Source: Nostoc sp. FACHB-152
GTDB lineage: Bacteria > Cyanobacteriota > Cyanobacteriia > Cyanobacteriales > Nostocaceae
NCBI RefSeq assembly: GCF_014697475.1
Contig: NZ_JACJRV010000006.1
Span: forward strand, 124,001 to 188,000
Length of the DNA stretch: 64,000 bases
Direction: 5' to 3'
Within the stretch, counting starts at the first letter, position 1, and the number at the start of each line of letters is the position of its first letter. Position numbers and translations under genes: made by a program. Positions 1-64,000 of this stretch are shown one piece after another. Below the pieces are notes generated by a model. That model made no database searches. It saw only the letters and a program-made list of their open reading frames with translations, and had not been told where the DNA came from.

Positions 1-2386
1 TAGTAACGGTGTTATTCATGACATTGACAATACCGTCACTGATGCCATAGACAAGGGTTGTGCCGATGTCTGGGTCTGTACCAACTAAGGTGCCTATAAT
101 GCTGGCGAAGGTGTCTTTCGCGCTGGTATTGACTAGGTTTACAGGGGTGAGTGCTTGTAAGGTTAATGTGTCGTTAACATTAGAGATGTTGATGGTGAAA
201 GCTTTTTCGTAGGATGAATTAGTTTGATCTGTGGTGCGGATACGGATGCTGTAACTAGACTTAGCTTCAAAGTTTGGGGAAGTATTAAATTGTAGTTGAT
301 TGCCGTTAATAGTAAACAAATTATTATCAGTGCTGCCAGTACCAGAGACTAAGCTGTAGGTAAAGGTGTCGCCTGTGTTGGGGTCAATGCTGCTGAGAGT
401 GCCGATGACAGTATTAGTTGGACTATTTTCTGCAACGATGAGTCCAATGGGGTCAAAGGGAGAGGAAATATTGACTATTCCAGAGGCCAGTTGGGTAGTG
501 ACATTACTGCTATCTCCGCCAAAGCTATCATCGCCCCAAGTAACGACAGAACCATCAGATTTCAACGCGGCAAAGGCACCAAATGAGGAAAAGATATTGA
601 TGACACCAGAGGTCAGTTGGCTAGTGACGTTACTGCTATCTCCTCCACTACTGCCCCAAGTGACAACAGAACCATCAGCTTTCAACGCGGCAAAAGCAGA
701 ACCTGTAGCATATATATTTATGACACCAGAGGCTATTTGGGTCGTAACACTACTACTATCTCCGCCAAAGCTATTATCACCCCAAGTGACGACAGAACCA
801 TCAGCTTTCAACGCGGCAAAAGCAGAACCTGTAGCATATATATTTATGACACCGGAGGCCAGTTGAGGTTTGACTTTACTGCTATCTCCGCCATCAGAAT
901 TAAAGCCCCAAGTAACGACAGAACCATCAGATTTCAACGCGGCAAAGGCAGAACCTGTAGAAAAGATATTCGTGACACCAGAGGCTATTTGGGTCGTGAC
1001 TTTACTGCTATCTCCGCCATAGTAACTACTACCCCAAGTGACAACAGAACCATCGGATTTTAGCGCGGCAAAGGCATTTGCTGTCGAAAAGATATTCGTA
1101 ACACCAGAGGCCAGTTTGGTCGTGACACTACTGCTATTTCCACCAAAGCTACTATCGCCCCAAGTGACGACAGAACCATCAGCTTTCAACGCGGCAAAGG
1201 CATTTGCTGTCGAAAAGATATTCGTGACACCAGAGGCCAGTTGGGTTGTGACACTACTGCTATCTCCGCCATTACTGCCCCAAGTGACGACAGAACCATC
1301 GGATTTTAATGCGGCAAAGGCATTCGTTGTAGAAAAGATATCCGTGACACCAGAGGCCAGTTGGGTTGTGACTTTACTGCTATCTCCGCCATTACTGCCC
1401 CAGGTGACAACAGAACCATCGGCTTTCAACGCGGCAAAGGCAGTACTTGTAGAAAAGATATCCGTGACACCAGAGGCCAGTTGGGTCGTGACTTTACTGC
1501 TATCTCCTCCATCATAATCAAAGCCCCAAGTGGCAACAGAACCATCAGCTTTCAACGCGGCAAAGGCAGTACCTGTAGCATATACATTGGTGACACCAGA
1601 GGCCAGTTGAGTAGCGACTTTACTGCTATCTCCTCCATAGGAACTATCACCCCAAGTAACTACAGAACCATCGGATTTTAGCGCGGCAAAGGCAAAATAA
1701 TTCCTATAAGTTTGACCGTCTGTTTCACCACCTCTTTGTGCAGTCGATTGTTGTAATAAAAGCGTGTTGCTGATGGGGTTGAGATTAATGGCTGTTGGTG
1801 CTGCTAATAAACCGGGATAGTCTATTAACGCTTTTTCTGCAAAGGGCGCATTTATTTTCTCTACACCGGATTGAATATCTAGTTCCCATGTGCCGCCTTG
1901 AGTGGGTGCGCCAACTTTACCAGTAGCCGCAAATATTTCTGCGCCTGTCAACCATGCCAATTCTCTGATGAACTGGGCATCTTTTCCGACTTCGCAACTG
2001 TAGAGGGCAATTTCTTTAACGTTCCACTGTTGCAATAATTCGGCTTGTGAGTGAATTTCTGCTCGATTGATGGGTAATTTCCCAATTTGCAAGACTCCGG
2101 CTGTACCGTGAGCAGCGATCGCTAATCGTTTTGCTTTTGTTTGTGATAATAAGTTTGTAATAGCTATTAGTGCATCGTCTTGGGGTGTAAGAGTATAACC
2201 CAAGGAATTAGGTGATAAGGCAGCATACAGAATCTCAAGATTCTCAACACGGTTGTCAAAAATTACTAATGTCTCACACTCAATCAATCCTGGTTGTAGC
2301 TGTTGATAGTCGTTGAGATTATCTAAATTGAGTTCAGATTCAAGGTTGAAGCTGCTAAAAGAAGCAAATAATACTGTTGTTGACAT
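1..2386 (-). CDS. Giant DUF4347 / RCC1-like repeat / cadherin-like surface protein (C-terminus outside window)
   Basis: The reading frame opens at ATG 2386-2384 and stays open through base 2, giving at least 795 codons without a stop, so the gene is cut by the window edge. Residues ~1-190 look like a DUF4347 domain (ARRIAHGTAG-type segment seen here as RLAIAAHGTAGVLQIGKLP, then an ALYSCEVGKD-like core). Next come about ten tandem repeats of 40-42 residues with the core FAALKSDGSVVTWGD, an RCC1-like beta-propeller signature. After them, residues ~640-750 form a cadherin-like domain (IGLIVAENSPTNTVIGTLSS through INISNVND), and a second one begins before the edge. No classical signal peptide is present, which is usual for DUF4347 proteins. 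The family is thought to be exported or surface exposed, and adhesion is inferred only from the architecture. No neighbour shares an operon with it. Confidence 0.85.
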   Translation of the reverse strand, partial: MSTTVLFASFSSFNLESELNLDNLNDYQQLQPGLIECETLVIFDNRVENLEILYAALSPNSLGYTLTPQDDALIAITNLLSQTKAKRLAIAAHGTAGVLQIGKLPINRAEIHSQAELLQQWNVKEIALYSCEVGKDAQFIRELAWLTGAEIFAATGKVGAPTQGGTWELDIQSGVEKINAPFAEKALIDYPGLLAAPTAINLNPISNTLLLQQSTAQRGGETDGQTYRNYFAFAALKSDGSVVTWGDSSYGGDSSKVATQLASGVTNVYATGTAFAALKADGSVATWGFDYDGGDSSKVTTQLASGVTDIFSTSTAFAALKADGSVVTWGSNGGDSSKVTTQLASGVTDIFSTTNAFAALKSDGSVVTWGSNGGDSSSVTTQLASGVTNIFSTANAFAALKADGSVVTWGDSSFGGNSSSVTTKLASGVTNIFSTANAFAALKSDGSVVTWGSSYYGGDSSKVTTQIASGVTNIFSTGSAFAALKSDGSVVTWGFNSDGGDSSKVKPQLASGVINIYATGSAFAALKADGSVVTWGDNSFGGDSSSVTTQIASGVINIYATGSAFAALKADGSVVTWGSSGGDSSNVTSQLTSGVINIFSSFGAFAALKSDGSVVTWGDDSFGGDSSNVTTQLASGIVNISSPFDPIGLIVAENSPTNTVIGTLSSIDPNTGDTFTYSLVSGTGSTDNNLFTINGNQLQFNTSPNFEAKSSYSIRIRTTDQTNSSYEKAFTINISNVNDTLTLQALTPVNLVNTSAKDTFASIIGTLVGTDPDIGTTLVYGISDGIVNVMNNTVT
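530..1700 (-). repeat. About ten tandem 120-126 bp coding repeats (RCC1-like)
   Basis: The block CAGAACCATCxG(A/C)TTTCAACGCGGCAAA recurs near 549, 669, 795, 921, 1047, 1173, 1293, 1413, 1539 and 1665. The spacing is 120 or 126 bp, that is 40 or 42 codons on the minus strand. Several units are nearly identical at DNA level, especially those at 1173-1540, which suggests recent unequal recombination or gene conversion. Because every unit is a multiple of three, copy-number change would keep the frame. The same near-identity makes long spurious open frames on the plus strand. Confidence 0.9.
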
Positions 2387-3068
2387 AGTTTGTTTTATTT
2401 CAATTGCTGACCAACCAGCCAAAAGCCAACCCAATTCACTTGTGTATGGGGCGCAACTAGGTAGTTCTATGCCGTAGTTGTGAACTAAATTGCAGTTTAG
2501 TTCTACCTGCTATTAGCTGTATATTTAATAACTCTTATTTTTTGTCTAAAAATCCGGAATGATTGGTGTGAAAAACCTAAAATACCGAAATATATGGACT
2601 TTTAACAAATAAATTTTTAAATGAAGTGTGTTGAGCTAGTTATAACTACGTAGAAAATAAGTAATATATTCTAATAAAGTATATGTTTGTAAAAACTAGT
2701 AAACCTCTGCTGGCTTGTAGCGACTGGCGTGGCAGAGGAAAGGTTTGTGCAATCCTTTACAGTTTATCCTTCTTATCTTTCTCTTAACCTTCAACCTTGT
2801 GCTTGCGTGAGAAAATCCTAACTATAAAAAAGTAATCTGTTCAATTAATGAGACTTAAACAAAAAATTGCCTGAAAACCCTATCAAACGTATACACAGAA
2901 AAACTTTGACATCGTTTTACCTAGTTTCTTGATATATCTGGGTTTGAAGCATTTTTGAGCAATGTGTGTATTTTCTTTGCCCTGTATAGGTTTGAGCCTT
3001 GTTTCTGGCTCAAAAATGTTTAAGTCCCTTTAGGCAATTTTTTATTTCTACTACAAAGGATTTCAAAA
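2387..3068. other. Intergenic region, divergent promoters expected, no gene seen
   Basis: This AT-rich spacer separates the giant minus-strand gene from the plus-strand secreted protein. At 2704-2738 an imperfect hairpin (CCTCTGC ... GCAGAGG) lies within a segment resembling dispersed cyanobacterial repeats (GTAGCGACTGGCGTGG). No convincing coding frame, tRNA or conserved leader was seen. Confidence 0.5.
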
Positions 3069-3551
3069 ATGAGCAAGAAGTTAAGCATTACTATTGTAAG
3101 TACCGTTGTAGCAGCGACGGTTTTTCTCAACAGCAATTCGCTATCTGCACAAATGGTAATGACACCAAAAGATACATTTGTGGGTTTATGGCAAGGTGTT
3201 GATGAAGTGGATGGTGGTAATTCGCTCCGTTCGATTCTGCCATCCCAGTTCGGCTTGAAAGTAGTTGGTCGTGACACATGGCATGGCCCTTGTGGCTATG
3301 GCGATCCTGCTACTGTCTTAGGACAGTTAAATATGTCACAAGGCTCTCTGGTCGGTACTTGGAATTTGGATTGCCAAGCAGGAGAAACAGCACAAAGTGG
3401 CGATCGCTCATATAAAGTTCGTTATACCTACGATGCTTCAACAAAAACTTTGACAGAAACACTGCTTGATCCAAATACAGAGAAACCGATCAATCGCATA
3501 CCTATTGTTTTCTTTCGTATTGCTCCTTCTTTCACATTGCCTTACAGATAA
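3069..3551 (+). CDS. Small secreted protein of unknown function
   Basis: This is a 160-residue protein with a clear Sec signal peptide: MSKK, then a hydrophobic stretch at ~5-24, then a likely cleavage after LSA-Q near residue 27. The mature part has two cysteine-containing motifs (GPCGYGD ~78 and LDCQAGE ~102) and ends in a beta-rich segment. I do not recognise the family. The mature fold has the look of a small periplasmic beta-sandwich (GLWQGVDEVDGG, LVGTWNLDCQ), but this is only an impression. The start is supported by AAAGGA at 3055-3060, eight bases before the ATG. It converges with the kinase gene 5 bp downstream, so its terminator, if any, lies within that gene. Confidence 0.7.
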   Translation: MSKKLSITIVSTVVAATVFLNSNSLSAQMVMTPKDTFVGLWQGVDEVDGGNSLRSILPSQFGLKVVGRDTWHGPCGYGDPATVLGQLNMSQGSLVGTWNLDCQAGETAQSGDRSYKVRYTYDASTKTLTETLLDPNTEKPINRIPIVFFRIAPSFTLPYR

Positions 3552-3556
3552 TTTGG

Positions 3557-5779
3557 CTATATATCAGAAATCTGATTTAAATCTTGGAGAACGGCGGCGG
3601 CTGATTGATAGCGATCGCTAAAATGATAGCGCACCATTTTATCTAAAATTACGGCTAGTTCTTCATTAATTTGCACTCTATGCCGCCACATGACATTCCC
3701 TGTTTCTGGGTCTGGTTGTAATTCTTGCGGTTGTATACCAGTAATAGCTTGAATTGCTATCATTCCTAAAGCATAAATATCGCTAGATAAGCGAGGATGA
3801 CCAGCAAATTGTTCTGGTGGTGCATATCCTCGTGTTCCAATTGCAACTGTAGCTAATTCTGTTTGTTCGCTAGTTTGTGGTTGCATTAATTTGACCGCAC
3901 CAAAATCAATTAATACTAGCCGATTATCTTGATTACTTCTGATAATATTATTCGGTTTAATATCTCGATGAATTACTCGATGCTCATGTACAAATGCTAA
4001 AACTTCTAACACACCCTTGAGCATTTCAATTACAAAACTTTCATTTTTTACACCTTGCACAGGTGGTAATTCTTCATGTAGGGTATGTCCTGAAATATAT
4101 TCTTGTACTAAATAGAATTCTTGCTGATCTTCAAAATAGGCCAGCAATGCCGGGATTTGTGGATGCTTACCCAAAGCTTCTAAAATTTCTGCTTCCGTAT
4201 TAAATAACCGTCGTGCAACTTCCAAAAATTTGGTATCTCGACGTGCTGGCATTAACTGTTTCACCACACAAATCGGATTTCCTGGACGCTGAGTATCTCT
4301 AGCTAAGTAAGTTCGCCCAAATCCACCAGAACCAAGCACTCTAGAAATTTGATAACGTCCACCTAAAAGTAAATCACCAGTTCTTTTTTCTGGTTGTGAA
4401 ATAGTGGGGGCTGGTGGAAGATTTTGGTCACGAATTGTACTAAATTGTGTAGGGGCAGCAGTGTTATTTAAGAGAAGATTTAATTGAGCGATCGCTTCTT
4501 GTTGTTGTTCAACTTGCAGAATAATTAATTTTGTTTGTTGCTGCGTTTGGTATGTAGCGTAAACCACCAATCCTACACTACTAAACACTAAAGCTAAAGC
4601 AGGCGGAATCAACGGTATCCAGCCAGCCAAAAGAAACAAGCCAACACAAATTCCTAGCAAACCAGCGAGTATTACACCGTCTAAAACCAGCAACAACACT
4701 GGATGCCGGATTTTCCAACCTAAAATACTGCCTAATAATGCCCAACTCCACACCCATACTAATTCAGCCCAATTAGGCCAGTACCAAATCAGTGGTCTGC
4801 CATCCAGAACTGTACTAAGAATTTGGCTGGCTACCTGTGCATGGATAAATACAGTTGATGTTCTCACTGGCTGTTTTGGATCAGCACTGTAGGGTGTATA
4901 TACACCAGGATGAACACTTGCAGCCGTAGTCCCAATAATTACTAAACGATCTTTGAATAAATTAGGGTTAAGTTGACCGTTGAGAACTTGCGTTAAAGTT
5001 ACTTTCTGAGCCAGATTATTAGGATGGCGGTAATTTATTAATATTTGATATCCTGCGGCATCTAACCCTTGATAACTGCCAGAATTAGCCGTAAGTATGG
5101 GAAAATAAATTTTCCCAATTTGGAAATTATTATTATCAGAAAAATCTATATTTATACCTTGTTTTTCTAAATAATTAATGGCAACTAAAGCTGCAAATGA
5201 AAAATGAGTTGCACATTTATTACTATCTATTGGGTCAGCAAATAATAAACCACGCCGAATAATTTGGTCTGATTGATTATCAGAAATTAAATCTGTAAAG
5301 CCTACATTGTCTATAGGAAAATTAGGTGGTGTAATTTCCTGTCTACCCCTACTGCTTAACAGGCAGGCTGTAATAATATTATTTTTATTGGCAATACCTG
5401 CGGCAAGATTTTGTTGTTCTGGTCGATAAATATTTAAACCAATAACACGCGGTTGATATGATTCTAGTTTTGTTAACAGCCGATTGATTATGTCATCAGA
5501 TAAAGGCCATTGGAATCTTGCTATATCCTCTTCAGTAATTGTAACCAACAAAATTCGCTGATCGAGTGCTTGGGCGGGGCGCGATCGCAACATTTTGTCA
5601 TAAGCTTTTAACTCCCAAGATTGCAACTCTCCCAGTTCCCGAATTCCCCAAACCAAAGCTGTCACCCCCACGCTAGTCAGCATCACTATTTGCCACCAGC
5701 GAATGTTAGGAAAACTATCACGGTAATTCTTGTCTTGTGCTAACGCGGTTCGGAGTTTTTGTAATATTCCACTAATCAC
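3557..5779 (-). CDS. CHASE2-domain serine/threonine protein kinase
   Basis: This is a 740-residue membrane kinase. An N-terminal membrane segment (~30-46) is followed by an extracytoplasmic CHASE2 sensor domain (~55-330), three closely packed membrane helices (~345-425), a short coiled-coil linker rich in Gln, and a cytosolic Hanks-type kinase domain (~475-735). Kinase motifs are intact: the glycine loop GSGGFG (~481), VVKQLMP with the ATP lysine, HRDIKPNNI (~603), DFGA (~624) and APPEQ. The ligand of the CHASE2 domain and the substrates are unknown. Such kinases are abundant in filamentous cyanobacteria and usually stand alone, as here. The upstream spacer contains a purine-rich G-run repeat (5790-5835). 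Confidence 0.93.
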   Translation of the reverse strand: MISGILQKLRTALAQDKNYRDSFPNIRWWQIVMLTSVGVTALVWGIRELGELQSWELKAYDKMLRSRPAQALDQRILLVTITEEDIARFQWPLSDDIINRLLTKLESYQPRVIGLNIYRPEQQNLAAGIANKNNIITACLLSSRGRQEITPPNFPIDNVGFTDLISDNQSDQIIRRGLLFADPIDSNKCATHFSFAALVAINYLEKQGINIDFSDNNNFQIGKIYFPILTANSGSYQGLDAAGYQILINYRHPNNLAQKVTLTQVLNGQLNPNLFKDRLVIIGTTAASVHPGVYTPYSADPKQPVRTSTVFIHAQVASQILSTVLDGRPLIWYWPNWAELVWVWSWALLGSILGWKIRHPVLLLVLDGVILAGLLGICVGLFLLAGWIPLIPPALALVFSSVGLVVYATYQTQQQTKLIILQVEQQQEAIAQLNLLLNNTAAPTQFSTIRDQNLPPAPTISQPEKRTGDLLLGGRYQISRVLGSGGFGRTYLARDTQRPGNPICVVKQLMPARRDTKFLEVARRLFNTEAEILEALGKHPQIPALLAYFEDQQEFYLVQEYISGHTLHEELPPVQGVKNESFVIEMLKGVLEVLAFVHEHRVIHRDIKPNNIIRSNQDNRLVLIDFGAVKLMQPQTSEQTELATVAIGTRGYAPPEQFAGHPRLSSDIYALGMIAIQAITGIQPQELQPDPETGNVMWRHRVQINEELAVILDKMVRYHFSDRYQSAAAVLQDLNQISDI

Positions 5780-5784
5780 AGAGT

Positions 5785-5840
5785 TAATTGCAGGAGGAAG
5801 GAGGCAGGGGGGCGGGGGAGCAGAGGAGCGGAGGAGAATA
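5785..5840. repeat. G-rich STRR-like intergenic repeat
   Basis: The segment is a run of GGAGG, GGCAGGGGGGC and GGGGGAGCAGAGG units. It is the complement of the CCCCTGCC/CTCCTCTGC heptad family that also occurs inside menE at 17698-17750. It lies just upstream of the CHASE2 kinase start. Confidence 0.6.
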
Positions 5841-5971
5841 ACTTTTGACTATGGACAAATGATTAATGACTATTGGCTTTATACTTCATACTTTACATCG
5901 TTTAGTTTGTTATAAGAGTTTAGGAAATGATACTTTGTATAATCTATAGCCGGTTGCCAAATCACTAAATT

Positions 5972-6358
5972 ATGTCAAGCGAAGCGATTAAAACAATTAT
6001 TTCTGCCTACTTTAGCAACATTGCTGCGATGAATCCAGAAGGGTGGATAGACACCTTTGCGGAAGATGCTGTAAGTCATGATCCAGTTGGTGAACCACCA
6101 GTCAAGATTCATGAAAATTATCGCCAGTTTATCGGTCAATTACAAGCTGTGTTTGCTACATTAACACCAACAACTGAGCATATCTTTGTGGCTGGTAATG
6201 AAGCAGCTGTCAAATGGACAATGCAAGGAGTTAGTAAAAGCGGTAAGTCCGTGACTTTTGAGGGAATTACAATTTTTGAGGTTAACCAAGATGGCAAGAT
6301 TCAAACAACGCGCGCTTACTGGAACCCAGCGCAAATGATAGCGCAACTACGTGGTTAG
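5972..6358 (+). CDS. NTF2-like / SnoaL-type small protein
   Basis: The protein has 128 residues, the usual length for a single-domain NTF2-like (SnoaL) fold. An N-terminal helix (IISAYFSNIAAMNPEGWIDTFAEDAVSHDPVG) leads to strand-rich segments ending in FEGITIFEVNQDGKIQ and RAYWNP. The 'F-A-E-D-A-V-xx-D-P' stretch and the 'F-x-x-x-G-I-x-x-F' stretch are typical of polyketide cyclase/ketosteroid isomerase relatives. Whether it is an enzyme or a small-ligand binder cannot be told from sequence. It stands alone between the kinase and the carboxypeptidase gene, with a 57-bp spacer upstream of its ATG that has only a weak ribosome-binding site. Confidence 0.8.
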   Translation: MSSEAIKTIISAYFSNIAAMNPEGWIDTFAEDAVSHDPVGEPPVKIHENYRQFIGQLQAVFATLTPTTEHIFVAGNEAAVKWTMQGVSKSGKSVTFEGITIFEVNQDGKIQTTRAYWNPAQMIAQLRG

Positions 6359-6582
6359 ATATACAGTAGGCAACAGGGAATGAATAGGCAATAGGCATGA
6401 AAACATCTTATATATTGCTTTTTAAAGAAAATTTTTACCTCATTTACCTGCAATCTGCTGTAAAATCCCATTTCCTACTCTTTACAAGTGTAGGAATTTA
6501 ACCCCAAATCAAGATTTTTACACAAAACGTCGAAAACTTACACTTGTCAAATTCCCTACTCCCCATTCGCCACTCCCTAACA

Positions 6583-7590
6583 TTGGAACGTCGAAAATTT
6601 CTCACCACCTGCGCTTTAGCTACCTTAGCCACGCAGATAACCCCAGTCAAAGCTATATCTCCCAACACTATTATTAAACCGCCCCGCCTACAACCAAACG
6701 ACACAGTAGGATTAATTGCGCCTGCGGGTATTTTTGAACCCAAATATATTGAAATAGCTAAGGGATATCTCACCGCATTAGGGTTAAAAACTAAGCTAGG
6801 CAACCATATTTTAGATCGTTATGGCTATCTAGCAGGTAAAGATAGCGATCGCGCCGAAGATGTTAACGCCATGTTTGCAGATAATTCCGTCAAAGCAATT
6901 TTGGCGATGCGTGGCGGTTGGGGCTGTAATCGAATTTTACCCTTACTCAACTATTCCTTAATCCGTTCTCATCCTAAAATTTTAATGGGATACAGCGATA
7001 TCACTTCATTATTATTAGCAATTAATGCCCGCAGTCGAATTATTACTTTTCATGGCCCAGTCGCTACCTCTACATGGACTCCGTTTATGCTGGATTACCT
7101 CAAACGGATTTTATTTAATGCGGAAGCTGTCACTCTGAAAAATAATAATAATGTGAGTGAAGGGCAAGTTCAAACAATAGTATCAGGAAAGGCAAAGGGT
7201 AAACTTGTGGGTGGTAACTTATCAGTGCTATCTGCAATGGTTGGTTCACCTTATCTACCTGCTTGGCAGCAAAAAATATTATTTGTAGAAGATACAAATG
7301 AGGATGTTTATCGTATAGACAGAATGCTAACGCAGTTAAAAAACGCAGGAGTACTCAATCGAATTTCTGGCTTTATCTTTGGTCAATGTACTGATTGTAG
7401 TATGGGAGATGAGCCATCGCTTACTTTAATGCAAGTCTTGCAAGACCACATTCTCCCGTTAAAAATTCCAGCTTGGTATGGTTCGATGATTGGGCATATT
7501 CAAGATAAATTTATCTTGCCAATTGGGGTGGATGTAGAAATAGATGCTGATGCAGGAACTATCAGTTTTTTAGAGGCTGCTGTTATATAA
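6583..7590 (+). CDS. LD-carboxypeptidase (peptidase S66), probably Tat-exported
   Basis: This serine peptidase removes the terminal D-alanine from muropeptide tetrapeptides in murein recycling or remodelling. With the TTG at 6583 the protein has 335 residues and starts MERRKFLTTCALATLA, a twin-arginine-like signal followed by a cleavage region near VKA. Family residues are visible: the nucleophile Ser138 in GYSDIT, Glu236 in VEDTNED and His305 in IGHIQDK. An in-frame TTG at 6544 would add 13 residues, but those bases form the non-coding repeat CCCTACTCCCCATTCGCC, so I prefer 6583. No ATG start exists in this region. Export would place the enzyme in the periplasm, unlike cytosolic LdcA. Confidence 0.85.
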   Translation: MERRKFLTTCALATLATQITPVKAISPNTIIKPPRLQPNDTVGLIAPAGIFEPKYIEIAKGYLTALGLKTKLGNHILDRYGYLAGKDSDRAEDVNAMFADNSVKAILAMRGGWGCNRILPLLNYSLIRSHPKILMGYSDITSLLLAINARSRIITFHGPVATSTWTPFMLDYLKRILFNAEAVTLKNNNNVSEGQVQTIVSGKAKGKLVGGNLSVLSAMVGSPYLPAWQQKILFVEDTNEDVYRIDRMLTQLKNAGVLNRISGFIFGQCTDCSMGDEPSLTLMQVLQDHILPLKIPAWYGSMIGHIQDKFILPIGVDVEIDADAGTISFLEAAVI

Positions 7591-7603
7591 AAATTATTGA
7601 TTT

Positions 7604-7954
7604 TCATAGATACAAGCTTTCGGCTTTACAATATATTTTTTCTGGAGCTTGATTAAAATATTTAAATAATGCCGGACATAACCAACCTTCCATACTTTTT
7701 TCATTCCAGCGATACCAGTTACCGTTATATTCTTCTCGCAACCAAATTAGTTCTGCTTGATAACCAGGGAAAGGACTGGCAGAAAATAGAAGTTTAAATC
7801 CTTCATCTACATTAGCTATACTCTGAACTAAGGTCTCTATCATCTCAGGCACACCACTAACAAATGGTTCTTTGATTAGACCTAGACGCTCATCATCAAA
7901 TACCCATGTTTGATAATGTCTATAGGGAAAAATAACCATCATTGAGTTAGTCAT
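7604..7954 (-). CDS. Conserved hypothetical protein (possibly DUF6717-like)
   Basis: This is a soluble 116-residue protein with no signal peptide or membrane segment. It is rich in aromatic residues, with motifs FPYRHYQTWVFDDERLGL, EPFVSGVPEMI and WYRWNEKSMEGWLCPALF. The opening resembles a family I recall as DUF6717, an uncharacterised group in bacteria; I cannot confirm the name here. It converges with the carboxypeptidase gene, with a 13-bp gap. No catalytic motif is evident. Confidence 0.65.
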   Translation of the reverse strand: MTNSMMVIFPYRHYQTWVFDDERLGLIKEPFVSGVPEMIETLVQSIANVDEGFKLLFSASPFPGYQAELIWLREEYNGNWYRWNEKSMEGWLCPALFKYFNQAPEKIYCKAESLYL

Positions 7955-8094
7955 TAGTAATTTCTGGTTAAATAATTGGTGAAGAATGCCGTAGTAAAAT
8001 TCGGAATTACAACAGATAATAAAAGTTTAAACAAAATTTTTTCACTTCTGCTTCCTGTCTGATTTTCACGGTAAATATTTGCGTCTACCTAATT

Positions 8095-8883
8095 ATGTGT
8101 CGTTTACTTGCCTACCTCGGTTCGCCTGTTTCATTAGAAAATCTTTTGTATAAACCAGAACATTCTTTAATTGTGCAGAGTTATCTACCGCGCGAAATGA
8201 CTTCTGGGGTAGTCAATGCAGATGGTTTTGGTATGGGTTGGTATCATACTCAAAAAGATACTGATCCTTATATTTACAAAAATACAGTCCCGATTTGGAA
8301 TGATGTTAACTTACCGCATCTGAGCCGATACGTTGAATCGAACTGTGTTTTGGCTTATGTACGCAGTGCTACCCCAGGACAAGCTCTAGATTTTGCCAAT
8401 TGTCAGCCTTTTAATCATCAAAAATGGTTATTTCTGCACAACGGATACATTGAAAATTTTCGTCAAACGTTACACAGAAAAATCCGCAGCACTTTAACGC
8501 CCGATTTCTACGAAAAAATTTTTGGCAGTACCGACTCTGAACATTTATTTGCTTTATTACTTTCTCAGGCTCAAATTAATAGACATCGCCCGCCTGAATA
8601 TGCTTTACGCACTAGTTTACTAGCGATCGCACAAATGGCAAAACGCCATGAAGTCAAGGTTTTAGCAAATATCATTTTGAGTGACGGTAAACGCCTAATT
8701 GCTTCTCGTTTTGCTATTGGTTCACCTGCACCATCTTTGTATTGGTTACGAGATGATCTCAATTTCCCTAACTCTGTGATTATTGCATCGGAACCGTTAT
8801 TTACTGGTAATTGGAAACCTTGCCCAGAAAATAGCATTATCAGTGTGGGGGAAGACTATGATATCAAAATTGAGCAAATCTAA
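8095..8883 (+). CDS. egtC: Ergothioneine biosynthesis amidohydrolase EgtC
   Basis: EgtC is a class II glutamine-amidotransferase-type hydrolase. It removes the gamma-glutamyl group from the hercynyl-gamma-glutamylcysteine sulfoxide made by EgtB. The protein has 262 residues. After Met removal the N-terminal Cys2 (MCRLLAYLG) would be the nucleophile, followed by GFGMGWY and HNGYIENF segments of the Ntn fold. It overlaps the start of egtB by 26 bp, which supports translational coupling in an egtC-egtB-egtD unit. The presence of EgtC implies that this EgtB uses gamma-glutamylcysteine rather than free cysteine, an inference from the known mycobacterial pathway. Confidence 0.92.
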   Translation: MCRLLAYLGSPVSLENLLYKPEHSLIVQSYLPREMTSGVVNADGFGMGWYHTQKDTDPYIYKNTVPIWNDVNLPHLSRYVESNCVLAYVRSATPGQALDFANCQPFNHQKWLFLHNGYIENFRQTLHRKIRSTLTPDFYEKIFGSTDSEHLFALLLSQAQINRHRPPEYALRTSLLAIAQMAKRHEVKVLANIILSDGKRLIASRFAIGSPAPSLYWLRDDLNFPNSVIIASEPLFTGNWKPCPENSIISVGEDYDIKIEQI

Positions 8884-10096
8884 TGCTAAAGAGACTATCT
8901 CTTATGCCTTAAATGAATGTCGTCTGAAAACCTTAAATCTGTTTGAAGGTGTAGACGATGCTACATTTCGTAGTCAATATCATCCTGATTTTAGTCCTGT
9001 TGGCTGGCATTTGGGGCATATTGCTTACACCGAATCTTTATGGTTGTTAGAACATAGCGCAGGTTGGCGGTGTTTGTTCCCCCAATATCGCAAGTTATTT
9101 GCAGCAGATGGTTTACCTAAATCGCAACGTGTCCAATTACCAAATCTGCCAGAAATCCGCTATTACTTGCACACAGTTCGAGAAAAGGTGCTTGAGCATC
9201 TGGAAGTGGTTAATATTGAGCCAGAAGAACGTCTGTGGCGATTTTTAATTCAGCACGAAAGCCAACACTGCGAGATTATTAGCTTTGTGTTGGAAATGGC
9301 GAAGCGTCATCAGTTATCAGTTAACAGTTATCAGTTATCAGTTAATAGTCATCATGATATGGTGATGATTCCGGCTGGCGAGTTTGAGCAGGGGAACAAC
9401 TCTATTGATGCTTTGGATAATGAGATTTCTGCTCATAAGGTATATCTAGATACATATTGCATTGACCGTTCCCCAGTGACTTGTGGGCAGTATGGTGAAT
9501 TTATGGCGGCGGGAGGCTATGAAAATCCTGAGTGGTGGTCGGAGGCTGGGTGGCAATGGCTACAAGTAGAAAAGGTGAAACAACCACTTTATTGGCATAG
9601 CGATCGCAGTTACAATGATCATCCAGTCTGCGGTGTTAGTTGGTACGAAGCCGAGGCATACTCACGGTTTGTCGGGAAGCGTTTACCCACAGAAGCCGAG
9701 TGGGAAAAAGCAGCTAGTTGGGATGCAGAAGCTAAACGTCGTCGCACCTATCCTTGGGGTGAAGAATTGCCCACAGATGAATATTGTAATTGCGATCGTC
9801 TGATTGGTACAACAACCCCAGTCAATGCCTACCCAAGCGGACAGAGTGCTTACGGTTTATTCGATACCCTGGGTAATGTTTGGGAATGGACAGCTTCATG
9901 GTTCGCGCCTTACCCAGGGTTCCAAAGTTTCCCTTACATCGGCTACTCACAAGTTTATTTTGACAATCAACACCGCGTTTTAAAAGGCGGTAGTTGGGCT
10001 ACACGCCCTTGGTCGCTGCGTTCTAGTTTCCGTAACTGGTATCATCCGAGCGTGCGTCAGATATTCTCTGGCTTTCGCTGTGCAGCTAATATTTGA
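8858..10096 (+). CDS. egtB: Hercynine oxygenase / sulfoxide synthase EgtB
   Basis: EgtB is a non-haem iron enzyme that joins hercynine and a thiol with oxygen to form the sulfoxide precursor of ergothioneine. I start it at ATG 8858 (MISKLSKSNA, 412 residues); the longer frame from 8783 only adds sequence inside egtC. Residues ~10-150 form the DinB-like domain with the three-histidine iron site (HLGH at 51-54 and HESQH at 133-137). Residues ~165-412 form the FGE-sulfatase-like domain (MVMIPAGEF, GVSWYEAEAY, RLPTEAEWE, LGNVWEWT, GFRCA). Between them, residues 152-165 (QLSVNSYQLSVNSH) are encoded by six heptanucleotide repeat units, an in-frame STRR insertion. Confidence 0.93.
   Translation: MISKLSKSNAKETISYALNECRLKTLNLFEGVDDATFRSQYHPDFSPVGWHLGHIAYTESLWLLEHSAGWRCLFPQYRKLFAADGLPKSQRVQLPNLPEIRYYLHTVREKVLEHLEVVNIEPEERLWRFLIQHESQHCEIISFVLEMAKRHQLSVNSYQLSVNSHHDMVMIPAGEFEQGNNSIDALDNEISAHKVYLDTYCIDRSPVTCGQYGEFMAAGGYENPEWWSEAGWQWLQVEKVKQPLYWHSDRSYNDHPVCGVSWYEAEAYSRFVGKRLPTEAEWEKAASWDAEAKRRRTYPWGEELPTDEYCNCDRLIGTTTPVNAYPSGQSAYGLFDTLGNVWEWTASWFAPYPGFQSFPYIGYSQVYFDNQHRVLKGGSWATRPWSLRSSFRNWYHPSVRQIFSGFRCAANI
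9310..9351 (+). repeat. Heptanucleotide (CAGTTAT) repeat inside egtB
   Basis: Six tandem heptads of the form CAGTTAT / CAGTTAA (42 bp) lie between the two EgtB domains and encode 14 residues in frame. The same heptad family occurs in non-coding DNA at 10225-10262 and 10337-10370. Confidence 0.85.
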
Positions 10097-10391
10097 TTAA
10101 TAATCACTTAATACGATTTTAATGAGAAAATTCGTAAATCTAGCCCTGAGCAGAGATTAATCTAGCTCAGGCGCGATGATAGCAGCTATGGCTGTATGTT
10201 TCACTTACTGAGACAAGTTTAAGTTAAACAGTTATCAGTAAGCAGTTATAAGTCATCAGTGATGTATTTATCTCTATTTCAGAGTTCTTTAAAAAAGAAG
10301 CTTGTAGGCGTATGTGCGCCGCAACCCCATACACCTTGATAACTGATAACCGTGTACTGTTCACTGATTTATGCAACTCGGCGGAGGTTAA
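10097..10391 (+). repeat. egtB-egtD spacer rich in AACTGAT/CAGTTAT-type repeats
   Basis: This 295-bp spacer within the ergothioneine cluster contains two clusters of degenerate heptads: AACAGTTATCAGTAAGCAGT and CATCAGTG near 10225-10262, and TGATAACTGATAACCGTG near 10337-10370. The second is the reverse complement of the first type, so the pair can form an imperfect long-range hairpin. GGCGGAGG just before 10392 serves as the egtD ribosome-binding site. Confidence 0.65.
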
Positions 10392-11423
10392 ATGTCAATA
10401 TCTAAAGCTGTTAGCAATACTTCTACCCAAAACAGTATTGAAAAACGTTTGCAAATAAAACGTTTGGTAGAAGCAACAAAAATAGTTACATCAACTGCGG
10501 GAAGAGATGTAGTTAAAGGATTAACTCAAAATCCTAAATCTTTACCAGCATATTATTTTTATGACGATCGCGGTTCTGAGTTATTTGAAGAAATTTGTGA
10601 GTTGCCAGAATATTACTTAACCCGCACAGAGAGAATAATTTTACAACAGTATGCCAGCGAAATTGCCGAAATAACTGGTAGTTGTGAATTAGTAGAACTT
10701 GGTAGCGGTAGTTCCACAAAAACCCGAATTTTGCTAGATGCTTACCAGCAATTAGGCTATCCTTTGCGCTATCTCCCAATCGATGTCAGTGCAGGGATGT
10801 TGGAAAATAGTGCTAGGCAGTTATTAGCAGATTATCCCGCACTGCAAGTTTATGCCCTAGCTGGAACATATGAAATGGCATTAGCACAACTCCCAACAAC
10901 CGATTTACCTACTCGGATGATTGGTTTTATTGGTAGTTCTTTGGGAAATCTCAACGCGCAAGAGTGTGATGTTTTCTTTTCCCAAATTACAAGTGCTTTA
11001 CAAGTAGGCGAATATTTTTTATTGGGGATAGATTTACACAAGTCCAAAGAAATCTTAGAACCTGCTTATAACGATAGCCAAGGGGTAACAGCCGCTTTTA
11101 ACATTAATATGTTAGAGCATTTAAATCGCCGCTTTGAGGGCAATTTTGACAGGACGCAGTTTGAACACTGGTCATTTTACAACGAAGTTGAGCATCAAAT
11201 AGAAATGCATTTACGAAGTGTGCGATCGCAAACTGTGCAACTAAAAGCTCTTAATCTTACCGTTAATTTTGACCAAGGTGAGACTATCCTCACCGAAATT
11301 TCTCGCAAATTCGACCTTGATACAATTCAGCAACAACTTCAAACAAAAGGCTTAGTTCCCATTCACACCTGGACTGACTCAAATCAGTGGTTTGGTTTAT
11401 TGCTGTGTCAGATGCAAGCATAG
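10392..11423 (+). CDS. egtD: L-histidine N-alpha-methyltransferase EgtD
   Basis: EgtD trimethylates L-histidine with three S-adenosylmethionines to give hercynine, the first committed step of ergothioneine synthesis. The 343-residue length fits the family. Visible motifs are the N-terminal substrate-recognition stretch YYFYDDRGSELFEEICELP, LTRTE, the SAM-binding glycine motif VELGSGSSTKTRILL (~100), FIGSSLGN and the C-terminal LLCQMQA. The ATG is preceded by a good ribosome-binding site (GGCGGAGG at 10380-10387). It lies 295 bp after egtB, separated by repeat DNA, but in the same direction. No egtA or egtE lies in the cluster, so GshA and a general C-S lyase would have to supply those steps. 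Confidence 0.93.
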   Translation: MSISKAVSNTSTQNSIEKRLQIKRLVEATKIVTSTAGRDVVKGLTQNPKSLPAYYFYDDRGSELFEEICELPEYYLTRTERIILQQYASEIAEITGSCELVELGSGSSTKTRILLDAYQQLGYPLRYLPIDVSAGMLENSARQLLADYPALQVYALAGTYEMALAQLPTTDLPTRMIGFIGSSLGNLNAQECDVFFSQITSALQVGEYFLLGIDLHKSKEILEPAYNDSQGVTAAFNINMLEHLNRRFEGNFDRTQFEHWSFYNEVEHQIEMHLRSVRSQTVQLKALNLTVNFDQGETILTEISRKFDLDTIQQQLQTKGLVPIHTWTDSNQWFGLLLCQMQA

Positions 11424-11471
11424 AGAGGCTAGAGGCTAGGGATTAGTATTTTGATGCAGTAAAAATCAAAG

Positions 11472-11551
11472 GTTGAGATCCGGAAGTTTAGGGGTAGAGG
11501 GTGCAAGTTAGCCAAACCCTTACACCCTCTACCCTTACACCCAGTCTCAAC
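11472..11551 (+). terminator. Two-stem hairpin downstream of egtD
   Basis: An outer stem GTTGAGA (11472-11478) / TCTCAAC (11545-11551) encloses a perfect 12-bp stem GGGTAGAGGGTG (11492-11503) / CACCCTCTACCC (11523-11534). It lies 48 bp after the egtD stop. There is no strong T-run after it, so it may be a transcript-stabilising or processing element rather than a simple Rho-independent terminator. Confidence 0.5.
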
Positions 11552-11637
11552 AATTAATCTTTGTAGATAAATACTGGCAGTAATCTATACTTGATAATCC
11601 GCACTGGGTAATTAAATTACGAATTATCAATTACAGA

Positions 11638-12069
11638 CTATCTTCTTCTGTTTCTATAGGTGGGTCTCTTATCTAACAGATGAACCGCCGCACCAGCCGC
11701 CGCACCATTAACACCATTTTTCCAGGTGCTTCTACAACCACCAGTAATTGCGCCTGTTAAGACACCTGCGCCTGCACCTACACCGACATCTTGAACAATT
11801 AAACGTCCGTTTCTTCTTCTAGCTTGTCTGGTTCTGACACCATTGGCAGCATTCACAGCAGCACCAGCCGCCGCGCCTGTAGCGGCATTGTTTAATAAAG
11901 AACCACATCCAGTTAAAACACCAGTTAATGCACCAGCACCAGCACCAATGGCTGCATTATTAAGAACTCGGTCATCAGCAGAAGCAGGTTGAGCCGGAAT
12001 TAAGCTGGTTCCAGCTAGAGTAGCAGCCATCAACCCAGGTAGAAATGTACGTTTTAGGATATTTTTCAT
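11638..12069 (-). CDS. Secreted glycine-zipper protein
   Basis: This 143-residue protein has a Sec signal peptide (MKNILKRTFLPGLMAATLAGTSLIPAQPASA, cut near residue 31). Two glycine-zipper segments follow, NNAAIGAGAGALTGVLTG and AATGAAAGAAVNAANG, and then a second pair of the same type (VGVGAGAGVLTGAITGG ... GVNGAAAGAAVHLL). The two halves look like an internal duplication, each with a cysteine (GCGS, GGCRS). The C-terminus is basic (KRPTYRNRRR). Glycine-zipper proteins typically insert into or span outer membranes; the role here is unknown. The gene is monocistronic, with spacers of more than 200 bp on both sides. Confidence 0.75.
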   Translation of the reverse strand: MKNILKRTFLPGLMAATLAGTSLIPAQPASADDRVLNNAAIGAGAGALTGVLTGCGSLLNNAATGAAAGAAVNAANGVRTRQARRRNGRLIVQDVGVGAGAGVLTGAITGGCRSTWKNGVNGAAAGAAVHLLDKRPTYRNRRR

Positions 12070-12321
12070 GGTAGTACCCTCTAGAAAATCTTACGATTGG
12101 TAGACAACCAAATTTTTATGCGGTCGCAAATCCTCTTATCTCTGATTTTAGACAAGAGTAATATTATGCTGTATACGGATATTTCTACAGTAATACAAAT
12201 ATAAATATATTTGTATCTACTAAAAGTTAGTATTTCTAATTGTCCTTAACAGCCTGTTGTATGTAATGAGTGGACAATAATTAAACTGACACATTGATTT
12301 AGAAAGAATAAATTTCACACT

Positions 12322-12591
12322 TCAAAAAGCTTGAATCCATTCTTTGACAAAGTATTCTATCCAAATGCCATTTTGCCAATAGGGGTCATTTTTAATTAAT
12401 TGGTGGACAGTAGCTTCGTCATCAGCTTCGTAAATACCAAAAACTTTAGTGACATCTTTCGTGGGGCCGATAGTAATCAACACACCAGATTTTTTTTGTT
12501 CGGCTAAACCATCTAAATGAGCTTGACGGTGAGGTGCGCGTTTTTCTAAAACGTCGTCGCAGTAAGTTCCCCACATTACGTATTTAGGCAT
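12322..12591 (-). CDS. YciI-family protein
   Basis: An 89-residue protein with the dimeric alpha-beta-barrel ferredoxin-like fold of YciI. Visible features are MPKYVMWGTYCDDVLEKRAPHR with the conserved His of the RxxHxxHL-type motif (RAPHRQAHLDGL), the GVLITIGP turn, and the acidic QLIKNDPYW segment. YciI relatives include small dehydrochlorinases and regulators of unknown substrate; no function can be given. It ends 283 bp before the chlI-side membrane protein start and is not obviously in an operon. Confidence 0.82.
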   Translation of the reverse strand: MPKYVMWGTYCDDVLEKRAPHRQAHLDGLAEQKKSGVLITIGPTKDVTKVFGIYEADDEATVHQLIKNDPYWQNGIWIEYFVKEWIQAF

Positions 12592-12750
12592 AATAAGTTT
12601 TAGACTTGCTGTAATAATTGGGTTGCATCTAAATCAACAAAAAATATCCAATTTTTGCTAATTTATGCCGCATTAAATATATTACCTTTCAACTTTTATA
12701 AAATCTACAATTTTCTTTTGCTGTTGTGTTGTGGTAGCAAAAGAAACAAC

Positions 12751-13038
12751 TTAGAGAAAATCGACAAAGCCGTAGAGGCTAATTAGTAGTAATAATAATG
12801 CTGAGATCCGAGTTAACCGCGTTTGTGGTGAGGGTGCGATCGCTTCTCGCACTAAAATAGAAATAGCTGCTCCGATTGCATAGCTGAGGCACAATATCAT
12901 ATAGGGTAATTCATGTGTAATGCCCCAAATAGCTAATACTATCATTGCCAGCAATAACATTACCCCCTCTATGAAAGAAGGCGGGTTATATGCACTAGAT
13001 ACAATTATGCTATCCAACCAAAAACGCCAAAATCTCAT
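12751..13038 (-). CDS. Small membrane protein of unknown function
   Basis: The protein has 95 residues with three predicted membrane helices (~24-41, ~45-64 and ~76-94) and a short loop rich in Pro, Gln and Arg between the last two. I do not recognise the family. It lies downstream of chlI on the same strand, but a terminator-like hairpin at 13058-13104 separates them, so separate transcription is likely. Confidence 0.6.
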   Translation of the reverse strand: MRFWRFWLDSIIVSSAYNPPSFIEGVMLLLAMIVLAIWGITHELPYMILCLSYAIGAAISILVREAIAPSPQTRLTRISALLLLLISLYGFVDFL

Positions 13039-13057
13039 ACTCGCTGCTGAGTCAGAA

Positions 13058-13104
13058 CCGAAAAAAACAACAAATTTTTAGGGACACAAAATCTTGTGTC
13101 CCTA
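13058..13104 (-). terminator. Rho-independent terminator after chlI
   Basis: A perfect 11-bp stem TAGGGACACAA (13079-13089) / TTGTGTCCCTA (13094-13104) with a 4-base loop is followed on the minus strand by a T-rich tail (AAAAATTTGTTGTTTTTTT, 13058-13078). It lies 20 bp past the chlI stop. Confidence 0.8.
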
Positions 13105-13123
13105 GTTGTTTCTTTCAGTTAAA

Positions 13124-14248
13124 TTAGCGTACACCCGTTTTAATTTGCCCTGTGCCGTTTTTCTTTGCAGAATCTTCTTCTGGGAGTTCGACACCAAAAA
13201 CACGAGCAAAAACTTTCTCTACTTTGTAGCCAGAATCAATTGATTCTAGAGGATCTTTGCGTAGTCGGTGCCGTAGACACAGAGTAATTACACGCCGGAT
13301 ATCATCAAGGGTGACTTCGGTACGTCCTTCAAAGGCGGCTAATGCTTTGGCTGCACGGTTGGTAACAATATCACCCCGCAAACCATCAACATCTAACTCT
13401 GAACAAACTTCCGAAATCTTCACCCGCAAATCATAGTCAATTTTGACCTCTGGTAACAGAGTTTGGGCATTGACAACTTTCTGCTGTAATGCTTCTTGTT
13501 CAGTTTTGTGCTGTTCCAAAAATACAGGCGGATTTTGGTCAAATTCCGAGCGTTGTTCTACTATCTGCACCCGCAAAGCAGGTTCTTTGACAGTACGAAT
13601 TTCCGCGTGCATCCCAAAACGGTCGAGTAACTGGGGACGCAATTCGCCTTCTTCCGGGTTTCCAGAACCAACAAGTACAAACCGCGCTGGGTGGCGGATG
13701 GAAATTCCTTCCCGTTCTACAGTGTTCCAGCCACTAGCAGCAGAGTCGAGTAACACGTCTACGAGGTGGTCATCTAGCAAGTTGACTTCATCCACGTAAA
13801 GAATGCCTCGGTTAGCTTTAGCCAACAAACCTGGTTCAAAGGCTTTCACACCTTCAGACAAAGCTTTCTCAATGTCGATAGTGCCGCATACCCGGTCTTC
13901 TGTAGCTCCCAATGGCAGGTCTACCATCTGGACTTTCCTGTGGTCTACGGGAATATCCGCACCTTGCTCTAGTTTTTGGCGGATTTCATCGCTCATCAGG
14001 TCGGGGTCGCCGGGGTGACTGTTGAAAGGGTCATTAGCAACTACAGGGATTTCTGGCAACAAATCCGCTAAGGCCCGGATAGTTGTTGTCTTGCCGGTAC
14101 CGCGATCGCCCATAATCATTACACCACCGATTTTGGGATCAATCACGTTCAACAGCAGTGCCAGTTTCATTTCTTCCTGGCCTACAATTGCCGTAAATGG
14201 AAATACCACGCGACGCGCACTTGCCGTGGATTGAGCAGTTTGAGTCAC
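13124..14248 (-). CDS. chlI: Magnesium chelatase ATPase subunit ChlI
   Basis: ChlI is the AAA+ ATPase subunit that, with ChlD and ChlH, inserts Mg2+ into protoporphyrin IX at the first committed step of chlorophyll synthesis. The protein has 374 residues, the usual size. Walker A is GDRGTGKT (47-54), Walker B is [11 protein letters not shown] (~148-157), and the Arg-finger region [19 protein letters not shown] and the C-terminal helical lid ([11 protein letters not shown]-like, seen as [16 protein letters not shown]) are intact. The gene stands alone, its own terminator lies at 13058-13104, and it is divergent from miaB with a 171-bp spacer holding the CCTCTGCGTTTAAAA dispersed repeat. Confidence 0.97.
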
Positions 14249-14419
14249 TAAATTACCTTAACAATTTTTTTTATTACAGTTCTTTATTGTGCCATAGGGC
14301 GGGGGAAAAAGTGACTCGTGGAAGCTCCGCGTTTTCTTTTGCGTACCTCTGCGTTTAAAACATAGAATAGGAAAAGAAACTAAGCATATTTAACATCACG
14401 CTAATTAAGCATAATTCCC

Positions 14420-15784
14420 ATGACCAGTTCTAAACGCCGCTATCACATTACTACCTTCGGTTGCCAAATGAATAAAGCCGACTCAGAGCGCATGGCTGGC
14501 ATTTTAGAAGACATGGGCTTTGAGTTTTCCGAAGATCCGAATAATGCAGATGTAATTCTCTACAATACCTGTACCATTCGAGACAACGCCGAGCAGAAGG
14601 TATATTCTTACCTCGGCAGACAAGCAAAGCGCAAACACGAACAACCAGATTTAACTTTGGTAGTTGCTGGTTGTGTCGCGCAACAAGAAGGCGAAGCACT
14701 GTTGCGACGAGTGCCAGAATTAGATTTGGTCATGGGGCCACAACACGCCAACCGCCTCAAAGATTTGCTAGAGTCAGTGTTTGGCGGCAACCAAGTTGTA
14801 GCCACTGAACCAGTCCATATTATGGAAGATATCACCCAGCCACGCCGGGATAGTAAAGTTACTGCTTGGGTGAATGTAATTTATGGCTGTAACGAACGCT
14901 GTACTTACTGCGTCGTTCCTAATGTGCGTGGTGTGGAACAGTCCCGCACACCCGAAGCTATCCGCGCCGAAATGGCAGAACTGGGACGGCAAGGTTATAA
15001 AGAAATAACTTTGCTTGGTCAGAATATTGACGCATACGGTAGAGATTTACCAGGTGTTACAGCAGAAGGACGACATCTGCACACCTTTACAGAGTTACTA
15101 TATTACGTGCATGATGTGCCAGGAGTTGAACGGCTAAGATTTGCTACTAGCCATCCCCGTTATTTTACGGAAAGGTTAATTAAAGCTTGTGCAGAATTGC
15201 CCAAGGTGTGCGAACACTTCCATATTCCCTTTCAGTCTGGGGATAACGATGTATTAAAAGCGATGTCACGGGGTTACACGCAAGAGAAATATCGCCGGAT
15301 TATTGATACGATTCGCAAGTATATGCCAGATGCGTCAATTAGTGGCGATGCGATTGTTGGCTTCCCTGGGGAGACAGAAGCACAGTTTGAGAGTACCTTG
15401 AAACTCGTGGAAGATATTGGTTTTGACTTGTTAAACACAGCCGCCTATTCACCACGTCCAGGCACACCCGCAGCGTTATGGGAAAATCAACTGAGTGAAG
15501 AAGTAAAAAGCGATCGCCTACAAAGATTAAATCATTTAGTGAACGTCAAAGCAGCCGAGCGATCGCAGCGTTATTTTGGTCGCATCGAAGAAGTATTAGT
15601 CGAAGACCAAAATCCCAAAGATAAAACTCAAGTCATGGGACGCACACGCGGCAATCGTCTGACATTTTTTACAGGCGATATTAATGAGCTAAAAGGGCAA
15701 TTGGTAAAAGTTAAAATCACCGAAGTTCGGGCTTTTAGCTTGACTGGTGAACCAATAGAAGTACGGCAAGCTTTGGTAGTTTAA
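14420..15784 (+). CDS. miaB: tRNA-2-methylthio-N6-dimethylallyladenosine synthase MiaB
   Basis: MiaB is a radical SAM methylthiotransferase that modifies i6A37 in tRNAs reading UNN codons. In the 454-residue protein, the N-terminal UPF0004 domain carries Cys15, Cys51 and Cys85 for the auxiliary [4Fe-4S] cluster. The radical SAM triad is C157-x3-C161-x2-C164 ([16 protein letters not shown]). A C-terminal TRAM domain (~385-450) follows. All cluster ligands are present, so it should be active. Downstream, an unrelated toxin-antitoxin stretch begins after 47 bp. Confidence 0.97.
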
Positions 15785-15831
15785 GCAAATGTACACCACA
15801 CTGAAAATAATTGCTTGTGAAGTCTTATTGA

Positions 15832-16041
15832 ATGTCAGACTTATTGCAAAGAATTACAGTCAACCCAAAACAGTGTGGTGGCCGTCCATGCATACGTGGT
15901 ATGAGAATTCGAGTATCAGATGTACTTGATTTATTTGCTGCCGGACTCAGCACCGAGCAAATCTTAGCAGAAATGCCAGATTTAGAGATAGATGATTTGA
16001 AAGCATCTCTCGCATACGCGGCCAGGAAATTGAATCTTTAG
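15832..16041 (+). CDS. DUF433-domain small protein (antitoxin-like)
   Basis: This 69-residue protein is a complete DUF433 domain: ITVNPKQCGGRPCIRGMRIRVSDVLDLFAAG followed by a short helix pair (TEQILAEMPDLEIDDLKASLAYAARKL). DUF433 proteins resemble winged-helix antitoxins and usually precede a PIN-like (DUF5615) toxin. Here the expected partner is missing, and a ParD/ParE pair starts 11 bp later. Whether DUF433 is an orphan or now co-expressed with parDE is an inference. Confidence 0.88.
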   Translation: MSDLLQRITVNPKQCGGRPCIRGMRIRVSDVLDLFAAGLSTEQILAEMPDLEIDDLKASLAYAARKLNL

Positions 16042-16052
16042 GCAAAGTTTAT

Positions 16053-16322
16053 ATGAATAGTATTCTATTAACTTCAGAGCAGAAAAAATTAGTCCAAAAT
16101 TTACTAGCCACAGGTAAATTTAATGATGTCGGCGAAGTAATTCAAGCTGCATTATCACTCTTAGAACAAGAAACCCTTGCATATCAAGCATGGGTTGAGG
16201 AAACTCGTATCCTTATTGATGAAGGTATAGCATCATTAGAGAATGGTGAAGGAATTGACGGAGAGACTTTTGTTAATCACTTATTAACAGATTTACAAAA
16301 GATTAAAGAGTCTCAGAAATGA
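16053..16322 (+). CDS. ParD-like antitoxin
   Basis: The 89-residue protein has an N-terminal ribbon-helix-helix segment (ILLTSEQKKLVQNLLATGKFNDVGEVIQAALSLLEQ) that would bind the operator, and a C-terminal acidic helix (EGIDGETFVNHLLTDLQKIKESQK) that would wrap the toxin. Its stop overlaps the start of the parE-like frame by 4 bp (ATGA), the usual toxin-antitoxin arrangement. The RHH is intact, so it could still autoregulate even though the toxin gene is broken. Confidence 0.85.
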   Translation: MNSILLTSEQKKLVQNLLATGKFNDVGEVIQAALSLLEQETLAYQAWVEETRILIDEGIASLENGEGIDGETFVNHLLTDLQKIKESQK

Positions 16323-16622
16323 GCAAGTATATTATTTCATTACCTGCTTCTCGTGATTTACAACAGATTGCTGAATACTTCGCCACCGAAAATGTTGAAG
16401 CTGGAGAACGATTACTGCAAGAGTTTAATCGAAAATGCAGACAACTTGTTAGTTTTCCTAAGATGGGAAAACAATATGAAGATTTACGTCCTGGTTTACG
16501 GGGTATTCCACTAGATGGCTATATAATTTTTTACCAAACCATAGAATGATAATATCGAAATAGTTAGAGTTGTTAATGGTAGAAGAAATCTCAAATCACT
16601 ATTTGAAAATCAAGAAGATTAG
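16319..16622 (+). pseudogene. ParE-like toxin, frameshifted near its C-terminus
   Basis: The open frame ends at a TGA at 16547-16549 after 76 residues (KYIISLPASRDLQQIAEYF ... GYIIFYQTIE). Shifting by one base at 16547 continues the family pattern: DNIEIVRVVNGRRNLKSLFE followed by a TAG at 16620-16622. ParE/RelE toxins normally end with exactly such an I-x-I-x-R-V-x-x-G-x-R-x strand, which carries key residues. The truncated product lacks that last strand and is probably inactive. A sequencing error is the main alternative; programmed frameshifting is unlikely because no slippery sequence is visible. Confidence 0.8.
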
Positions 16623-16646
16623 CAACCGCGAGTCTCACAATTTTTA

Positions 16647-18038
16647 TTATTCACTAATATCTAGATATTCTGTTGCGATTTGTTGTAGTGCTTGACGGTT
16701 AACTTTCTCTTGAGAATTGCGTGGTAGATTATCAAGGCAAATCCAATGTTTAGGGATTTTGAATTTAGTTAGTTTATGTTTAAGTAAAGTTTGGATTGCT
16801 AAATAAGATATATTAGCATCTTGTGGAACATATATTGCGGTTAATGCTTGTCCCCAGTTTTTATCGGGTACACCAATTACACAAACATCGGCAACCATTT
16901 GCGTTTCACGAATAGCTGCTTCTATTTCTGCTGGGTAAACGTTTTCTCCACCTGTAATAATTTTGTCGCTGTTACGTCCGATAATATGTAGATAACCTTG
17001 GCTATCTAAAAAGCCTAAATCATCTACTTGAAAATAATCTTGATTTTTCCAAGGATTTGGATAGTAACCAAGGGTTAAAGATTTAGCTTGAATGGTAATA
17101 TTTCCAATTTGATTAGCATTTAAAACTTCGCATTGTTGATTGCAAATTTTCACCTTGGCATGGGGTAAAATATGCCCACTGTTAATTTTACCTTTGAGAA
17201 AATCATCGGGTTTGAGGGTGGCAATTTGTGAGGCTGTTTCTGTCATACCATAGGTTGGTGCTAACCTAATGTTGTGGAATCTAGCTTTTTCTAATAATTC
17301 ATTCCAAGCGGGTGCGCCTCCTAACATTACCGTTTGAAATTGCGCTAACCATTGGGTTAATTCTGGATTTTGTAAGAGGCGTTGTAACTGTGTTGGTACT
17401 AATGAAATGAAAAATTCTGATGGTTGAATAGAGAGAGTTTGACCAGATTCTACAGTTTTGAATGGTAGAATAACTAGTTTACCGCCAGTTGTGAACGAAC
17501 GCATAAATTGCATTAATCCACTGACATGATATAGCGGTAATACGCAAAATGAATTAACTTGTTGTAGCTGAAAATATTCTGTAAAGCCTTGCACAGATGC
17601 TGTGAGGGTTTCCCAAGTGTGGATAACAAATTTTATCTTGCCTGATGAACCACCTGTGGGAATCATGATTTGGTAGGAGTGCTGAGTAAGATATTCTCCC
17701 CCTGCCCCCTGCCCCCTGCCCTCTGCCTCTTCTCTCTCTACTCCCCAAACTATATCTGGTTGGACTAATTCAAATACTTGTTGCCATTCTTGTGTTCCCC
17801 AGTTGGGGTTACAAAGGAAAACTGGACAATTCGCGGCACAGGCGGCGAGAAAGCTGGCTAGAAATTTTACAGGTTCAGGTTCAGCTAAGATAATTTTGGG
17901 TGGTGTACCGCGCTTGTTTGATATTTCTGTTAGTTCTAAATATAATTTTTCTGCTAGTGCTTGAAATTGTTGGCTGTTGTCACAAATTAGCCAATTATGT
18001 TGAGGCAAATTTTGCAGATAAGTTAAAGGCTGTTCCAT
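16647..18038 (-). CDS. menE: o-Succinylbenzoate-CoA ligase MenE
   Basis: MenE activates o-succinylbenzoate to its CoA thioester in phylloquinone (vitamin K1) synthesis, the photosystem I cofactor. The 463-residue protein belongs to the AMP-forming acyl-CoA synthetase family: P-loop IPTGGSSGKIKF (~126-137), A-loop region TYGMTETASQ (~255), the YFQVDDLGFLDSQGYLHIIGRNSDKIITGGENVYP hinge region and a C-terminal domain ending with the catalytic Lys in NSQEKVNRQ. Residues ~100-114 (VEREEAEGRGQGAGG) are encoded by a period-7 STRR repeat and have no counterpart in the fold. The ATG at 18038 overlaps the end of menC by 16 bp. Confidence 0.93.
   Translation of the reverse strand: MEQPLTYLQNLPQHNWLICDNSQQFQALAEKLYLELTEISNKRGTPPKIILAEPEPVKFLASFLAACAANCPVFLCNPNWGTQEWQQVFELVQPDIVWGVEREEAEGRGQGAGGEYLTQHSYQIMIPTGGSSGKIKFVIHTWETLTASVQGFTEYFQLQQVNSFCVLPLYHVSGLMQFMRSFTTGGKLVILPFKTVESGQTLSIQPSEFFISLVPTQLQRLLQNPELTQWLAQFQTVMLGGAPAWNELLEKARFHNIRLAPTYGMTETASQIATLKPDDFLKGKINSGHILPHAKVKICNQQCEVLNANQIGNITIQAKSLTLGYYPNPWKNQDYFQVDDLGFLDSQGYLHIIGRNSDKIITGGENVYPAEIEAAIRETQMVADVCVIGVPDKNWGQALTAIYVPQDANISYLAIQTLLKHKLTKFKIPKHWICLDNLPRNSQEKVNRQALQQIATEYLDISE
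17695..17752 (-). repeat. Heptanucleotide (CCCTGCC) repeat inside menE
   Basis: On the plus strand, the heptad CCCTGCC is repeated three times, followed by CTCTGCC and a degenerate TCTTCTC tail. It reads in frame as AEGRGQGAGG on the minus strand. The same family is found in intergenic DNA at 5785-5840. Confidence 0.8.
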
Positions 18039-18991
18039 ATACTTTCAGGACTAGTTGTTGCTGCTGGGGCAAAAAAATGATCGATACCAAAACCAACTGC
18101 CCTGTTTTTGCGAGATAATTCTGCTGCTAACTTAAGTGCAGTTTCTCTACCAATGGCAGTTTCAAATACGGATGAAAAAACAGCATCAATTTCATGTTGT
18201 TGACAAAATTGACGCAAACGCGATCGCGAACCTATAATTCCTGGTTTAATAACGAAAATTTCTCGCCAGCCTTGTTCATAACAAGCGATGAGTTGCTGGA
18301 GTGTGGCAACAGATTCATCTAAAGCGATCGCAGTCCCGTAACATAAACTTAACTCCAGCATTCCCGCAAATTCGGCAACGGGTAGCGGTTGTTCGATAAA
18401 TTCAATTTCTATCGGTAATTCTGCCTGGATATTATCGCAAGTCCACAGCCATAAATTGGCTTCTTCATAGCTAAGTCCGCCGTTAGCATCGAGGCGCAGT
18501 TTCGCTGAGGTGGGTAAGCTACGACATAGAGTATCAAATATTGCTAATTCTTTAGCGATCGCATCTACCCCTATTTTCCATTTAAATGTGCGATATCCTT
18601 TTTCCCAAAGCATTGGCCATTGCTGTAAAACCGCTTCCCCCGATGGAAGTAAGCCACTACAAGGAATCTCCTTTCCCCCTTCCCCCTTCCCCCTTCCCCC
18701 TCCTTCTAACGCTGACTCAAACCCAAATTGACAAGCACTTAGATCATCAGGAATTGAGAAAATCATCTCAGATGTAATTTCTGTGGGTAGTTGATGACAA
18801 AAATCTAAGGCTTGTTCTAAGGTTTCTGAACCAAACCAACTAATAGGGGCTATTTCTCCCCAGCCAACTTTCCCAGTTTCATCAGTAAGCCGCAGGATAA
18901 TACCTTCGCGGATGTCCCAAACGCCATGACTGGTAGTTAATGGCCGTAAAAATCTACGTTTATAGGGACGAAACTCAAACTGATAACCCAT
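18023..18991 (-). CDS. menC: o-Succinylbenzoate synthase MenC
   Basis: MenC is an enolase-superfamily dehydratase that turns SHCHC into o-succinylbenzoate. I start it at ATG 18991 (MGYQFEFRPY, 322 residues), whose first base is the last base of the menA stop; the upstream TTG-type extension lies inside menA. Catalytic residues expected of the family are visible: Lys in FKWKIG (137/139), metal ligands Asp168 in LRLDAN, Glu197/200 in EFIEQP and Asp225 in ALDES, and Lys249 in VIKPG. Residues ~96-108 (EGGGRGKGEGGKE) are encoded by a CCCTTCC heptad repeat, an in-frame insertion in the loop before the barrel. Confidence 0.93.
   Translation of the reverse strand: MGYQFEFRPYKRRFLRPLTTSHGVWDIREGIILRLTDETGKVGWGEIAPISWFGSETLEQALDFCHQLPTEITSEMIFSIPDDLSACQFGFESALEGGGRGKGEGGKEIPCSGLLPSGEAVLQQWPMLWEKGYRTFKWKIGVDAIAKELAIFDTLCRSLPTSAKLRLDANGGLSYEEANLWLWTCDNIQAELPIEIEFIEQPLPVAEFAGMLELSLCYGTAIALDESVATLQQLIACYEQGWREIFVIKPGIIGSRSRLRQFCQQHEIDAVFSSVFETAIGRETALKLAAELSRKNRAVGFGIDHFFAPAATTSPESIWNSL
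18671..18712 (-). repeat. Heptanucleotide (CCCTTCC) repeat inside menC
   Basis: Three exact CCCTTCC heptads and one degenerate unit (CCCTCCT) on the plus strand encode the low-complexity segment GGGRGKGEGGK in MenC on the minus strand. Purine/pyrimidine asymmetry is complete over about 35 bases. Confidence 0.8.
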
Positions 18992-19890
18992 CAGCCGATA
19001 AAAAATCCTAGGCCTAATAACAAGCAACTCCAAAAATTCACGTTTACAGCGATAAATTTACAGTTGCTTACTTTTTCTGGGTGGTTGTGATTTTGTTGGA
19101 CGTGGCGACATAACTTAAAGGCGTAAGGTAAACTTAACCAACTCAAAAGTGTCCAAGCTGGGAACATTCCTAAAATCACAAATAACAATGTTAGAGGATA
19201 AATGCTGGCGGTAAACCAAACCAAAACTTTCGCGCCATTTGCTGTACCTAATCTGACAATAGGCGATCGCTTACCTGCGGCTATGTCATCCTGAACTTGG
19301 TGAAAGTGTGAACAAAATAAAACTAAGCTTGTGACAATGCCAACAATTACTGAAGCTGCTAAACTCGTCATCGACCAAGCTTGAGTTTGGCTGTAATAGG
19401 CTGCGGCTACTCCTAAAGGGCCAAAGGCAAAAAAGCAGAGAATTTCACCTAAACCCTGGTATCCCAAGCGAAAAGGCGGCCCTTGGTACATATAGCCTAA
19501 AAAACAGCACAACAGTATTATCCCAATTACAGTTAAGTCTTTTTGCCAAACTGCGATCGCTAGTATCCCTAATAAACCTGTTGCTAAACACAGATTTCCT
19601 ATCCAAAAAATTAGCGTTTTATTACCTGTTAAATTCACTAAAGAATGATGTTTGTTTTTATCAATTCCTGTTTCAGAATCAAAAACATCATTACTGATAT
19701 TCTCCCATGCCAAAATCAAAATTGCTGCTGTTAAAAAAGTTAAAAATATTGCCGAATTCAAAATTTTAGTTTCTGCAAAAGCCACTGCTGTTCCTATCCA
19801 AATAGGCATGATGGCAACACTATACATTGGCGGTTTAATTGCCGCCATCCATAGCTTACTCTTAGGACGTGAAATTTGCTTAATTGTCAT
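18991..19890 (-). CDS. menA: 1,4-Dihydroxy-2-naphthoate phytyltransferase MenA
   Basis: MenA is a UbiA-family membrane prenyltransferase that attaches the phytyl chain to DHNA in phylloquinone synthesis. The 299-residue protein has about eight to nine membrane helices. The first Asp-rich motif is WENISNDVFDSETG (N67-D68-x2-D71) and the second region is SHFHQVQDDIAAGKR, the two sites that bind the prenyl diphosphate through Mg2+. It leads the menA-menC-menE unit, with one-base and 16-base overlaps that imply tight co-translation. It diverges from menF across a 404-bp spacer that must hold both promoters. Confidence 0.95.
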   Translation of the reverse strand: MTIKQISRPKSKLWMAAIKPPMYSVAIMPIWIGTAVAFAETKILNSAIFLTFLTAAILILAWENISNDVFDSETGIDKNKHHSLVNLTGNKTLIFWIGNLCLATGLLGILAIAVWQKDLTVIGIILLCCFLGYMYQGPPFRLGYQGLGEILCFFAFGPLGVAAAYYSQTQAWSMTSLAASVIVGIVTSLVLFCSHFHQVQDDIAAGKRSPIVRLGTANGAKVLVWFTASIYPLTLLFVILGMFPAWTLLSWLSLPYAFKLCRHVQQNHNHPEKVSNCKFIAVNVNFWSCLLLGLGFFIG

Positions 19891-20294
19891 ACCGTTGATG
19901 TGTGAATCTGCACTTAAACTTTAACTTTTTGTGTATTCTTTTTTAGCTGTTACCTGCCTAAACGATTGATTCTTAAATTGAATCAGCTAGCTACATATAG
20001 GCAGTAATAACTTTTATTTTCTTTTATTTTACTCAGCAAACAGCACATTTTATCGAATGTTTTCAGCAAACAGCACTCAGCACTTTTTGATGATTTTTAA
20101 TCTCTCCCTTAGCAAAACTTATTCTTTAGTTACAGGTCAAAACTGAGCATAGCTTGTCAGAGTTTGGTAATACCTTAAACAAAGCAAACTATACTCTGGT
20201 TAAATGGTAACTGAATATGTTACCTGTAGAAATAGACCATGATTCATTACACTTTAGGAAGATAACTTAAAAAAAATTTACTATTCCTAGATCC
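19891..20294. promoter_or_regulatory. menA/menF divergent intergenic region
   Basis: This 404-bp spacer between divergent phylloquinone genes is expected to carry promoters for both. A 19-bp inverted repeat GGTAAC-N7-GTTACC lies at 20206-20224, 71 bp before menF. A second short palindrome GGTAATACC lies at 20166-20174. CAGCAAACAGCAC occurs twice near 20034 and 20066. None matches a regulator I can name; an operator role is inferred only from position and symmetry. Confidence 0.45.
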
Positions 20295-21710
20295 ATGACA
20301 GTTTCACCATGTCGCAGCAACTTCTTTGTAAATCACAAAGACATCTATCAATTTCTGTTAGCGGTACAACAAAATTGCCTTAACAATAATTGTCGGCAAA
20401 TTGCAAGTATTTCGCTGGAGCTTGACTGGGTTGATCCTTTAGTTGTATTAGCTAAACTAGCGCAAGCAAATGAAATAAATTTTTACTTTGAGAACAGAGG
20501 TAAAGGAGAAGCGATCGCCGCAATTGATTCTGTGGCAAAATTACAAATTGATGGGCAAGACCGTTTTAATCAAGCTGAATATTTTATCAAAAGTTGTCAA
20601 CAAGATATAATCAATTTTAGTGGCAATAATCAAACTTTTTCCGGGCCACACTTTTTTTGTTACTTTAGCTTTTTTCCCAGCAATACCCAACCAGACTATC
20701 CATTTCCTTCCGCTACAATTTTTCTACCGCGTTGGCAAATATCTGTCAAAAATCAGCACTGCATCTTAGTAAGTAATATCCTAGTCACAGCCAGTACAAA
20801 TTTACAAAAAGTCTGGCATAACTTATGGGCTAAAATCGAACTTATTAATTCTTTAGAATACTTTTCTCCTAAACTGGATCTGCTATCAAGAAATTTTATT
20901 AAACAATCTGTAACTAAGGCTACAGAATTTAAACGTTCTGTGAGATCAGCTTTAGACAAAATCCAGGCTAGTCATTTAAGCAAAATTGTCCTAGCTGATG
21001 CCTTGGATGTGCGCTCAAATAATCAGTTTGACTTATATAAATCATTAGATAATCTTAGACAAATACATCCTAATTGTTATATTTTTTCTACAAGTAATGG
21101 TAAAGGACAAAACTTTATTGGGGCAAGCCCAGAAAGATTAATTTGTATTCACAATCAACAGTTAATCACCGATGCTTTAGCTGGTTCTGCACCACGTGGT
21201 AAAACACCCGCAGAAGATGCGGCCAACGCTAATCGTTTGCTGAACAGCGAAAAAGAAAGGCATGAACACTCATTGGTGATTGACTTTATCACTCAACGCT
21301 TATCACAGCTAGGACTATTACCCCAGGTATTACCGCCCCGCTTGCGACAGCTATCTAATATCCAGCACTTATGGACACCGATTAATGCTGTAGTTCCGGC
21401 TAACGTTCACCCATTAAAAATTGTTGCCCAACTGCACCCTACTCCAGCCGTGGCTGGTGCTGCTAGAGATGTAGCTTGTGCAGAAATTCGGCGTTACGAA
21501 AGCTTTGAGAGGGGTTTATATGCTGCACCCTTGGGTTGGATAGACTCACAAGGAAACTGCGAGTTTATTGTTGGAATTCGTTCAGCTTTAATTGATGGCG
21601 ATCGCGCTAGACTTTACGCAGGTGCAGGTATCGTCGCTGGCTCTGATCCTGATAAAGAATTTGCCGAAGTACAACTGAAACTTCAGGCGTTACTTAAAGC
21701 ATTGGTTTAG
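20295..21710 (+). CDS. menF: Isochorismate synthase MenF
   Basis: MenF converts chorismate to isochorismate, the entry step to phylloquinone. The 471-residue protein has a divergent N-terminal half and a typical chorismate-binding C-terminal half: KIVLADALDVRSN, FIGASPERLI (~276-285), DALAGSAPRGKTPAED, then the conserved stretch from HLWTPINA to LHPTPAVAGAAR, AAPLGWIDSQGN and RLYAGAGIVAGSDPDKE. These cover the Mg2+ and substrate-binding residues of the MST family. The gene has the menA side promoter region upstream and a 222-bp spacer downstream. Confidence 0.94.
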   Translation: MTVSPCRSNFFVNHKDIYQFLLAVQQNCLNNNCRQIASISLELDWVDPLVVLAKLAQANEINFYFENRGKGEAIAAIDSVAKLQIDGQDRFNQAEYFIKSCQQDIINFSGNNQTFSGPHFFCYFSFFPSNTQPDYPFPSATIFLPRWQISVKNQHCILVSNILVTASTNLQKVWHNLWAKIELINSLEYFSPKLDLLSRNFIKQSVTKATEFKRSVRSALDKIQASHLSKIVLADALDVRSNNQFDLYKSLDNLRQIHPNCYIFSTSNGKGQNFIGASPERLICIHNQQLITDALAGSAPRGKTPAEDAANANRLLNSEKERHEHSLVIDFITQRLSQLGLLPQVLPPRLRQLSNIQHLWTPINAVVPANVHPLKIVAQLHPTPAVAGAARDVACAEIRRYESFERGLYAAPLGWIDSQGNCEFIVGIRSALIDGDRARLYAGAGIVAGSDPDKEFAEVQLKLQALLKALV

Positions 21711-21932
21711 TTGTATTGCAGGAGGCAATGAACATACAGCAGGGAATATTTTGCTAACTGTCAAAGCGCGATAGGATACAACCAATAGAATGCGTTTAAA
21801 CGTTTGTTTATTAACCGCAAATGCGCGTTTTGTTATCCTTCAGTAGGAGGACGCAACGACACAATGGCTTCCTTAGGATAGTAAGAGTTAAAAATTTATC
21901 GTCTGGTAAATGCAATATTAATAAAATAGACA

Positions 21933-22397
21933 ATGCCGTTAAATATTAAGGATTTACAGATTCACAGCCCTGCATTTACTTGGGGTGAATATATTCCTCA
22001 ACGCTATACCAGTGACGGAGAAAACATTTCACCTCCATTGGAATGGAGTGGACTGCCAAGTGGAACTCAACAACTAGCACTAATCTGCCATGATCCGGAT
22101 GCACCATTGCCCCAAGGGTTTACTCACTGGGTAATCTATGGTATTGAGCCAACGATTAACCAGATTGCTGAAGCAGACGGTAGCCAATTTACTCAAGGCT
22201 TGAACAGTACCAATCAACCCGGTTATACAGGGCCGGCTCCACCAAAGGGGCATGGGCTTCATCATTATTATTTCTGGTTATATGCCTTGGATACAAAGCT
22301 TAATCTTAAGGCAAATCTAAACCGCGAACAACTATTAGAGGCGATCGCTAATCATGTGATTGAACAAGCGCGGCTGATTGGAGTTTATCAGCGATAG
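21933..22397 (+). CDS. YbhB/YbcL-family PEBP-like protein
   Basis: The protein has 154 residues and the phosphatidylethanolamine-binding-protein fold. The family signatures ICHDPDAPLPQGFTHWVIYGI (the DPDAP anion-binding loop and HW) and the second motif GPAPPKGHGLHHYYFWLYAL are both present. No signal peptide is seen, so it is cytosolic. Bacterial YbhB function is uncertain. It precedes an aldo/keto reductase by 43 bp in the same direction, so a two-gene transcript is likely. Confidence 0.93.
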   Translation: MPLNIKDLQIHSPAFTWGEYIPQRYTSDGENISPPLEWSGLPSGTQQLALICHDPDAPLPQGFTHWVIYGIEPTINQIAEADGSQFTQGLNSTNQPGYTGPAPPKGHGLHHYYFWLYALDTKLNLKANLNREQLLEAIANHVIEQARLIGVYQR

Positions 22398-22440
22398 TAA
22401 TAGCTGTTTAAAGATGAGACAAAAGGGAGCAAATTAAAAG

Positions 22441-23385
22441 ATGTTGTATCGAGAACTAGGCTCTACAGGAGAGAAAGTCTCTGCAATTGGATTGGGAGGA
22501 TGGCATCTGAGTTTGAAATATGTAGATGAGCAACTGGCAATTAGGCTAGTTCGCCAAGCAATAGATCATGGCATCACCTTCATGGATAACAGTTGGGACT
22601 ATAACGGGGGTGAAAGCGAGCGCCGGATGGGGAAAGCACTCCAGGATGGCTATCGAGACAAAGTATTCTTAATGACAAAAATTGATGGTCGCTCAAAGAA
22701 AGAAGCTACCAAACAGCTTGATGACTGCCTGCAACGTCTGCAAGTTGATTATATTGACTTAGTACAGCATCATGAAATTATCCGATTTGATGATCCGCAT
22801 CGCGTTTTTGATGAAGAAGGCTCAAATGCCGCGCTAGTGGCAGCTAAAGAAGCCGGCAAGCTGCGCTATATAGGTTTTACTGGGCATAAAGACCCAGCAA
22901 TTCATCTGCATATGCTGGAAGTAGCCGATAATTATGGCTTTAAGTTTGATACGGCTCAGATGCCATTAAATGTGATGGATGCACACTACAGGAGTTTTGC
23001 CAAACTAGTGGTGCCAGAACTGGTAAAACGAAACATGGGCATTTTGGGAATGAAGAGTATGGCAAATGGTATTCTGCTCAAGTCCAATACGGTAACGCCG
23101 ATTGAATGTCTTCACTATGCCCTTTCTCTGCCCACCTCGGTTGTGATTACAGGAATAGACAGTATGGAAATTTTAGAGCAAGCGTTGCAGGCAGTACAGA
23201 CATTTCAACCGATGACAGACTCTCAGGTGCAAGCATTGTTAGCTAAAACAGCAGCAGCAGGCGCTCGTGGTGAGTTTGAACCTTTCAAAACCTCATCTAT
23301 TTTTGACGGTACTGCTCAACATCCGAATTGGCTTGGAGAGGAGCCACAACGCCTTCAGCAATTGATGTCAGCCGCCGCAGGATGA
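22441..23385 (+). CDS. Aldo/keto reductase
   Basis: A 314-residue NADPH-dependent AKR with a TIM-barrel layout. The catalytic tetrad is visible: Asp and Tyr in FMDNSWDYNGGESERRMG, Lys in FLMTKIDG and His in DLVQHHEI. The phosphate-binding region is recognisable in VITGIDSMEILEQAL. Substrate unknown; it resembles the predicted oxidoreductases of the YhdN/YajO type. It follows the PEBP gene by 43 bp and converges with the response-regulator operon. Confidence 0.92.
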   Translation: MLYRELGSTGEKVSAIGLGGWHLSLKYVDEQLAIRLVRQAIDHGITFMDNSWDYNGGESERRMGKALQDGYRDKVFLMTKIDGRSKKEATKQLDDCLQRLQVDYIDLVQHHEIIRFDDPHRVFDEEGSNAALVAAKEAGKLRYIGFTGHKDPAIHLHMLEVADNYGFKFDTAQMPLNVMDAHYRSFAKLVVPELVKRNMGILGMKSMANGILLKSNTVTPIECLHYALSLPTSVVITGIDSMEILEQALQAVQTFQPMTDSQVQALLAKTAAAGARGEFEPFKTSSIFDGTAQHPNWLGEEPQRLQQLMSAAAG

Positions 23386-23410
23386 AATCACAACTGCACT
23401 CCTGGATTTG

Positions 23411-23788
23411 CTAATCATTCCAACTCAGCATTTGGGCTATTTGTTCGCAAATTAGTAGAGGGTTGAATGGTTTAGTAATGATTCCGGCTACATCTAATTG
23501 AGCAAAACGCTTGTAATCATTGGGTAATACTTTGGCAGTGAGCAAAATAATCGGAATCTCTTGCGTCTTGGGATTAGCTTTGATTTGTTCATAAAATTGA
23601 AAGCCATCCATGTCAGGCATTGATACATCTAGAAGAATGACATCCAAAATATAGTTTTGAGCTTGCGAAAGTCCTTCATGACCAGATTGGGCAGATATTG
23701 CTTCCCAACCGCCTAAATCCTCTAAGCAAGTGCAGGCAAGTTCTCGTAACGATTCTTCGTCATCGATGACAAGGATGCGTTTGCTCAT
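23411..23788 (-). CDS. CheY-like single-domain response regulator
   Basis: A 125-residue receiver domain alone: acidic pair in VIDDEES, phospho-acceptor Asp in VILLDVSMPDMDG, Thr in LLTAK and Lys in ITKPFNP. There is no output domain, so it must act by protein contact or as a phosphate shuttle. Its ATG overlaps the stop of the upstream histidine kinase by 4 bp, so it is translated with the kinase and is its likely partner. Confidence 0.95.
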   Translation of the reverse strand: MSKRILVIDDEESLRELACTCLEDLGGWEAISAQSGHEGLSQAQNYILDVILLDVSMPDMDGFQFYEQIKANPKTQEIPIILLTAKVLPNDYKRFAQLDVAGIITKPFNPLLICEQIAQMLSWND

Positions 23789-26700
23789 AGTTCTCCTGGT
23801 GGTATTGGCAAAGTGAAATAAAATGTACTGCCTTCACCTAAGGTACTTTCTGCCCAAATACTACCATTATGCTTTTGAATAATACTTTGACAAATTGCCA
23901 AGCCAAGGCCTGTGCCTCCCTTAGCACGAGCATCAGAGATATCAACCTGCCCAAAACGTTCAAATATTGTTTCTAGTTTATCGGCGGGAATACCTCTACC
24001 TTGGTCTTTGACTGCAAAAAGTACCCAGTCTGATTGTGGTTGAGCAGACAAGGTAATCACCGAGTCATGCTCAGAAAATTTGATGGCGTTGCTCAACAAA
24101 TTGGTTAAGGTTTGAATAATTAAGTCGGGGTCAGCCCAAACGCAAGCAGTCGTAGGAGTAATAGAAATTTTAATTGCGGCGGCGATCGCAATTGATTGTA
24201 CTCCCTCTACGGCTCTTTGCATTAAATCTGCGGCATTGCATACTTCTTGGACAAGATTTACTCGCCCGGAGGACAATCGCTCTAAATCTAAAATATCATT
24301 TACCAAACGCACGAGGCGATCGCTATTAGTTAAAGCTTGCTCAACCATGCGTTTAGCTTTTTGGGGTTTGTTGTCGTAAATACCACTATTGAGCAGCCCT
24401 AAAAATCCTTGAATGGCGGTGAGTGGGGTACGAAGTTCATGGCTGACAATCGAAATGAATTCATTTTTTATTTGCTCAATAGCTTGCTGTTCGGTAACAT
24501 CTTGAATTTGCAGCACATAATATAGTGGCTGGTTTTGGAAATCTCTCACTAATGACAGGCTAGTTAACCCCCAAGCAATGCGTCCGTCATTACACAAATA
24601 ACGCAACTGGACTTGAACGGGACGATTCTCATTATTCAAAACTTGCGCGATGCATTGTCCCAACTGATGAATATCTTCTGGGTGCAGCAGTTCAAATACT
24701 GTGCTGTTGAAAAACTCTAACTCAGAGTAGCCCAGCATTTCACGTAACATAGGATTGATTTGCAACCATTGCTGATCTAATCCCAACAACGCCATACCGA
24801 TAGGAGCATCATAAAATGCATGGCGAAATCGCTCTTCACTCTCACGCAAAGCTAATTCTGTTTGTTTAAGATTAGTAATATCTAGCAGCACCCCATACCA
24901 GGCAATTTCACCATTGGGTCGGCGTTCTGGGCGAGAGTTAGCACGCACCCAGTTAATTTTGCCAGAGGGTGTAATGATCCGCCATTCGTGGGCAAAGGGT
25001 TCTAGGGTTTTGAGACTTTTAGTAGTTAGTTGGTTGTAGAGCAGCAAGTCATCAGGATGCACTTGGTTATAAGTAAGCATAACATCCTCTAAAACTGCTT
25101 CTGGTTCGAGTTCTTGAATTTCCCGAATTCCTGGACTGACATATTCGTATCTCATCTCATTGGTATCGGGCAAATAAACTAAAATGTAAATTTGTGCTGG
25201 TGAAACTGCGGCAATTTTTTGAAACCGAGCTTCGCTGTGTCTGAGAGCTTCTTCAATATTTTTGCGATCGCTAATGTCTGACATTACACCATGCCAAAGC
25301 AGTGTGCCATCTTTGCAGCGTTCTGGTCGAGAATGTGCCTGAACCCACTTGATTTTGCCACTAGGAGTAATGATTCGCCACTCGTGTTTAAAGGGTTCCA
25401 TGTTTTCCAGAGCGCGGATAACTGCTTGTTGATGCCCTGCGCGATCTTCGGGATGGAAACAGTCAAATGCAACCATTGGATCTTTGAGTGCCTCAGCCAC
25501 GGGAATTTCCTGAATTTCTTCAAAAGCTTGGCTAAGATATTCAAACCGGACAGGTTTACCTGGATATTCTTCAATTGTGTAGATGATTGCTGGTGAAGCC
25601 GCACCTAACTGCTGAAATCGAGCTTCGCTGTGCCGTAAAGCTGCTTCAATTTCTTTGCGCTCAGTAATATCTAGATTTGTTCCGAGTAACTGTATTACTT
25701 GTCCTTGTGTGTCAGTTACAGCTTCTCCTCTAGCTTCAACATATCGAGTTGCGCCATTGGGTTGAATGAGTCGGAACTCTGTTTTATAGGGGTTTTGAGT
25801 TGTGAGCGTTTGCTCCAGGTTGTGCCGTAGGCCTTCTCTGTCGTCGGGATGAATTAGCTCAAAAAATTGAGCTATAGAGGGTTCTGGTACAGATAGACTC
25901 CAACCAAAGATTCGGAAACTTTCTTCAGACCACGTAATTTTCTGGGTTTTGATATCCAGTTCCCAACTGCCTACATGGGCAACTTGCTGGGCGCGACGAA
26001 GAGCAGCTTCACTTTGTAGTATAGCTGCTTCGACTCGTTTACGATCAGTTATATCTGTTACCCGTACTAGATGGATGACTTGGTTAGCGATCGCCACTTC
26101 TTTAGCCGCTAGGTTGCCCCAAAACAAATTTCCCTTGCGTGTGAGGTATTGAGTTTCCGCGCTCCATACACCTTTTTCCTCTATTTGGGCGGTAATTTGG
26201 GACAGTTCTTCAGGAGTAAATTGATGTACCTGAAGCTGGTGTCCTGGAATACCAATTAGTTCGGCTTTACTGCCTGCTTCAAATAATTCTACTGCGCGAT
26301 GATTACAATCTGAAATTAACAAGGTTTGGGAATCGACCAAAAACAAAGCATCAGCAGATTCGTTATAAATACTTTCACGCAAGTCTTTTTGGCGACGCAG
26401 TTCTAATTCTGCTTCTTTGCGATTGCTGATATCTTTAGTAACTGCAATTATATGTGCTTGTCCCCCAAGCTCAATGATATCTGCGGAAACCAGGACTGTA
26501 ATTACCTTACCTGATTTGTGAACAATAGAAAATTCTTGGTTACGAACTGTTTTACCTGAGAGTAAATCTTGCAGATAGTATTGCTTTGCCCCTACACTAG
26601 CCCAATATATCAGATTTGCCCCTGCGTCACCGATAACTTCTTCCCTAGAATAACCATATAAATCAATAAAGGCATCATTCACATCTATGCAATGGCCATT

Positions 26701-28056
26701 CAGGGTCAGAATCGCCATTGCTTCTGGACAAGTACGGAAGACTTTAGTGAAGCGTTCTTCTGACTGTTCTAAAGCAGTTTTGACAGATTCATAAGACTGT
26801 TTTAGCTGTTGGGACATCCAATGAAAGGAGTTCTGCAAAACTTGGAACTCTGCGATGATGCTATTTTGGCCAATGGCTTGATTCCATTCGCCGTTTGCCA
26901 ATGCCAAGCTAGTTTGACCTAATTGTTGCATAGGTCGGACAATAAATTGGGTGAGCAATAATCCTAAAGCGATCGCACCAACTAAAGCCGCAACACTAAA
27001 AATTAAGGTCAAACGCGTATTTGTATCAATTTCTGCGGTAAAATCTGATGCTGGCAAGACTGTCACAATCAACCAGTCGAGTCCAAATTGATCACCATAA
27101 GGGATGATTAATAAAAATTGCTTTTTGCCTTCTATATCAAAGTAAAGTTGTTGTGCCGTCTTAATTTGAGTTAAGTTCCCAAAACGAGAAGCTAAATGCT
27201 TACCTGCTAAACTAATCAGAGGTTCCTTACTTTCTATCACCTTGAGACGTTTGTTTTGTGTTCCATTAGCACCTGTCAGAAATGGTTGTTCAGAGGTCGA
27301 ATTAGCTACCATCAATCCTGAACGTTCCATAATAAATACTTGGCCGTGAGTACCTACTTGCAATTTTTTGAGAAACTCACTAATAGTCAAAAGGTCTATA
27401 TCGCTAGTAAAAACGCCTTGAAGTTGTTGTTTTTGGTTATAAATAGGATAGCTGGCGGCAATGCCTAAACCTCTAGAAGCTGGTATGTACAAAAAAATTG
27501 ATGTCCAGGTTGGTTTGCCTATTAAAAGTGCTTTTTGATAAAAAGGTCTTTGCGTTCCATCATAATTTTGCTGATTAACTAATAATTTTTTCCGCTTGCC
27601 TTGATTATCTACGCTATATACATAAAGCTCTCCTTTCCTAAAATTCTTGGTAAAGGAAATGCTGAGTCCGCGTTCATCGTTTCCCGCTCCCACAAGTCCA
27701 CCTTGGGGATTAATAAAGTGAATTCTCTTGGAATCGAATTCTTGAATTTGACTTAAAAAATAGCTTTCTAAATTTTGAGGGTTAGTGATGTCTATATTTT
27801 TTAGTTCGCTAGCTTGAGCATTAAGGCGATTAATTAAATGTGGAGTCTTTAAATAATTACTCAAATATAAATGAATGCGATCGCTGATTTCGCTCATCAG
27901 CTTATATGCCAAGCTATTGACTGAACGCTGAGAATTTTGCAGTGAGATATAACTTACTAAACCTGTGGTTCCCCCAATTAACAGCACAAAGGGTACGGTG
28001 AGGATGAGCCGTAAAGGAATTTTCAGCGTTTGGTTGTTAGCTAGCCTTTGCCTCAC
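23785..28056 (-). CDS. Membrane sensor histidine kinase with Cache, HAMP and six PAS domains
   Basis: A 1423-residue kinase. Membrane helix ~16-36; extracytoplasmic double-Cache-like sensor ~40-340; second membrane helix ~348-368 and HAMP (~370-420); then six PAS/PAC units (start motifs SEERFTKVF ~432, LRESIYNES ~555, SEAALRRAQ ~680, SEARFQQLG ~808, SEARFQKIA ~937, SEERFRHAF ~1067); then HisKA with SHELRTPLTAIQGF (~1205) and HATPase_c with the N, G1 and G2 boxes (NLLSNAIKFSE, VKDQGRGIP, GGTGLGLAI). PAS 4 and 5 share long identical stretches and look like a tandem duplication. It follows a multidomain regulator by 17 bp and overlaps a CheY-like gene, forming a phosphorelay operon. The signal is unknown. 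Confidence 0.95.
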   Translation of the reverse strand: MRQRLANNQTLKIPLRLILTVPFVLLIGGTTGLVSYISLQNSQRSVNSLAYKLMSEISDRIHLYLSNYLKTPHLINRLNAQASELKNIDITNPQNLESYFLSQIQEFDSKRIHFINPQGGLVGAGNDERGLSISFTKNFRKGELYVYSVDNQGKRKKLLVNQQNYDGTQRPFYQKALLIGKPTWTSIFLYIPASRGLGIAASYPIYNQKQQLQGVFTSDIDLLTISEFLKKLQVGTHGQVFIMERSGLMVANSTSEQPFLTGANGTQNKRLKVIESKEPLISLAGKHLASRFGNLTQIKTAQQLYFDIEGKKQFLLIIPYGDQFGLDWLIVTVLPASDFTAEIDTNTRLTLIFSVAALVGAIALGLLLTQFIVRPMQQLGQTSLALANGEWNQAIGQNSIIAEFQVLQNSFHWMSQQLKQSYESVKTALEQSEERFTKVFRTCPEAMAILTLNGHCIDVNDAFIDLYGYSREEVIGDAGANLIYWASVGAKQYYLQDLLSGKTVRNQEFSIVHKSGKVITVLVSADIIELGGQAHIIAVTKDISNRKEAELELRRQKDLRESIYNESADALFLVDSQTLLISDCNHRAVELFEAGSKAELIGIPGHQLQVHQFTPEELSQITAQIEEKGVWSAETQYLTRKGNLFWGNLAAKEVAIANQVIHLVRVTDITDRKRVEAAILQSEAALRRAQQVAHVGSWELDIKTQKITWSEESFRIFGWSLSVPEPSIAQFFELIHPDDREGLRHNLEQTLTTQNPYKTEFRLIQPNGATRYVEARGEAVTDTQGQVIQLLGTNLDITERKEIEAALRHSEARFQQLGAASPAIIYTIEEYPGKPVRFEYLSQAFEEIQEIPVAEALKDPMVAFDCFHPEDRAGHQQAVIRALENMEPFKHEWRIITPSGKIKWVQAHSRPERCKDGTLLWHGVMSDISDRKNIEEALRHSEARFQKIAAVSPAQIYILVYLPDTNEMRYEYVSPGIREIQELEPEAVLEDVMLTYNQVHPDDLLLYNQLTTKSLKTLEPFAHEWRIITPSGKINWVRANSRPERRPNGEIAWYGVLLDITNLKQTELALRESEERFRHAFYDAPIGMALLGLDQQWLQINPMLREMLGYSELEFFNSTVFELLHPEDIHQLGQCIAQVLNNENRPVQVQLRYLCNDGRIAWGLTSLSLVRDFQNQPLYYVLQIQDVTEQQAIEQIKNEFISIVSHELRTPLTAIQGFLGLLNSGIYDNKPQKAKRMVEQALTNSDRLVRLVNDILDLERLSSGRVNLVQEVCNAADLMQRAVEGVQSIAIAAAIKISITPTTACVWADPDLIIQTLTNLLSNAIKFSEHDSVITLSAQPQSDWVLFAVKDQGRGIPADKLETIFERFGQVDISDARAKGGTGLGLAICQSIIQKHNGSIWAESTLGEGSTFYFTLPIPPGEL

Positions 28057-28073
28057 CTTTGCATCCTCTACTT

Positions 28074-29891
28074 CTAGGTTTTTAATATTTCCTGGACACG
28101 AGAACGATTAATCCGGCTGATCACACGAGTGATTAACTCTTTGCCCTCTACAGGCTTGCCGATAAAATCGTCGGCTCCTGCTGCAAACACCTGTTGAATT
28201 GTTTTATTATCTGTATGGGCAGTAACTACTAATATCGGCAAATTTCCCCAATAAGCATCTTGTCTGACTACACGGCACAAGTCAATACCGCTATATATTG
28301 GCATTTCTAAATCGATCATTAATAAGTCAGGAGTTATTTTAATTAGTGACTCCCAAAATTTTTGAGGGTTTTGCAAGGTTTTCACCGTCAGTCCCCAAGG
28401 TTGCAATACATTGGATAATATATCCAGCATTACAGGATCATCATCTACGATCATCACCTTAGCTGGACTAGCTTGAGATTGAGGTATGACTTTGGTAATT
28501 GCTTGAAATACTTTAGTAATAGTAGGCTGACTCAAAAATCCTTGTATTCCTAAACGAGCAACAGCTACTCTTTGGGCAAGATTGTCTTGGTTTGCTACTA
28601 CAATAATTGATGTATTCGGAAATTTTTGTTTGAGTTTTGCGAGTAATTTTAAACTTTTTTGACTCGATTTTTGCCCATTGAGATTGAACAAAATTACTTT
28701 GGGAGATGGAGAAATATTTTGGGGAATATTTTCCAAGTTGGCAGCTACTTCGATTCTGACTCCCCAACTTGCAGCTTGCATTTTCAGTTCGTTAGCAAAA
28801 GATTCATCCGCCATCGCCAGGACTAAAGGAAACCCTTTTGGTTCTATTTGTTCAACAGTTAAGGGCTTCGGAGGTCGGCTGATTATTCCTTTAAGTTGAC
28901 TAATCAGTTGCGACAGTTTAACAGCATCTTCTAACGTTAAATCTTGTTCTTTGACTAGCAAATGTTCAATTGCTTGAGCTAACTTTGAACCGATTTCGTA
29001 GCCAAATGAACCTAGCGTTCCTGCTAATTTGTGTGCTTCGTTGCTGGCTTGCTGCCGGATTTGGGGCAACAATTCTCCTGCGTATAAGGCAAGTTCTGCT
29101 TGCTCTAGCAAAGTTAAGCGTTGGGCAAAGGTATCTTTGTAGCGTTCTATAGTTTTGTTGATAGCTGCGATCGCTTTTTGACTTTTTGCTTGTTCTTGTT
29201 CACTATCGGGTGTTGGTGGGGGTTTTAGCCGATAGCCCAAGCCATAAACGGTTTCTAGTAATTCTGCCGACATTCCTATGGTCTTTAGCTTGTGGCGTAA
29301 GTCTTTAATTAAATTAGTGACCGCCCCTTCACTTGGTGTAGCATCAACTGACCATAGGTGATCAATAATATCACTCCGGCTAAACACACGTTGTGGATTA
29401 CGCAAAAATAGCCTGAGCAAACTATACTCTTTCGGACTTAAAGATATAGGTTTGCCTTCATAGGTAACTTCTGCCGACACAATGTTGAAGCATAAATTTC
29501 CCCAACTCAACACACTTGGTCTTAACTGGGTCGTACCGCGTCGCAGTAATGCTCGTATCCGCGCTAACAACTCTGAGATATCGTAGGGTTTAATCACATA
29601 ATCATCTGCACCAGCATCTAATCCTTTGACTACATCGGCACTCTGATCTTTGGCTGTCAGTAGAAGAATCGGCTTTTGAATGCCCTGTGCGCGAAGTTGC
29701 CGACAAAGGTTAATTCCATCAAGTTTAGGAATCAGTAGATCCAACAATATCAGGTCAAAGTTGGATACAGTTGCTAATGCTAAACCGTTCTGCCCATCTG
29801 CTGCCACTTCAACTGTATAATGTTCGGCTGTGAGAACCTCACTTAGTATGGTCGCAGTTGGTAAATCGTCTTCTACCAGCAGAATCTTCAC
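28074..29891 (-). CDS. Multidomain response regulator: REC-wHTH-HPt-degenerate REC-REC
   Basis: A 605-residue OmpR/PhoB-type regulator with extra relay modules. REC1 (1-120) has VEDD, the acceptor Asp in LILLDLLIPKLDG and KPYD. A winged-helix DNA-binding domain (~130-223) ends in VYGLGYRL. An HPt domain (~245-335) has the phospho-His in EAHKLAGTLGSFG. A middle receiver-like domain (~350-460) has AMADES at the acidic site but Asn/Leu in VILFNLNGQ where the acceptor Asp should be. REC3 (~470-600) is intact (VDDDP, LLMIDLEMPIYSG, VTAH, GKPVEG). It probably exchanges phosphate with the kinase encoded just downstream and binds unknown promoters. It begins the operon. Confidence 0.93.
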   Translation of the reverse strand: MKILLVEDDLPTATILSEVLTAEHYTVEVAADGQNGLALATVSNFDLILLDLLIPKLDGINLCRQLRAQGIQKPILLLTAKDQSADVVKGLDAGADDYVIKPYDISELLARIRALLRRGTTQLRPSVLSWGNLCFNIVSAEVTYEGKPISLSPKEYSLLRLFLRNPQRVFSRSDIIDHLWSVDATPSEGAVTNLIKDLRHKLKTIGMSAELLETVYGLGYRLKPPPTPDSEQEQAKSQKAIAAINKTIERYKDTFAQRLTLLEQAELALYAGELLPQIRQQASNEAHKLAGTLGSFGYEIGSKLAQAIEHLLVKEQDLTLEDAVKLSQLISQLKGIISRPPKPLTVEQIEPKGFPLVLAMADESFANELKMQAASWGVRIEVAANLENIPQNISPSPKVILFNLNGQKSSQKSLKLLAKLKQKFPNTSIIVVANQDNLAQRVAVARLGIQGFLSQPTITKVFQAITKVIPQSQASPAKVMIVDDDPVMLDILSNVLQPWGLTVKTLQNPQKFWESLIKITPDLLMIDLEMPIYSGIDLCRVVRQDAYWGNLPILVVTAHTDNKTIQQVFAAGADDFIGKPVEGKELITRVISRINRSRVQEILKT

Positions 29892-30068
29892 AACTTCTAC
29901 TATTTACCTACTAATGATTGAGATGATCTAACACAGACATAGATGCTTAATCTTAGAATAGTTAAGCTTTTTCCCAGTATCTATTGTTTAATTATTTGTC
30001 CGTATTTTTTTTAGTAAACAAGTTTTAAGATACCGCAATTTGCTTGATCAATCAAGCCTAAACTATAA

Positions 30069-30788
30069 AACCTCTGGATTTATCAACATCGCCAACACCA
30101 ATTTTCAATTTTGTTTACACCTTGGGGAGAAGCCTTAATCCATTCTTGGTATCAGCAAGCTCTGGTAAAATTAACGCATCTGCCTAATGTTAATAAGGCT
30201 GCAATTCAAACAAATCTTTCTTGTCAGCTAGATTGGGTAGAGGAATGTAATAAAGATAAATTAGCACTTTGGGCAACTTTTCATTCAGAATGGGTATCAC
30301 GCGATCGCTTTTTAGCAAAATGCCTTGACTTAGACAACAAAAATATTAAATTTAGCGTCGGAGTTGTCGGTTTTCCGAAGTTTAAAACAGAAATAGCTGC
30401 TTTACGTCAGGAGTTACCAAGCCACGTATATTTGTGGATTAATGCTGTAAAATCTGAACTTTCTAATTTATCATCAGCAGACAGAGAATTTTTCCAATCT
30501 ATCGATCCATTATATGAATTAAATACTCATCATTACCCTAGCTTTGGTAAATCTTGCCAGGCTGGAAAAACAGCGATTTCTGTTGATGGTGATGGTACAA
30601 TGCGCCGATGTCACTTTATAAAAGCACCAATTGGTAATATTTTTAATACTGAATGGGAAGCAGCTTTATCTGATCAACCTTGTACCAACCAAACTTGTCA
30701 TTGTCATATTGGTTACGTGAATTTAGATTATTTAAAAATGAATCAGGTGTTTGGTAGTGGGATGTTAGAAAGAATTCCTGATAATTAA
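30069..30788 (+). pseudogene. 5'-truncated radical SAM gene (STM4011-like)
   Basis: The reading frame is open from 30069, just after an in-frame TAA, with a TTG at 30111 as the only start-like codon. The protein (225 residues from 30111) matches the STM4011-type radical SAM family: LFTPWGEALIHSWYQQALVKL, AAIQTNLSCQLDW, LWATFHSEW and a C-terminal Cys-rich segment (CQAGK, MRRCHF, CTNQTCHCHIGYVNLD). The family's first ~60 residues, including the C-x3-C-x2-C motif that holds the catalytic [4Fe-4S] cluster, are absent, and no remnant is visible upstream in any frame. The homology runs upstream of the TTG (WIYQHRQHQFSI), so this is a deletion rather than a wrong start. It is unlikely to be an active radical SAM enzyme. 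Confidence 0.75.
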
Positions 30789-30819
30789 TTGGGTTAATCC
30801 TCCACTAGCCCCTAATCTC

Positions 30820-32121
30820 TTATTCAAATTCCTCAATAGTTGCAGGAGGAGTAGCACTTTTGTTACTAGTAGCGATCCGCGACTCATACCAAGCCATAAG
30901 CGGAGTGGAACTAATTCCATGCAAAATCACAGAAACCACGATAGTAGTGTAAGTTATCCAAGCAATTTGCTCGGCGGGTTCTCCCTTAAGTCCATTACCA
31001 AATGCATAGGCAAGATAGTATAACGAGCCAACACCACGAATACCAAACCAGCCAAATAACCAGCGAGTTCCAGAATGTAATTTACGACGAGGAGGATTTA
31101 TATGGCGTTTACCAATTGTACTAACCCAAGCTCCCACAGGTCGGATGATTAAAAATAAGCAAGCAATGACTAATAATGATTGCCCAAAATAATCGACCAT
31201 AGGCTGGAATAATAATATTGAGCCTAGTAATAAAATTGTCCCTACTTCCATGAGCTTTTCTAACTGCTCAATAAACTCTAATTGCTCTAATGGTTTTTCT
31301 CGATTTCGATAACTGCGTTGCACTATTAAACCAGCAACAAATACTGCCAAAAAACCATAACCATTAACAAATTCTGTTAAACTATAAGTTAACAAAATAA
31401 TACTAATAGCGATAAAATCTTCCATTAACTTATCGGCAGAACGCCGTTTTTGAATTTTTTGGTCGATCCAAACTACGACTGTTGGCACAATAATTCCCAT
31501 AACTATACCAGCAGCGATCGCCCAAATTAAATCAACTGCTATCCAATCTTTAAACCAGTTGTTCCAATTATTATCTTTGAGCGCATGGATACCAAAATAC
31601 ACAAACGGAAAAGCTAAAGCATCATTTAAACCGCCTTCCGAAGTTAAACCAAAACGCAACTCATCTTGGTCATGAGTATCTGTTAGTTGCACCTCAGAAG
31701 CTAAAACTGGGTCAGTTGGTGCGAGAATTGCTCCTAATAAAATAGCCTCTCCCCAACCCATATTTAAAAATATCTTGCCGACAATAGCCAAGCCGAAGAT
31801 TGATATCGGCATTAAAAATAAAATTAGCCGCGACGTGATACCCCAATCTCTAAAATTAAGTGGACGAATAATTTTTAAGCCACAACTAAAAACTGAAACA
31901 ATAACTACAAACTCAGTAATTCTTTCTAGTAATTCTGCATTAAATAATTCTTGCTGCCGTAATTTAATTAAACCTAAACCATAAGGGCCAAGAAAAATTC
32001 CTACTACTAGATAGATGAGCGCAAAAGATAGAGGTAATCGAGTAATCCAGCCAGATGCTAATGTAACTCCTAGCAGGAGTAACCCAATTAAAAACAAGTC
32101 AATAATATATATATCTATCAT
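30820..32121 (-). CDS. Na+/H+ antiporter (CPA1-type cation:proton antiporter)
   Basis: This 433-residue integral membrane protein has about 12 helices. The family signature GAILAPTDPVLASEVQL is present (PTDP), followed by GGLNDALAFPFVY with the essential Asp, and FVAGLIVQ. It would exchange Na+ or K+ for H+ across the cytoplasmic membrane for pH and salt homeostasis. There is no soluble regulatory domain; the C-terminus is a short tail. It converges with the truncated radical SAM gene. Upstream at 32227-32259 is a strong palindrome. Confidence 0.93.
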   Translation of the reverse strand: MIDIYIIDLFLIGLLLLGVTLASGWITRLPLSFALIYLVVGIFLGPYGLGLIKLRQQELFNAELLERITEFVVIVSVFSCGLKIIRPLNFRDWGITSRLILFLMPISIFGLAIVGKIFLNMGWGEAILLGAILAPTDPVLASEVQLTDTHDQDELRFGLTSEGGLNDALAFPFVYFGIHALKDNNWNNWFKDWIAVDLIWAIAAGIVMGIIVPTVVVWIDQKIQKRRSADKLMEDFIAISIILLTYSLTEFVNGYGFLAVFVAGLIVQRSYRNREKPLEQLEFIEQLEKLMEVGTILLLGSILLFQPMVDYFGQSLLVIACLFLIIRPVGAWVSTIGKRHINPPRRKLHSGTRWLFGWFGIRGVGSLYYLAYAFGNGLKGEPAEQIAWITYTTIVVSVILHGISSTPLMAWYESRIATSNKSATPPATIEEFE

Positions 32122-32226
32122 GATAATTAGTAGATAAGAGCAGTACCCCGCAGTCAGTTTAGTGAGAATATTTTTAGTATTAAATTATCTATAGATAGAT
32201 ATTTGCTTTGCAAGATGGAATAAACA

Positions 32227-32259
32227 AGATCCCCGACTTCTTGAAGAAGTCGGGGATCT
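32227..32259. terminator. Perfect 16-bp palindromic hairpin
   Basis: AAGATCCCCGACTTCT and its complement flank a 1-3 base loop at 32227-32259. The sequence resembles a dispersed Nostoc palindrome (GATCCCCGACTTC). It lies just beyond the stop of the beta-propeller gene (ends 32280) on the same strand, so it may stop that transcript, but no T-run follows. Confidence 0.6.
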
Positions 32260-32279
32260 GAAGCCCTGGCATTTGTGAA

Positions 32280-33434
32280 TTATTGAGGGCATTTTAAAAT
32301 TTTCTCGATGGCTGGAGTGAAACTAAATGTCTGTGTTGGCAGATTCCAACTACCATAAACACCATTTCCTAGCGGTAAGCCATCACGATTGAAAACCAGA
32401 GCGTGTCCTGGCGCATTGGGGTTTTCCACCACAGCCAAGGAAGATTTGCCTGGCCCTGTCCAGTAGATTTTGCCGTCAGGAGCTAACCTGACCCCAGAAT
32501 AGCCAGTTATATCTCCAATAGCTAATGTATCGATTTCAGTTTCTTTCTCAGTTACCAAATCTATTTGGTGTGGTGTAGCACTCCAACCTTCTAAGGTATG
32601 TTTGCGCCACTGTTTAAACTCCCAATCACCCTTAGCATAATATAGCTTTGTCGCATCAGGTGAAAAGGCGCAAGAGTAACCAGCAGAACCACGAATTAAA
32701 AAATCACTGTGGCTAAGTTTTCCAGTAGCGCGGTTAAAGTTAGCCACCACAATTCCCAATCCTGCCACACCTAAAGCAACTAACTTATAATCGGGGCTGA
32801 AGACAATTGAACTTTTATGAACTCTTGTTCCTACCGACGGGTTAAGCCGATCTTGTGGGAACGCAATGGGTGAGGAAACGTATTGGGCATTGATGCCATT
32901 TTTGTCTACTAAGTAGGCACGGATTTGGGTTCTGCCGTTGAACATCAGTAACCAAAAAGACGTAGCATCACTATGAGGTGCTACCCCAAGGGCCTCTCCT
33001 GGGTGATAGTGTTTCTCTGTGATTTTTCGGTTCAACCGAGTAACTGAGCCATTTGCACCTTTTGACAAATCAGCAATAGAGTAATATATCGCTTGATTAT
33101 CGTTTGTAAAAATATAGAATTTATCAAGATGATCACCAGGGGCGGGTACAATTGCCACTGCCTGTGTTGCCGACCAATTAGTTGCACCCCAAACTCCATC
33201 TCTTAAAATTTGATGAGTTTGTCCGTTGAAGATGAACTGACCATCACTATATAACCGGAGTTGGCTTGTTAGAGGATCTGTATAGCTGGCAGTTGCCTCA
33301 AAACCGGAACTCTGTCCAGTAGCAGCGATAATTTTTGGACGAGTACTACCAAAGTCAATCAGGACTTTTTTGCCAACTCCTGTATACCAAAATCGATCTG
33401 GAACAGCGACTTTCGGAATGGATAGTGTATTCAT
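32280..33434 (-). CDS. Beta-propeller-like protein of unknown function
   Basis: A 384-residue protein with no obvious signal peptide or membrane helix. It shows repeated WD40/SMP30-like blade signatures, for example LRLYSDGQFIFNG, FYIFTNDNQAIYYS, VFSPDYKLVALG, CAFSPDATKLYYAKG and VRLAPDGKIYWTG. The phrases SDG, FSPD and APDGKIYW recall beta-propellers of Bacteroidetes gliding/secretion proteins, which suggests possible transfer, but I cannot test this here. The start at 33434 has no strong ribosome-binding site. It is monocistronic. Confidence 0.65.
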   Translation of the reverse strand: MNTLSIPKVAVPDRFWYTGVGKKVLIDFGSTRPKIIAATGQSSGFEATASYTDPLTSQLRLYSDGQFIFNGQTHQILRDGVWGATNWSATQAVAIVPAPGDHLDKFYIFTNDNQAIYYSIADLSKGANGSVTRLNRKITEKHYHPGEALGVAPHSDATSFWLLMFNGRTQIRAYLVDKNGINAQYVSSPIAFPQDRLNPSVGTRVHKSSIVFSPDYKLVALGVAGLGIVVANFNRATGKLSHSDFLIRGSAGYSCAFSPDATKLYYAKGDWEFKQWRKHTLEGWSATPHQIDLVTEKETEIDTLAIGDITGYSGVRLAPDGKIYWTGPGKSSLAVVENPNAPGHALVFNRDGLPLGNGVYGSWNLPTQTFSFTPAIEKILKCPQ

Positions 33435-33822
33435 AGTGGAATAGCACTAAGAAAATTTTGCTTATCTTAGTGGTGGAATGTGTTTGATTTTTATACAGAT
33501 TTATTATTCTTGATGATTCGTATCAAGTTAACTGCTAGCTTACAATGTTGAAGTTGACTATGCAAGGACAGTTAAGACAGTTAAGACAGTGAAAACAAGA
33601 TAGAAAAATATGCCATTAATTAACTAGTGTTTAAGGCAGCCTGGCAATAAAATCACTAATTTTAAATCCAAAATCCGTCTTGAAAAGTTTACTCAAGTCG
33701 AGCCACTGCGTGGCGGAAGTTCTCCCCGTTGAAGCAAGTGGCGTGACAAATCTGCCCACGCAAATTTTATAAGACTTATTTTATTTACAGTTATTAAAAT
33801 AATTTGGCTAACGAATATTAAT
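33435..33822. repeat. Intergenic region with dispersed repeats, no gene seen
   Basis: A short tandem repeat ACAGTTAAG occurs near 33567-33590. A segment GTGGCGGAAGTTCTCCCCGTTGAAGCAAGTGGC near 33710-33745 shares the core CCCCGTTGAAGCAAGTGGC with 58108-58126. No coding frame is supported. Confidence 0.6.
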
Positions 33823-34422
33823 TTAAGCCGATCGCCTTATCGGTTCTGCTTGATTGCGTTGTTGTAATTGATGCATATGATTAAACAAATGCCAGCAATA
33901 TTCTTCAGGTAAACCACAAGTAACCGCACCCCGCAGGACAACATTAAAATACCAGTCGTTCGGAGCCATTTCTTCGGGTAGCTTGTCAACCACTACATAG
34001 GTGCGAACATTTTTATATATAGAATTATGGCTGTGAATTTCTACTATTTCGTGTTGATAAAATCTTTGAGCAACACCTTCGCGTTTGTCTAAGTGTTCAC
34101 TTAGCCGCCAGGGTAGCCGATAAAGTACACCTTTGACACTGGCTTTGGGATCTTTGACTACATCCAAAACCCCACATTTGCGGGTGTGGGAATATGAATA
34201 AAATCCTAGACGGTATCCTTTTAATACTCCAGTCCCGATGACGTAAGGGTGGGTGTTTTCGCCCAGCGATCGCTTTAAATCCACCGGACACATACAAGAG
34301 CCATACGCAAAATAGTAAAACTCTGGCTCTGTTTGTAACTCTTGTTGCAGTTTCACATCTAACTTTGCAGGATTATGAGATTGCACCCAATTGTAACCTG
34401 AGTGTCGATTTTGGTTACTCAT
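33823..34422 (-). CDS. Gamma-glutamylcyclotransferase-family protein
   Basis: This 199-residue protein has a GGCT-like fold. The substrate-loop motif FYYFAYGSCM (~35-44) is present, and the likely acid/base Glu lies in LDKREGVAQRFY (~113). Family members release 5-oxoproline from gamma-glutamyl peptides or act on related amides. The first ~30 residues are an extension without recognised features. The protein is soluble. It stands alone; a second gene on the same strand begins ~95 bp upstream. Confidence 0.82.
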   Translation of the reverse strand: MSNQNRHSGYNWVQSHNPAKLDVKLQQELQTEPEFYYFAYGSCMCPVDLKRSLGENTHPYVIGTGVLKGYRLGFYSYSHTRKCGVLDVVKDPKASVKGVLYRLPWRLSEHLDKREGVAQRFYQHEIVEIHSHNSIYKNVRTYVVVDKLPEEMAPNDWYFNVVLRGAVTCGLPEEYCWHLFNHMHQLQQRNQAEPIRRSA

Positions 34423-34517
34423 CTATCCCTAGAAGTATTAACTACATAAAGAATTATATCATAAACTCGCTATATAATACAACTAAAAATCTACCGATGA
34501 TTAGGAGATTTGAGTAT

Positions 34518-35042
34518 TTATTCTATAGAAGATAACCAATTTTTCGCAGCAGCAGGGGAGCGTAAGTGTACAAAATTCAGATGATGATATTTAGATGCTT
34601 GAAATAGTGCCTGATATTTTTGGCGATTTTTGCCGTAAGTCTGAATTGCCCACAATAAAATAGAGTCACGACTCATGAATGACTTTTGCCATGTTTCATA
34701 ATTACCATTGCAGACTTGTTGTTGTGTGACTACCCGCGAAAATGTGCGCCGCAATATTCGACTCATAACCACTGGCCAAGAATAGTCTAACCACACAACT
34801 GTATCTGCCCTTGCCCAGATAATATCTTGTACTATGCTGTAATTGCCATCGACAACCCAGCGATCGCCACATAAAGATTGAGCAACGCGATCGCGCATTA
34901 CATCATTTGGCACTTCTACCCAGTTAGGTTCCCAGTGCAGGTAGTCTAATTCCACATGGGGTATAGCAAGGCGTTGAGAGATTTGCCGAGCCAAGGTTGT
35001 TTTACCTGAACCAGTAGTTCCGACAACAGAAATACGTTGCAT
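34518..35042 (-). CDS. P-loop nucleotide kinase-like protein (adenylate kinase/FlaR type)
   Basis: A 174-residue P-loop NTPase. The Walker A motif is GTTGSGKTTLA (8-18). The segments HVELDYLHWEPNW and WVVDGNYS, and the lid-like RILRRTFSRVV region, match topology-modulation/adenylate-kinase-like small kinases. The substrate is unknown. It may share a transcript with the GGCT-like gene downstream (95-bp gap). Confidence 0.85.
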   Translation of the reverse strand: MQRISVVGTTGSGKTTLARQISQRLAIPHVELDYLHWEPNWVEVPNDVMRDRVAQSLCGDRWVVDGNYSIVQDIIWARADTVVWLDYSWPVVMSRILRRTFSRVVTQQQVCNGNYETWQKSFMSRDSILLWAIQTYGKNRQKYQALFQASKYHHLNFVHLRSPAAAKNWLSSIE

Positions 35043-35536
35043 TTAACTTGATGATTTGGCGTTGTTTGAACCTGTTATTGCTCTGATGTAAGTCTAAGAT
35101 ATCAAGTATCAATTAAATATTGCAATACCAAATTAATTTATGTATTTTAATTGAGGATATAAGTATAAATTTTAATTTTTTGTATTTATGAGAATCAAGA
35201 ATATATAACAACTAAAATTCCTCCAAAATTTTATAAATTTCAGGAACTTTTACTAAAAATACTTATGCTATAGGAATCTAGTTTGATTACTGAACTACTT
35301 ATGTAGTCAGGCAATAGGGAAGAGGCAATAGGCAATAGCAAAGAAGGCAGGTAACGATGTACTGATTTTTTTTAAAAATCAAATATGAGTTTTATATATA
35401 GATTATTAAATTCTTCTCTATAAATTGGTAGAGAAAATTTTATCTATCTTTTGACTTTAACAGTTACCTCATCTGGGAGAAACGTCTGTTAAGTAGTGTT
35501 GTTAATCTGTGTACAGATGAGATTTCTGAGGTGGTT
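35043..35536. other. AT-rich intergenic region with GGCAATA heptads
   Basis: The 494-bp spacer contains a small STRR cluster (GGCAATAGGGAAGAGGCAAT and GGCAATAG) at 35310-35340. No gene or RNA was identified. Confidence 0.5.
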
Positions 35537-35809
35537 ATGAATATTCTTGCTTGGATAATATTAGGACTTTTAGCTGGTGCGATCGCCAAAGCCATATACC
35601 CTGGTTATCAAGGCGGTGGAATCCTTTCGACAATGATTTTAGGTATTATTGGTGCTTTTATAGGTGGTAGTTTATATTCATTGCTGAGTTCAGGCACTTT
35701 GCAATTAACCGCCGCAGGTTTTAGTCTTCCTGGTTTATTTATTGCAGTGATTGGTGCAATTATTGCTATTTACCTATGGGGATTGTTACAAAGAAGCAGC
35801 AATGCCTAG
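35537..35809 (+). CDS. GlsB/YeaQ/YmgE-type stress membrane protein
   Basis: The 90-residue protein (start ATG 35537, preceded by GAGG at 35528-35531; the GTG at 35531 is rejected) has three hydrophobic helices and the glycine-rich family pattern ILGLLAGAIAKAIYPG, ILGIIGAFIGGSLYSLL and VIGAIIAIYLWGLL. Members are small transglycosylase-associated or general stress proteins of unknown activity. A manganese catalase gene lies downstream after a 257-bp leader. Confidence 0.9.
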   Translation: MNILAWIILGLLAGAIAKAIYPGYQGGGILSTMILGIIGAFIGGSLYSLLSSGTLQLTAAGFSLPGLFIAVIGAIIAIYLWGLLQRSSNA

Positions 35810-35955
35810 TTTGATGCAATCATTTATATAAAGAGTGTTTGTTGATTTTATATATAGCACTCTTGACAACCTTAAAATATGGGTTTAATTAATCACAACC
35901 ATATTTTACTGTAGAAAGTGAGTTTTGTTAAATTGGACACACTAATAGTTGGTTT

Positions 35956-36013
35956 ATTGGCAGTTTCTAATCTGCTTAATTAATAGCAGTAACAATAGTT
36001 AGAAACTGCCAAT
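35956..36013 (+). promoter_or_regulatory. Long hairpin in the manganese-catalase leader
   Basis: A perfect 15-bp inverted repeat, ATTGGCAGTTTCTAA (35956-35970) and TTAGAAACTGCCAAT (35999-36013), encloses a smaller stem CTGCT/AGCAG with a TAATTAAT loop. The element ends 53 bases before the catalase ATG and has no T-run. It could be a 5'UTR regulatory structure or an operator. It could also be a bidirectional terminator for the preceding gene. Confidence 0.6.
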
Positions 36014-36066
36014 TCAATAAATTTATTCACTAGTTTTTTTGTTCAAACTTATCGTAGAGGAATTTC

Positions 36067-36759
36067 ATGTTTTTCCACAAAAAAGAACCAATTCATGCAG
36101 TAAACATTAATGAGCCTAATCCTCGGTTTGCTCAGTTACTTCTTGAGCAGTTTGGCGGCGCGACTGGAGAATTAACAGCAGCTCTGCAATATTGGGTACA
36201 ATCTTTCCATGTTGAAAATGCTGGAATTCGGGATATGTTGCAAGATATTGCCATTGAAGAATTCAGCCATTTAGAAATGGTTGGTAAACTCATTGAAGGC
36301 CACACTAAGAATACAGATCAAACAGAAGTTTATAAAAGTACTCTGTTTGCTGTTCGCGGTATAGGGCCTCACTTTTTAGATAGCCAAGGTAGTGCGTGGA
36401 CAGCCAATTACATCAATGAAGGTGGGGATGTAGTGCGCGATTTAAGAGCCAACATTGCAGCTGAAGCTGGCGCACGTCAAACTTACGAAGAGTTAATCAA
36501 GTTAGCATCAGATCAAGGTACTAAAAATACTCTAGTGCATCTATTAACACGGGAAATTTCTCATACCCAAATGTTCATGAAAGCTCTAGATTCATTGGGT
36601 AAATTAACAGATCCATTTTTTGGTAATATTCAACCGGATGAAACGGTGGATATTTACTATAACCTGTCAAGCAATGGTACTCAGGATGAGCGCGGCCCTT
36701 GGAATTCTGAGCCTACATTTAAATATGTTGCCAACCCTCTAGAACGCAAGACTAACTAA
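36067..36759 (+). CDS. Manganese (non-haem) catalase
   Basis: This 230-residue protein belongs to the ferritin-like di-manganese catalases, which destroy H2O2 without haem. The ligand motifs are Glu in GGATGELTAAL (~35), EEFSHLE (64-70), Glu in AAEAGARQTYEEL (~140) and REISHTQMF (~178-184). The family has been studied in Anabaena sp. PCC 7120, where it protects against oxidative and desiccation stress; a role here is inferred by homology. AGAGGAATTTC ahead of the ATG is the ribosome-binding site. A terminator hairpin follows at 36806. Confidence 0.95.
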   Translation: MFFHKKEPIHAVNINEPNPRFAQLLLEQFGGATGELTAALQYWVQSFHVENAGIRDMLQDIAIEEFSHLEMVGKLIEGHTKNTDQTEVYKSTLFAVRGIGPHFLDSQGSAWTANYINEGGDVVRDLRANIAAEAGARQTYEELIKLASDQGTKNTLVHLLTREISHTQMFMKALDSLGKLTDPFFGNIQPDETVDIYYNLSSNGTQDERGPWNSEPTFKYVANPLERKTN

Positions 36760-36805
36760 TTTTCTTGCCTCCTAATTTGTTTGTCAAACCTCAATGATAA
36801 CCACC

Positions 36806-36841
36806 TGAGTCAGGGGGAGTTCTTTCTCTGACTCATTTTCT
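36806..36841 (+). terminator. Terminator after the manganese catalase gene
   Basis: A stem TGAGTCAG (36806-36813) / CTGACTCA (36828-36835), extended by G-U pairs, is followed by TTTTCTTATGTCTTTTTT. It lies 47 bp after the catalase stop. Confidence 0.75.
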
Positions 36842-36874
36842 TATGTCTTTTTTCTACCTTAAGGAGATTAATTT

Positions 36875-37603
36875 GTGATTGTTAAGCCTACTCAAAATGG
36901 TTGGGAAGTTATTTATCATCGCGCCCATGCTTTACTCGCAGCGCAACTAGCAGGACAGTGGCGGCGCAAAAATGCTCCACCTCGCTTATATGAAACACTA
37001 GCAGCAATTTCCCATCACGATGATTTAGAAAAAGAGTGGGAAGAAAATAATCTTACGGAAGCTGGCGCACCAATGGATTTCATGTTAAATCCAAAGATGG
37101 AAGTTGATAAGTTAGAAAATCTAGTTAAAAATGCTCACTATCGCGGACGTTGGGTAACTCTATTAATTTCTAAGCATCTGTGTCGGATTAATGAAGCAAG
37201 ACGAGGAAAATCTCCAGAATTAGACAAGTTTTTAGACGAACAATTTCAAAAGCAAGAACATTGGCGTAAGGAGTTAGGAATTACAACAGACGAACTCGAT
37301 GAAGCTTACGCGTTTATGCAATGGTGCGATCGCTTGTCGTTGATTCTCTGTCAAAATGAATTACCAGCTGATGAACGGTTTTTAGAAATTAGTCAGGGGC
37401 CTGATGGTCAACGTTATGACATCATGCAACGTAGCGATAACTTGGTGACTGTTCAACCTTGGCCTTTTGAAGATGAAAAATTCACTGTCAATGTTGAAGC
37501 TTGCGAATTATCCCAAGTGAAATTTGAAACTCCATCTCAATTAGTACAAGCACTTCAACAAGCTCCTATCACAGTGCTGGAGTGGACTTTTGTTGCTGAC
37601 TAA
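36875..37603 (+). CDS. DUF3891-family protein
   Basis: A 242-residue soluble protein with the DUF3891 pattern: an opening IVKPTQNGWEVIYHRAHALLAAQLAGQW, a His/Asp-rich HHDDLEKEWEE (~48-57), a central GRWVTLLISKHLC and an AYAFMQWCDRLSLILCQ helix. The paired His-His-Asp-Asp and downstream helices recall HD-type hydrolases, which is speculative. The function is unknown. It may be read with the catalase despite the terminator between them (115-bp gap). It ends with its own terminator at 37687. Confidence 0.88.
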   Translation: MIVKPTQNGWEVIYHRAHALLAAQLAGQWRRKNAPPRLYETLAAISHHDDLEKEWEENNLTEAGAPMDFMLNPKMEVDKLENLVKNAHYRGRWVTLLISKHLCRINEARRGKSPELDKFLDEQFQKQEHWRKELGITTDELDEAYAFMQWCDRLSLILCQNELPADERFLEISQGPDGQRYDIMQRSDNLVTVQPWPFEDEKFTVNVEACELSQVKFETPSQLVQALQQAPITVLEWTFVAD

Positions 37604-37686
37604 TCTCATTCACCTGGACTAACTTGGCGATTGCTTTGGTAATTTCTTGCCAAATCCACGCTTTTAGCGCAGGTTGAAAACTTGTA

Positions 37687-37718
37687 ACCTCGGTTTTAGA
37701 TACCTGAGGTTTTCTTTA
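37687..37718 (+). terminator. Terminator after the DUF3891 gene
   Basis: A stem ACCTCGGT (37687-37694) / ACC-T-GAGGT (37702-37710) with one bulged T is followed by TTTTCTTTACTT. Confidence 0.65.
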
Positions 37719-37961
37719 CTTAAATAATAAGTAGAGGTTTGAGTTTTATACTATAGCAGGGGACAGGCTTAAAAGTCTTTGAGTGTCTAAGTTTTTTCAT
37801 CTACTGATGTTCTAACACTACTGGCTATCGCTATATGTCCAAAGTTTTGTTTGCTAAGGCTCAGACAATTCATTAACAGCATTAAAATTGTAAGATTAGT
37901 TGCAATTTTTTTGTTGCACAAGGTTGACTAAGTTTTTAGCTTGACTAGGACAAAAGTAGTG

Positions 37962-38381
37962 ATGTCTGAAATTGAGAATAACAAAATCCTAGCTCGACGC
38001 TGGTTTGAACTGATTAGCGAGCATCAAGTTGAAGAGATTTGTGCAATTACTGCACCAACTTGGAAACTGCATGGCGGGCCGCCACAACTTCCACAAGGGC
38101 CCGATGGAGTACGTCAGTTGTTTGGTTCATTTGGAGATATCAAGCAGACTTGGACAATCGAAGATGTGATTGCTGAAAGTGACAAAGTTGTAGTGCGTGC
38201 AACTAATACCTGTATGCAAGACAGTTTTTTTGGCATCCCGGCGCGTGGTAAACAACAGACTTTTACAGCCACATTTATTCATCAGATGAAAAATGGCAAA
38301 ATCGTCGAAACTTGGCGAAATGCTGATGACCTGGGAAGAGTGATTCAGCTTGGGGCGCTTATTCAACCACCAAACGAGTAG
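37962..38381 (+). CDS. SnoaL-like ester cyclase-type protein
   Basis: The 139-residue protein (start ATG 37962; the TTG at 37941 adds only seven residues) has an NTF2-like fold. It matches SnoaL/ester-cyclase relatives: NNKILARRWFELISEHQVEEICAI, LPQGPDGVRQLFGSF, and the C-terminal MKNGKIVETWRNADDLG. Those are the usual binding-pocket strands, but the catalytic acid/base pair of polyketide cyclases is not certain. Preceded and followed by long AT-rich spacers. Confidence 0.85.
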   Translation: MSEIENNKILARRWFELISEHQVEEICAITAPTWKLHGGPPQLPQGPDGVRQLFGSFGDIKQTWTIEDVIAESDKVVVRATNTCMQDSFFGIPARGKQQTFTATFIHQMKNGKIVETWRNADDLGRVIQLGALIQPPNE

Positions 38382-39222
38382 CCTGCTATCAGCAGACCTT
38401 TCTTTCTTCAAGCAGAGACAATTGCCCAGAAGAAATGTTAATACGTCTAAAGCGATGGTAATAAAGATGACACAATGATGTACTTGCAGAGTATAGGCTT
38501 TGCGTTGGGAAAGGGTTAAATAGGGTGCTGTTTCATCGGGATGCAAGCACTTCACCAGTGTATTAATACTCGCTTATGGAGTTAATAACTGTTGTTTACT
38601 GCCATAATTCAGTTTTCCCTGAACCCTGAATGATGAAGAGGGGTTCATGCTTTCGTTTCTGTTCTCAGTGTTACTTCAACGTAATCAGTTAGATAAAAAA
38701 TGCTGGTGATGCTTTTCATAATTAAATTTGCCCTGATTGCGGTTTGAGAGCAAATAGTTAATTTTTTTAACCTTACTTACATTTTCTGTTAATTTGTGAA
38801 ACGCCCGGAAAATCAAACCTATTTGGAAAAGGTCTGACTTTTGCTTGAAACACTGTGCTGTTCAAGTTAGGGATACTAAAATATATACTACTGTAATTGT
38901 GTAGCTTTAGTTACAATTCTTCAGGCGATCGCTCTTGTGCAACAAAATCAATTACAGACCGACCTTGACGGCGACAAGTTTGCACCATCTTTCAGCGTAT
39001 TACCACTCAGTCTGGACACTAAAAAACATTGCCTAAAAGGAGAAAAACTAGGCAATGTTATCATTTGTATTTCTCATCAATTAAGCTGAAAAGTGGGTCA
39101 TTTTTACAAAATTTTATAAGGCTGCACCTAGTGACACAAACCTTCTATTTTCGCCACAACGGCAACTCAAAAACTACTCTCCAGCCCTATCTCTTCATAC
39201 TCTTATTTTGGCTAAGGTATTG
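38382..39222. other. Long intergenic region with a transposase-like remnant and a hairpin
   Basis: This 841-bp spacer holds no intact gene. At 38911-38988 (minus) a 25-codon frame ending at TAA reads MVQTCRRQGRSVIDFVAQERS. This resembles the extreme C-terminus of IS66-type transposases. At 39025-39059 an 11-bp stem AACATTGCCTA / TAGGCAATGTT with a 13-base loop is seen. The rest is AT-rich with no obvious coding potential. Confidence 0.5.
38911..38988 (-). mobile_element. Possible IS66-type transposase C-terminal remnant
   Basis: A 25-codon minus-strand frame carries the pattern CRRQGRSVIDF, similar to CRxQGRSVxxFL near the end of IS66 TnpC proteins. No upstream transposase sequence, inverted repeats or target duplication remain nearby. 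This is a weak call from a short match. Confidence 0.35.
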
Positions 39223-39549
39223 TTAACTACATCTATTATATTTGGGACAGCAACTCAACTTAAACCTACCGTTAGTATTGATTACAGTTCTTCCTCCGTT
39301 GGCACCAACATCTACCCGTTGATCGGATGCCTGAGCTATATCAACTTTAACAGTAACTGGATAAGGACAGTTATTAGTTAGAATAGCTCCACCGCTAATA
39401 TATTCTGCTTTAACACATCCTGGCAACGGCACTCGCTGATTTGGCGAACACTCATCAGCTAAAGCAGGTAATACAGTAAATGTCAGAAATAAAAATTCTA
39501 AACATACTAAACGTGTAGTTGAATTGGAAAATCTTTTCAAAAAACTCAT
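39223..39549 (-). CDS. Small secreted cysteine-rich protein
   Basis: This 108-residue protein has a signal peptide (hydrophobic ~13-31, likely cleavage after ALA near residue 31). The mature part of about 77 residues has five or six cysteines: ADECSPN, PGCVKAE, TNNCPYP, LSCCPKYNRCS at the end. I do not recognise the family. Cysteine-rich small exports can be lectin-like or defence peptides, but no function is claimed. Start ATG at 39549 is preceded by AAGGGGGAAAG, a good ribosome-binding site. Confidence 0.65.
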   Translation of the reverse strand: MSFLKRFSNSTTRLVCLEFLFLTFTVLPALADECSPNQRVPLPGCVKAEYISGGAILTNNCPYPVTVKVDIAQASDQRVDVGANGGRTVINTNGRFKLSCCPKYNRCS

Positions 39550-39895
39550 AACACTTTCCCCCTTGAAAAAGTAAGATGGTTATACAGTGACTGTGATATT
39601 TAAACATTCTCCAGTTATTAAAAAACAGGGTACGGAGTGAGCGTACCTATGACTGCTTGTAAATCCTATATATCACTAATTTTGTGGTGGCAGGCTTTGC
39701 CACCAAGGAAATTGATAATCTGGTTAAAAATGTTTATTGTTTAATCGTATAACGTTACTGATTTTTTGAAATATTCCTTTCGGTATACTTATTTTCCTAA
39801 TGTAAATTAAACTGTAAACTCAAGTAAATTCCTTGTTTTATATGCTTTTCAGGTATTTGAGCCAATAATTTACTTATTCGTTTAAACTCAGAGCT

Positions 39896-39957
39896 AGCAA
39901 CTATTAAATACCTAAGATTTTCTTGACAAATCAAATCTTAGGTATTTAATAGTTGCT
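39896..39957. repeat. Perfect 25-bp inverted repeat
   Basis: Left arm 39896-39920 (starts AGCAACTATTAAATACCTAA) and right arm 39933-39957 are exact reverse complements over 25 bases. They enclose a 12-base loop, TCTTGACAAATC. There is no T-run on either side. The length and perfection exceed an ordinary bacterial terminator. Confidence 0.9.
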
Positions 39958-40061
39958 GATGAAGATGCATACTAACTATATTCACTCAACCATCTCTAGA
40001 TAGAATAAAAAAGATAATAAGTTTGAAAAAATGATTACTAAGTCCTTGTTTATATCCATGT

Positions 40062-40085
40062 AATTTCAAAATTAATTTTGAAATT
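40062..40085. repeat. 24-bp AT-rich palindrome
   Basis: AATTTCAAAATT followed directly by its own complement AATTTTGAAATT gives a loop-free palindrome. It could be an operator or chance in AT-rich DNA. Confidence 0.55.
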
Positions 40086-40109
40086 AATTTAACATTATCT
40101 AATTTATAT

Positions 40110-40138
40110 GTAAGGGTTTAGCAGTGCTAAACCCCTAC
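40110..40138 (-). terminator. Hairpin downstream of treS/mak
   Basis: The stem GGGTTTAGCA / TGCTAAACCC with one-base loop, flanked by GTA..TAC, lies 55 bp past the treS/mak stop. It resembles a dispersed Nostoc palindrome; its position suits a 3' end of the trehalose operon. Confidence 0.55.
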
Positions 40139-40192
40139 GAAAAATCTATCTTTATTTCACTCAAGCGAGAACCGCTATAAATCGTGGAAACA

Positions 40193-43100
40193 TTAAGCAC
40201 TTTCCAATAATTGCAGAATCAGTTGCAAAGGAATATCAGCCCAATCTGGACGATTGTTAATTTCGTAACTCAGTGCATCGATCGCTTTTTCTAATAAGAA
40301 ACTAGAAATCAACACTTGCAGTTCGGCTGTATTTGTGGGTAAGAAATCGTCCTTGCTGGCAATTTCCAGGTAAGAATTTAAGAAAGCTGTACTCACCCAG
40401 GTATACCAAAATTGTCCCCATTCTTCTAACAATGCGTGATTTTCCGGCACAATCATGCCACTTTCTATTTCTTGACGCAGTGCTTTATTTACAGCGTAGT
40501 GGAATGATAGCAGCATTGTGGCTACATCTCGCAGGGGCGATCGCTTTCTGCGGCGTTCGCTTAAACTACGTGCGCCTCTGCCTTCAAAGTGGGTAATAAT
40601 AAAATCTTTACCTGTGTACAGCACTTGTCCCAGATGGAAGTCCCCATGATAACGAGTCCGCGAGGCAGTGATTTTTTGCTTCACTATTAATTGGAAGCGG
40701 TCTAAAATCTCCTGTTGGCGGTTGAGAACTTCTGTTGCTAATTGTTGGGTATTTGGTGGTAAAGATGATAATCTTTCGGGCAGTACTCTAAAGACTTGCC
40801 CTGTTAGGTTACGCGCATTTTGATAGATGGAACGCTGATAAAACGTCGAAAAAGCTTCTGGGGCAAAGTCGGTGTTAGCTATATTTGTAACTAAAGCAAT
40901 GTGGAGTTCGGCTGTAGATTTACCCAACAGTTCTACACTTGAGAGATAAGAACCGATAGTGTGAAGTGCCAATTCGGGAATATCTTTTCGCTGCAAATGG
41001 AGTATTGAACCGGAAGGAAGCGGGACTTCAGTAACAGAGGCGTGTTGTGTTGTTACTAAGTCGAAGTAATGCTGCAAGCTATCAAGAGTATAATCCCAAC
41101 CACTACGGATATCGAAGATGAATTCTTGCAATATGCCGATAGTCATGAGTAGGCTACGATTATAACCTTCTGAATTCGATTGATATTCTATCGCCCCAGC
41201 TAAAGGAATAAAGTTTTGCAGGGATTTTTTCTCACTGAGGAACCGCCGAATTTCTAAATCGGGGTGTGTACCAGCTTCGACTTTGCGGAAGAGTTTCAAA
41301 TAAAGGCGATCGCCATAAATTATACTAGTGCTGGGTTTGCCGTCTATCTGTTGAATAGTAGGATTCCGGTAGATTCCATCTTGATCTAGAGGGAATAAAT
41401 CAGTTGTCGTGGTAACTAATTTTCCTGTGATGCCTTGGTAAGCGTTATGGTTGGCGATCGCATCCAATAATCCGGTAAGGAAAGTTTTGTCTGTTAACGC
41501 ATCAAATAAAACGCCATTCGCATCCGGTGTTTGTTGGATCTCCAGATTTGCAACTATCGCTTGGGGTGTTTCTGCAATCAGGTTTGACACTTGTTCACCT
41601 GTAGCATAGCCTAAAAATAAGAGATACGTGTCTGCACTTCCTTGGAGATAGTCTACCTGCAACCAAACAAGTTGAGCAGACTTATCATCGTAGGGTAAAG
41701 AAATTGTCTCAATAATTTGTACTGATTGCACAGTCTGAGATTTGCCAGCGAACCAAGTGCAGGTATATAGATAATCTCGCAGTGTAGATTCTAGAGTATT
41801 TTTGACTTCCCGTTGAGAAGTTACCTCTTGCCAGGAACTATTGACAACCAGGGTGGGTAATTGAACTTGCAGTTTAGGCTGTTGAGTCAAGCTAGGCTGG
41901 AGGGTAAACCAATAAAACCCGTAAGGACTCAAACTGAGGAAATAACTGGACTCACCTATAGCTGGGAACTGAGTTTGACCAAAAATTTCGACTGGGACTG
42001 ACCCGTTAAAGCTGGATAAATCTAATGCTACTGTCTGGACGAAGTGAGATAAATTCGCTACTACCAATACTGTTTCATTATCCGTTGACCGAGTGAACGC
42101 CAAAACTTTGCGATTATTGGAATGTAATATTTCCAGCTTACCTTGTCCCAAAGCGGGAAAGCGTTTGCGAGTCGCCAGCAAACGTTTCATCCAATACCAA
42201 AGAGAATTATGATTTGCTCTTTGGGCTTCGACGTTGAGGGCTTCGTAGTGGTATTCTGAGTCAACAATCACGGGTAGATATAGACGCTGGGGGTTGGCGC
42301 GGCTAAAACCAGCGTTACGATCTGCACTCCATTGCATGGGAGTACGTACACCATTGCGATCGCCTACATAAACATTATCACCCATACCAATTTCATCACC
42401 GTAATAAATTACGGGTGTCCCTGGCATAGATAACAGCAAACTGTTGAGTAACTCAATTTGGCGGCGGTCATTACCTAAAAGTGGTGCTAGTCGGCGACGG
42501 ATACCTAAATTCAACCGCATCATGGGGTCTTGGGCATAAACCCGATACATAAAATCGCGGTCTTCATCCGTCACCATTTCTAGGGTGAGTTCATCATGGT
42601 TGCGGAGGAACAACGCCCACTGACAATTATCAGGAATCGCTGGTGTTTGCTGGAGAATATCAACAATAGGGAAGTTGTCTTCCATCCGCAATGCCATAAA
42701 TAAACGCGGCATTAGGGGAAAATGGAAGTTCATGTGACATTCATCGCCATCGCCATAATATTGCGCTGCATCTTCCGGCCATTGATTTGCTTCCGCCAAC
42801 AGCATCCGGTTAGTAAATTTGGCATCAACTTGCGCCCTTAATTCTTTTAAGAAAGCATGGGTTTCTGGTAAGTTTTCGCAGTTCGTTCCTTCCCGTTCAT
42901 ATAGATAAGGAACTGCATCCATTCGTAACCCATCGACACCCATTTCTAACCAAAAATCTAATACCTCAAATACAGCTTCCCGCACTAAAGGATTGTCGTA
43001 GTTTAAATCTGGTTGATGGGAGTAAAAACGATGCCAATAGTAAGATTTAGCAACCGCATCCCAAGCCCAATTTGATGTTTCAAAATCTTGAAAGATAATC

Positions 43101-43540
43101 CGGGCTTCTTGATATTTTTCTGGAGTATCATTCCACACATAAAAATCTCTTTCTGGGCTACCTTTAGGCGCACGTCTCGCCCTTTGAAACCAAGGATGCT
43201 GGTCAGAAGTATGGTTAATAATTAACTCAATAATTACTCGAATTCCCCGTTGATGGGCAGCATCTAAAAACTGTTTAAAATCTTCTAATGTGCCGTAAAT
43301 TGGGTTAACGCTGGTGTAATCGGAAATATCATAACCATCATCTTTAAGTGGTGATGGGAAGAAGGGGAGTAACCAAATAGCAGTTATGCCTAAGTCTTGG
43401 AGATAGTCTAATTTCTCTGTTAAGCCGCGAAAGTCGCCAATGCCATCATTATTACTGTCGGCAAATGCCCTAACAGGTAGTTCATAAATAATTGTATTTT
43501 TAAACCATAAGGGGTCGTTGGAAAGAAGGTAATTAGTCAT
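40193..43540 (-). CDS. treS: Trehalose synthase / maltokinase fusion (TreS-Mak)
   Basis: This 1115-residue fusion would interconvert trehalose and maltose (TreS, ~1-550) and phosphorylate maltose (maltokinase, ~590-1115). The TreS half is a complete GH13 enzyme: NHTSDQHPWFQ, catalytic Asp in GLRMDAVPYLYE, Glu in LLAEANQWPED and RNHDELTLEM. The maltokinase half keeps the HGDFHLGQVL loop (~964). However, the magnesium-binding motif, DFEGEP in typical maltokinases, reads THFEGRG here (~982-988), so the Asp is His and Glu-Pro is Arg-Gly. The flanking ARSLSERRRKRSPLRDVA segment is normal. The kinase may therefore be inactive or altered. The gene ends the glgX-treZ-treY-treS operon, 106 bp after treY. 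Confidence 0.93.
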   Translation of the reverse strand: MTNYLLSNDPLWFKNTIIYELPVRAFADSNNDGIGDFRGLTEKLDYLQDLGITAIWLLPFFPSPLKDDGYDISDYTSVNPIYGTLEDFKQFLDAAHQRGIRVIIELIINHTSDQHPWFQRARRAPKGSPERDFYVWNDTPEKYQEARIIFQDFETSNWAWDAVAKSYYWHRFYSHQPDLNYDNPLVREAVFEVLDFWLEMGVDGLRMDAVPYLYEREGTNCENLPETHAFLKELRAQVDAKFTNRMLLAEANQWPEDAAQYYGDGDECHMNFHFPLMPRLFMALRMEDNFPIVDILQQTPAIPDNCQWALFLRNHDELTLEMVTDEDRDFMYRVYAQDPMMRLNLGIRRRLAPLLGNDRRQIELLNSLLLSMPGTPVIYYGDEIGMGDNVYVGDRNGVRTPMQWSADRNAGFSRANPQRLYLPVIVDSEYHYEALNVEAQRANHNSLWYWMKRLLATRKRFPALGQGKLEILHSNNRKVLAFTRSTDNETVLVVANLSHFVQTVALDLSSFNGSVPVEIFGQTQFPAIGESSYFLSLSPYGFYWFTLQPSLTQQPKLQVQLPTLVVNSSWQEVTSQREVKNTLESTLRDYLYTCTWFAGKSQTVQSVQIIETISLPYDDKSAQLVWLQVDYLQGSADTYLLFLGYATGEQVSNLIAETPQAIVANLEIQQTPDANGVLFDALTDKTFLTGLLDAIANHNAYQGITGKLVTTTTDLFPLDQDGIYRNPTIQQIDGKPSTSIIYGDRLYLKLFRKVEAGTHPDLEIRRFLSEKKSLQNFIPLAGAIEYQSNSEGYNRSLLMTIGILQEFIFDIRSGWDYTLDSLQHYFDLVTTQHASVTEVPLPSGSILHLQRKDIPELALHTIGSYLSSVELLGKSTAELHIALVTNIANTDFAPEAFSTFYQRSIYQNARNLTGQVFRVLPERLSSLPPNTQQLATEVLNRQQEILDRFQLIVKQKITASRTRYHGDFHLGQVLYTGKDFIITHFEGRGARSLSERRRKRSPLRDVATMLLSFHYAVNKALRQEIESGMIVPENHALLEEWGQFWYTWVSTAFLNSYLEIASKDDFLPTNTAELQVLISSFLLEKAIDALSYEINNRPDWADIPLQLILQLLESA

Positions 43541-43646
43541 TTTTAATCTTAATTTTTTTTAAACGAACCACAAAGAATGCAAAGGAAGAAAAGTTTGAGA
43601 GTATTCCTTTAACTCTCCGCGCCTCTGCACCTCTGCGTGAGACAAA

Positions 43647-46451
43647 TCATTTTCCAGGATTATTAGTTAACAGTGCTACAGGAAAATATTGCAACACATC
43701 ACCAACTAATAATTGCTTATCTGCTTTCACTGTTTGTCCAGTAATTGCATCTGTCCAAGCTGAAGAAACTTCGGAAGGTAATTTAATAGCAGTGTCATTC
43801 CAAACTTGAGTTCCTAATGGATATTGTCCAGGTTGAATTAAGCCTGTCAAAAATCGAGGAACAATCGTAATAGTTGACTGATTGTTATGAACCATAGCAA
43901 AGGCAACAATATGGTCTTTAAATTGCCCTTCTACTTCTAAAGGTAAATACTGACCGTCTTGAAAAACATCGACATATGTTGTTCTTACTTTTAATGCTTG
44001 AACAATTAGGAATAACTTGACTCTGCCATCTTCTTTACTTGCCAATAATTCTTCAATTAACTGCAATATGTCAGTTTGGGATTTTTCCTTAATCTTTTTG
44101 AGATAATCGCGTCGCAGTTCAAAATCAACCGGACGACGGTTATCGGGGTCAACCATACTAAAATCCCAAAGTTCAGTTCCCTGATAAAAGTCTGGGAACC
44201 CAGGGGAGGTAATTTTAATTAGGGTTTGAGACAGAGAGTTGAAGATACCGTAGTAAGCTATTTGTTTTTGGAAAGGTATAAACTCTTGTAAAAATTGATT
44301 GGAATCTGATGGTTCTAAAACTCGGCTGGCGAAGTCAATAAAAGCATTTTCATAGATGCTATTTTGTCGTAACCATGCTGTATGTACTTTCGCTTCTCTA
44401 ATGGCTTTTAAGAGGTAATCTTTGAGGCGAGTATAAAAATCCTCATACTCATGTTCAACAAATGGCAAAGCCCCAATCAGCATCTGATAAAATAAATATT
44501 CGTCGTTAGCATCTGGCATTACGTTTTTTTTATCAGTGCGGCTTTTTAAAGTACGATTAATTTCACTAAATTTCTTAACTTGGCTTTCCCACTCTTCAGG
44601 AATTTCTGATAAAACATTCAACCTCGCTCTAATATCTTCACCCCTTTTAGTATCATGGGTAGAAGTAGCATTCATGGCATATTGCCAGCGCGATTGACGT
44701 GCTTGGTTAAATTCATCAAACTCAGCTTTAGTAATACCAAACTGGTCAGGTTTTCCACCAACTTCGTTTAAAGAAACAAAGCGATTATAAACGTATAATG
44801 CCGTATCTTCTGCGCCTTTTGCCATCAGGGGCCCTGTATATTGTTGCAGGCGCATAACAAAGTATAGCCACTGTTCTTTTTCTGCTTCAGTTAAAGAATC
44901 ATCGTACTCTAATAAGAGTAACTTTTCGATAAAGTTTAACTCGTTATTTAAGAAGGGAAGATGTGCTTTAGCTTGTTCAATTACATCCTGAGTATAGGTA
45001 CGGTCATTGTCTGTTATCCCATCTTGATCTATGTAGGTTCTATATATCGGGAAGCGAGTTAATATTTCGGCAAGTGCGCGTTTCAAACCATTGATGGTAA
45101 AGTCATTACCATAGCGATACTTACTAGAAATTTTCCTTAACAGATATGCTAAGTTATCTACATCTCCGGCTAAGTTTCTTTCTAATATGAGATGTTTTTT
45201 ATCTTTTTCTGTTTGCTCGTAAGGTGTTTTCCAACCTGTGATATTGTAATAAGCTTGGGTAAAAGCTTCTTCATTTTCAGTTTTACAAAAAATTCCATTG
45301 ACGTAATTTAAAAAGTCATACCCGGTCGTACCCTGAACTGGCCAATTTCCTGGTAAGTCTTCTCTTGGCTGTAAAATTTTTTCTACACAGATGTATGTAT
45401 CATCTACTTGTTCTTTCAGCCTTTCTAAATACTGAGTAGGATTATATAAACCATCAATGTGGTCAATGCGTAAGCCTGTAAAGTGTCCCGCCTTAACTAA
45501 GCTACAAATTAACTCATGAGTATTCTTAAATACTTTTAATTCTTCAATTTTCACAGAAATTAACTCATTGACTGTGAAAAATCTTCTGTAGTTAATTTCC
45601 TCTGCCCCAACTTTCCAATAAGAAAGTCTGTAGAACTGTTGAGAAAGCAAATTATCTAATGAGTTAAAACTTTCTGGTTTTCCAGGTTCACCATTAAATA
45701 ATTTGAGGTTGTCATCAATAAATGTTTTAACTTCTGTATTATCTGTATACAGTTCCCATAACAGACCTTTAACAAAATCTATTTGGTCTTGTCTTTGGTT
45801 TGGGTGCGTATCTTGGGGGAAATTCTTCACCATGTAAAGCACACCCAGCAACCTGACAAATATAGGGTGCTTTCTGCCTAAAGTTCTTGCTAATTCGCCT
45901 AAGTTCCGACTTAAGAAAATTGCATACGACTCTAGATTGACTGGTAATTTTAAACTATAATAATTGACACTCAATCCGCTTTGGTCATATTGCAGTTGAA
46001 TTTCTCCCTTTTCTAGACAATCACCATAAAATTGTCCAAGAAGTGGTGCTAATATCGGTTCTTGGCTACTAGCAAAAGGTGAATTCCAAGAGATATCAAA
46101 ATAGTTAGTATAGCTGGAATTACCCCCATTTTCTAAAATATCCATGAGATATTTATTTTGGCTATCATAAGCCATGTGGTTAGGTACAATATCCTGTAAC
46201 CAACCAATGTTATATTTTTTTAAATCTTCAACTAAAGCAACAAAATCTTCTTGCGTTCCCAACTCGACATTTAATTGATTTGGGTCAACAATATCATACC
46301 CGTGGCTACTACCTGCTCTAGCTTGAAAAATTGGCGAGGCGTAAAGTTCAGATATGCCTAACTCGGCTAGATAATTAGTAATTTCTTTTGCTGAGTTAAA
46401 AGGAAATTGTGAATTAAATTGGATTCGATAAGTAGCTACAGGTATACGCAT
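43647..46451 (-). CDS. treY: Malto-oligosyltrehalose synthase TreY
   Basis: TreY rearranges the reducing-end alpha-1,4 bond of maltodextrin into alpha,alpha-1,1, giving maltooligosyl trehalose. The 934-residue length is normal. GH13 landmarks are visible: [16 protein letters not shown], Asp in [12 protein letters not shown], Glu in [30 protein letters not shown], and the C-terminal [29 protein letters not shown]-type stretch (here with [14 protein letters not shown]). It lies between treZ (156-bp gap, filled by a palindromic repeat) and treS/mak (106-bp gap holding a CTCTGCG repeat), all on one strand. Confidence 0.96.
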   Translation of the reverse strand: [934 protein letters not shown]

Positions 46452-46531
46452 AATTTTTTTAATGGAATAGGGAATGGGGTTTAGAGGTTGGAGTTTATTA
46501 TCAACATATTCGTTTAGACTTTTAGCTTTTG

Positions 46532-46576
46532 AGATCCCCCTAAATCCCCCTTGAAAAGGAGAACCAGGGGGGATCT
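46532..46576. repeat. Palindromic dispersed repeat between treZ and treY
   Basis: AGATCCCCC TAAATCCCCC ... GGGGGGATCT forms an imperfect hairpin of the type AGATCCCCCTAAATCCCCCTT known as a common cyanobacterial interspersed element. It fills the treZ-treY spacer and may affect treY mRNA stability. Confidence 0.7.
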
Positions 46577-46607
46577 AAAACTTTGAAAATATACCCTAGC
46601 CTCTTCT

Positions 46608-48422
46608 TTAACCTTCGTATAAAGCAAAACTCTGACTACGCATTGTTAATTGCTGATGTGTGTTAATTTCTTCTGGTAAAATTGAGCCGGTTCCTAACCA
46701 CTTTTCTTCGGAAGAATCCAGAATTTTTCTCCAAGAATTATTGCTAAACTCGTTATCCAAAGTAATGCCACTGGTGTTGAAGTTTAGCAGACAAAGTAGT
46801 TTTTTATTTTCTAGTTCTCTTGTCCACCAAACAAGCTTTTTCTCTTCGTTACTTCCAGATTGGATATTGCTGCGATCGCCTGTTGTCCAACCTGGAATTT
46901 GATTACGCAATTGAATCAGGTGGCGATAAAAATCCCATACTATTTTATGTTTACCAGTTTGGCGTTTTTCCCAGTTCAATTTACACTGCAAAAATGTTTC
47001 TTTGCCTTCTGGGTCTGGTGGTTCACCTTCGGCGTGAAAGGCTTTAAATTCTTTCTTTCTGCCCTCTCTAACTGCTTTAATTAAATCGGGATCTGAATGA
47101 CTAACAAAGTAAATAAACGGCGCATCTTCTGCATATTCCTCACCCATAAATAACATTGGGATATAAGGAGAAAGCAAAGTTGCTCCCGCCGCCAATTTCA
47201 CAGCTTCAAATGAGACTAGTTGTGATATTCTCTCACCTAGCATTCTATTACCAACTTGGTCATGATTTTGGCTATTGATCACAAATTGGTAGGAAGGGCG
47301 ATCGCTGGCTGAGTTACCATGAAAACGTTGGCGATGAGGAGAATATTTCCAGTCATAAACAAAGTTGTCTTTATAAGCTTTGGCTAAATGTTCGGCTTTG
47401 CCAAAATCTTCGTAATAACCAACGCGATCGCCTGTTAACAAAGTATATAGTGAATGATGTAAATCATCGCTCCATTGAGCGTCTAAACCGTGACCGCCTA
47501 ATTCCTGTGGGCGAATGAATTTGGGGTCATTTAAATCACTTTCTGCAATTAGATAAAGGCTTCTTCCTTGCGCTTTGGAAAGTTCGGCAACATTTTCTGC
47601 GAGTTCTGCCAAGAAATGTTTTGCACCCAAATCGTAAATAGCATGAACTGCATCTAAACGCAGTGCATCAATATGATATTCCTGCAACCAGTAAAGCGTA
47701 TTTTGAATGAAATAATTGCGAACATCAGGGCTATGGGCATCATCAAAATTAATCGCACTGCCCCAAGGAGTGCGATATGTTTCTGTAAAGTATGGCGCGA
47801 AGCGACTCATGTAATTTCCTTCGGGGCCAAAGTGGTTATAAACCACATCTAAAATCACCGCTATGCCCTGTTGGTGACAAGCATCAACTAATAGCTTTAA
47901 TTTTTGCGGCCCGCCATAGGAACTCTGCACCGCATAGGGATAAACGCCATCATATCCCCAATTGCGATCGCCTGGAAACTGTGCCACTGGCATCAATTCA
48001 ATGGCATTTACTCCTAAATCGCGCAAATCTTTCAACCGAGGGATAATTGCTTCAAATGTGCCTTCTGGTGTAAAAGTTCCAACGTGTAACTCATACATGA
48101 TCATTTGTTCTAAAGGAACACCAGACCAATTACTGTCATTCCAAGTAAAACTATGATCAATTACCTGAGATGGCCCGTGTACATCTTGGGGTTGGAAATT
48201 TGAAGCGGGGTCAGGTCTGCTTTCCTCACCATCTAATTGATAAAAGTAAAGTGTTCCTGGTTCTATATTGTTAGCTGTAACTTGCCAGTAACCCCCATGT
48301 TTCTCCATCGGGATAACTTGAGATTTGGGCGAAACAATTTCTAAAGCAACTGTTTTTTTATCTGGGGCCCAAACTGTAAACTCGCAACAACCATCGCCTA
48401 AATAATGCGCGCCAATCTTCAT
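46608..48422 (-). CDS. treZ: Malto-oligosyltrehalose trehalohydrolase TreZ
   Basis: TreZ releases trehalose from the product of TreY. The 604-residue protein has an N-terminal CBM48/E-set domain (~1-90: GAHYLGDGCCEFTVWAPD, VALEIV), the GH13 barrel with nucleophile Asp in ALRLDAVHAIYD, acid Glu in LIAESDLND and NHDQVGNRMLGER, and a C-terminal beta domain. It follows glgX by 20 bp on the same strand, so they are surely co-transcribed. Spacing to treY is larger and filled by a repeat. Confidence 0.96.
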   Translation of the reverse strand: MKIGAHYLGDGCCEFTVWAPDKKTVALEIVSPKSQVIPMEKHGGYWQVTANNIEPGTLYFYQLDGEESRPDPASNFQPQDVHGPSQVIDHSFTWNDSNWSGVPLEQMIMYELHVGTFTPEGTFEAIIPRLKDLRDLGVNAIELMPVAQFPGDRNWGYDGVYPYAVQSSYGGPQKLKLLVDACHQQGIAVILDVVYNHFGPEGNYMSRFAPYFTETYRTPWGSAINFDDAHSPDVRNYFIQNTLYWLQEYHIDALRLDAVHAIYDLGAKHFLAELAENVAELSKAQGRSLYLIAESDLNDPKFIRPQELGGHGLDAQWSDDLHHSLYTLLTGDRVGYYEDFGKAEHLAKAYKDNFVYDWKYSPHRQRFHGNSASDRPSYQFVINSQNHDQVGNRMLGERISQLVSFEAVKLAAGATLLSPYIPMLFMGEEYAEDAPFIYFVSHSDPDLIKAVREGRKKEFKAFHAEGEPPDPEGKETFLQCKLNWEKRQTGKHKIVWDFYRHLIQLRNQIPGWTTGDRSNIQSGSNEEKKLVWWTRELENKKLLCLLNFNTSGITLDNEFSNNSWRKILDSSEEKWLGTGSILPEEINTHQQLTMRSQSFALYEG

Positions 48423-48442
48423 AATTATTCAGAATCTTTTGA

Positions 48443-50569
48443 TTATTCAAGACAACGTAATAAAACAAGCGATCGCTCTGTTACTTGCACAGTTTGATAT
48501 CCTGAAATTAACTTCTCGTCTTTAATAAAACGAGGTTTGTCAGTATCAATCACTATTGTCCAAGCCTTATCTTTGAGGCTATGGGGCAAAGCAAACTCAA
48601 CAGGTTCGTAGTGGGCGTTAAAAAATAGCAGGAAACTTTCATCAATAATTCGTTCGCCCTGCGGCCCAGGAGTAATGATTCCTTTGCCATTCAAGAAAAT
48701 TTCCATCACCTTGGCATAACTAACTAGCCATTGCTTGTCAGTCATTTCACTACCATCGGCATTAAACCAAGCAATATCACTAATACCATGTCCATGAATA
48801 GGACGACCTTGAAACCACTTGCGCCGCCGGAACACTGGATGTTGATGACGGAAATAAATCAGTTCGCGTGTAAAGTCTAATAAGTCTTGGTTGGTTTTTA
48901 CTAAATCCCAGTTTCGCCAAGAAATTTCCGAGTCTTGGCAATAAGCATTGTTGTTACCCCACTGAGTACACCCCATTTCATCACCCGCCAGCATCATGGG
49001 TACGCCTTGGGATAGCAGCAGAGTGGTTAAAAAGTTTCGCCGTTGACGTTCCCGTAAGCGCAACACGCCGGGATCATCAGTTTCCCCTTCTGCGCCACAA
49101 TTCCAGGATCGATTATGGCTTTCGCCATCTCGGTTATCTTCGCCATTCGCCTCGTTGTGCTTATCGTTATAGCTGACTAAATCGTTTAGAGTAAAGCCAT
49201 CGTGGGCGGTAACAAAGTTAATACTTGCATTAGGGCTGCGACCGTTTTGTTGATATAAGTCCGGGCTACCAGTAAAACAGTAAGCAAACTGTCCCAGACT
49301 ATTATCTGCACCTCGCCAAAAGTCCCGCACTGTATCTCGATATCGGCCATTCCACTCTGTCCAAAGTACAGGGAAATTTCCTACTTGATAACCACCTTCG
49401 CCCAAGTCCCAAGGTTCAGCAATTAATTTGACATCTGCCAAAACAGGGTCTTGATGAATAATGTCAAAGAAAGCTGCGAGGCTATCTACTTCGTATAACT
49501 CCCGCGCTAATGCCGAAGCCAAATCAAACCGGAAGCCATCTACGTGCATTTCTAATACCCAGTAGCGCAGGCTATCCATAATTAACTTCAAGACTTGGGC
49601 ATGGCGCACATTTAAAGAGTTACCGCAACCCGTAAAGTCCATATAATAACGAGGGTCATCCTTGACTAAGCGGTAATACACACTATTGTCAATTCCCCTT
49701 AGTGATAGCGTTGGCCCTAAATGGTTGCCTTCGCCAGTGTGGTTGTAGACAACATCCAAAATCACCTCAATGCCTGCAAAATGCAAAGCCTTGACCATCT
49801 CTTTGAATTCGGTGACTTGTTGCCCTAAGCAACCACTCGCACTATATCCACAATAGGGAGCAAAATAATTAATCGAATCGTAGCCCCAATAATTGGTGAG
49901 TCCTTTATCTACTAAATGTCCAGGACGGGATAAAAAATGATGCACAGGCATCAATTCAACAGCTGTAATTCCTAGCTGTTGCAAATATTGAATTGCTGCT
50001 GGATGTGCTAAACCAGCATAAGTACCGCGCAATTCTTCAGGAATATCTGGATGCAGTTGAGTGAAGCCTTTGACATGAGTTTCATAAATGATTGTTGTAT
50101 GCCAAGGAGTCCGCAGTAATTTGTCATCGCCCCAATCAAAAGATTGATCGACAACTACAGACTTAGGCATGATATGAGCATTATCTAAATCAGAAAAAGC
50201 TAAGTCTTTTTCCGGCGCATCCCAAGAGTAGCCAAAAACAGACTCATCGTGTTTAAACTCACCATCAATTGCCTTAGCATATGGATCAATCAGTAGTTTG
50301 TTGGGGTTAAAGCGATGACCCATTTCTGGAGACCAAGGGCCATGCACTCGATATCCATACTTTTGTCCTGGCCCAATTCCTGGTAAATAACCATGCCAAA
50401 CAAAATTGTTCTTTTCAGTTAATGGGATGCGAACTTCTTCATTATTTTCATCGAATAAACAAAGTTCTACCCCTGTGGCATTCTCTGAATATAAAGCGAA
50501 ATTTGTCCCTTTACCATCCCAAGTTGCACCTAAGGGATATACACTCCCCGGCCATAATGCTACATACAT
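48443..50569 (-). CDS. glgX: Glycogen debranching enzyme GlgX (isoamylase type)
   Basis: GlgX hydrolyses alpha-1,6 branches of glycogen or limit dextrin, yielding linear maltodextrins for TreY. The 708-residue length is right. An N-terminal CBM48-type domain (PLGATWDGKGTNFALYSENA) precedes the GH13 barrel: DVVYNHTGEGNHLGP, Asp in DGFRFDLASALARE, Glu in KLIAEPWDLGEGGYQVG, and FVTAHDGFTLNDLVSYN. It begins the operon glgX-treZ-treY-treS/mak, preceded by an 866-bp spacer with no other gene. Its functional partner here suggests the name TreX as well, but GlgX is the safer symbol. Confidence 0.95.
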   Translation of the reverse strand: MYVALWPGSVYPLGATWDGKGTNFALYSENATGVELCLFDENNEEVRIPLTEKNNFVWHGYLPGIGPGQKYGYRVHGPWSPEMGHRFNPNKLLIDPYAKAIDGEFKHDESVFGYSWDAPEKDLAFSDLDNAHIMPKSVVVDQSFDWGDDKLLRTPWHTTIIYETHVKGFTQLHPDIPEELRGTYAGLAHPAAIQYLQQLGITAVELMPVHHFLSRPGHLVDKGLTNYWGYDSINYFAPYCGYSASGCLGQQVTEFKEMVKALHFAGIEVILDVVYNHTGEGNHLGPTLSLRGIDNSVYYRLVKDDPRYYMDFTGCGNSLNVRHAQVLKLIMDSLRYWVLEMHVDGFRFDLASALARELYEVDSLAAFFDIIHQDPVLADVKLIAEPWDLGEGGYQVGNFPVLWTEWNGRYRDTVRDFWRGADNSLGQFAYCFTGSPDLYQQNGRSPNASINFVTAHDGFTLNDLVSYNDKHNEANGEDNRDGESHNRSWNCGAEGETDDPGVLRLRERQRRNFLTTLLLSQGVPMMLAGDEMGCTQWGNNNAYCQDSEISWRNWDLVKTNQDLLDFTRELIYFRHQHPVFRRRKWFQGRPIHGHGISDIAWFNADGSEMTDKQWLVSYAKVMEIFLNGKGIITPGPQGERIIDESFLLFFNAHYEPVEFALPHSLKDKAWTIVIDTDKPRFIKDEKLISGYQTVQVTERSLVLLRCLE

Positions 50570-51435
50570 AGGTGAAATTCCAAGAATTGATATTGGGTGG
50601 AAAACATAAATAGTTTTTATTTTATTGCTTTAAAATTCTTTAAAGAAATTTTAAAGAAATTGAATTTAAAATGAATTTATAGTGAAAACCTTTTGCTTTC
50701 TTCCATCAATAGAGTGAGAAATTTTTAAATCGCAAGATAGATGAAAATATCTGAGATATTTAGATGTTTTGTAACTACGGCCAAGAAATTTAATTAACGG
50801 ATGAATTTTACAAGATTAGCGATCGCCGCGTTCTATAAAATTTATCTATATATATGTAGCTCAGTCTTTAAGAATAAATATAACTTAGCTTCTTCGCTAG
50901 AAATTCTAAGCATTATTTGTGATTAAAGAGCAATATATAATTTAACTGCTTTTCAAGCGACATTACCCGAAATAAGGCTTTAAAATTCCATATTTAGCAG
51001 TACAGATAGGAGATTCAAACAAATCTATTGCCTATTGCCTGCCCACATAAGCAGTTTGTAAATCAAAGAGAATTGCTATATATAGTAATTTACCCAAATA
51101 GTTTAGATTCTGAGCAAATTCTATCTAAAGAGAGTCAGAAAATATTCTTTTGTATGCGAACTTAAAATCAGGACTTAAGCACTCAGATTCCCCAACTAGT
51201 TTTTAATCTGGTTAGGGGAATCATCAAAATTTAAAAGCACAAGCTAGGCTGACTTTATGTTGTGAGCTTTAATGCGTAAGTTTAAAATAATCAGTCATAG
51301 CTAATTATAAAAGATAAGATTATTTGTTTTTAGCAAAAAAATAGCAAATTATAAAAATACTCTGACAAACCAGGAATTACATAAACAATATAGAGTTTGC
51401 CATAAATAAACGCGATCGCTCAAGGAGGAAGACCT
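50570..51435. other. Long AT-rich spacer between glgX and the fragment scar
   Basis: An 866-bp non-coding region. A short STRR cluster (CTATTGCCTATTGCCTG) lies at 51023-51042. An imperfect hairpin GATTCCCC-AAC / GTTAGGGGAATC at 51185-51223 has a T-rich loop. The glgX promoter must be in the right-hand part adjoining 50569. No RNA gene was recognised. Confidence 0.5.
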
Positions 51436-51891
51436 ATGCCTCGACCAATACACAGTTCCGTCATCGTTATCACAGGCGCATCTAGCGGAATTAGCCGTGC
51501 TACAGCCCTAGAGTTTGCTAAACAACGAGCCACATTATTCTTAGCAGCGCGGCGTGAAATGGATGCAGTCGGAATTGAAAAAGCAACTATGCTGGGTAAT
51601 TCCTTTGGTTGTCAGATTATATCTGAGTTTGCCTTCCGTTATGGCGATCGCCTCGAACGAGCCATCCTCCAAGTCCCAACTGTTGACCGACACGCCCGTA
51701 CTTTACCGCAGCAGTTATGGCGTTTCTTTCTCAACGCTCCCATAGAAGATCCTTCAGAAACTCTAGTACAGCTTTATGACTACTGGCAAGCTGGTTTAAC
51801 GCGTATAGTCCGGACTGGGATGCATCCTTGCCAGATGGAGAAACACCGGAAGCCGAATGGGGGTTTGAGGAATCTTTGCGGGAAGATGTAG
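51436..51891 (+). pseudogene. Fused fragments: SDR N-terminus joined to alpha/beta-hydrolase core
   Basis: A strong ribosome-binding site (AAGGAGGAAG) precedes ATG 51436. Residues 1-41 are the beginning of a short-chain dehydrogenase (SSVIVITGASSGISRATALEFAKQ, the NAD-binding glycine motif with its last Gly changed to Ser). At residue 42 (base 51559) the sequence changes abruptly to an internal piece of an alpha/beta-hydrolase (KATMLGNSFGCQIISEF, the nucleophile elbow GNSFG, then AILQVPTVDRHARTLPQQLW and QLYDYWQAGLTRIV) until ~51811. The remaining frame to 51891 is out of phase with the module that follows. Neither enzyme could be functional. The junctions suggest recombination between paralogues. 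Confidence 0.75.
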
Positions 51892-52439
51892 AAAATTTTG
51901 CACGCGATCGCGGTTATCAAGTCCAACGAATCATCTTTAAACAACCAGATGATCTCAGCCCTTTTGTAGCAGGTTTATATCGCTGGTGGTATACACAACG
52001 AGGAATTCCTGCTAATCGCTTACTCGTAGAATCGTTTATCTTGCTAGAACCAATGTGGGCTTTGCTTACAGGTTCAGTACCCTTTTGGATGACATTTAAT
52101 ATGGAGCCTTCTCTACAGCGAATTAAAAATTATCTAGAAGAAATTAATCCATATGATGAAATTTATCTGATGCTTTTCTCCCACGGTGTAGAGGCAGTGG
52201 GTCTACCAACTATTGAACAATGGAGTCAAGTGTTTAAATACGCACGTCAGCGAGGTAAATTTGTCGGAACTCAAGAAGATTTTCCGAGAAATTTTCCAGC
52301 CTTAATTCAATACAACACCGAACTTCAAAGGCTGATATCTGCACGTTATCCTGTCCCTGGGGCATTAGGTTTAGAGCAGCTAGATAAGTTTATTAGCCAA
52401 GAAGGCGATCGCTTTCCGGTGCAATGGGAAAAAGCATAA
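51801..52439 (+). CDS. Uncharacterised C-terminal module, probably 5'-truncated
   Basis: The frame is open from 51780, and the coding pattern continues upstream of the TTG at 51828 (AYSPDWDASLPDGETPEAEWGF), so the apparent 203-residue gene is probably the C-terminal part of a longer one. The segment WGFEESLREDVENFARDRGY, RLLVESFILLEPMWALLTGS, FWMTFNMEPSLQ, YDEIYLMLFSHGVEAVGLP and KFVGTQEDFPRNFPALIQYN has a well-kept amphipathic character, yet I recognise no family. It directly follows the fused SDR/hydrolase remnant and precedes a YflT-like gene by 26 bp. Possibly still translated. Confidence 0.5.
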   Translation, partial: AYSPDWDASLPDGETPEAEWGFEESLREDVENFARDRGYQVQRIIFKQPDDLSPFVAGLYRWWYTQRGIPANRLLVESFILLEPMWALLTGSVPFWMTFNMEPSLQRIKNYLEEINPYDEIYLMLFSHGVEAVGLPTIEQWSQVFKYARQRGKFVGTQEDFPRNFPALIQYNTELQRLISARYPVPGALGLEQLDKFISQEGDRFPVQWEKA

Positions 52440-52465
52440 AAGCTAAAGAATATTGGAGGGTGGAT

Positions 52466-53020
52466 ATGGTAACTAAAAATACGCAATTAGCATTAGGTGC
52501 ATTTGCGACAGCTAAAGAATTAGAACAAGCAATTAGTGAATTGAAAGCCGCAAACTTCCCGCTAGATAGAGTTTCAGTAATTGGTAAAAATGTAGAAAAA
52601 GGCGATCACATTGATGAAGTTCAAATGAGCGATCGCATCGGTAATCAAAACACCAATACAACATCAGCTATCGGAGACGCACTCTCCGCCACTGGTTGGG
52701 GTAGCCTATTAGTTGGTTTGGGTAGTCTGGCAATTCCTAGCAATTTAGGGGCTGTGTTGGCAGTTGGTACTATTGGTGTCGCCATAGCTAGTAGCCTCGG
52801 CGGTGTAGCTATCAGTGCAGCATCTACCGAAAATTTGGTGAAAGCAATTACTAAGTTAGGCATTCCCGAAGAACACGCCAGAGTGTATAGCGATCGCCTC
52901 CAGCAAAGTTACTATTTGCTCATCCTAGATAGTACAGATGAAGATATTCATCGCGCTGAAGCAATACTGCAAAAACAGGATATTCAAAATTGGGGTGTTT
53001 ATAACAGGAATGAAGTCTGA
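52466..53020 (+). CDS. YflT/general stress-type protein with glycine-rich hydrophobic core
   Basis: The protein (start ATG 52466, after GGAGGG; 184 residues) begins with a YflT-like alpha/beta module (LALGAFATAKELEQAISELKAANFPLDRVSVIGKN). A central hydrophobic Gly/Ala-rich stretch follows (GWGSLLVGLGSLAI to VAIASSLGGVAISAA), then a C-terminal segment (LGIPEEHARVYSDRLQQSYYLLILDSTDEDIHRAEAIL) typical of general stress protein 17M-related sequences. Cyanobacteria have many such paralogues and their role is unknown. It is downstream of the fused fragments (26-bp gap) and could be driven by their strong ribosome-binding site region. Confidence 0.85.
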   Translation: MVTKNTQLALGAFATAKELEQAISELKAANFPLDRVSVIGKNVEKGDHIDEVQMSDRIGNQNTNTTSAIGDALSATGWGSLLVGLGSLAIPSNLGAVLAVGTIGVAIASSLGGVAISAASTENLVKAITKLGIPEEHARVYSDRLQQSYYLLILDSTDEDIHRAEAILQKQDIQNWGVYNRNEV

Positions 53021-53442
53021 AGTCTAAAATAAATGATTTAGTAAACTCTTAAATTGTAGGGTGCGTTATAGCAACGCTTAACGCACCGATAATCGTGATG
53101 TGAATGCCTCATACTTGATAGGCTGTTAATTTCAGACTTTATACTTCAAACTTCAAAAACAATTGAGATTAAAGTAAGCCCTATCTTGCGAAAGATGTTG
53201 CAAGTAGTTAACGCAGATAAATTTTAGTTAAATACTGTTTCACACTCAACAAGCTCCTCAAGAAAATTCTTAGGAGCTTTATTCCAGCCGATAGATAGTG
53301 TGACAAAAATATTTAACTAAATTTGTTAGTTATTTTGCTCAAGATTGAAATTCAGCTAAAAAATTAGTTGATGCTTCATTTTTCTTCTTAATTGAAGACT
53401 CATAAATCCAGAAAACCGCAGAATTCAGCATCAAATCGAAAT
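53021..53442. other. Intergenic region with two hairpins
   Basis: A dispersed palindrome GGTGCGTTA / TAACGCACC lies at 53060-53087. A strong hairpin AAGCTCCT-C-AAGAA / TTCTT-AGGAGCTT with a 2-base loop lies at 53251-53279. The second is terminator-like but has no T-run. No gene seen. Confidence 0.6.
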
Positions 53443-54453
53443 ATGCAACTAAAACCAATAAATCAACAAGTAGTTACAGTTGTTGGCGCGTCTAGCGGCA
53501 TCGGAAGAGAAACTGCACTGCGGTTTGCCAAACGTAGGGCAAAGGTAGTTGTGGCTTCTCGTAGTGAGACAAAACTAAAGTCGTTGGTAGAAGAGATTAA
53601 AGGCTTTGGTGGTGATGCAACTTATGTTGTAGCTGATGTGCAAGTATTTGACCAAGTAAAAGCGATCGCCGACAAAACAGTAGAGGTCTATGGCAGGCTT
53701 GATACTTGGGTTCATGTGCCAGCTATTGGTCTATTTGCCACTTTCGACAACACTACACCAGAAGAGTTTAAGCACGTCATCGATGTCAATTTGATGGGAC
53801 AAGTATATGGGGCGATGGCGGCGTTACCTCATCTCAAACGTACAGGAAAAGGCTCGTTAATTCACATCTCTTCAATGGAAGGTAGGCGCTCGCTACCATA
53901 TCAAAGTGCTTACTCTTGTTCAAAACACGGCGTTGAGGGCTTTATTGAAGGGATGCGCGTTGAGTTGATCCATGAGAAATGGCCTATCAATGTGACGAGT
54001 GTTAAGCCAGCAGTCATCAATACCCCCTTCTGGAACAATGGACTGACAAAGCTAGGGGTAAAACCAGCCGGAATTCCACCTTACTACGACCCCAGAATTG
54101 TTGCTGATGCAGTTCTCTATGCAGCCGAACATCCAACGCGTGACATTTTAGTTGGAGATGTGGCTAAGTTATTAGATTTAGTGCAAAAAATCTCGCCCTC
54201 TTTAGTCGATTCCATATTATTGCTAATTGGCTTTAACTTACAACATTCTTCAGAACCAAAATCTCAAGAAGCACCCAACAATTTCTACACTTCTGTTCCA
54301 GAAGACGACAGAGTTGACGGCGATTACTCCAAGTTAGTTATTCCAAGTATTACTGATGCATTAGGTAAAATTCCTATCTTTCAGTGGGGCGCGATCGCCT
54401 CTGGAGCGGTATTAACTTTGCTAGCAATGCAAGCCTTTAAACAGCAAGGATGA
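53443..54453 (+). CDS. SDR-family oxidoreductase with C-terminal membrane anchor
   Basis: I start at ATG 53443 (MQLKPINQQ, 336 residues); the TTG at 53392 adds a low-complexity leader. A Rossmann NAD(P)-binding motif GASSGIGRETALRFAK is followed by NAG-type segments (here VHVPAIG), the Ser in HISSMEGRRS and the catalytic Y-x3-K in YSCSKHG. A C-terminal extension (~280-336) ends in a hydrophobic helix (QWGAIASGAVLTLLAMQAF) that may anchor it in a membrane. Substrate unknown. It is followed by a DUF4383 gene in the same direction (104-bp gap). Confidence 0.92.
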   Translation: MQLKPINQQVVTVVGASSGIGRETALRFAKRRAKVVVASRSETKLKSLVEEIKGFGGDATYVVADVQVFDQVKAIADKTVEVYGRLDTWVHVPAIGLFATFDNTTPEEFKHVIDVNLMGQVYGAMAALPHLKRTGKGSLIHISSMEGRRSLPYQSAYSCSKHGVEGFIEGMRVELIHEKWPINVTSVKPAVINTPFWNNGLTKLGVKPAGIPPYYDPRIVADAVLYAAEHPTRDILVGDVAKLLDLVQKISPSLVDSILLLIGFNLQHSSEPKSQEAPNNFYTSVPEDDRVDGDYSKLVIPSITDALGKIPIFQWGAIASGAVLTLLAMQAFKQQG

Positions 54454-54557
54454 ATAAAAAGTCTGAAGTGAAGCCTGAAATAAGACTTATATTCACTTTT
54501 TGAATATGTTCCCTACTCCCTACTCCCCATTCCCCATATATCAGGAGTCAAAATAGT

Positions 54558-55037
54558 ATGGACAATGTTAATACCGGAAAAATGCTAGAGCGTTACTGTG
54601 CTTTAGCCATTGGAGTTACCTATTTACTCTTAGGTTTAGCAGGATTTACACCTGCCTTAGTATCTTTACCAGGAAGTAGTGAGTCTTTTGTTTCTCTGGA
54701 TGCATCTCATAATGCCTATACTGCGGGTTTTGGCTACATTTTTGGTCTATTTCCTACTAACTTCTTACATAACTTTGTACGTTGTGCTGTAGGTTTGTTA
54801 GGTATTAGTTCTTTTACAAGTGCTAGCAGCGCGCGTATATTCAATCGTGGCTTTGCTATTGCTTATATCGTATTAGCAATTATGGGATTGTTACCTTTAG
54901 CCAAAACATCTTTTGGACTAATGCCCCTATTTGGTAACAATGTTTGGATTAATGCTCTAGCTGCATTCGCGGCCGGGTACTATGGACTAATTATTCCCGC
55001 GAAAGTAATGGATAAGAATGTTGCACAAAATCTCTAA
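54558..55037 (+). CDS. DUF4383 membrane protein
   Basis: A 159-residue protein with four membrane helices (~14-34, ~62-84, ~96-116 and ~130-150) and the DUF4383 pattern YTAGFGYIFGLFPTNFLHNFVRCAVGLLGI. Members occur in stress-linked operons and have unknown function. It sits downstream of an SDR and a YflT-like protein, and the group may form a stress regulon. GGAGTCAAAATAGT ahead of ATG 54558 is the ribosome-binding site. Confidence 0.88.
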   Translation: MDNVNTGKMLERYCALAIGVTYLLLGLAGFTPALVSLPGSSESFVSLDASHNAYTAGFGYIFGLFPTNFLHNFVRCAVGLLGISSFTSASSARIFNRGFAIAYIVLAIMGLLPLAKTSFGLMPLFGNNVWINALAAFAAGYYGLIIPAKVMDKNVAQNL

Positions 55038-55263
55038 CCATTCCCAAGTATGAGAAGATAAACTATCAATAAATTAGTTTGAGCAACTAATTTAGCGATC
55101 GCACTTGGTAATTATACAAGGCGATCGCTTTCCTAATCATGAAAAAGAGATTAGAGGTTAGACACTAGTAAAATGTATGGTGTGTTATGCCATAGGCTAA
55201 CGCACACACCTTAAACAATAAAAAATAGTGCGTTGTCGTGTAACGCAACTCACCCTACTGGAC

Positions 55264-55296
55264 TTACTAGTCTCTAGCCTCTAGCCTCTAACCCCT
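55264..55296. repeat. STRR heptad cluster downstream of spoIIM-like gene
   Basis: The heptad CTAGCCT is repeated (TCTCTAGCCTCTAGCCTCTAACC). A related AGGCTAG cluster occurs at 11424-11445 after egtD. Confidence 0.7.
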
Positions 55297-55300
55297 CTTT

Positions 55301-56251
55301 TTAACGCTTACGACTGCAATAAAGCACTAGAAGTACAAATAACCCTAACCCAGCGATATATTTTATGGGATCTGGCACATCGGGATTCGGAGAAAAAAAG
55401 CCTTCAATAGTACCAGCAATAATCAACATTGGTACAATCCCAAAAACTAATTGTGAGGCTTGAGAACCGTAGAATTTTAACGCATCACTGCGGCGATATT
55501 TACCAGGAAATAAAATTGCTCTGGCTAATAATAAACCTGCACCACCAGCAAAAAAGATAGCTGGTAATTCTAAAGCACCGTGGGGAAAGACAAAAGCCCA
55601 AAAAGGATAAGCCAAATTATTTTGTCCAACTAAAGTACCAACAGCACCAATTAATAAACCGTTGAATACCATTAAATAAGTTGTGTATCCTCCCGCAGTG
55701 ATTCCGCCAGCAACTGCGCCAAACGATACAGAGATATTATTAATCATAATGCTGCTTGATGCTAAAGGTTCAACCCCAACAATCGAACCCATCCATAATT
55801 TATGTTCATCTCGTACCTGAGAAATTAATCGCTGTGGTACTATCAGCGACATAAATGTTGGGTCTTGCCATGCGTACCACCAAGCAACAACAGCCCCCAA
55901 CAAAAATAAACCCGTAGCTATAGCAATGTAAAGGAATGTTTGCTGTACTACAGAGGGTAATCCCCATTTGTAAAATTCCATAACTCCCCGCCATTCTTGT
56001 CGGCGTGAACCTTGATAAATCTGCGTATAAGCCCGCGTTGTTAAAATTTGTAGACTTTGTATCAAAGTATTACCGACTTTTTGGGTACGGGCGCGTGCTA
56101 AATCTGCCGCTACTGAACGGTACAAACTAGCTAATTCTCTAATCTCGTTTGCGCGTACCGATTTTAAACCTTTTTTTTCGATTTGTTTTAATAAAACATC
56201 CAAACGCTGCCAATTTGGTTCGCGTCGTGCAATCCAACGTTGAAGATTCAT
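55301..56251 (-). CDS. SpoIIM-family membrane protein
   Basis: The start is ATG 56251 (MNLQRWIARREPNW; 316 residues); the TTG at 56272 is rejected. An N-terminal basic/amphipathic region (~1-80: RELASLYRSVAADLARARTQ) is followed by about five membrane helices with the stage II sporulation protein M signature (WYAWQDPTFMSLIVPQRLI, GAVAGGITAGGYTTYLM, FVFPHGALELPAIFFAGGAGLLLA). In non-sporulating bacteria this family is often next to RDD and DUF58/MoxR genes; here an RDD gene is on the opposite strand. Function unknown. Confidence 0.92.
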   Translation of the reverse strand: MNLQRWIARREPNWQRLDVLLKQIEKKGLKSVRANEIRELASLYRSVAADLARARTQKVGNTLIQSLQILTTRAYTQIYQGSRRQEWRGVMEFYKWGLPSVVQQTFLYIAIATGLFLLGAVVAWWYAWQDPTFMSLIVPQRLISQVRDEHKLWMGSIVGVEPLASSSIMINNISVSFGAVAGGITAGGYTTYLMVFNGLLIGAVGTLVGQNNLAYPFWAFVFPHGALELPAIFFAGGAGLLLARAILFPGKYRRSDALKFYGSQASQLVFGIVPMLIIAGTIEGFFSPNPDVPDPIKYIAGLGLFVLLVLYCSRKR

Positions 56252-56331
56252 AAATTGTGGGAATATTAGCAAATAATCTCAATTCTCTAGAAAGTCAGTG
56301 CAGTGACAACCTCAATAACTTATACATTTAT

Positions 56332-56364
56332 TAATTACGAATTACGAATTACGAATTACGAATT
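56332..56364. repeat. STRR heptad cluster AATTACG x4
   Basis: Four exact tandem copies of AATTACG followed by AATTG lie between the divergent SpoIIM-like and membrane-protein genes. The unit length is seven, as in the STRR family of heterocystous cyanobacteria. Confidence 0.85.
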
Positions 56365-56425
56365 GCTATAACCTACCTTAAGATAGCCACAAATTCACAC
56401 TGTACTTTCAAGGAATTTTGGCATC

Positions 56426-57274
56426 ATGTCTGGAAATATTGGTTCTCCCAGCCCCATGCAACCACTCAGAGTGGGGAATGTGGTTAGTGCTGCGGTGCTA
56501 CTGTATCGTTCTCATCTAAAAACTTATTTTAAACAAGCGGTAATTGCTCACTTGTGGGTGTTAATTCCTATTTATGGTTGGGCGAAATATGCTGCTATTT
56601 CTGGACTTATATCTCGCTTGGCTTTTGGAGAACTAATTTACCAACCCGAAAGTGTCGCAGATGCTAGCAGACATATTAATCCTCGGTTATGGTCATTTTT
56701 CAGAGTAGCTTTTCAGGTGGGGCTATCTATATTGGGTGTTTATATACTACTAGCGATCGCAGGTGGTTTTATATCATTCCTTGTAGGGCTGATATTCGTC
56801 TTTGCCCTAGGTACTAACGCTGCGGTTGTCGCACCTGTGGTAATAGCACTCATCATGGGGAGTCTTCTGCTGTTAGGGCTGACTTGGTTTTATGCTCGTT
56901 GGGTAATTGCCGAAGTACCTTTAGCAGTTGAAGAAAATATCAATGGTGGCGAAAGTGTCGCTAGAAGTTGGGAGTTAACAAAAGCTTCGGCTTGGCGAAT
57001 TCAAGGTGTAGTTTTAGTTGCTTTCCTGGTCACAATACCAATTGTTGGACTTTTGAACTATGTACCTAGCTTTTATCTTGCCAGCCTAGAACCTGGTTCT
57101 GCTATCTACTGGACTGTTTATTTTATATCTATAATCACCAGCTTAATCGGGGGAGTATTAGTGATGCCATTCTGGCAAGCACTCAAAGCTGTTTTATATT
57201 TGGACTTGCGTAGTCGGCGCGAGGGTATGGGCTTGCAGTTACGTGAACCTCCTCAAGATTTTCGCTCTTACTAA
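56426..57274 (+). CDS. Polytopic membrane protein of unknown function
   Basis: A 282-residue protein with five or six membrane helices. The opening PLRVGNVVSAAVLLYRSHLKTYFKQAV and the WVIAEVPLAVEENINGGESVARSWELTKAS segment resemble the glycerophosphoryl-diester-phosphodiesterase membrane-domain/DUF975-like families. It is immediately followed by an RDD gene (20-bp gap), so they are an operon, and it is divergent from the SpoIIM-like gene. A role in membrane envelope is inferred from context only. Confidence 0.8.
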   Translation: MSGNIGSPSPMQPLRVGNVVSAAVLLYRSHLKTYFKQAVIAHLWVLIPIYGWAKYAAISGLISRLAFGELIYQPESVADASRHINPRLWSFFRVAFQVGLSILGVYILLAIAGGFISFLVGLIFVFALGTNAAVVAPVVIALIMGSLLLLGLTWFYARWVIAEVPLAVEENINGGESVARSWELTKASAWRIQGVVLVAFLVTIPIVGLLNYVPSFYLASLEPGSAIYWTVYFISIITSLIGGVLVMPFWQALKAVLYLDLRSRREGMGLQLREPPQDFRSY

Positions 57275-57294
57275 ACCTGAAAATAAAATTTAAT

Positions 57295-58077
57295 ATGAGC
57301 TTTTTTAACCGCATTCGACTGCAAACTCCAGAAAGTGTAGAAATAGAGTTTACATTAGCAGGCATTGGCAATCGAGCTTTGGCCTTACTTATCGACTACT
57401 TTGTATTGGGTCTGACTTTACTTTTATTTGTTATTGTTTGGGCTATTTTTTCAGTTCAGTTGTTTGACTTTCTCAATGACTGGACAAAAAACGCTCAAAA
57501 TTTTGGACTTTGGTTATTAGCCATTTTTTTTCTCATAGCCTTCATAGTTTACGCGGGTTATTTTGTATTTTTTGAAACCTTATGGCAAGGACAAACCCCA
57601 GGCAAACGCTTTGCTAAAATTCGCGTGATTCGAGATGATGGTAGACCTGTTGGGTTAGCACAGGCAACTTTACGTAGTTTACTAAGACCTTTAGACGAAT
57701 TCTTATATATTGGTGCTATTTTTATTATGTTTAGCCAGCGTGAAAAGCGGCTTGGTGATTGGGCTGCTGGTACAATCGTGATTGATTCTCAAATACCTGC
57801 TGCATCGGCAACTTTTACAATTTCAGAACAAGCGAGGTCGCTTTATACAGAATTGCTAGACATTGCCGATTTATCACAATTATTACCCGATGATTTTGCT
57901 GTAATTCGAGAATATTTGCAGCGACGTGATGCAATGGAATTTAAGCCAAGAATTGCCTTGGCTGCTAAGTTAACGCAACAGGTTACAGCTATTATTAATT
58001 TAGATAAATTGCCAGCAGCTGCGCCTGATGTGTTTTTAGAAGCTGTTTACCTAGCTTATCAGCACAAAGAATTTTAG
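57295..58077 (+). CDS. RDD-family membrane protein
   Basis: A 260-residue protein with the RDD hallmark: the first helix motif IGNRALALLIDYFVLG (Arg and Asp) and the later GQTPGKRFAKIRVIRDDGRPVG, then LGDWAAGTIVI. Three helices are followed by a soluble C-terminal domain (~175-260) rich in charged and helical residues (SEQARSLYTELLDIADLSQLL). RDD proteins have been linked to ion transport in some bacteria, but this is not certain here. It is the second gene of a two-gene unit. Confidence 0.92.
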   Translation: MSFFNRIRLQTPESVEIEFTLAGIGNRALALLIDYFVLGLTLLLFVIVWAIFSVQLFDFLNDWTKNAQNFGLWLLAIFFLIAFIVYAGYFVFFETLWQGQTPGKRFAKIRVIRDDGRPVGLAQATLRSLLRPLDEFLYIGAIFIMFSQREKRLGDWAAGTIVIDSQIPAASATFTISEQARSLYTELLDIADLSQLLPDDFAVIREYLQRRDAMEFKPRIALAAKLTQQVTAIINLDKLPAAAPDVFLEAVYLAYQHKEF

Positions 58078-58164
58078 ATATCATAATGGTGCGTTGCGGG
58101 GGTTCCCCCCGTTGAAGCAAGTGGCTCCCCTACATTTTATGTTTTTTAGGTTGAGCTACTTACT

Positions 58165-59340
58165 TCAACGTTTGTGTACTAGGGTTCTCTGCTTGCGTAA
58201 ACTTTGAATTGTAGCGATCGCAGATTTTGCTACTATATCAATTTCCTCGGCTGTGTTAAACCTTCCAATGCCAAACCTAATCGAGGCGTAAGCTAGTTGC
58301 TCGGAATGTCCCAAAGCTGTAAGAACATAAGAAGGTGCGGTAACTGCCGATGAACAAGCAGAACCGGAGGATACCGCCATTACTGGTTGCAGTCCTAGAG
58401 ACAGTGCAGCACCATCGACTCCCTCAACGCTGATACTCAAGTTTCCTGCTAGTCTTTGGGTGGGATGTCCGTTGAGGTGAATTCCTTCTAGCTGCGATAG
58501 TTGTGTCCACAAACTTTGCCTGAGTTGGGTAAGGCGTTCAGTCTCGGTTGCTTGTTCTGCTAAAGCAATTTCTACAGCTTTGCCAAAACCAACTATTTGC
58601 GGTGTGTACAAAGTTCCCGAACGCATTCCTCTTTCGTGTCCACCGCCATGCTGCTGGGGTGCAAGTTGAACTCTAGGGTTGCGTCTACGGACATATAATG
58701 CACCAATACCCTTGGGGCCGTAAACTTTATGAGCAGTCAGGGACATAATATCGATGTTCATTGCCTGCACATCTAAGGGTATTTTACCAATAGCTTGGGC
58801 GGCATCTGTATGGAAAATGATATTGCGATCGCGGCACATTTCCCCAATTTCGGCTATCGGCTGCAACACGCCAATTTCGTTATTAGCCGCCATCACTGAT
58901 ACTAAAATCGTATCGGGACGAAAAGCTTGTTCTAATTGAGTTAAATCAATCAGTCCATCTTGTTTAACTGGCAGAATTGTAATTTCAAAACCCAAAGTTT
59001 TCAAATATTTACAAGGGTCTAAAATTGCTTTGTGTTCAGTAGCCACTGTAATAATATGCTGACCTTGTGGAAAATAAGCTTCAGCTATACCTTTAATGGC
59101 TAAATTATTTGCTTCAGTCGCACCACTTGTAAAGATAATTTCTTCGGGTGTAGCATTAATTGCTGCTGCTAATATTTCTCGCGTTTGTTTGACAGCCGCT
59201 TCTGCTTCCCAACCATAAACATGATTAATACTCGCTGGGTTGCCAAATTTTTCTATGAAATAGGGCAACATTGCTGCTAATACTCTTTCATCTACAGGTG
59301 TAGTAGCATGGCAATCAAGATAGATAGGACGATTAGACAT
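58165..59340 (-). CDS. Cysteine desulfurase (NifS/IscS type)
   Basis: A 391-residue PLP enzyme that takes sulfur from cysteine for Fe-S cluster and thiolation pathways. PLP Lys205 is in SLTAHKVYGPKG, other cofactor contacts are FTSGATEANNLAIKG and FHTDAAQAIGKI, and the persulfide Cys329 is in the GSACSSAVTAPS loop, which marks group I NifS/IscS. The 3-bp gap from the nuclease-domain gene upstream means co-translation; the combination is unusual. No nif genes lie nearby, so I give no nifS symbol. Confidence 0.94.
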   Translation of the reverse strand: MSNRPIYLDCHATTPVDERVLAAMLPYFIEKFGNPASINHVYGWEAEAAVKQTREILAAAINATPEEIIFTSGATEANNLAIKGIAEAYFPQGQHIITVATEHKAILDPCKYLKTLGFEITILPVKQDGLIDLTQLEQAFRPDTILVSVMAANNEIGVLQPIAEIGEMCRDRNIIFHTDAAQAIGKIPLDVQAMNIDIMSLTAHKVYGPKGIGALYVRRRNPRVQLAPQQHGGGHERGMRSGTLYTPQIVGFGKAVEIALAEQATETERLTQLRQSLWTQLSQLEGIHLNGHPTQRLAGNLSISVEGVDGAALSLGLQPVMAVSSGSACSSAVTAPSYVLTALGHSEQLAYASIRFGIGRFNTAEEIDIVAKSAIATIQSLRKQRTLVHKR

Positions 59341-59343
59341 AAA

Positions 59344-59970
59344 TTAAGTTAAAACTTGACTTAGTTTTTTTAATATTTGCAGAACTTTGTATAGTTCATT
59401 TTCTCGTCTTGATAAAGTAAATTTATCAGACAAAGCATATTTAGGCTTATCTTGCTTTATTAGCTTGATGAATTGAAAATCTTCGCCGTTAGTGACAAAT
59501 CCAAACACAGGCTTATCTACATTGGGACTACCCAGCATATAAACTAAAGCCTGGGGAATAGCTTCTAAAAGAGATAAGCTGGCTCTTTTAGATTCGATTA
59601 CCAGCAGCCACAATTGCTTTTGAATAACCAAAACATCGATTCTGCCTCTGATAATTTCTGCTGCATCTTCGACTGTAATTTCTACAGATTCTTCAGTTGC
59701 GATCGCAAACGGCTCATGATAAAATCCCGCCAAGTCTAATAGGGGTGATAGCACCACCATTTTGACAGCATTTTCTAAAATTGGTGGACGTTTAACCAAA
59801 CTTAAGAAATTAGATTTTACCCTATCCAAATATTGTTTATCTAAATTTGTTGCTACCGGTACATCCTCTAACCATTCTGAGAAAAAATTTTCATCTTGTG
59901 ATATTTCTAAACCAAACTTTTTCTCTAAATCGGCAAATCCAATATTTTGAGCTTGGATAATTTGAACCAT
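59344..59970 (-). CDS. Protein with type I restriction (HsdR N-terminal)-like nuclease fold
   Basis: A 208-residue protein. The central segment, RGRIDVLVIQKQLWLLVIESKRASLSLLEAIPQALVYM, fits the PD-(D/E)xK nuclease core: Asp, then E-S-K. The rest matches the HsdR N-terminal-type family that often occurs without a helicase part. With no methylase or specificity subunit nearby it is not a classical restriction system. It ends 3 bp before the desulfurase gene. Confidence 0.83.
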   Translation of the reverse strand: MVQIIQAQNIGFADLEKKFGLEISQDENFFSEWLEDVPVATNLDKQYLDRVKSNFLSLVKRPPILENAVKMVVLSPLLDLAGFYHEPFAIATEESVEITVEDAAEIIRGRIDVLVIQKQLWLLVIESKRASLSLLEAIPQALVYMLGSPNVDKPVFGFVTNGEDFQFIKLIKQDKPKYALSDKFTLSRRENELYKVLQILKKLSQVLT

Positions 59971-60015
59971 ATTAATTAACTATGAGCGTAGATTAATTAT
60001 TCTGCCATCTAATTC

Positions 60016-60735
60016 TTAATTAAGAGTATCTGGATCTATGCCTAAAGCTCTTAATTGTTCCGCCAATTGTTGAGCGCGTCTTGCTTCTTGTTGCGCTTGT
60101 TGTTCTGCCAATTCAGCACGTTTTTGTGCTGCTTTAATTTGTTCTTCTGGGGTGGGATATCTTTTTCCTTCTTCGTCATACCAATAAAGCCATTCTCTGG
60201 TTAAGCCGCAGTAATTTCCGCGTTCACAGCCAATTCCTAAGCCGATTTCTGCTAACCAAACAGGATTACCTGATTGTAATTGATATTTACCATTAACCAG
60301 CTCATGTACTTCTAAATGGGGTTTGCGGCGACGACGAGAAGAATAAATCACATAGTAAAGTACACCCATAGCCGCGTAGTCATCCAATTTATCGCTGTAT
60401 TCTTTGCGATAATTTTGAGAAACTACTTCTAACACCAAAATTGGTAGAACATTTTCATCCCACAGCACATAACTAGGACGTAGTTCTTCATCATAGAAGC
60501 GTTCTACGCCCAAACTCAAAAACCCATTTGGGACAATTGGTGGTTTATCTGGGTGATAATAAATACCCATATTCACACCAAAGAACCAGTCCATGCGTTC
60601 TGACCAAAGTAGCAACAGAATGGCCTTGAGTAACCCTGGTATTAATTCTTGCAGTTCATTATCTACAGGAGTTTCATCAGAGTCTGGTAGTTCTTCCGCA
60701 GAAGGTAAGTACCTGGGCAAGTTGTACTCTAACAT
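60016..60735 (-). CDS. Uma2-family (DUF820) putative nuclease
   Basis: A 239-residue protein with the Uma2 fold, a PD-(D/E)xK-like domain abundant in filamentous cyanobacteria. Landmarks are PSYVLWDENVLPILVLEVVSQ (the E-V-V-S motif), YRKEYSDKLDDYAAMGVLYYVIY and the C-terminal coiled-coil ELAEQQAQQEARRAQQLAEQ with the ending LGIDPDTLN. The C-terminal Gln/Glu repeat is typical of the group. Function unproven. Upstream is a 517-bp spacer. Confidence 0.9.
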   Translation of the reverse strand: MLEYNLPRYLPSAEELPDSDETPVDNELQELIPGLLKAILLLLWSERMDWFFGVNMGIYYHPDKPPIVPNGFLSLGVERFYDEELRPSYVLWDENVLPILVLEVVSQNYRKEYSDKLDDYAAMGVLYYVIYSSRRRRKPHLEVHELVNGKYQLQSGNPVWLAEIGLGIGCERGNYCGLTREWLYWYDEEGKRYPTPEEQIKAAQKRAELAEQQAQQEARRAQQLAEQLRALGIDPDTLN

Positions 60736-61252
60736 GGTTGGTTTCCCTATTACGGACGCTTGGCTTTAATCTACGAACCTACCCACGCCAATATCCTCAC
60801 CAGAATTATAGCGATTTCGGATTAACAGAGAGTAGAGAACAGGCAATAGGCAGCAGGAGAAAAGTTTTATACTTTCCCTATTCCCCATTCCCTACTCCCT
60901 ATTCCCTTGCATTCACAAGTCGTAAGGATTAATAAATATCTTAGTTTTTTGGCTCTGTTATTGTTTATATTTACCAAAGGGTGTATTAACAGCCACTCGT
61001 TTTCAGTGACCAGGAGGCAGCATCAGACAATTTTAGATTTTAGATTGCCCCGTAGATAAATATAGGGTCTTATATCACTAAGGAATTATTGGTTATAACT
61101 ATCCCATGCTTTAACTGACACTCTAATATCAACACCACAAGGTGGGAAAGCGAAGTTGATATTAAAACGAATATTTTTGCTGAATTGTAGCTGATAAGGA
61201 CTAAACTAAAAAGTCTTGTGCAGCAAAACCTATAGTTTTAAATGAAGTAATC
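60736..61252. other. Intergenic region upstream of serA with repeat cluster and leader hairpin
   Basis: The left half contains STRR-type units (GGCAATAGGCAGCAGG at 60841 and CCCTATTCCCCATTCC at 60878-60905). The right half contains the leader hairpin described below. No gene was seen; the serA promoter must be here. Confidence 0.55.
61124..61164 (+). promoter_or_regulatory. Stem-loop leader candidate upstream of serA
   Basis: A perfect 10-bp stem TAATATCAAC (61124-61133) / GTTGATATTA (61155-61164) surrounds ACCACAAGGTGGGAAAGCGAA. That loop contains a competing small stem CACC / GGTG. It ends 88 bp before the serA ATG. It may be a regulator site, an attenuator or a 5'UTR structure. Confidence 0.5.
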
Positions 61253-62833
61253 ATGTCCAAGGTTCTCGTATCCGATCCTATTGACCAAGCTGGAATTGAC
61301 ATTCTTTCCCAAGTTGCTACTGTTGATGTCAAAACTGGTTTAAAACCCTCCGAATTAATCGAAATTATTGGTGATTACGATGCCTTAATGATTCGTTCTG
61401 GCACAAGAGTGACAGAAGAAATTATTGAGGCTGGCACACATTTAAAAATCATTGGACGTGCTGGTGTCGGGGTAGATAATGTTGATGTGCCGGCTGCTAC
61501 ACGCCGAGGAATTGTTGTAGTTAATTCCCCTGAAGGAAACACGATCGCAGCAGCAGAACACGCACTAGCGATGATGTTGTCTTTGTCTCGTCACATCCCT
61601 GACGCTAACGCTTCTGTCAAAAGTGGTGAGTGGGATCGCAAAACTTTTGTAGGTGCAGAAGTTTACAAAAAGACTCTCGGTGTTATTGGTTTAGGGAAAA
61701 TAGGCACCCATGTTGCCACAGTAGCTAAGGCAATGGGGATGAAATTACTGGCTTATGATCCTTTCATCTCCACTGAAAGAGCCGAACAAATTGGCTGTCA
61801 GTTGGTGGATTTAGATTTGCTGATGCAGCAATCTGACTACATTACACTCCACATCCCTAAAACCTCAGAAACTACCCATTTAATTAACGCCACAACTCTG
61901 GCAAAAATGAAGCCCACAGCGCGGATTATTAACTGCGCTCGTGGTGGAATTATTGATGAAGCAGCTTTAGCCGCAGCTATTAAAGAAGGTAAAATTGCTG
62001 GTGCAGCGTTGGATGTATTTGAGTCGGAACCGTTGGGTGAATCGGAATTGCGATCGCTCGGTAAAGACATCATCCTTACTCCTCACTTGGGAGCCTCCAC
62101 TACAGAAGCTCAGGTGAATGTCGCAATTGATGTGGCTGAACAAATCCGCGATGTACTTTTGGGACTACCAGCACGTTCCGCAGTTAACATTCCTGGACTC
62201 GGCCCCGATATTTTAGAAGAACTCAAACCCTATATGCAACTGGCGGAAACCTTGGGTAACTTGGTAGGTCAGTTAGCTGGCGGTAGAGTCGAAACCCTGA
62301 CAGTCAGATTACAAGGTGAACTGGCAACCAACAAGAGTCAGCCATTGGTAATCGCAGCCTTAAAAGGTTTACTTTACCAAGCTCTGCGAGAACGAGTAAA
62401 TTACGTCAACGCCAGTATCGAAGCCAAAGAACGGGGAATTCGCGTCATCGAAACACGAGATGCTTCTGAGCGCGATTATGCTGGTTCCCTGCGTCTAGAA
62501 GCCACCGGTAGTTTAGGTACTCACTCAGTGACAGGTGCTTTGTTAGGTGAAAAAGAAATTCACTTAACTGACGTTGATGGCTTCCCCATTAACGTTCCCC
62601 CCAGCAAACATATGGTGTTTACCTTACACCGCGATATGCCAGGGATTATCGGTAAACTCGGTTCTCTGCTCGGAAGTTTTAACGTCAACATTGCTAGTAT
62701 GCAGGTAGGCCGCAAAATCGTCCGTGGTGATGCAGTAATGGCTTTAAGTATTGATGATCCCTTACCCGATGGCATTTTGGCAGAAATTACCAAAGTACCA
62801 GGCATTCGGGACGCTTATACAGTCACACTTTAA
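61253..62833 (+). CDS. serA: D-3-phosphoglycerate dehydrogenase SerA
   Basis: SerA oxidises 3-phosphoglycerate, the first step of serine synthesis. The 526-residue protein is the long bacterial form: NAD-binding GLGKIG (146-151), catalytic Arg230 (NCARGG), Glu259 region and His278 (TPHLGAS), an ASB domain (~310-440), and a C-terminal ACT domain (MVFTLHRDMPGIIGKLGSLL) that normally mediates serine feedback. It stands before prmA in the same direction with a 341-bp gap. Confidence 0.97.
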   Translation: MSKVLVSDPIDQAGIDILSQVATVDVKTGLKPSELIEIIGDYDALMIRSGTRVTEEIIEAGTHLKIIGRAGVGVDNVDVPAATRRGIVVVNSPEGNTIAAAEHALAMMLSLSRHIPDANASVKSGEWDRKTFVGAEVYKKTLGVIGLGKIGTHVATVAKAMGMKLLAYDPFISTERAEQIGCQLVDLDLLMQQSDYITLHIPKTSETTHLINATTLAKMKPTARIINCARGGIIDEAALAAAIKEGKIAGAALDVFESEPLGESELRSLGKDIILTPHLGASTTEAQVNVAIDVAEQIRDVLLGLPARSAVNIPGLGPDILEELKPYMQLAETLGNLVGQLAGGRVETLTVRLQGELATNKSQPLVIAALKGLLYQALRERVNYVNASIEAKERGIRVIETRDASERDYAGSLRLEATGSLGTHSVTGALLGEKEIHLTDVDGFPINVPPSKHMVFTLHRDMPGIIGKLGSLLGSFNVNIASMQVGRKIVRGDAVMALSIDDPLPDGILAEITKVPGIRDAYTVTL

Positions 62834-63174
62834 AAAAGGATGAAGGATGAAGCATATCTTGCACTAACGATTAAAGTCGCAGCTACACAGACAAAGCCTG
62901 CGGAGGCAGGCTCAACTTGATTTTGGATTAGTCCGCTTTCGCGGACTTAGTTTGTTTAGCCAAGCCAGTGCGTTCGGTCACCGGACTCCCTCACTGGCGT
63001 GCGAATTCCTTCCGTTGGGGCTTGGTGCTTCAGACTTCATCCTAGCCTGCGGCAAGCCCTTTGGGTGACGCTCCTGCGTCGCTAACGCTGCGCTAACAGC
63101 AGTTGCTTCAAGTCGGGGAACCCGCCCAACGCACTGCTTCACCGCTTCGCGTCTACATCCTTCACACTTCAGAT
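62834..63174. repeat. serA-prmA spacer made of dispersed repeats and hairpins
   Basis: Hairpins AGCCTG/CAGGCT (62895-62912) and AGTCCGC/GCGGACT (62930-62947, followed by TAGTTTGTTT) lie here. A GC-rich block at 63044-63120 (CCTGCGGCAAGCCCTTTGGG, CTCCTGCGTCGCTAACGCTG, GCAGTTGCTTCAAGTCGGGG) is of the interspersed-repeat type common in Nostoc. No coding frame is supported. Confidence 0.6.
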
Positions 63175-64000
63175 ATGGCAAACACTTGGTGGGAACTACA
63201 GATTTTATGTGAACCAGAGCTAGAAGAGTCTATCTTTTGGCGGCTGGAAGATTTTGGTAGCCGGGGGACAGCAAGTGAACGCAAAGGGAATTCTTCTTTA
63301 GTTAAGGCTTACTTACCGCAATTTCAAGCACAGTTACTAGACTTGGCTGCATTGGCGTTGCGGTTGCGTCAAGATGCTTTGTGTGTAGGAATGTCTACGC
63401 CTAGCTTGCATTGGCAATTAATCGATGAAGAAGATTGGGCAACCAGTTGGAAACAATATTGGCAACCCCAGGAAATAGGCGATCGCTTTTTGATTAACCC
63501 TGCATGGCTACCAATGCCAGAAAATACTGAACGTTTAGTAATTCGCCTTGATCCTGGAGTGGCTTTTGGTACAGGAAACCATGCCACAACTCAACTGTGT
63601 TTAGAAGCATTAGAAATGCGCTTGAGCGAGGTACCGAAATCGTTTATCGGTAACGAAGAAAGAACGCCAGTAATAATCGCAGATATCGGTTGCGGTTCTG
63701 GTATTTTATCCATCGGTGCAGTCTTACTAGGAGCCGAAAAAGTTTATGCTGTGGATAATGATCCCTTAGCAGTGCAATCAACTTTCAGCAATCGCACCCT
63801 CAACAACGTGAGCCAGGAACGCTTGATTCCAGCCGAAGGTAGCGTAGATGTTTTGAGCAAAATCATTGAAAAACCAGTAGATGGTATCGTCTGTAATATC
63901 TTGGCTGACGTAATTATTCAACTGGTTCCAGAAATAACTGCAATCACTCAACCTAGCACTTGGGCAATCTTTAGCGGTATTTTAATAGAACAATCCAAAT
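63175..64000 (+). CDS. prmA: Ribosomal protein L11 methyltransferase PrmA (3' end outside window)
   Basis: PrmA trimethylates ribosomal protein L11 using SAM. The frame opens at ATG 63175 ([19 protein letters not shown]) and remains open to the window edge, about 275 codons. Family motifs are visible: [21 protein letters not shown], the SAM-binding [29 protein letters not shown] and [16 protein letters not shown]. The last motif is the catalytic-loop region of PrmA (N-I-L-A). serA-prmA adjacency is common in cyanobacteria. Confidence 0.95.

Follow-up and report, generated by a model that had tools for sequence, protein, structure and literature searches.

The genome of Nostoc sp. FACHB-152 encodes a fusion of trehalose synthase (TreS) to a maltokinase-like (Mak) domain, and the question this locus raises is whether the latter can still phosphorylate maltose and, if not, why it has been kept. 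The fusion gene lies on the reverse strand at 40,193–43,540 of the window, i.e., the 64,000-nucleotide stretch of DNA analyzed here, and codes for 1115 residues. Its N-terminal half (residues 1–570; 41,831–43,540, reverse strand) is a well-conserved trehalose synthase, which scores 916 bits against TIGR02456 (treS_nterm; cut-off 678), matches 5x7u with a phmmer E-value of 1.8e-260, and possesses D208, E250 and D316, residues that are invariant in 67 sequences and that we take to be the catalytic three of GH13. The maltokinase-like half (residues 590–1115; 40,196–41,773, reverse strand), a putative pseudokinase, displays both the maltokinase N-terminal cap (PF18085, Mak_N_cap; residues 590–684; 41,489–41,773, reverse strand) and the kinase-like fold, and a predicted model preserves the Mak fold; as stretches of the TreS half in this model are of low confidence, no domain–domain interface was read from it. 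The first-pass annotation held the frame to be sound, and this is upheld by an uninterrupted reading frame along which TIGR02457 (putative maltokinase) aligns with residues 561–1111, nearly the entire maltokinase-like half. The corresponding score is 368.7 bits for the whole fusion, below the cut-off of 375.05, and 365.5 bits for the Mak half alone, while four canonical homologues score 435–459. Four of six degenerate Mak halves nevertheless pass the cut-off (382–426 bits), and hence it is no test of maltokinase activity.

The same annotation had reported HFEGRG in place of the Mg-binding DFEGEP motif of maltokinases, which is indeed what residues 984–989 read (40,574–40,591, reverse strand), with His984 encoded by CAC (40,591–40,589), Arg988 by AGA (40,579–40,577) and Gly989 by GGC (40,576–40,574). 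In the numbering of the Mycolicibacterium vanbaalenii (M. vanbaalenii) Mak, these amount to D322 to His, E326 to Arg and P327 to Gly. The further claim that the flanking motifs are intact holds for the HGDFHLGQ catalytic loop (residues 965–972; 40,625–40,648, reverse strand), including the catalytic Asp of HGD (Asp967, equivalent to D305), but not for two other parts of the active site. At the P-loop position GKPS (residues 734–737; 41,330–41,341, reverse strand) takes the place of the EQSN of active maltokinases (E134–N137), with Pro736 at the position of Ser136; this reading is ungapped and anchored on TS..YGD, and while MAFFT puts a one-residue gap here, Ser136 is absent either way. At the maltose site, Asp1088 (40,277–40,279, reverse strand) stands for the maltose-binding Tyr416. 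The residues equivalent to Q310 (Gln972), K149 (Lys749), K413 (Lys1085) and Y420 (Tyr1092) are kept. A sequencing error was considered and, like chance, ruled out, since the D-to-H change at the Mg site is common to nine distinct sequences, the window's own included; likewise, the single open frame rules out a frameshift artefact.

In the M. vanbaalenii enzyme, according to PMC4306142, Asp305 is the putative catalytic base, Gln310 and Asp322 bind Mg, Ser136 lies in the P-loop, and Lys413, Tyr416 and Tyr420 are at the maltose site, where changes at any of these positions leave almost no activity; in the M. tuberculosis maltokinase, a D-to-N change at the Mg-binding Asp abolishes activity. Ser136 is not strictly required, given that one protein from a GlgE-bearing genome (L114) has Thr at this position. 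Taken together, D322H and the losses of the P-loop Ser and of Tyr416 strongly support, at the level of sequence, the view that the window's Mak half would be without maltokinase catalysis.

Upstream of TreS-Mak, in the same orientation, lie the genes of a glycogen-to-trehalose route, namely those for a GlgX-type glycogen debranching enzyme (48,443–50,569; TIGR02100, 1055.1 bits), the malto-oligosyltrehalose trehalohydrolase TreZ (46,608–48,422; TIGR02402, 759.4 bits) and the malto-oligosyltrehalose synthase TreY (43,647–46,451; TIGR02401, 930.6 bits). No trehalase (PF01204) match was obtained in the organism's own genome (G000; 190 contigs, with a listed completeness of 100%). A search of that genome for glgE, which the first-pass annotation had proposed, returned no match to PF11896, so that the maltosyltransferase defining the GlgE pathway was not detected in it. 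The sole PF18085 match in it is the window gene, no second maltokinase being found, and maltose would be left unphosphorylated, as had been suggested, provided that no other maltokinase exists. Elsewhere in the window, a short manganese catalase (36,067–36,759; 230 aa, PF05067) lies near the trehalose cluster as a possible desiccation or oxidative-stress neighbor, and at 23,785–29,891 a 1423-aa multi-PAS histidine kinase adjoins a protein of 605 aa that combines receiver, DNA-binding and Hpt domains. The genome additionally codes for a fusion of a GH65 domain to beta-phosphoglucomutase (L247:1222–4140, contig C180), with a counterpart at L249:1135–4116, adjoining a sucrose-synthase-like gene. 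The nearest solved structure is a kojibiose phosphorylase, followed by a maltose phosphorylase. GH65 is present in all seven HFEG-clade genomes versus none of the three GlgE-positive genomes tried, a small sample uncorrected for kinship; the fusion might offer an alternative outlet for maltose or trehalose.

The altered Mak domain had been noticed as the peculiarity of a single gene; the case is real, but it proves to be one instance of a pattern seen in many lineages. Of the 17 genomes searched at the outset, four have a canonical DFEGEP, and it was in these four and no others that GlgE turned up. For the wider comparisons we scored six residues (D305, D322, Q310, K413, Y416 and Y420), which were picked with the window's changes and PMC4306142 already known. 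Drawn evenly from the order, 388 genomes yielded Mak in 119, GlgE in 19 and both in 18, the remaining GlgE-positive genome (G317) having no Mak match. At least one of the six residues is lost in 0 of the 18 GlgE-positive genomes versus 88 of the 96 GlgE-negative genomes with an intact frame, 51 of the latter having lost D305 or D322. The best 80 named loci of a longer list, 31 of which encode a protein identical to one in the order draw, show the same (0/14 versus 57/66); here 79 genomes were searched for GlgE, while L099 was scored as positive, in this and the later comparisons, from the GlgE adjoining its TreS-Mak gene. Deduplication on the Mak half reduced 203 loci to 158 distinct sequences, with at least one loss in 0 of 28 GlgE-positive versus 118 of 130 GlgE-negative halves (Fisher p 6e-22, kinship ignored). 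L230–L233 were dropped from this count for broken, partial or cut frames; outside it also stand L001 and L017 (partial, frameshifted), loci devoid of a Mak domain, L234–L245 (class check), and L007, L009–L012 and L015, whose genomes are in the order draw under other loci. It replaces a count of 164 distinct proteins (losses in 0/29 GlgE-positive and 121/135 GlgE-negative), in which the same genes were duplicated with different 5′ ends. The tree, the column conservation and the Asp-exclusion expectation given below use representatives of less than 90% identity or the 135 GlgE-negative proteins.

The association is not absolute. Among the distinct GlgE-negative halves, D305 or D322 is lost in 68 of 130; in the 62 that keep both, inactivity is less certain, as it rests on other residues. 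All six residues are kept in 12 of 130, and the absence of GlgE thus does not force the change. Four of the GlgE-negative halves, from Hormoscilla (L067 and L082), a Desulfobacca MAG (L069) and a Planctomycetota MAG (L112), even keep all nine residues checked, and MAG gaps could lie behind some of the canonical Mak domains without GlgE. The two Hormoscilla cases (L067/L187 and L082/L195), with a fully canonical Mak and GlgE not detected, perhaps reflect a recent loss of glgE or an assembly gap.

Across lineages the active site has degenerated by different routes. The HFEG motif is found, among others, in Nostoc sp. FACHB-110, Nodularia, Chrysosporum and Iningainema; the last of these (L043) is placed in the tree apart from the other HFEG sequences, which may point to repeated origins of D322H or to its reversion. 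Other relatives show HGN, HGA, HGQ, HGK, HGS or HGH for HGD, or NFEG, NFGG, DFGG or DFKG at the Mg site, or losses of Q310, such that D305 is replaced by N, A, H, Q, S or K and D322 by H or N. While D305 is lost in 39 and D322 in 29 of the 130 distinct GlgE-negative halves, none has lost both; about five such second losses are expected (P(0) 0.006). That one of the two Asps always remains hints at a retained binding role, although this exclusion was noticed post hoc. K149, H245, H303 and D343 are kept in all 130.

A class-wide draw of 319 genomes contributed 13 with a GlgE match, one of them below the cut-off. Twelve of these were searched for Mak, G049 being left out as already known. Mak is present in 10 of the 12, with none in G498 and G743, the latter having the sub-threshold GlgE match. 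All nine Mak-bearing genomes with a GlgE frame of at least 585 aa keep HGD..DFEGEP; two of the nine, G628 and G584, are by contig coordinates the earlier G080 and G092. The tenth, G578, has only a remnant of the GlgE N-terminus of about 75–80 residues (L246:1870–2109) directly upstream of TreS-Mak, and its Mak half carries E326D, K413R and Y420N. As no more than about 430 bases separate the end of GlgE from the TreS-Mak downstream of it in 9 of the 14 named GlgE-positive loci, this remnant sits in the place of the ancestral gene. Going by these sequences, we regard G578 as a fossil, in which a relic of glgE lies beside a TreS-Mak in the early stages of change.

A tree was computed from 93 representatives with less than 90% identity after deletion of the site columns; the minimum numbers of changes on it are 9 for D305, 6 for D322, 8 for Q310, 10 for Y416 and 11 for GlgE. 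GlgE differs within ten supported independent pairs; on average, the six-residue state follows it in 5.6 of these, runs opposite to it in 0, and shows no difference in 4.4 (p about 0.03). A tree of the TreS half only has low support and offers five supported pairs (1.8 the same way and 0 opposite on average), and hence has no power. If losses are read as irreversible, the number of GlgE-minus clades is 16, of which three consist of one non-cyanobacterial MAG each, under an assumption of vertical inheritance. Thus, a working kinase domain appears to have turned into a non-catalytic partner many times over.

Despite these losses, the Mak half as a whole remains constrained. Among columns invariant in the GlgE-positive representatives, the mean retention in GlgE-negative ones is 0.983 for 134 TreS columns and 0.848 for 90 Mak columns. 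Mak columns that we class as catalytic or binding are eroded more often than the others (10/13 versus 17/77; p 2e-4), and 23 Mak columns show no variation in either group. The median dN/dS of Mak is 0.147 in the HFEG clade (16 pairs) and 0.124 in GlgE-positive lineages (9 pairs), with ratios to the TreS value of 2.23 and 2.26, respectively; in other clades the ratio is 2.1–3.8, and some relaxation is therefore likely in part of these. In the order draw, the Mak frame is open (more than 1000 aa) in 96 of 101 GlgE-negative genomes, and 117 of the 120 genomes with a TreS match have Mak too. In the three without it (G448, G052 and G157), the E-value of the match is only at the level of a stand-alone TreS of 44% identity, a figure taken from G052 only. 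That such a stand-alone TreS exists indicates that TreS as such has no need of Mak. The domain thus combines a predicted kinase fold under conserving selection with the loss of catalytic residues, as in a pseudokinase.

In our view, the C-terminal half probably derives from a maltokinase that became inactive after the loss of glgE, and it was probably kept because TreS in this lineage depends on its presence. The ancestor would have had the GlgE pathway, with TreS converting trehalose to maltose, Mak converting maltose to maltose-1-phosphate and GlgE using the latter for glucan. The loss of glgE would have deprived maltose-1-phosphate of its outlet; we know of no other. Mutations that kill the kinase would then be tolerated or favored, and inactivation would have taken different courses across many lineages (D322H/N, D305N/A/H/Q/S/K, Q310, the P-loop and maltose-site residues), perhaps under selection against maltose-1-phosphate. 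There is precedent for toxicity in other bacteria: according to PMC5042117, the defect of a Streptomyces venezuelae (S. venezuelae) glgE null is caused by the build-up of maltose-1-phosphate, while the pep2 null grows normally, and its accumulation is reported to kill M. tuberculosis. Mak would have been kept fused because the TreS of this lineage needs it, most simply for docking, assembly or stability, comparable to mycobacterial TreS:Pep2, where Pep2 docks at and beyond the C-terminal beta-sandwich of TreS with the ATP site beside the interface (PMC6509496). TreS would then equilibrate trehalose and maltose with no pull towards glucan. A retained non-catalytic partner of TreS would fit the predicted fold, the unbroken frames and the purifying selection, and to this extent the pseudokinase partner raised in the first-pass annotation is partly supported, its catalytic loss strongly so and its partner function as an inference. 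A bolder version, in which GlgE loss repeatedly selects for maltokinase death on account of the toxic product and the dead domain persists as a nucleotide-sensing or assembling regulator of TreS, some ten or more times in cyanobacteria, is offered tentatively, and we would sooner bet against it.

Should the kinase instead be simply useless without GlgE and drifting to loss, its function gone, one would point to the many routes by which active-site residues disappear, to the 5 of 101 GlgE-negative genomes of the order draw with a broken or cut Mak frame (in G330 at a contig end), and to a Mak dN/dS exceeding that of TreS in all seven sets. Such neutral decay is nonetheless unlikely in view of the frames kept in the other 96, the near-constant company of Mak with TreS, the columns invariant irrespective of GlgE, an HFEG-clade Mak dN/dS that relative to TreS equals that of GlgE-positive lineages, and the post hoc observation that D305 and D322 are never lost together. 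Conversely, some so-called pseudokinases prove to be active, and the window protein keeps Asp967, Gln972, Lys749, Lys1085 and Tyr1092, on which grounds the Mak half might still phosphorylate maltose by way of a rearranged metal site. This we hold to be very improbable, as the D-to-N change at the very same Asp kills the M. tuberculosis enzyme (PMC4306142), the P-loop Ser and Tyr416 are gone too, and GlgE, the user of the product, was not found in its own genome. A re-purposed Mak half, binding a nucleotide or another sugar and regulating TreS, or phosphorylating another substrate, deserves more credence, though it stays a minority option: the conserved core residues may be structural, and different parts of the active site are lost per lineage with no hint of one shared new substrate. 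The retained partner of TreS remains our preferred reading.

In domain order, TreS half and maltokinase fold, the window protein resembles the TreS-Mak (TreS-Pep2) fusions of the GlgE pathway in Pseudomonas aeruginosa and Estrella lausannensis (PMC11046441), and like them it is matched by TIGR02456 and TIGR02457. Unlike those fusions, which make maltose-1-phosphate, it is devoid of the Mg-site Asp, the P-loop Ser and the maltose-site Tyr, and glgE was not found. The mycobacterial Mak/Pep2 and TreS:Pep2 (4u94, 4o7o, 5jy7) are separate polypeptides with an active kinase, in contrast to the fused and probably inactive window version. As with the bacterial and eukaryotic pseudokinases that are the subject of reviews (PMC12599244, PMC10211241), a kinase-like fold persists without phosphotransfer residues; in contrast to those, this is a sugar rather than a protein kinase, with several origins tied to an absent downstream enzyme. 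Our literature search retrieved no paper joining 'pseudokinase' and 'maltokinase', and no report of the pattern in the accessible texts on cyanobacterial maltokinase or TreS-Mak without GlgE, subscription papers being outside its scope, e.g., the GlgE pathway survey of Chandra et al. 2011 (cited in PMC6686919).

These observations bear on annotation and physiology alike. Curated models label degenerate domains as maltokinases, four of the six scanned passing the TIGR02457 cut-off; if the domain is dead, TreS-Mak alone is no ground for inferring GlgE-type glucan synthesis. According to a review (PMC9736550), desiccation tolerance in Leptolyngbya ohadii is linked to the long TreS and its maltokinase domain. 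Were the domain dead, whatever the long TreS contributes in cyanobacteria of this kind would have to be structural or regulatory. More generally, the pattern furnishes a replicated system for the origin of pseudokinases, in which a toxic intermediate as the driver becomes testable.
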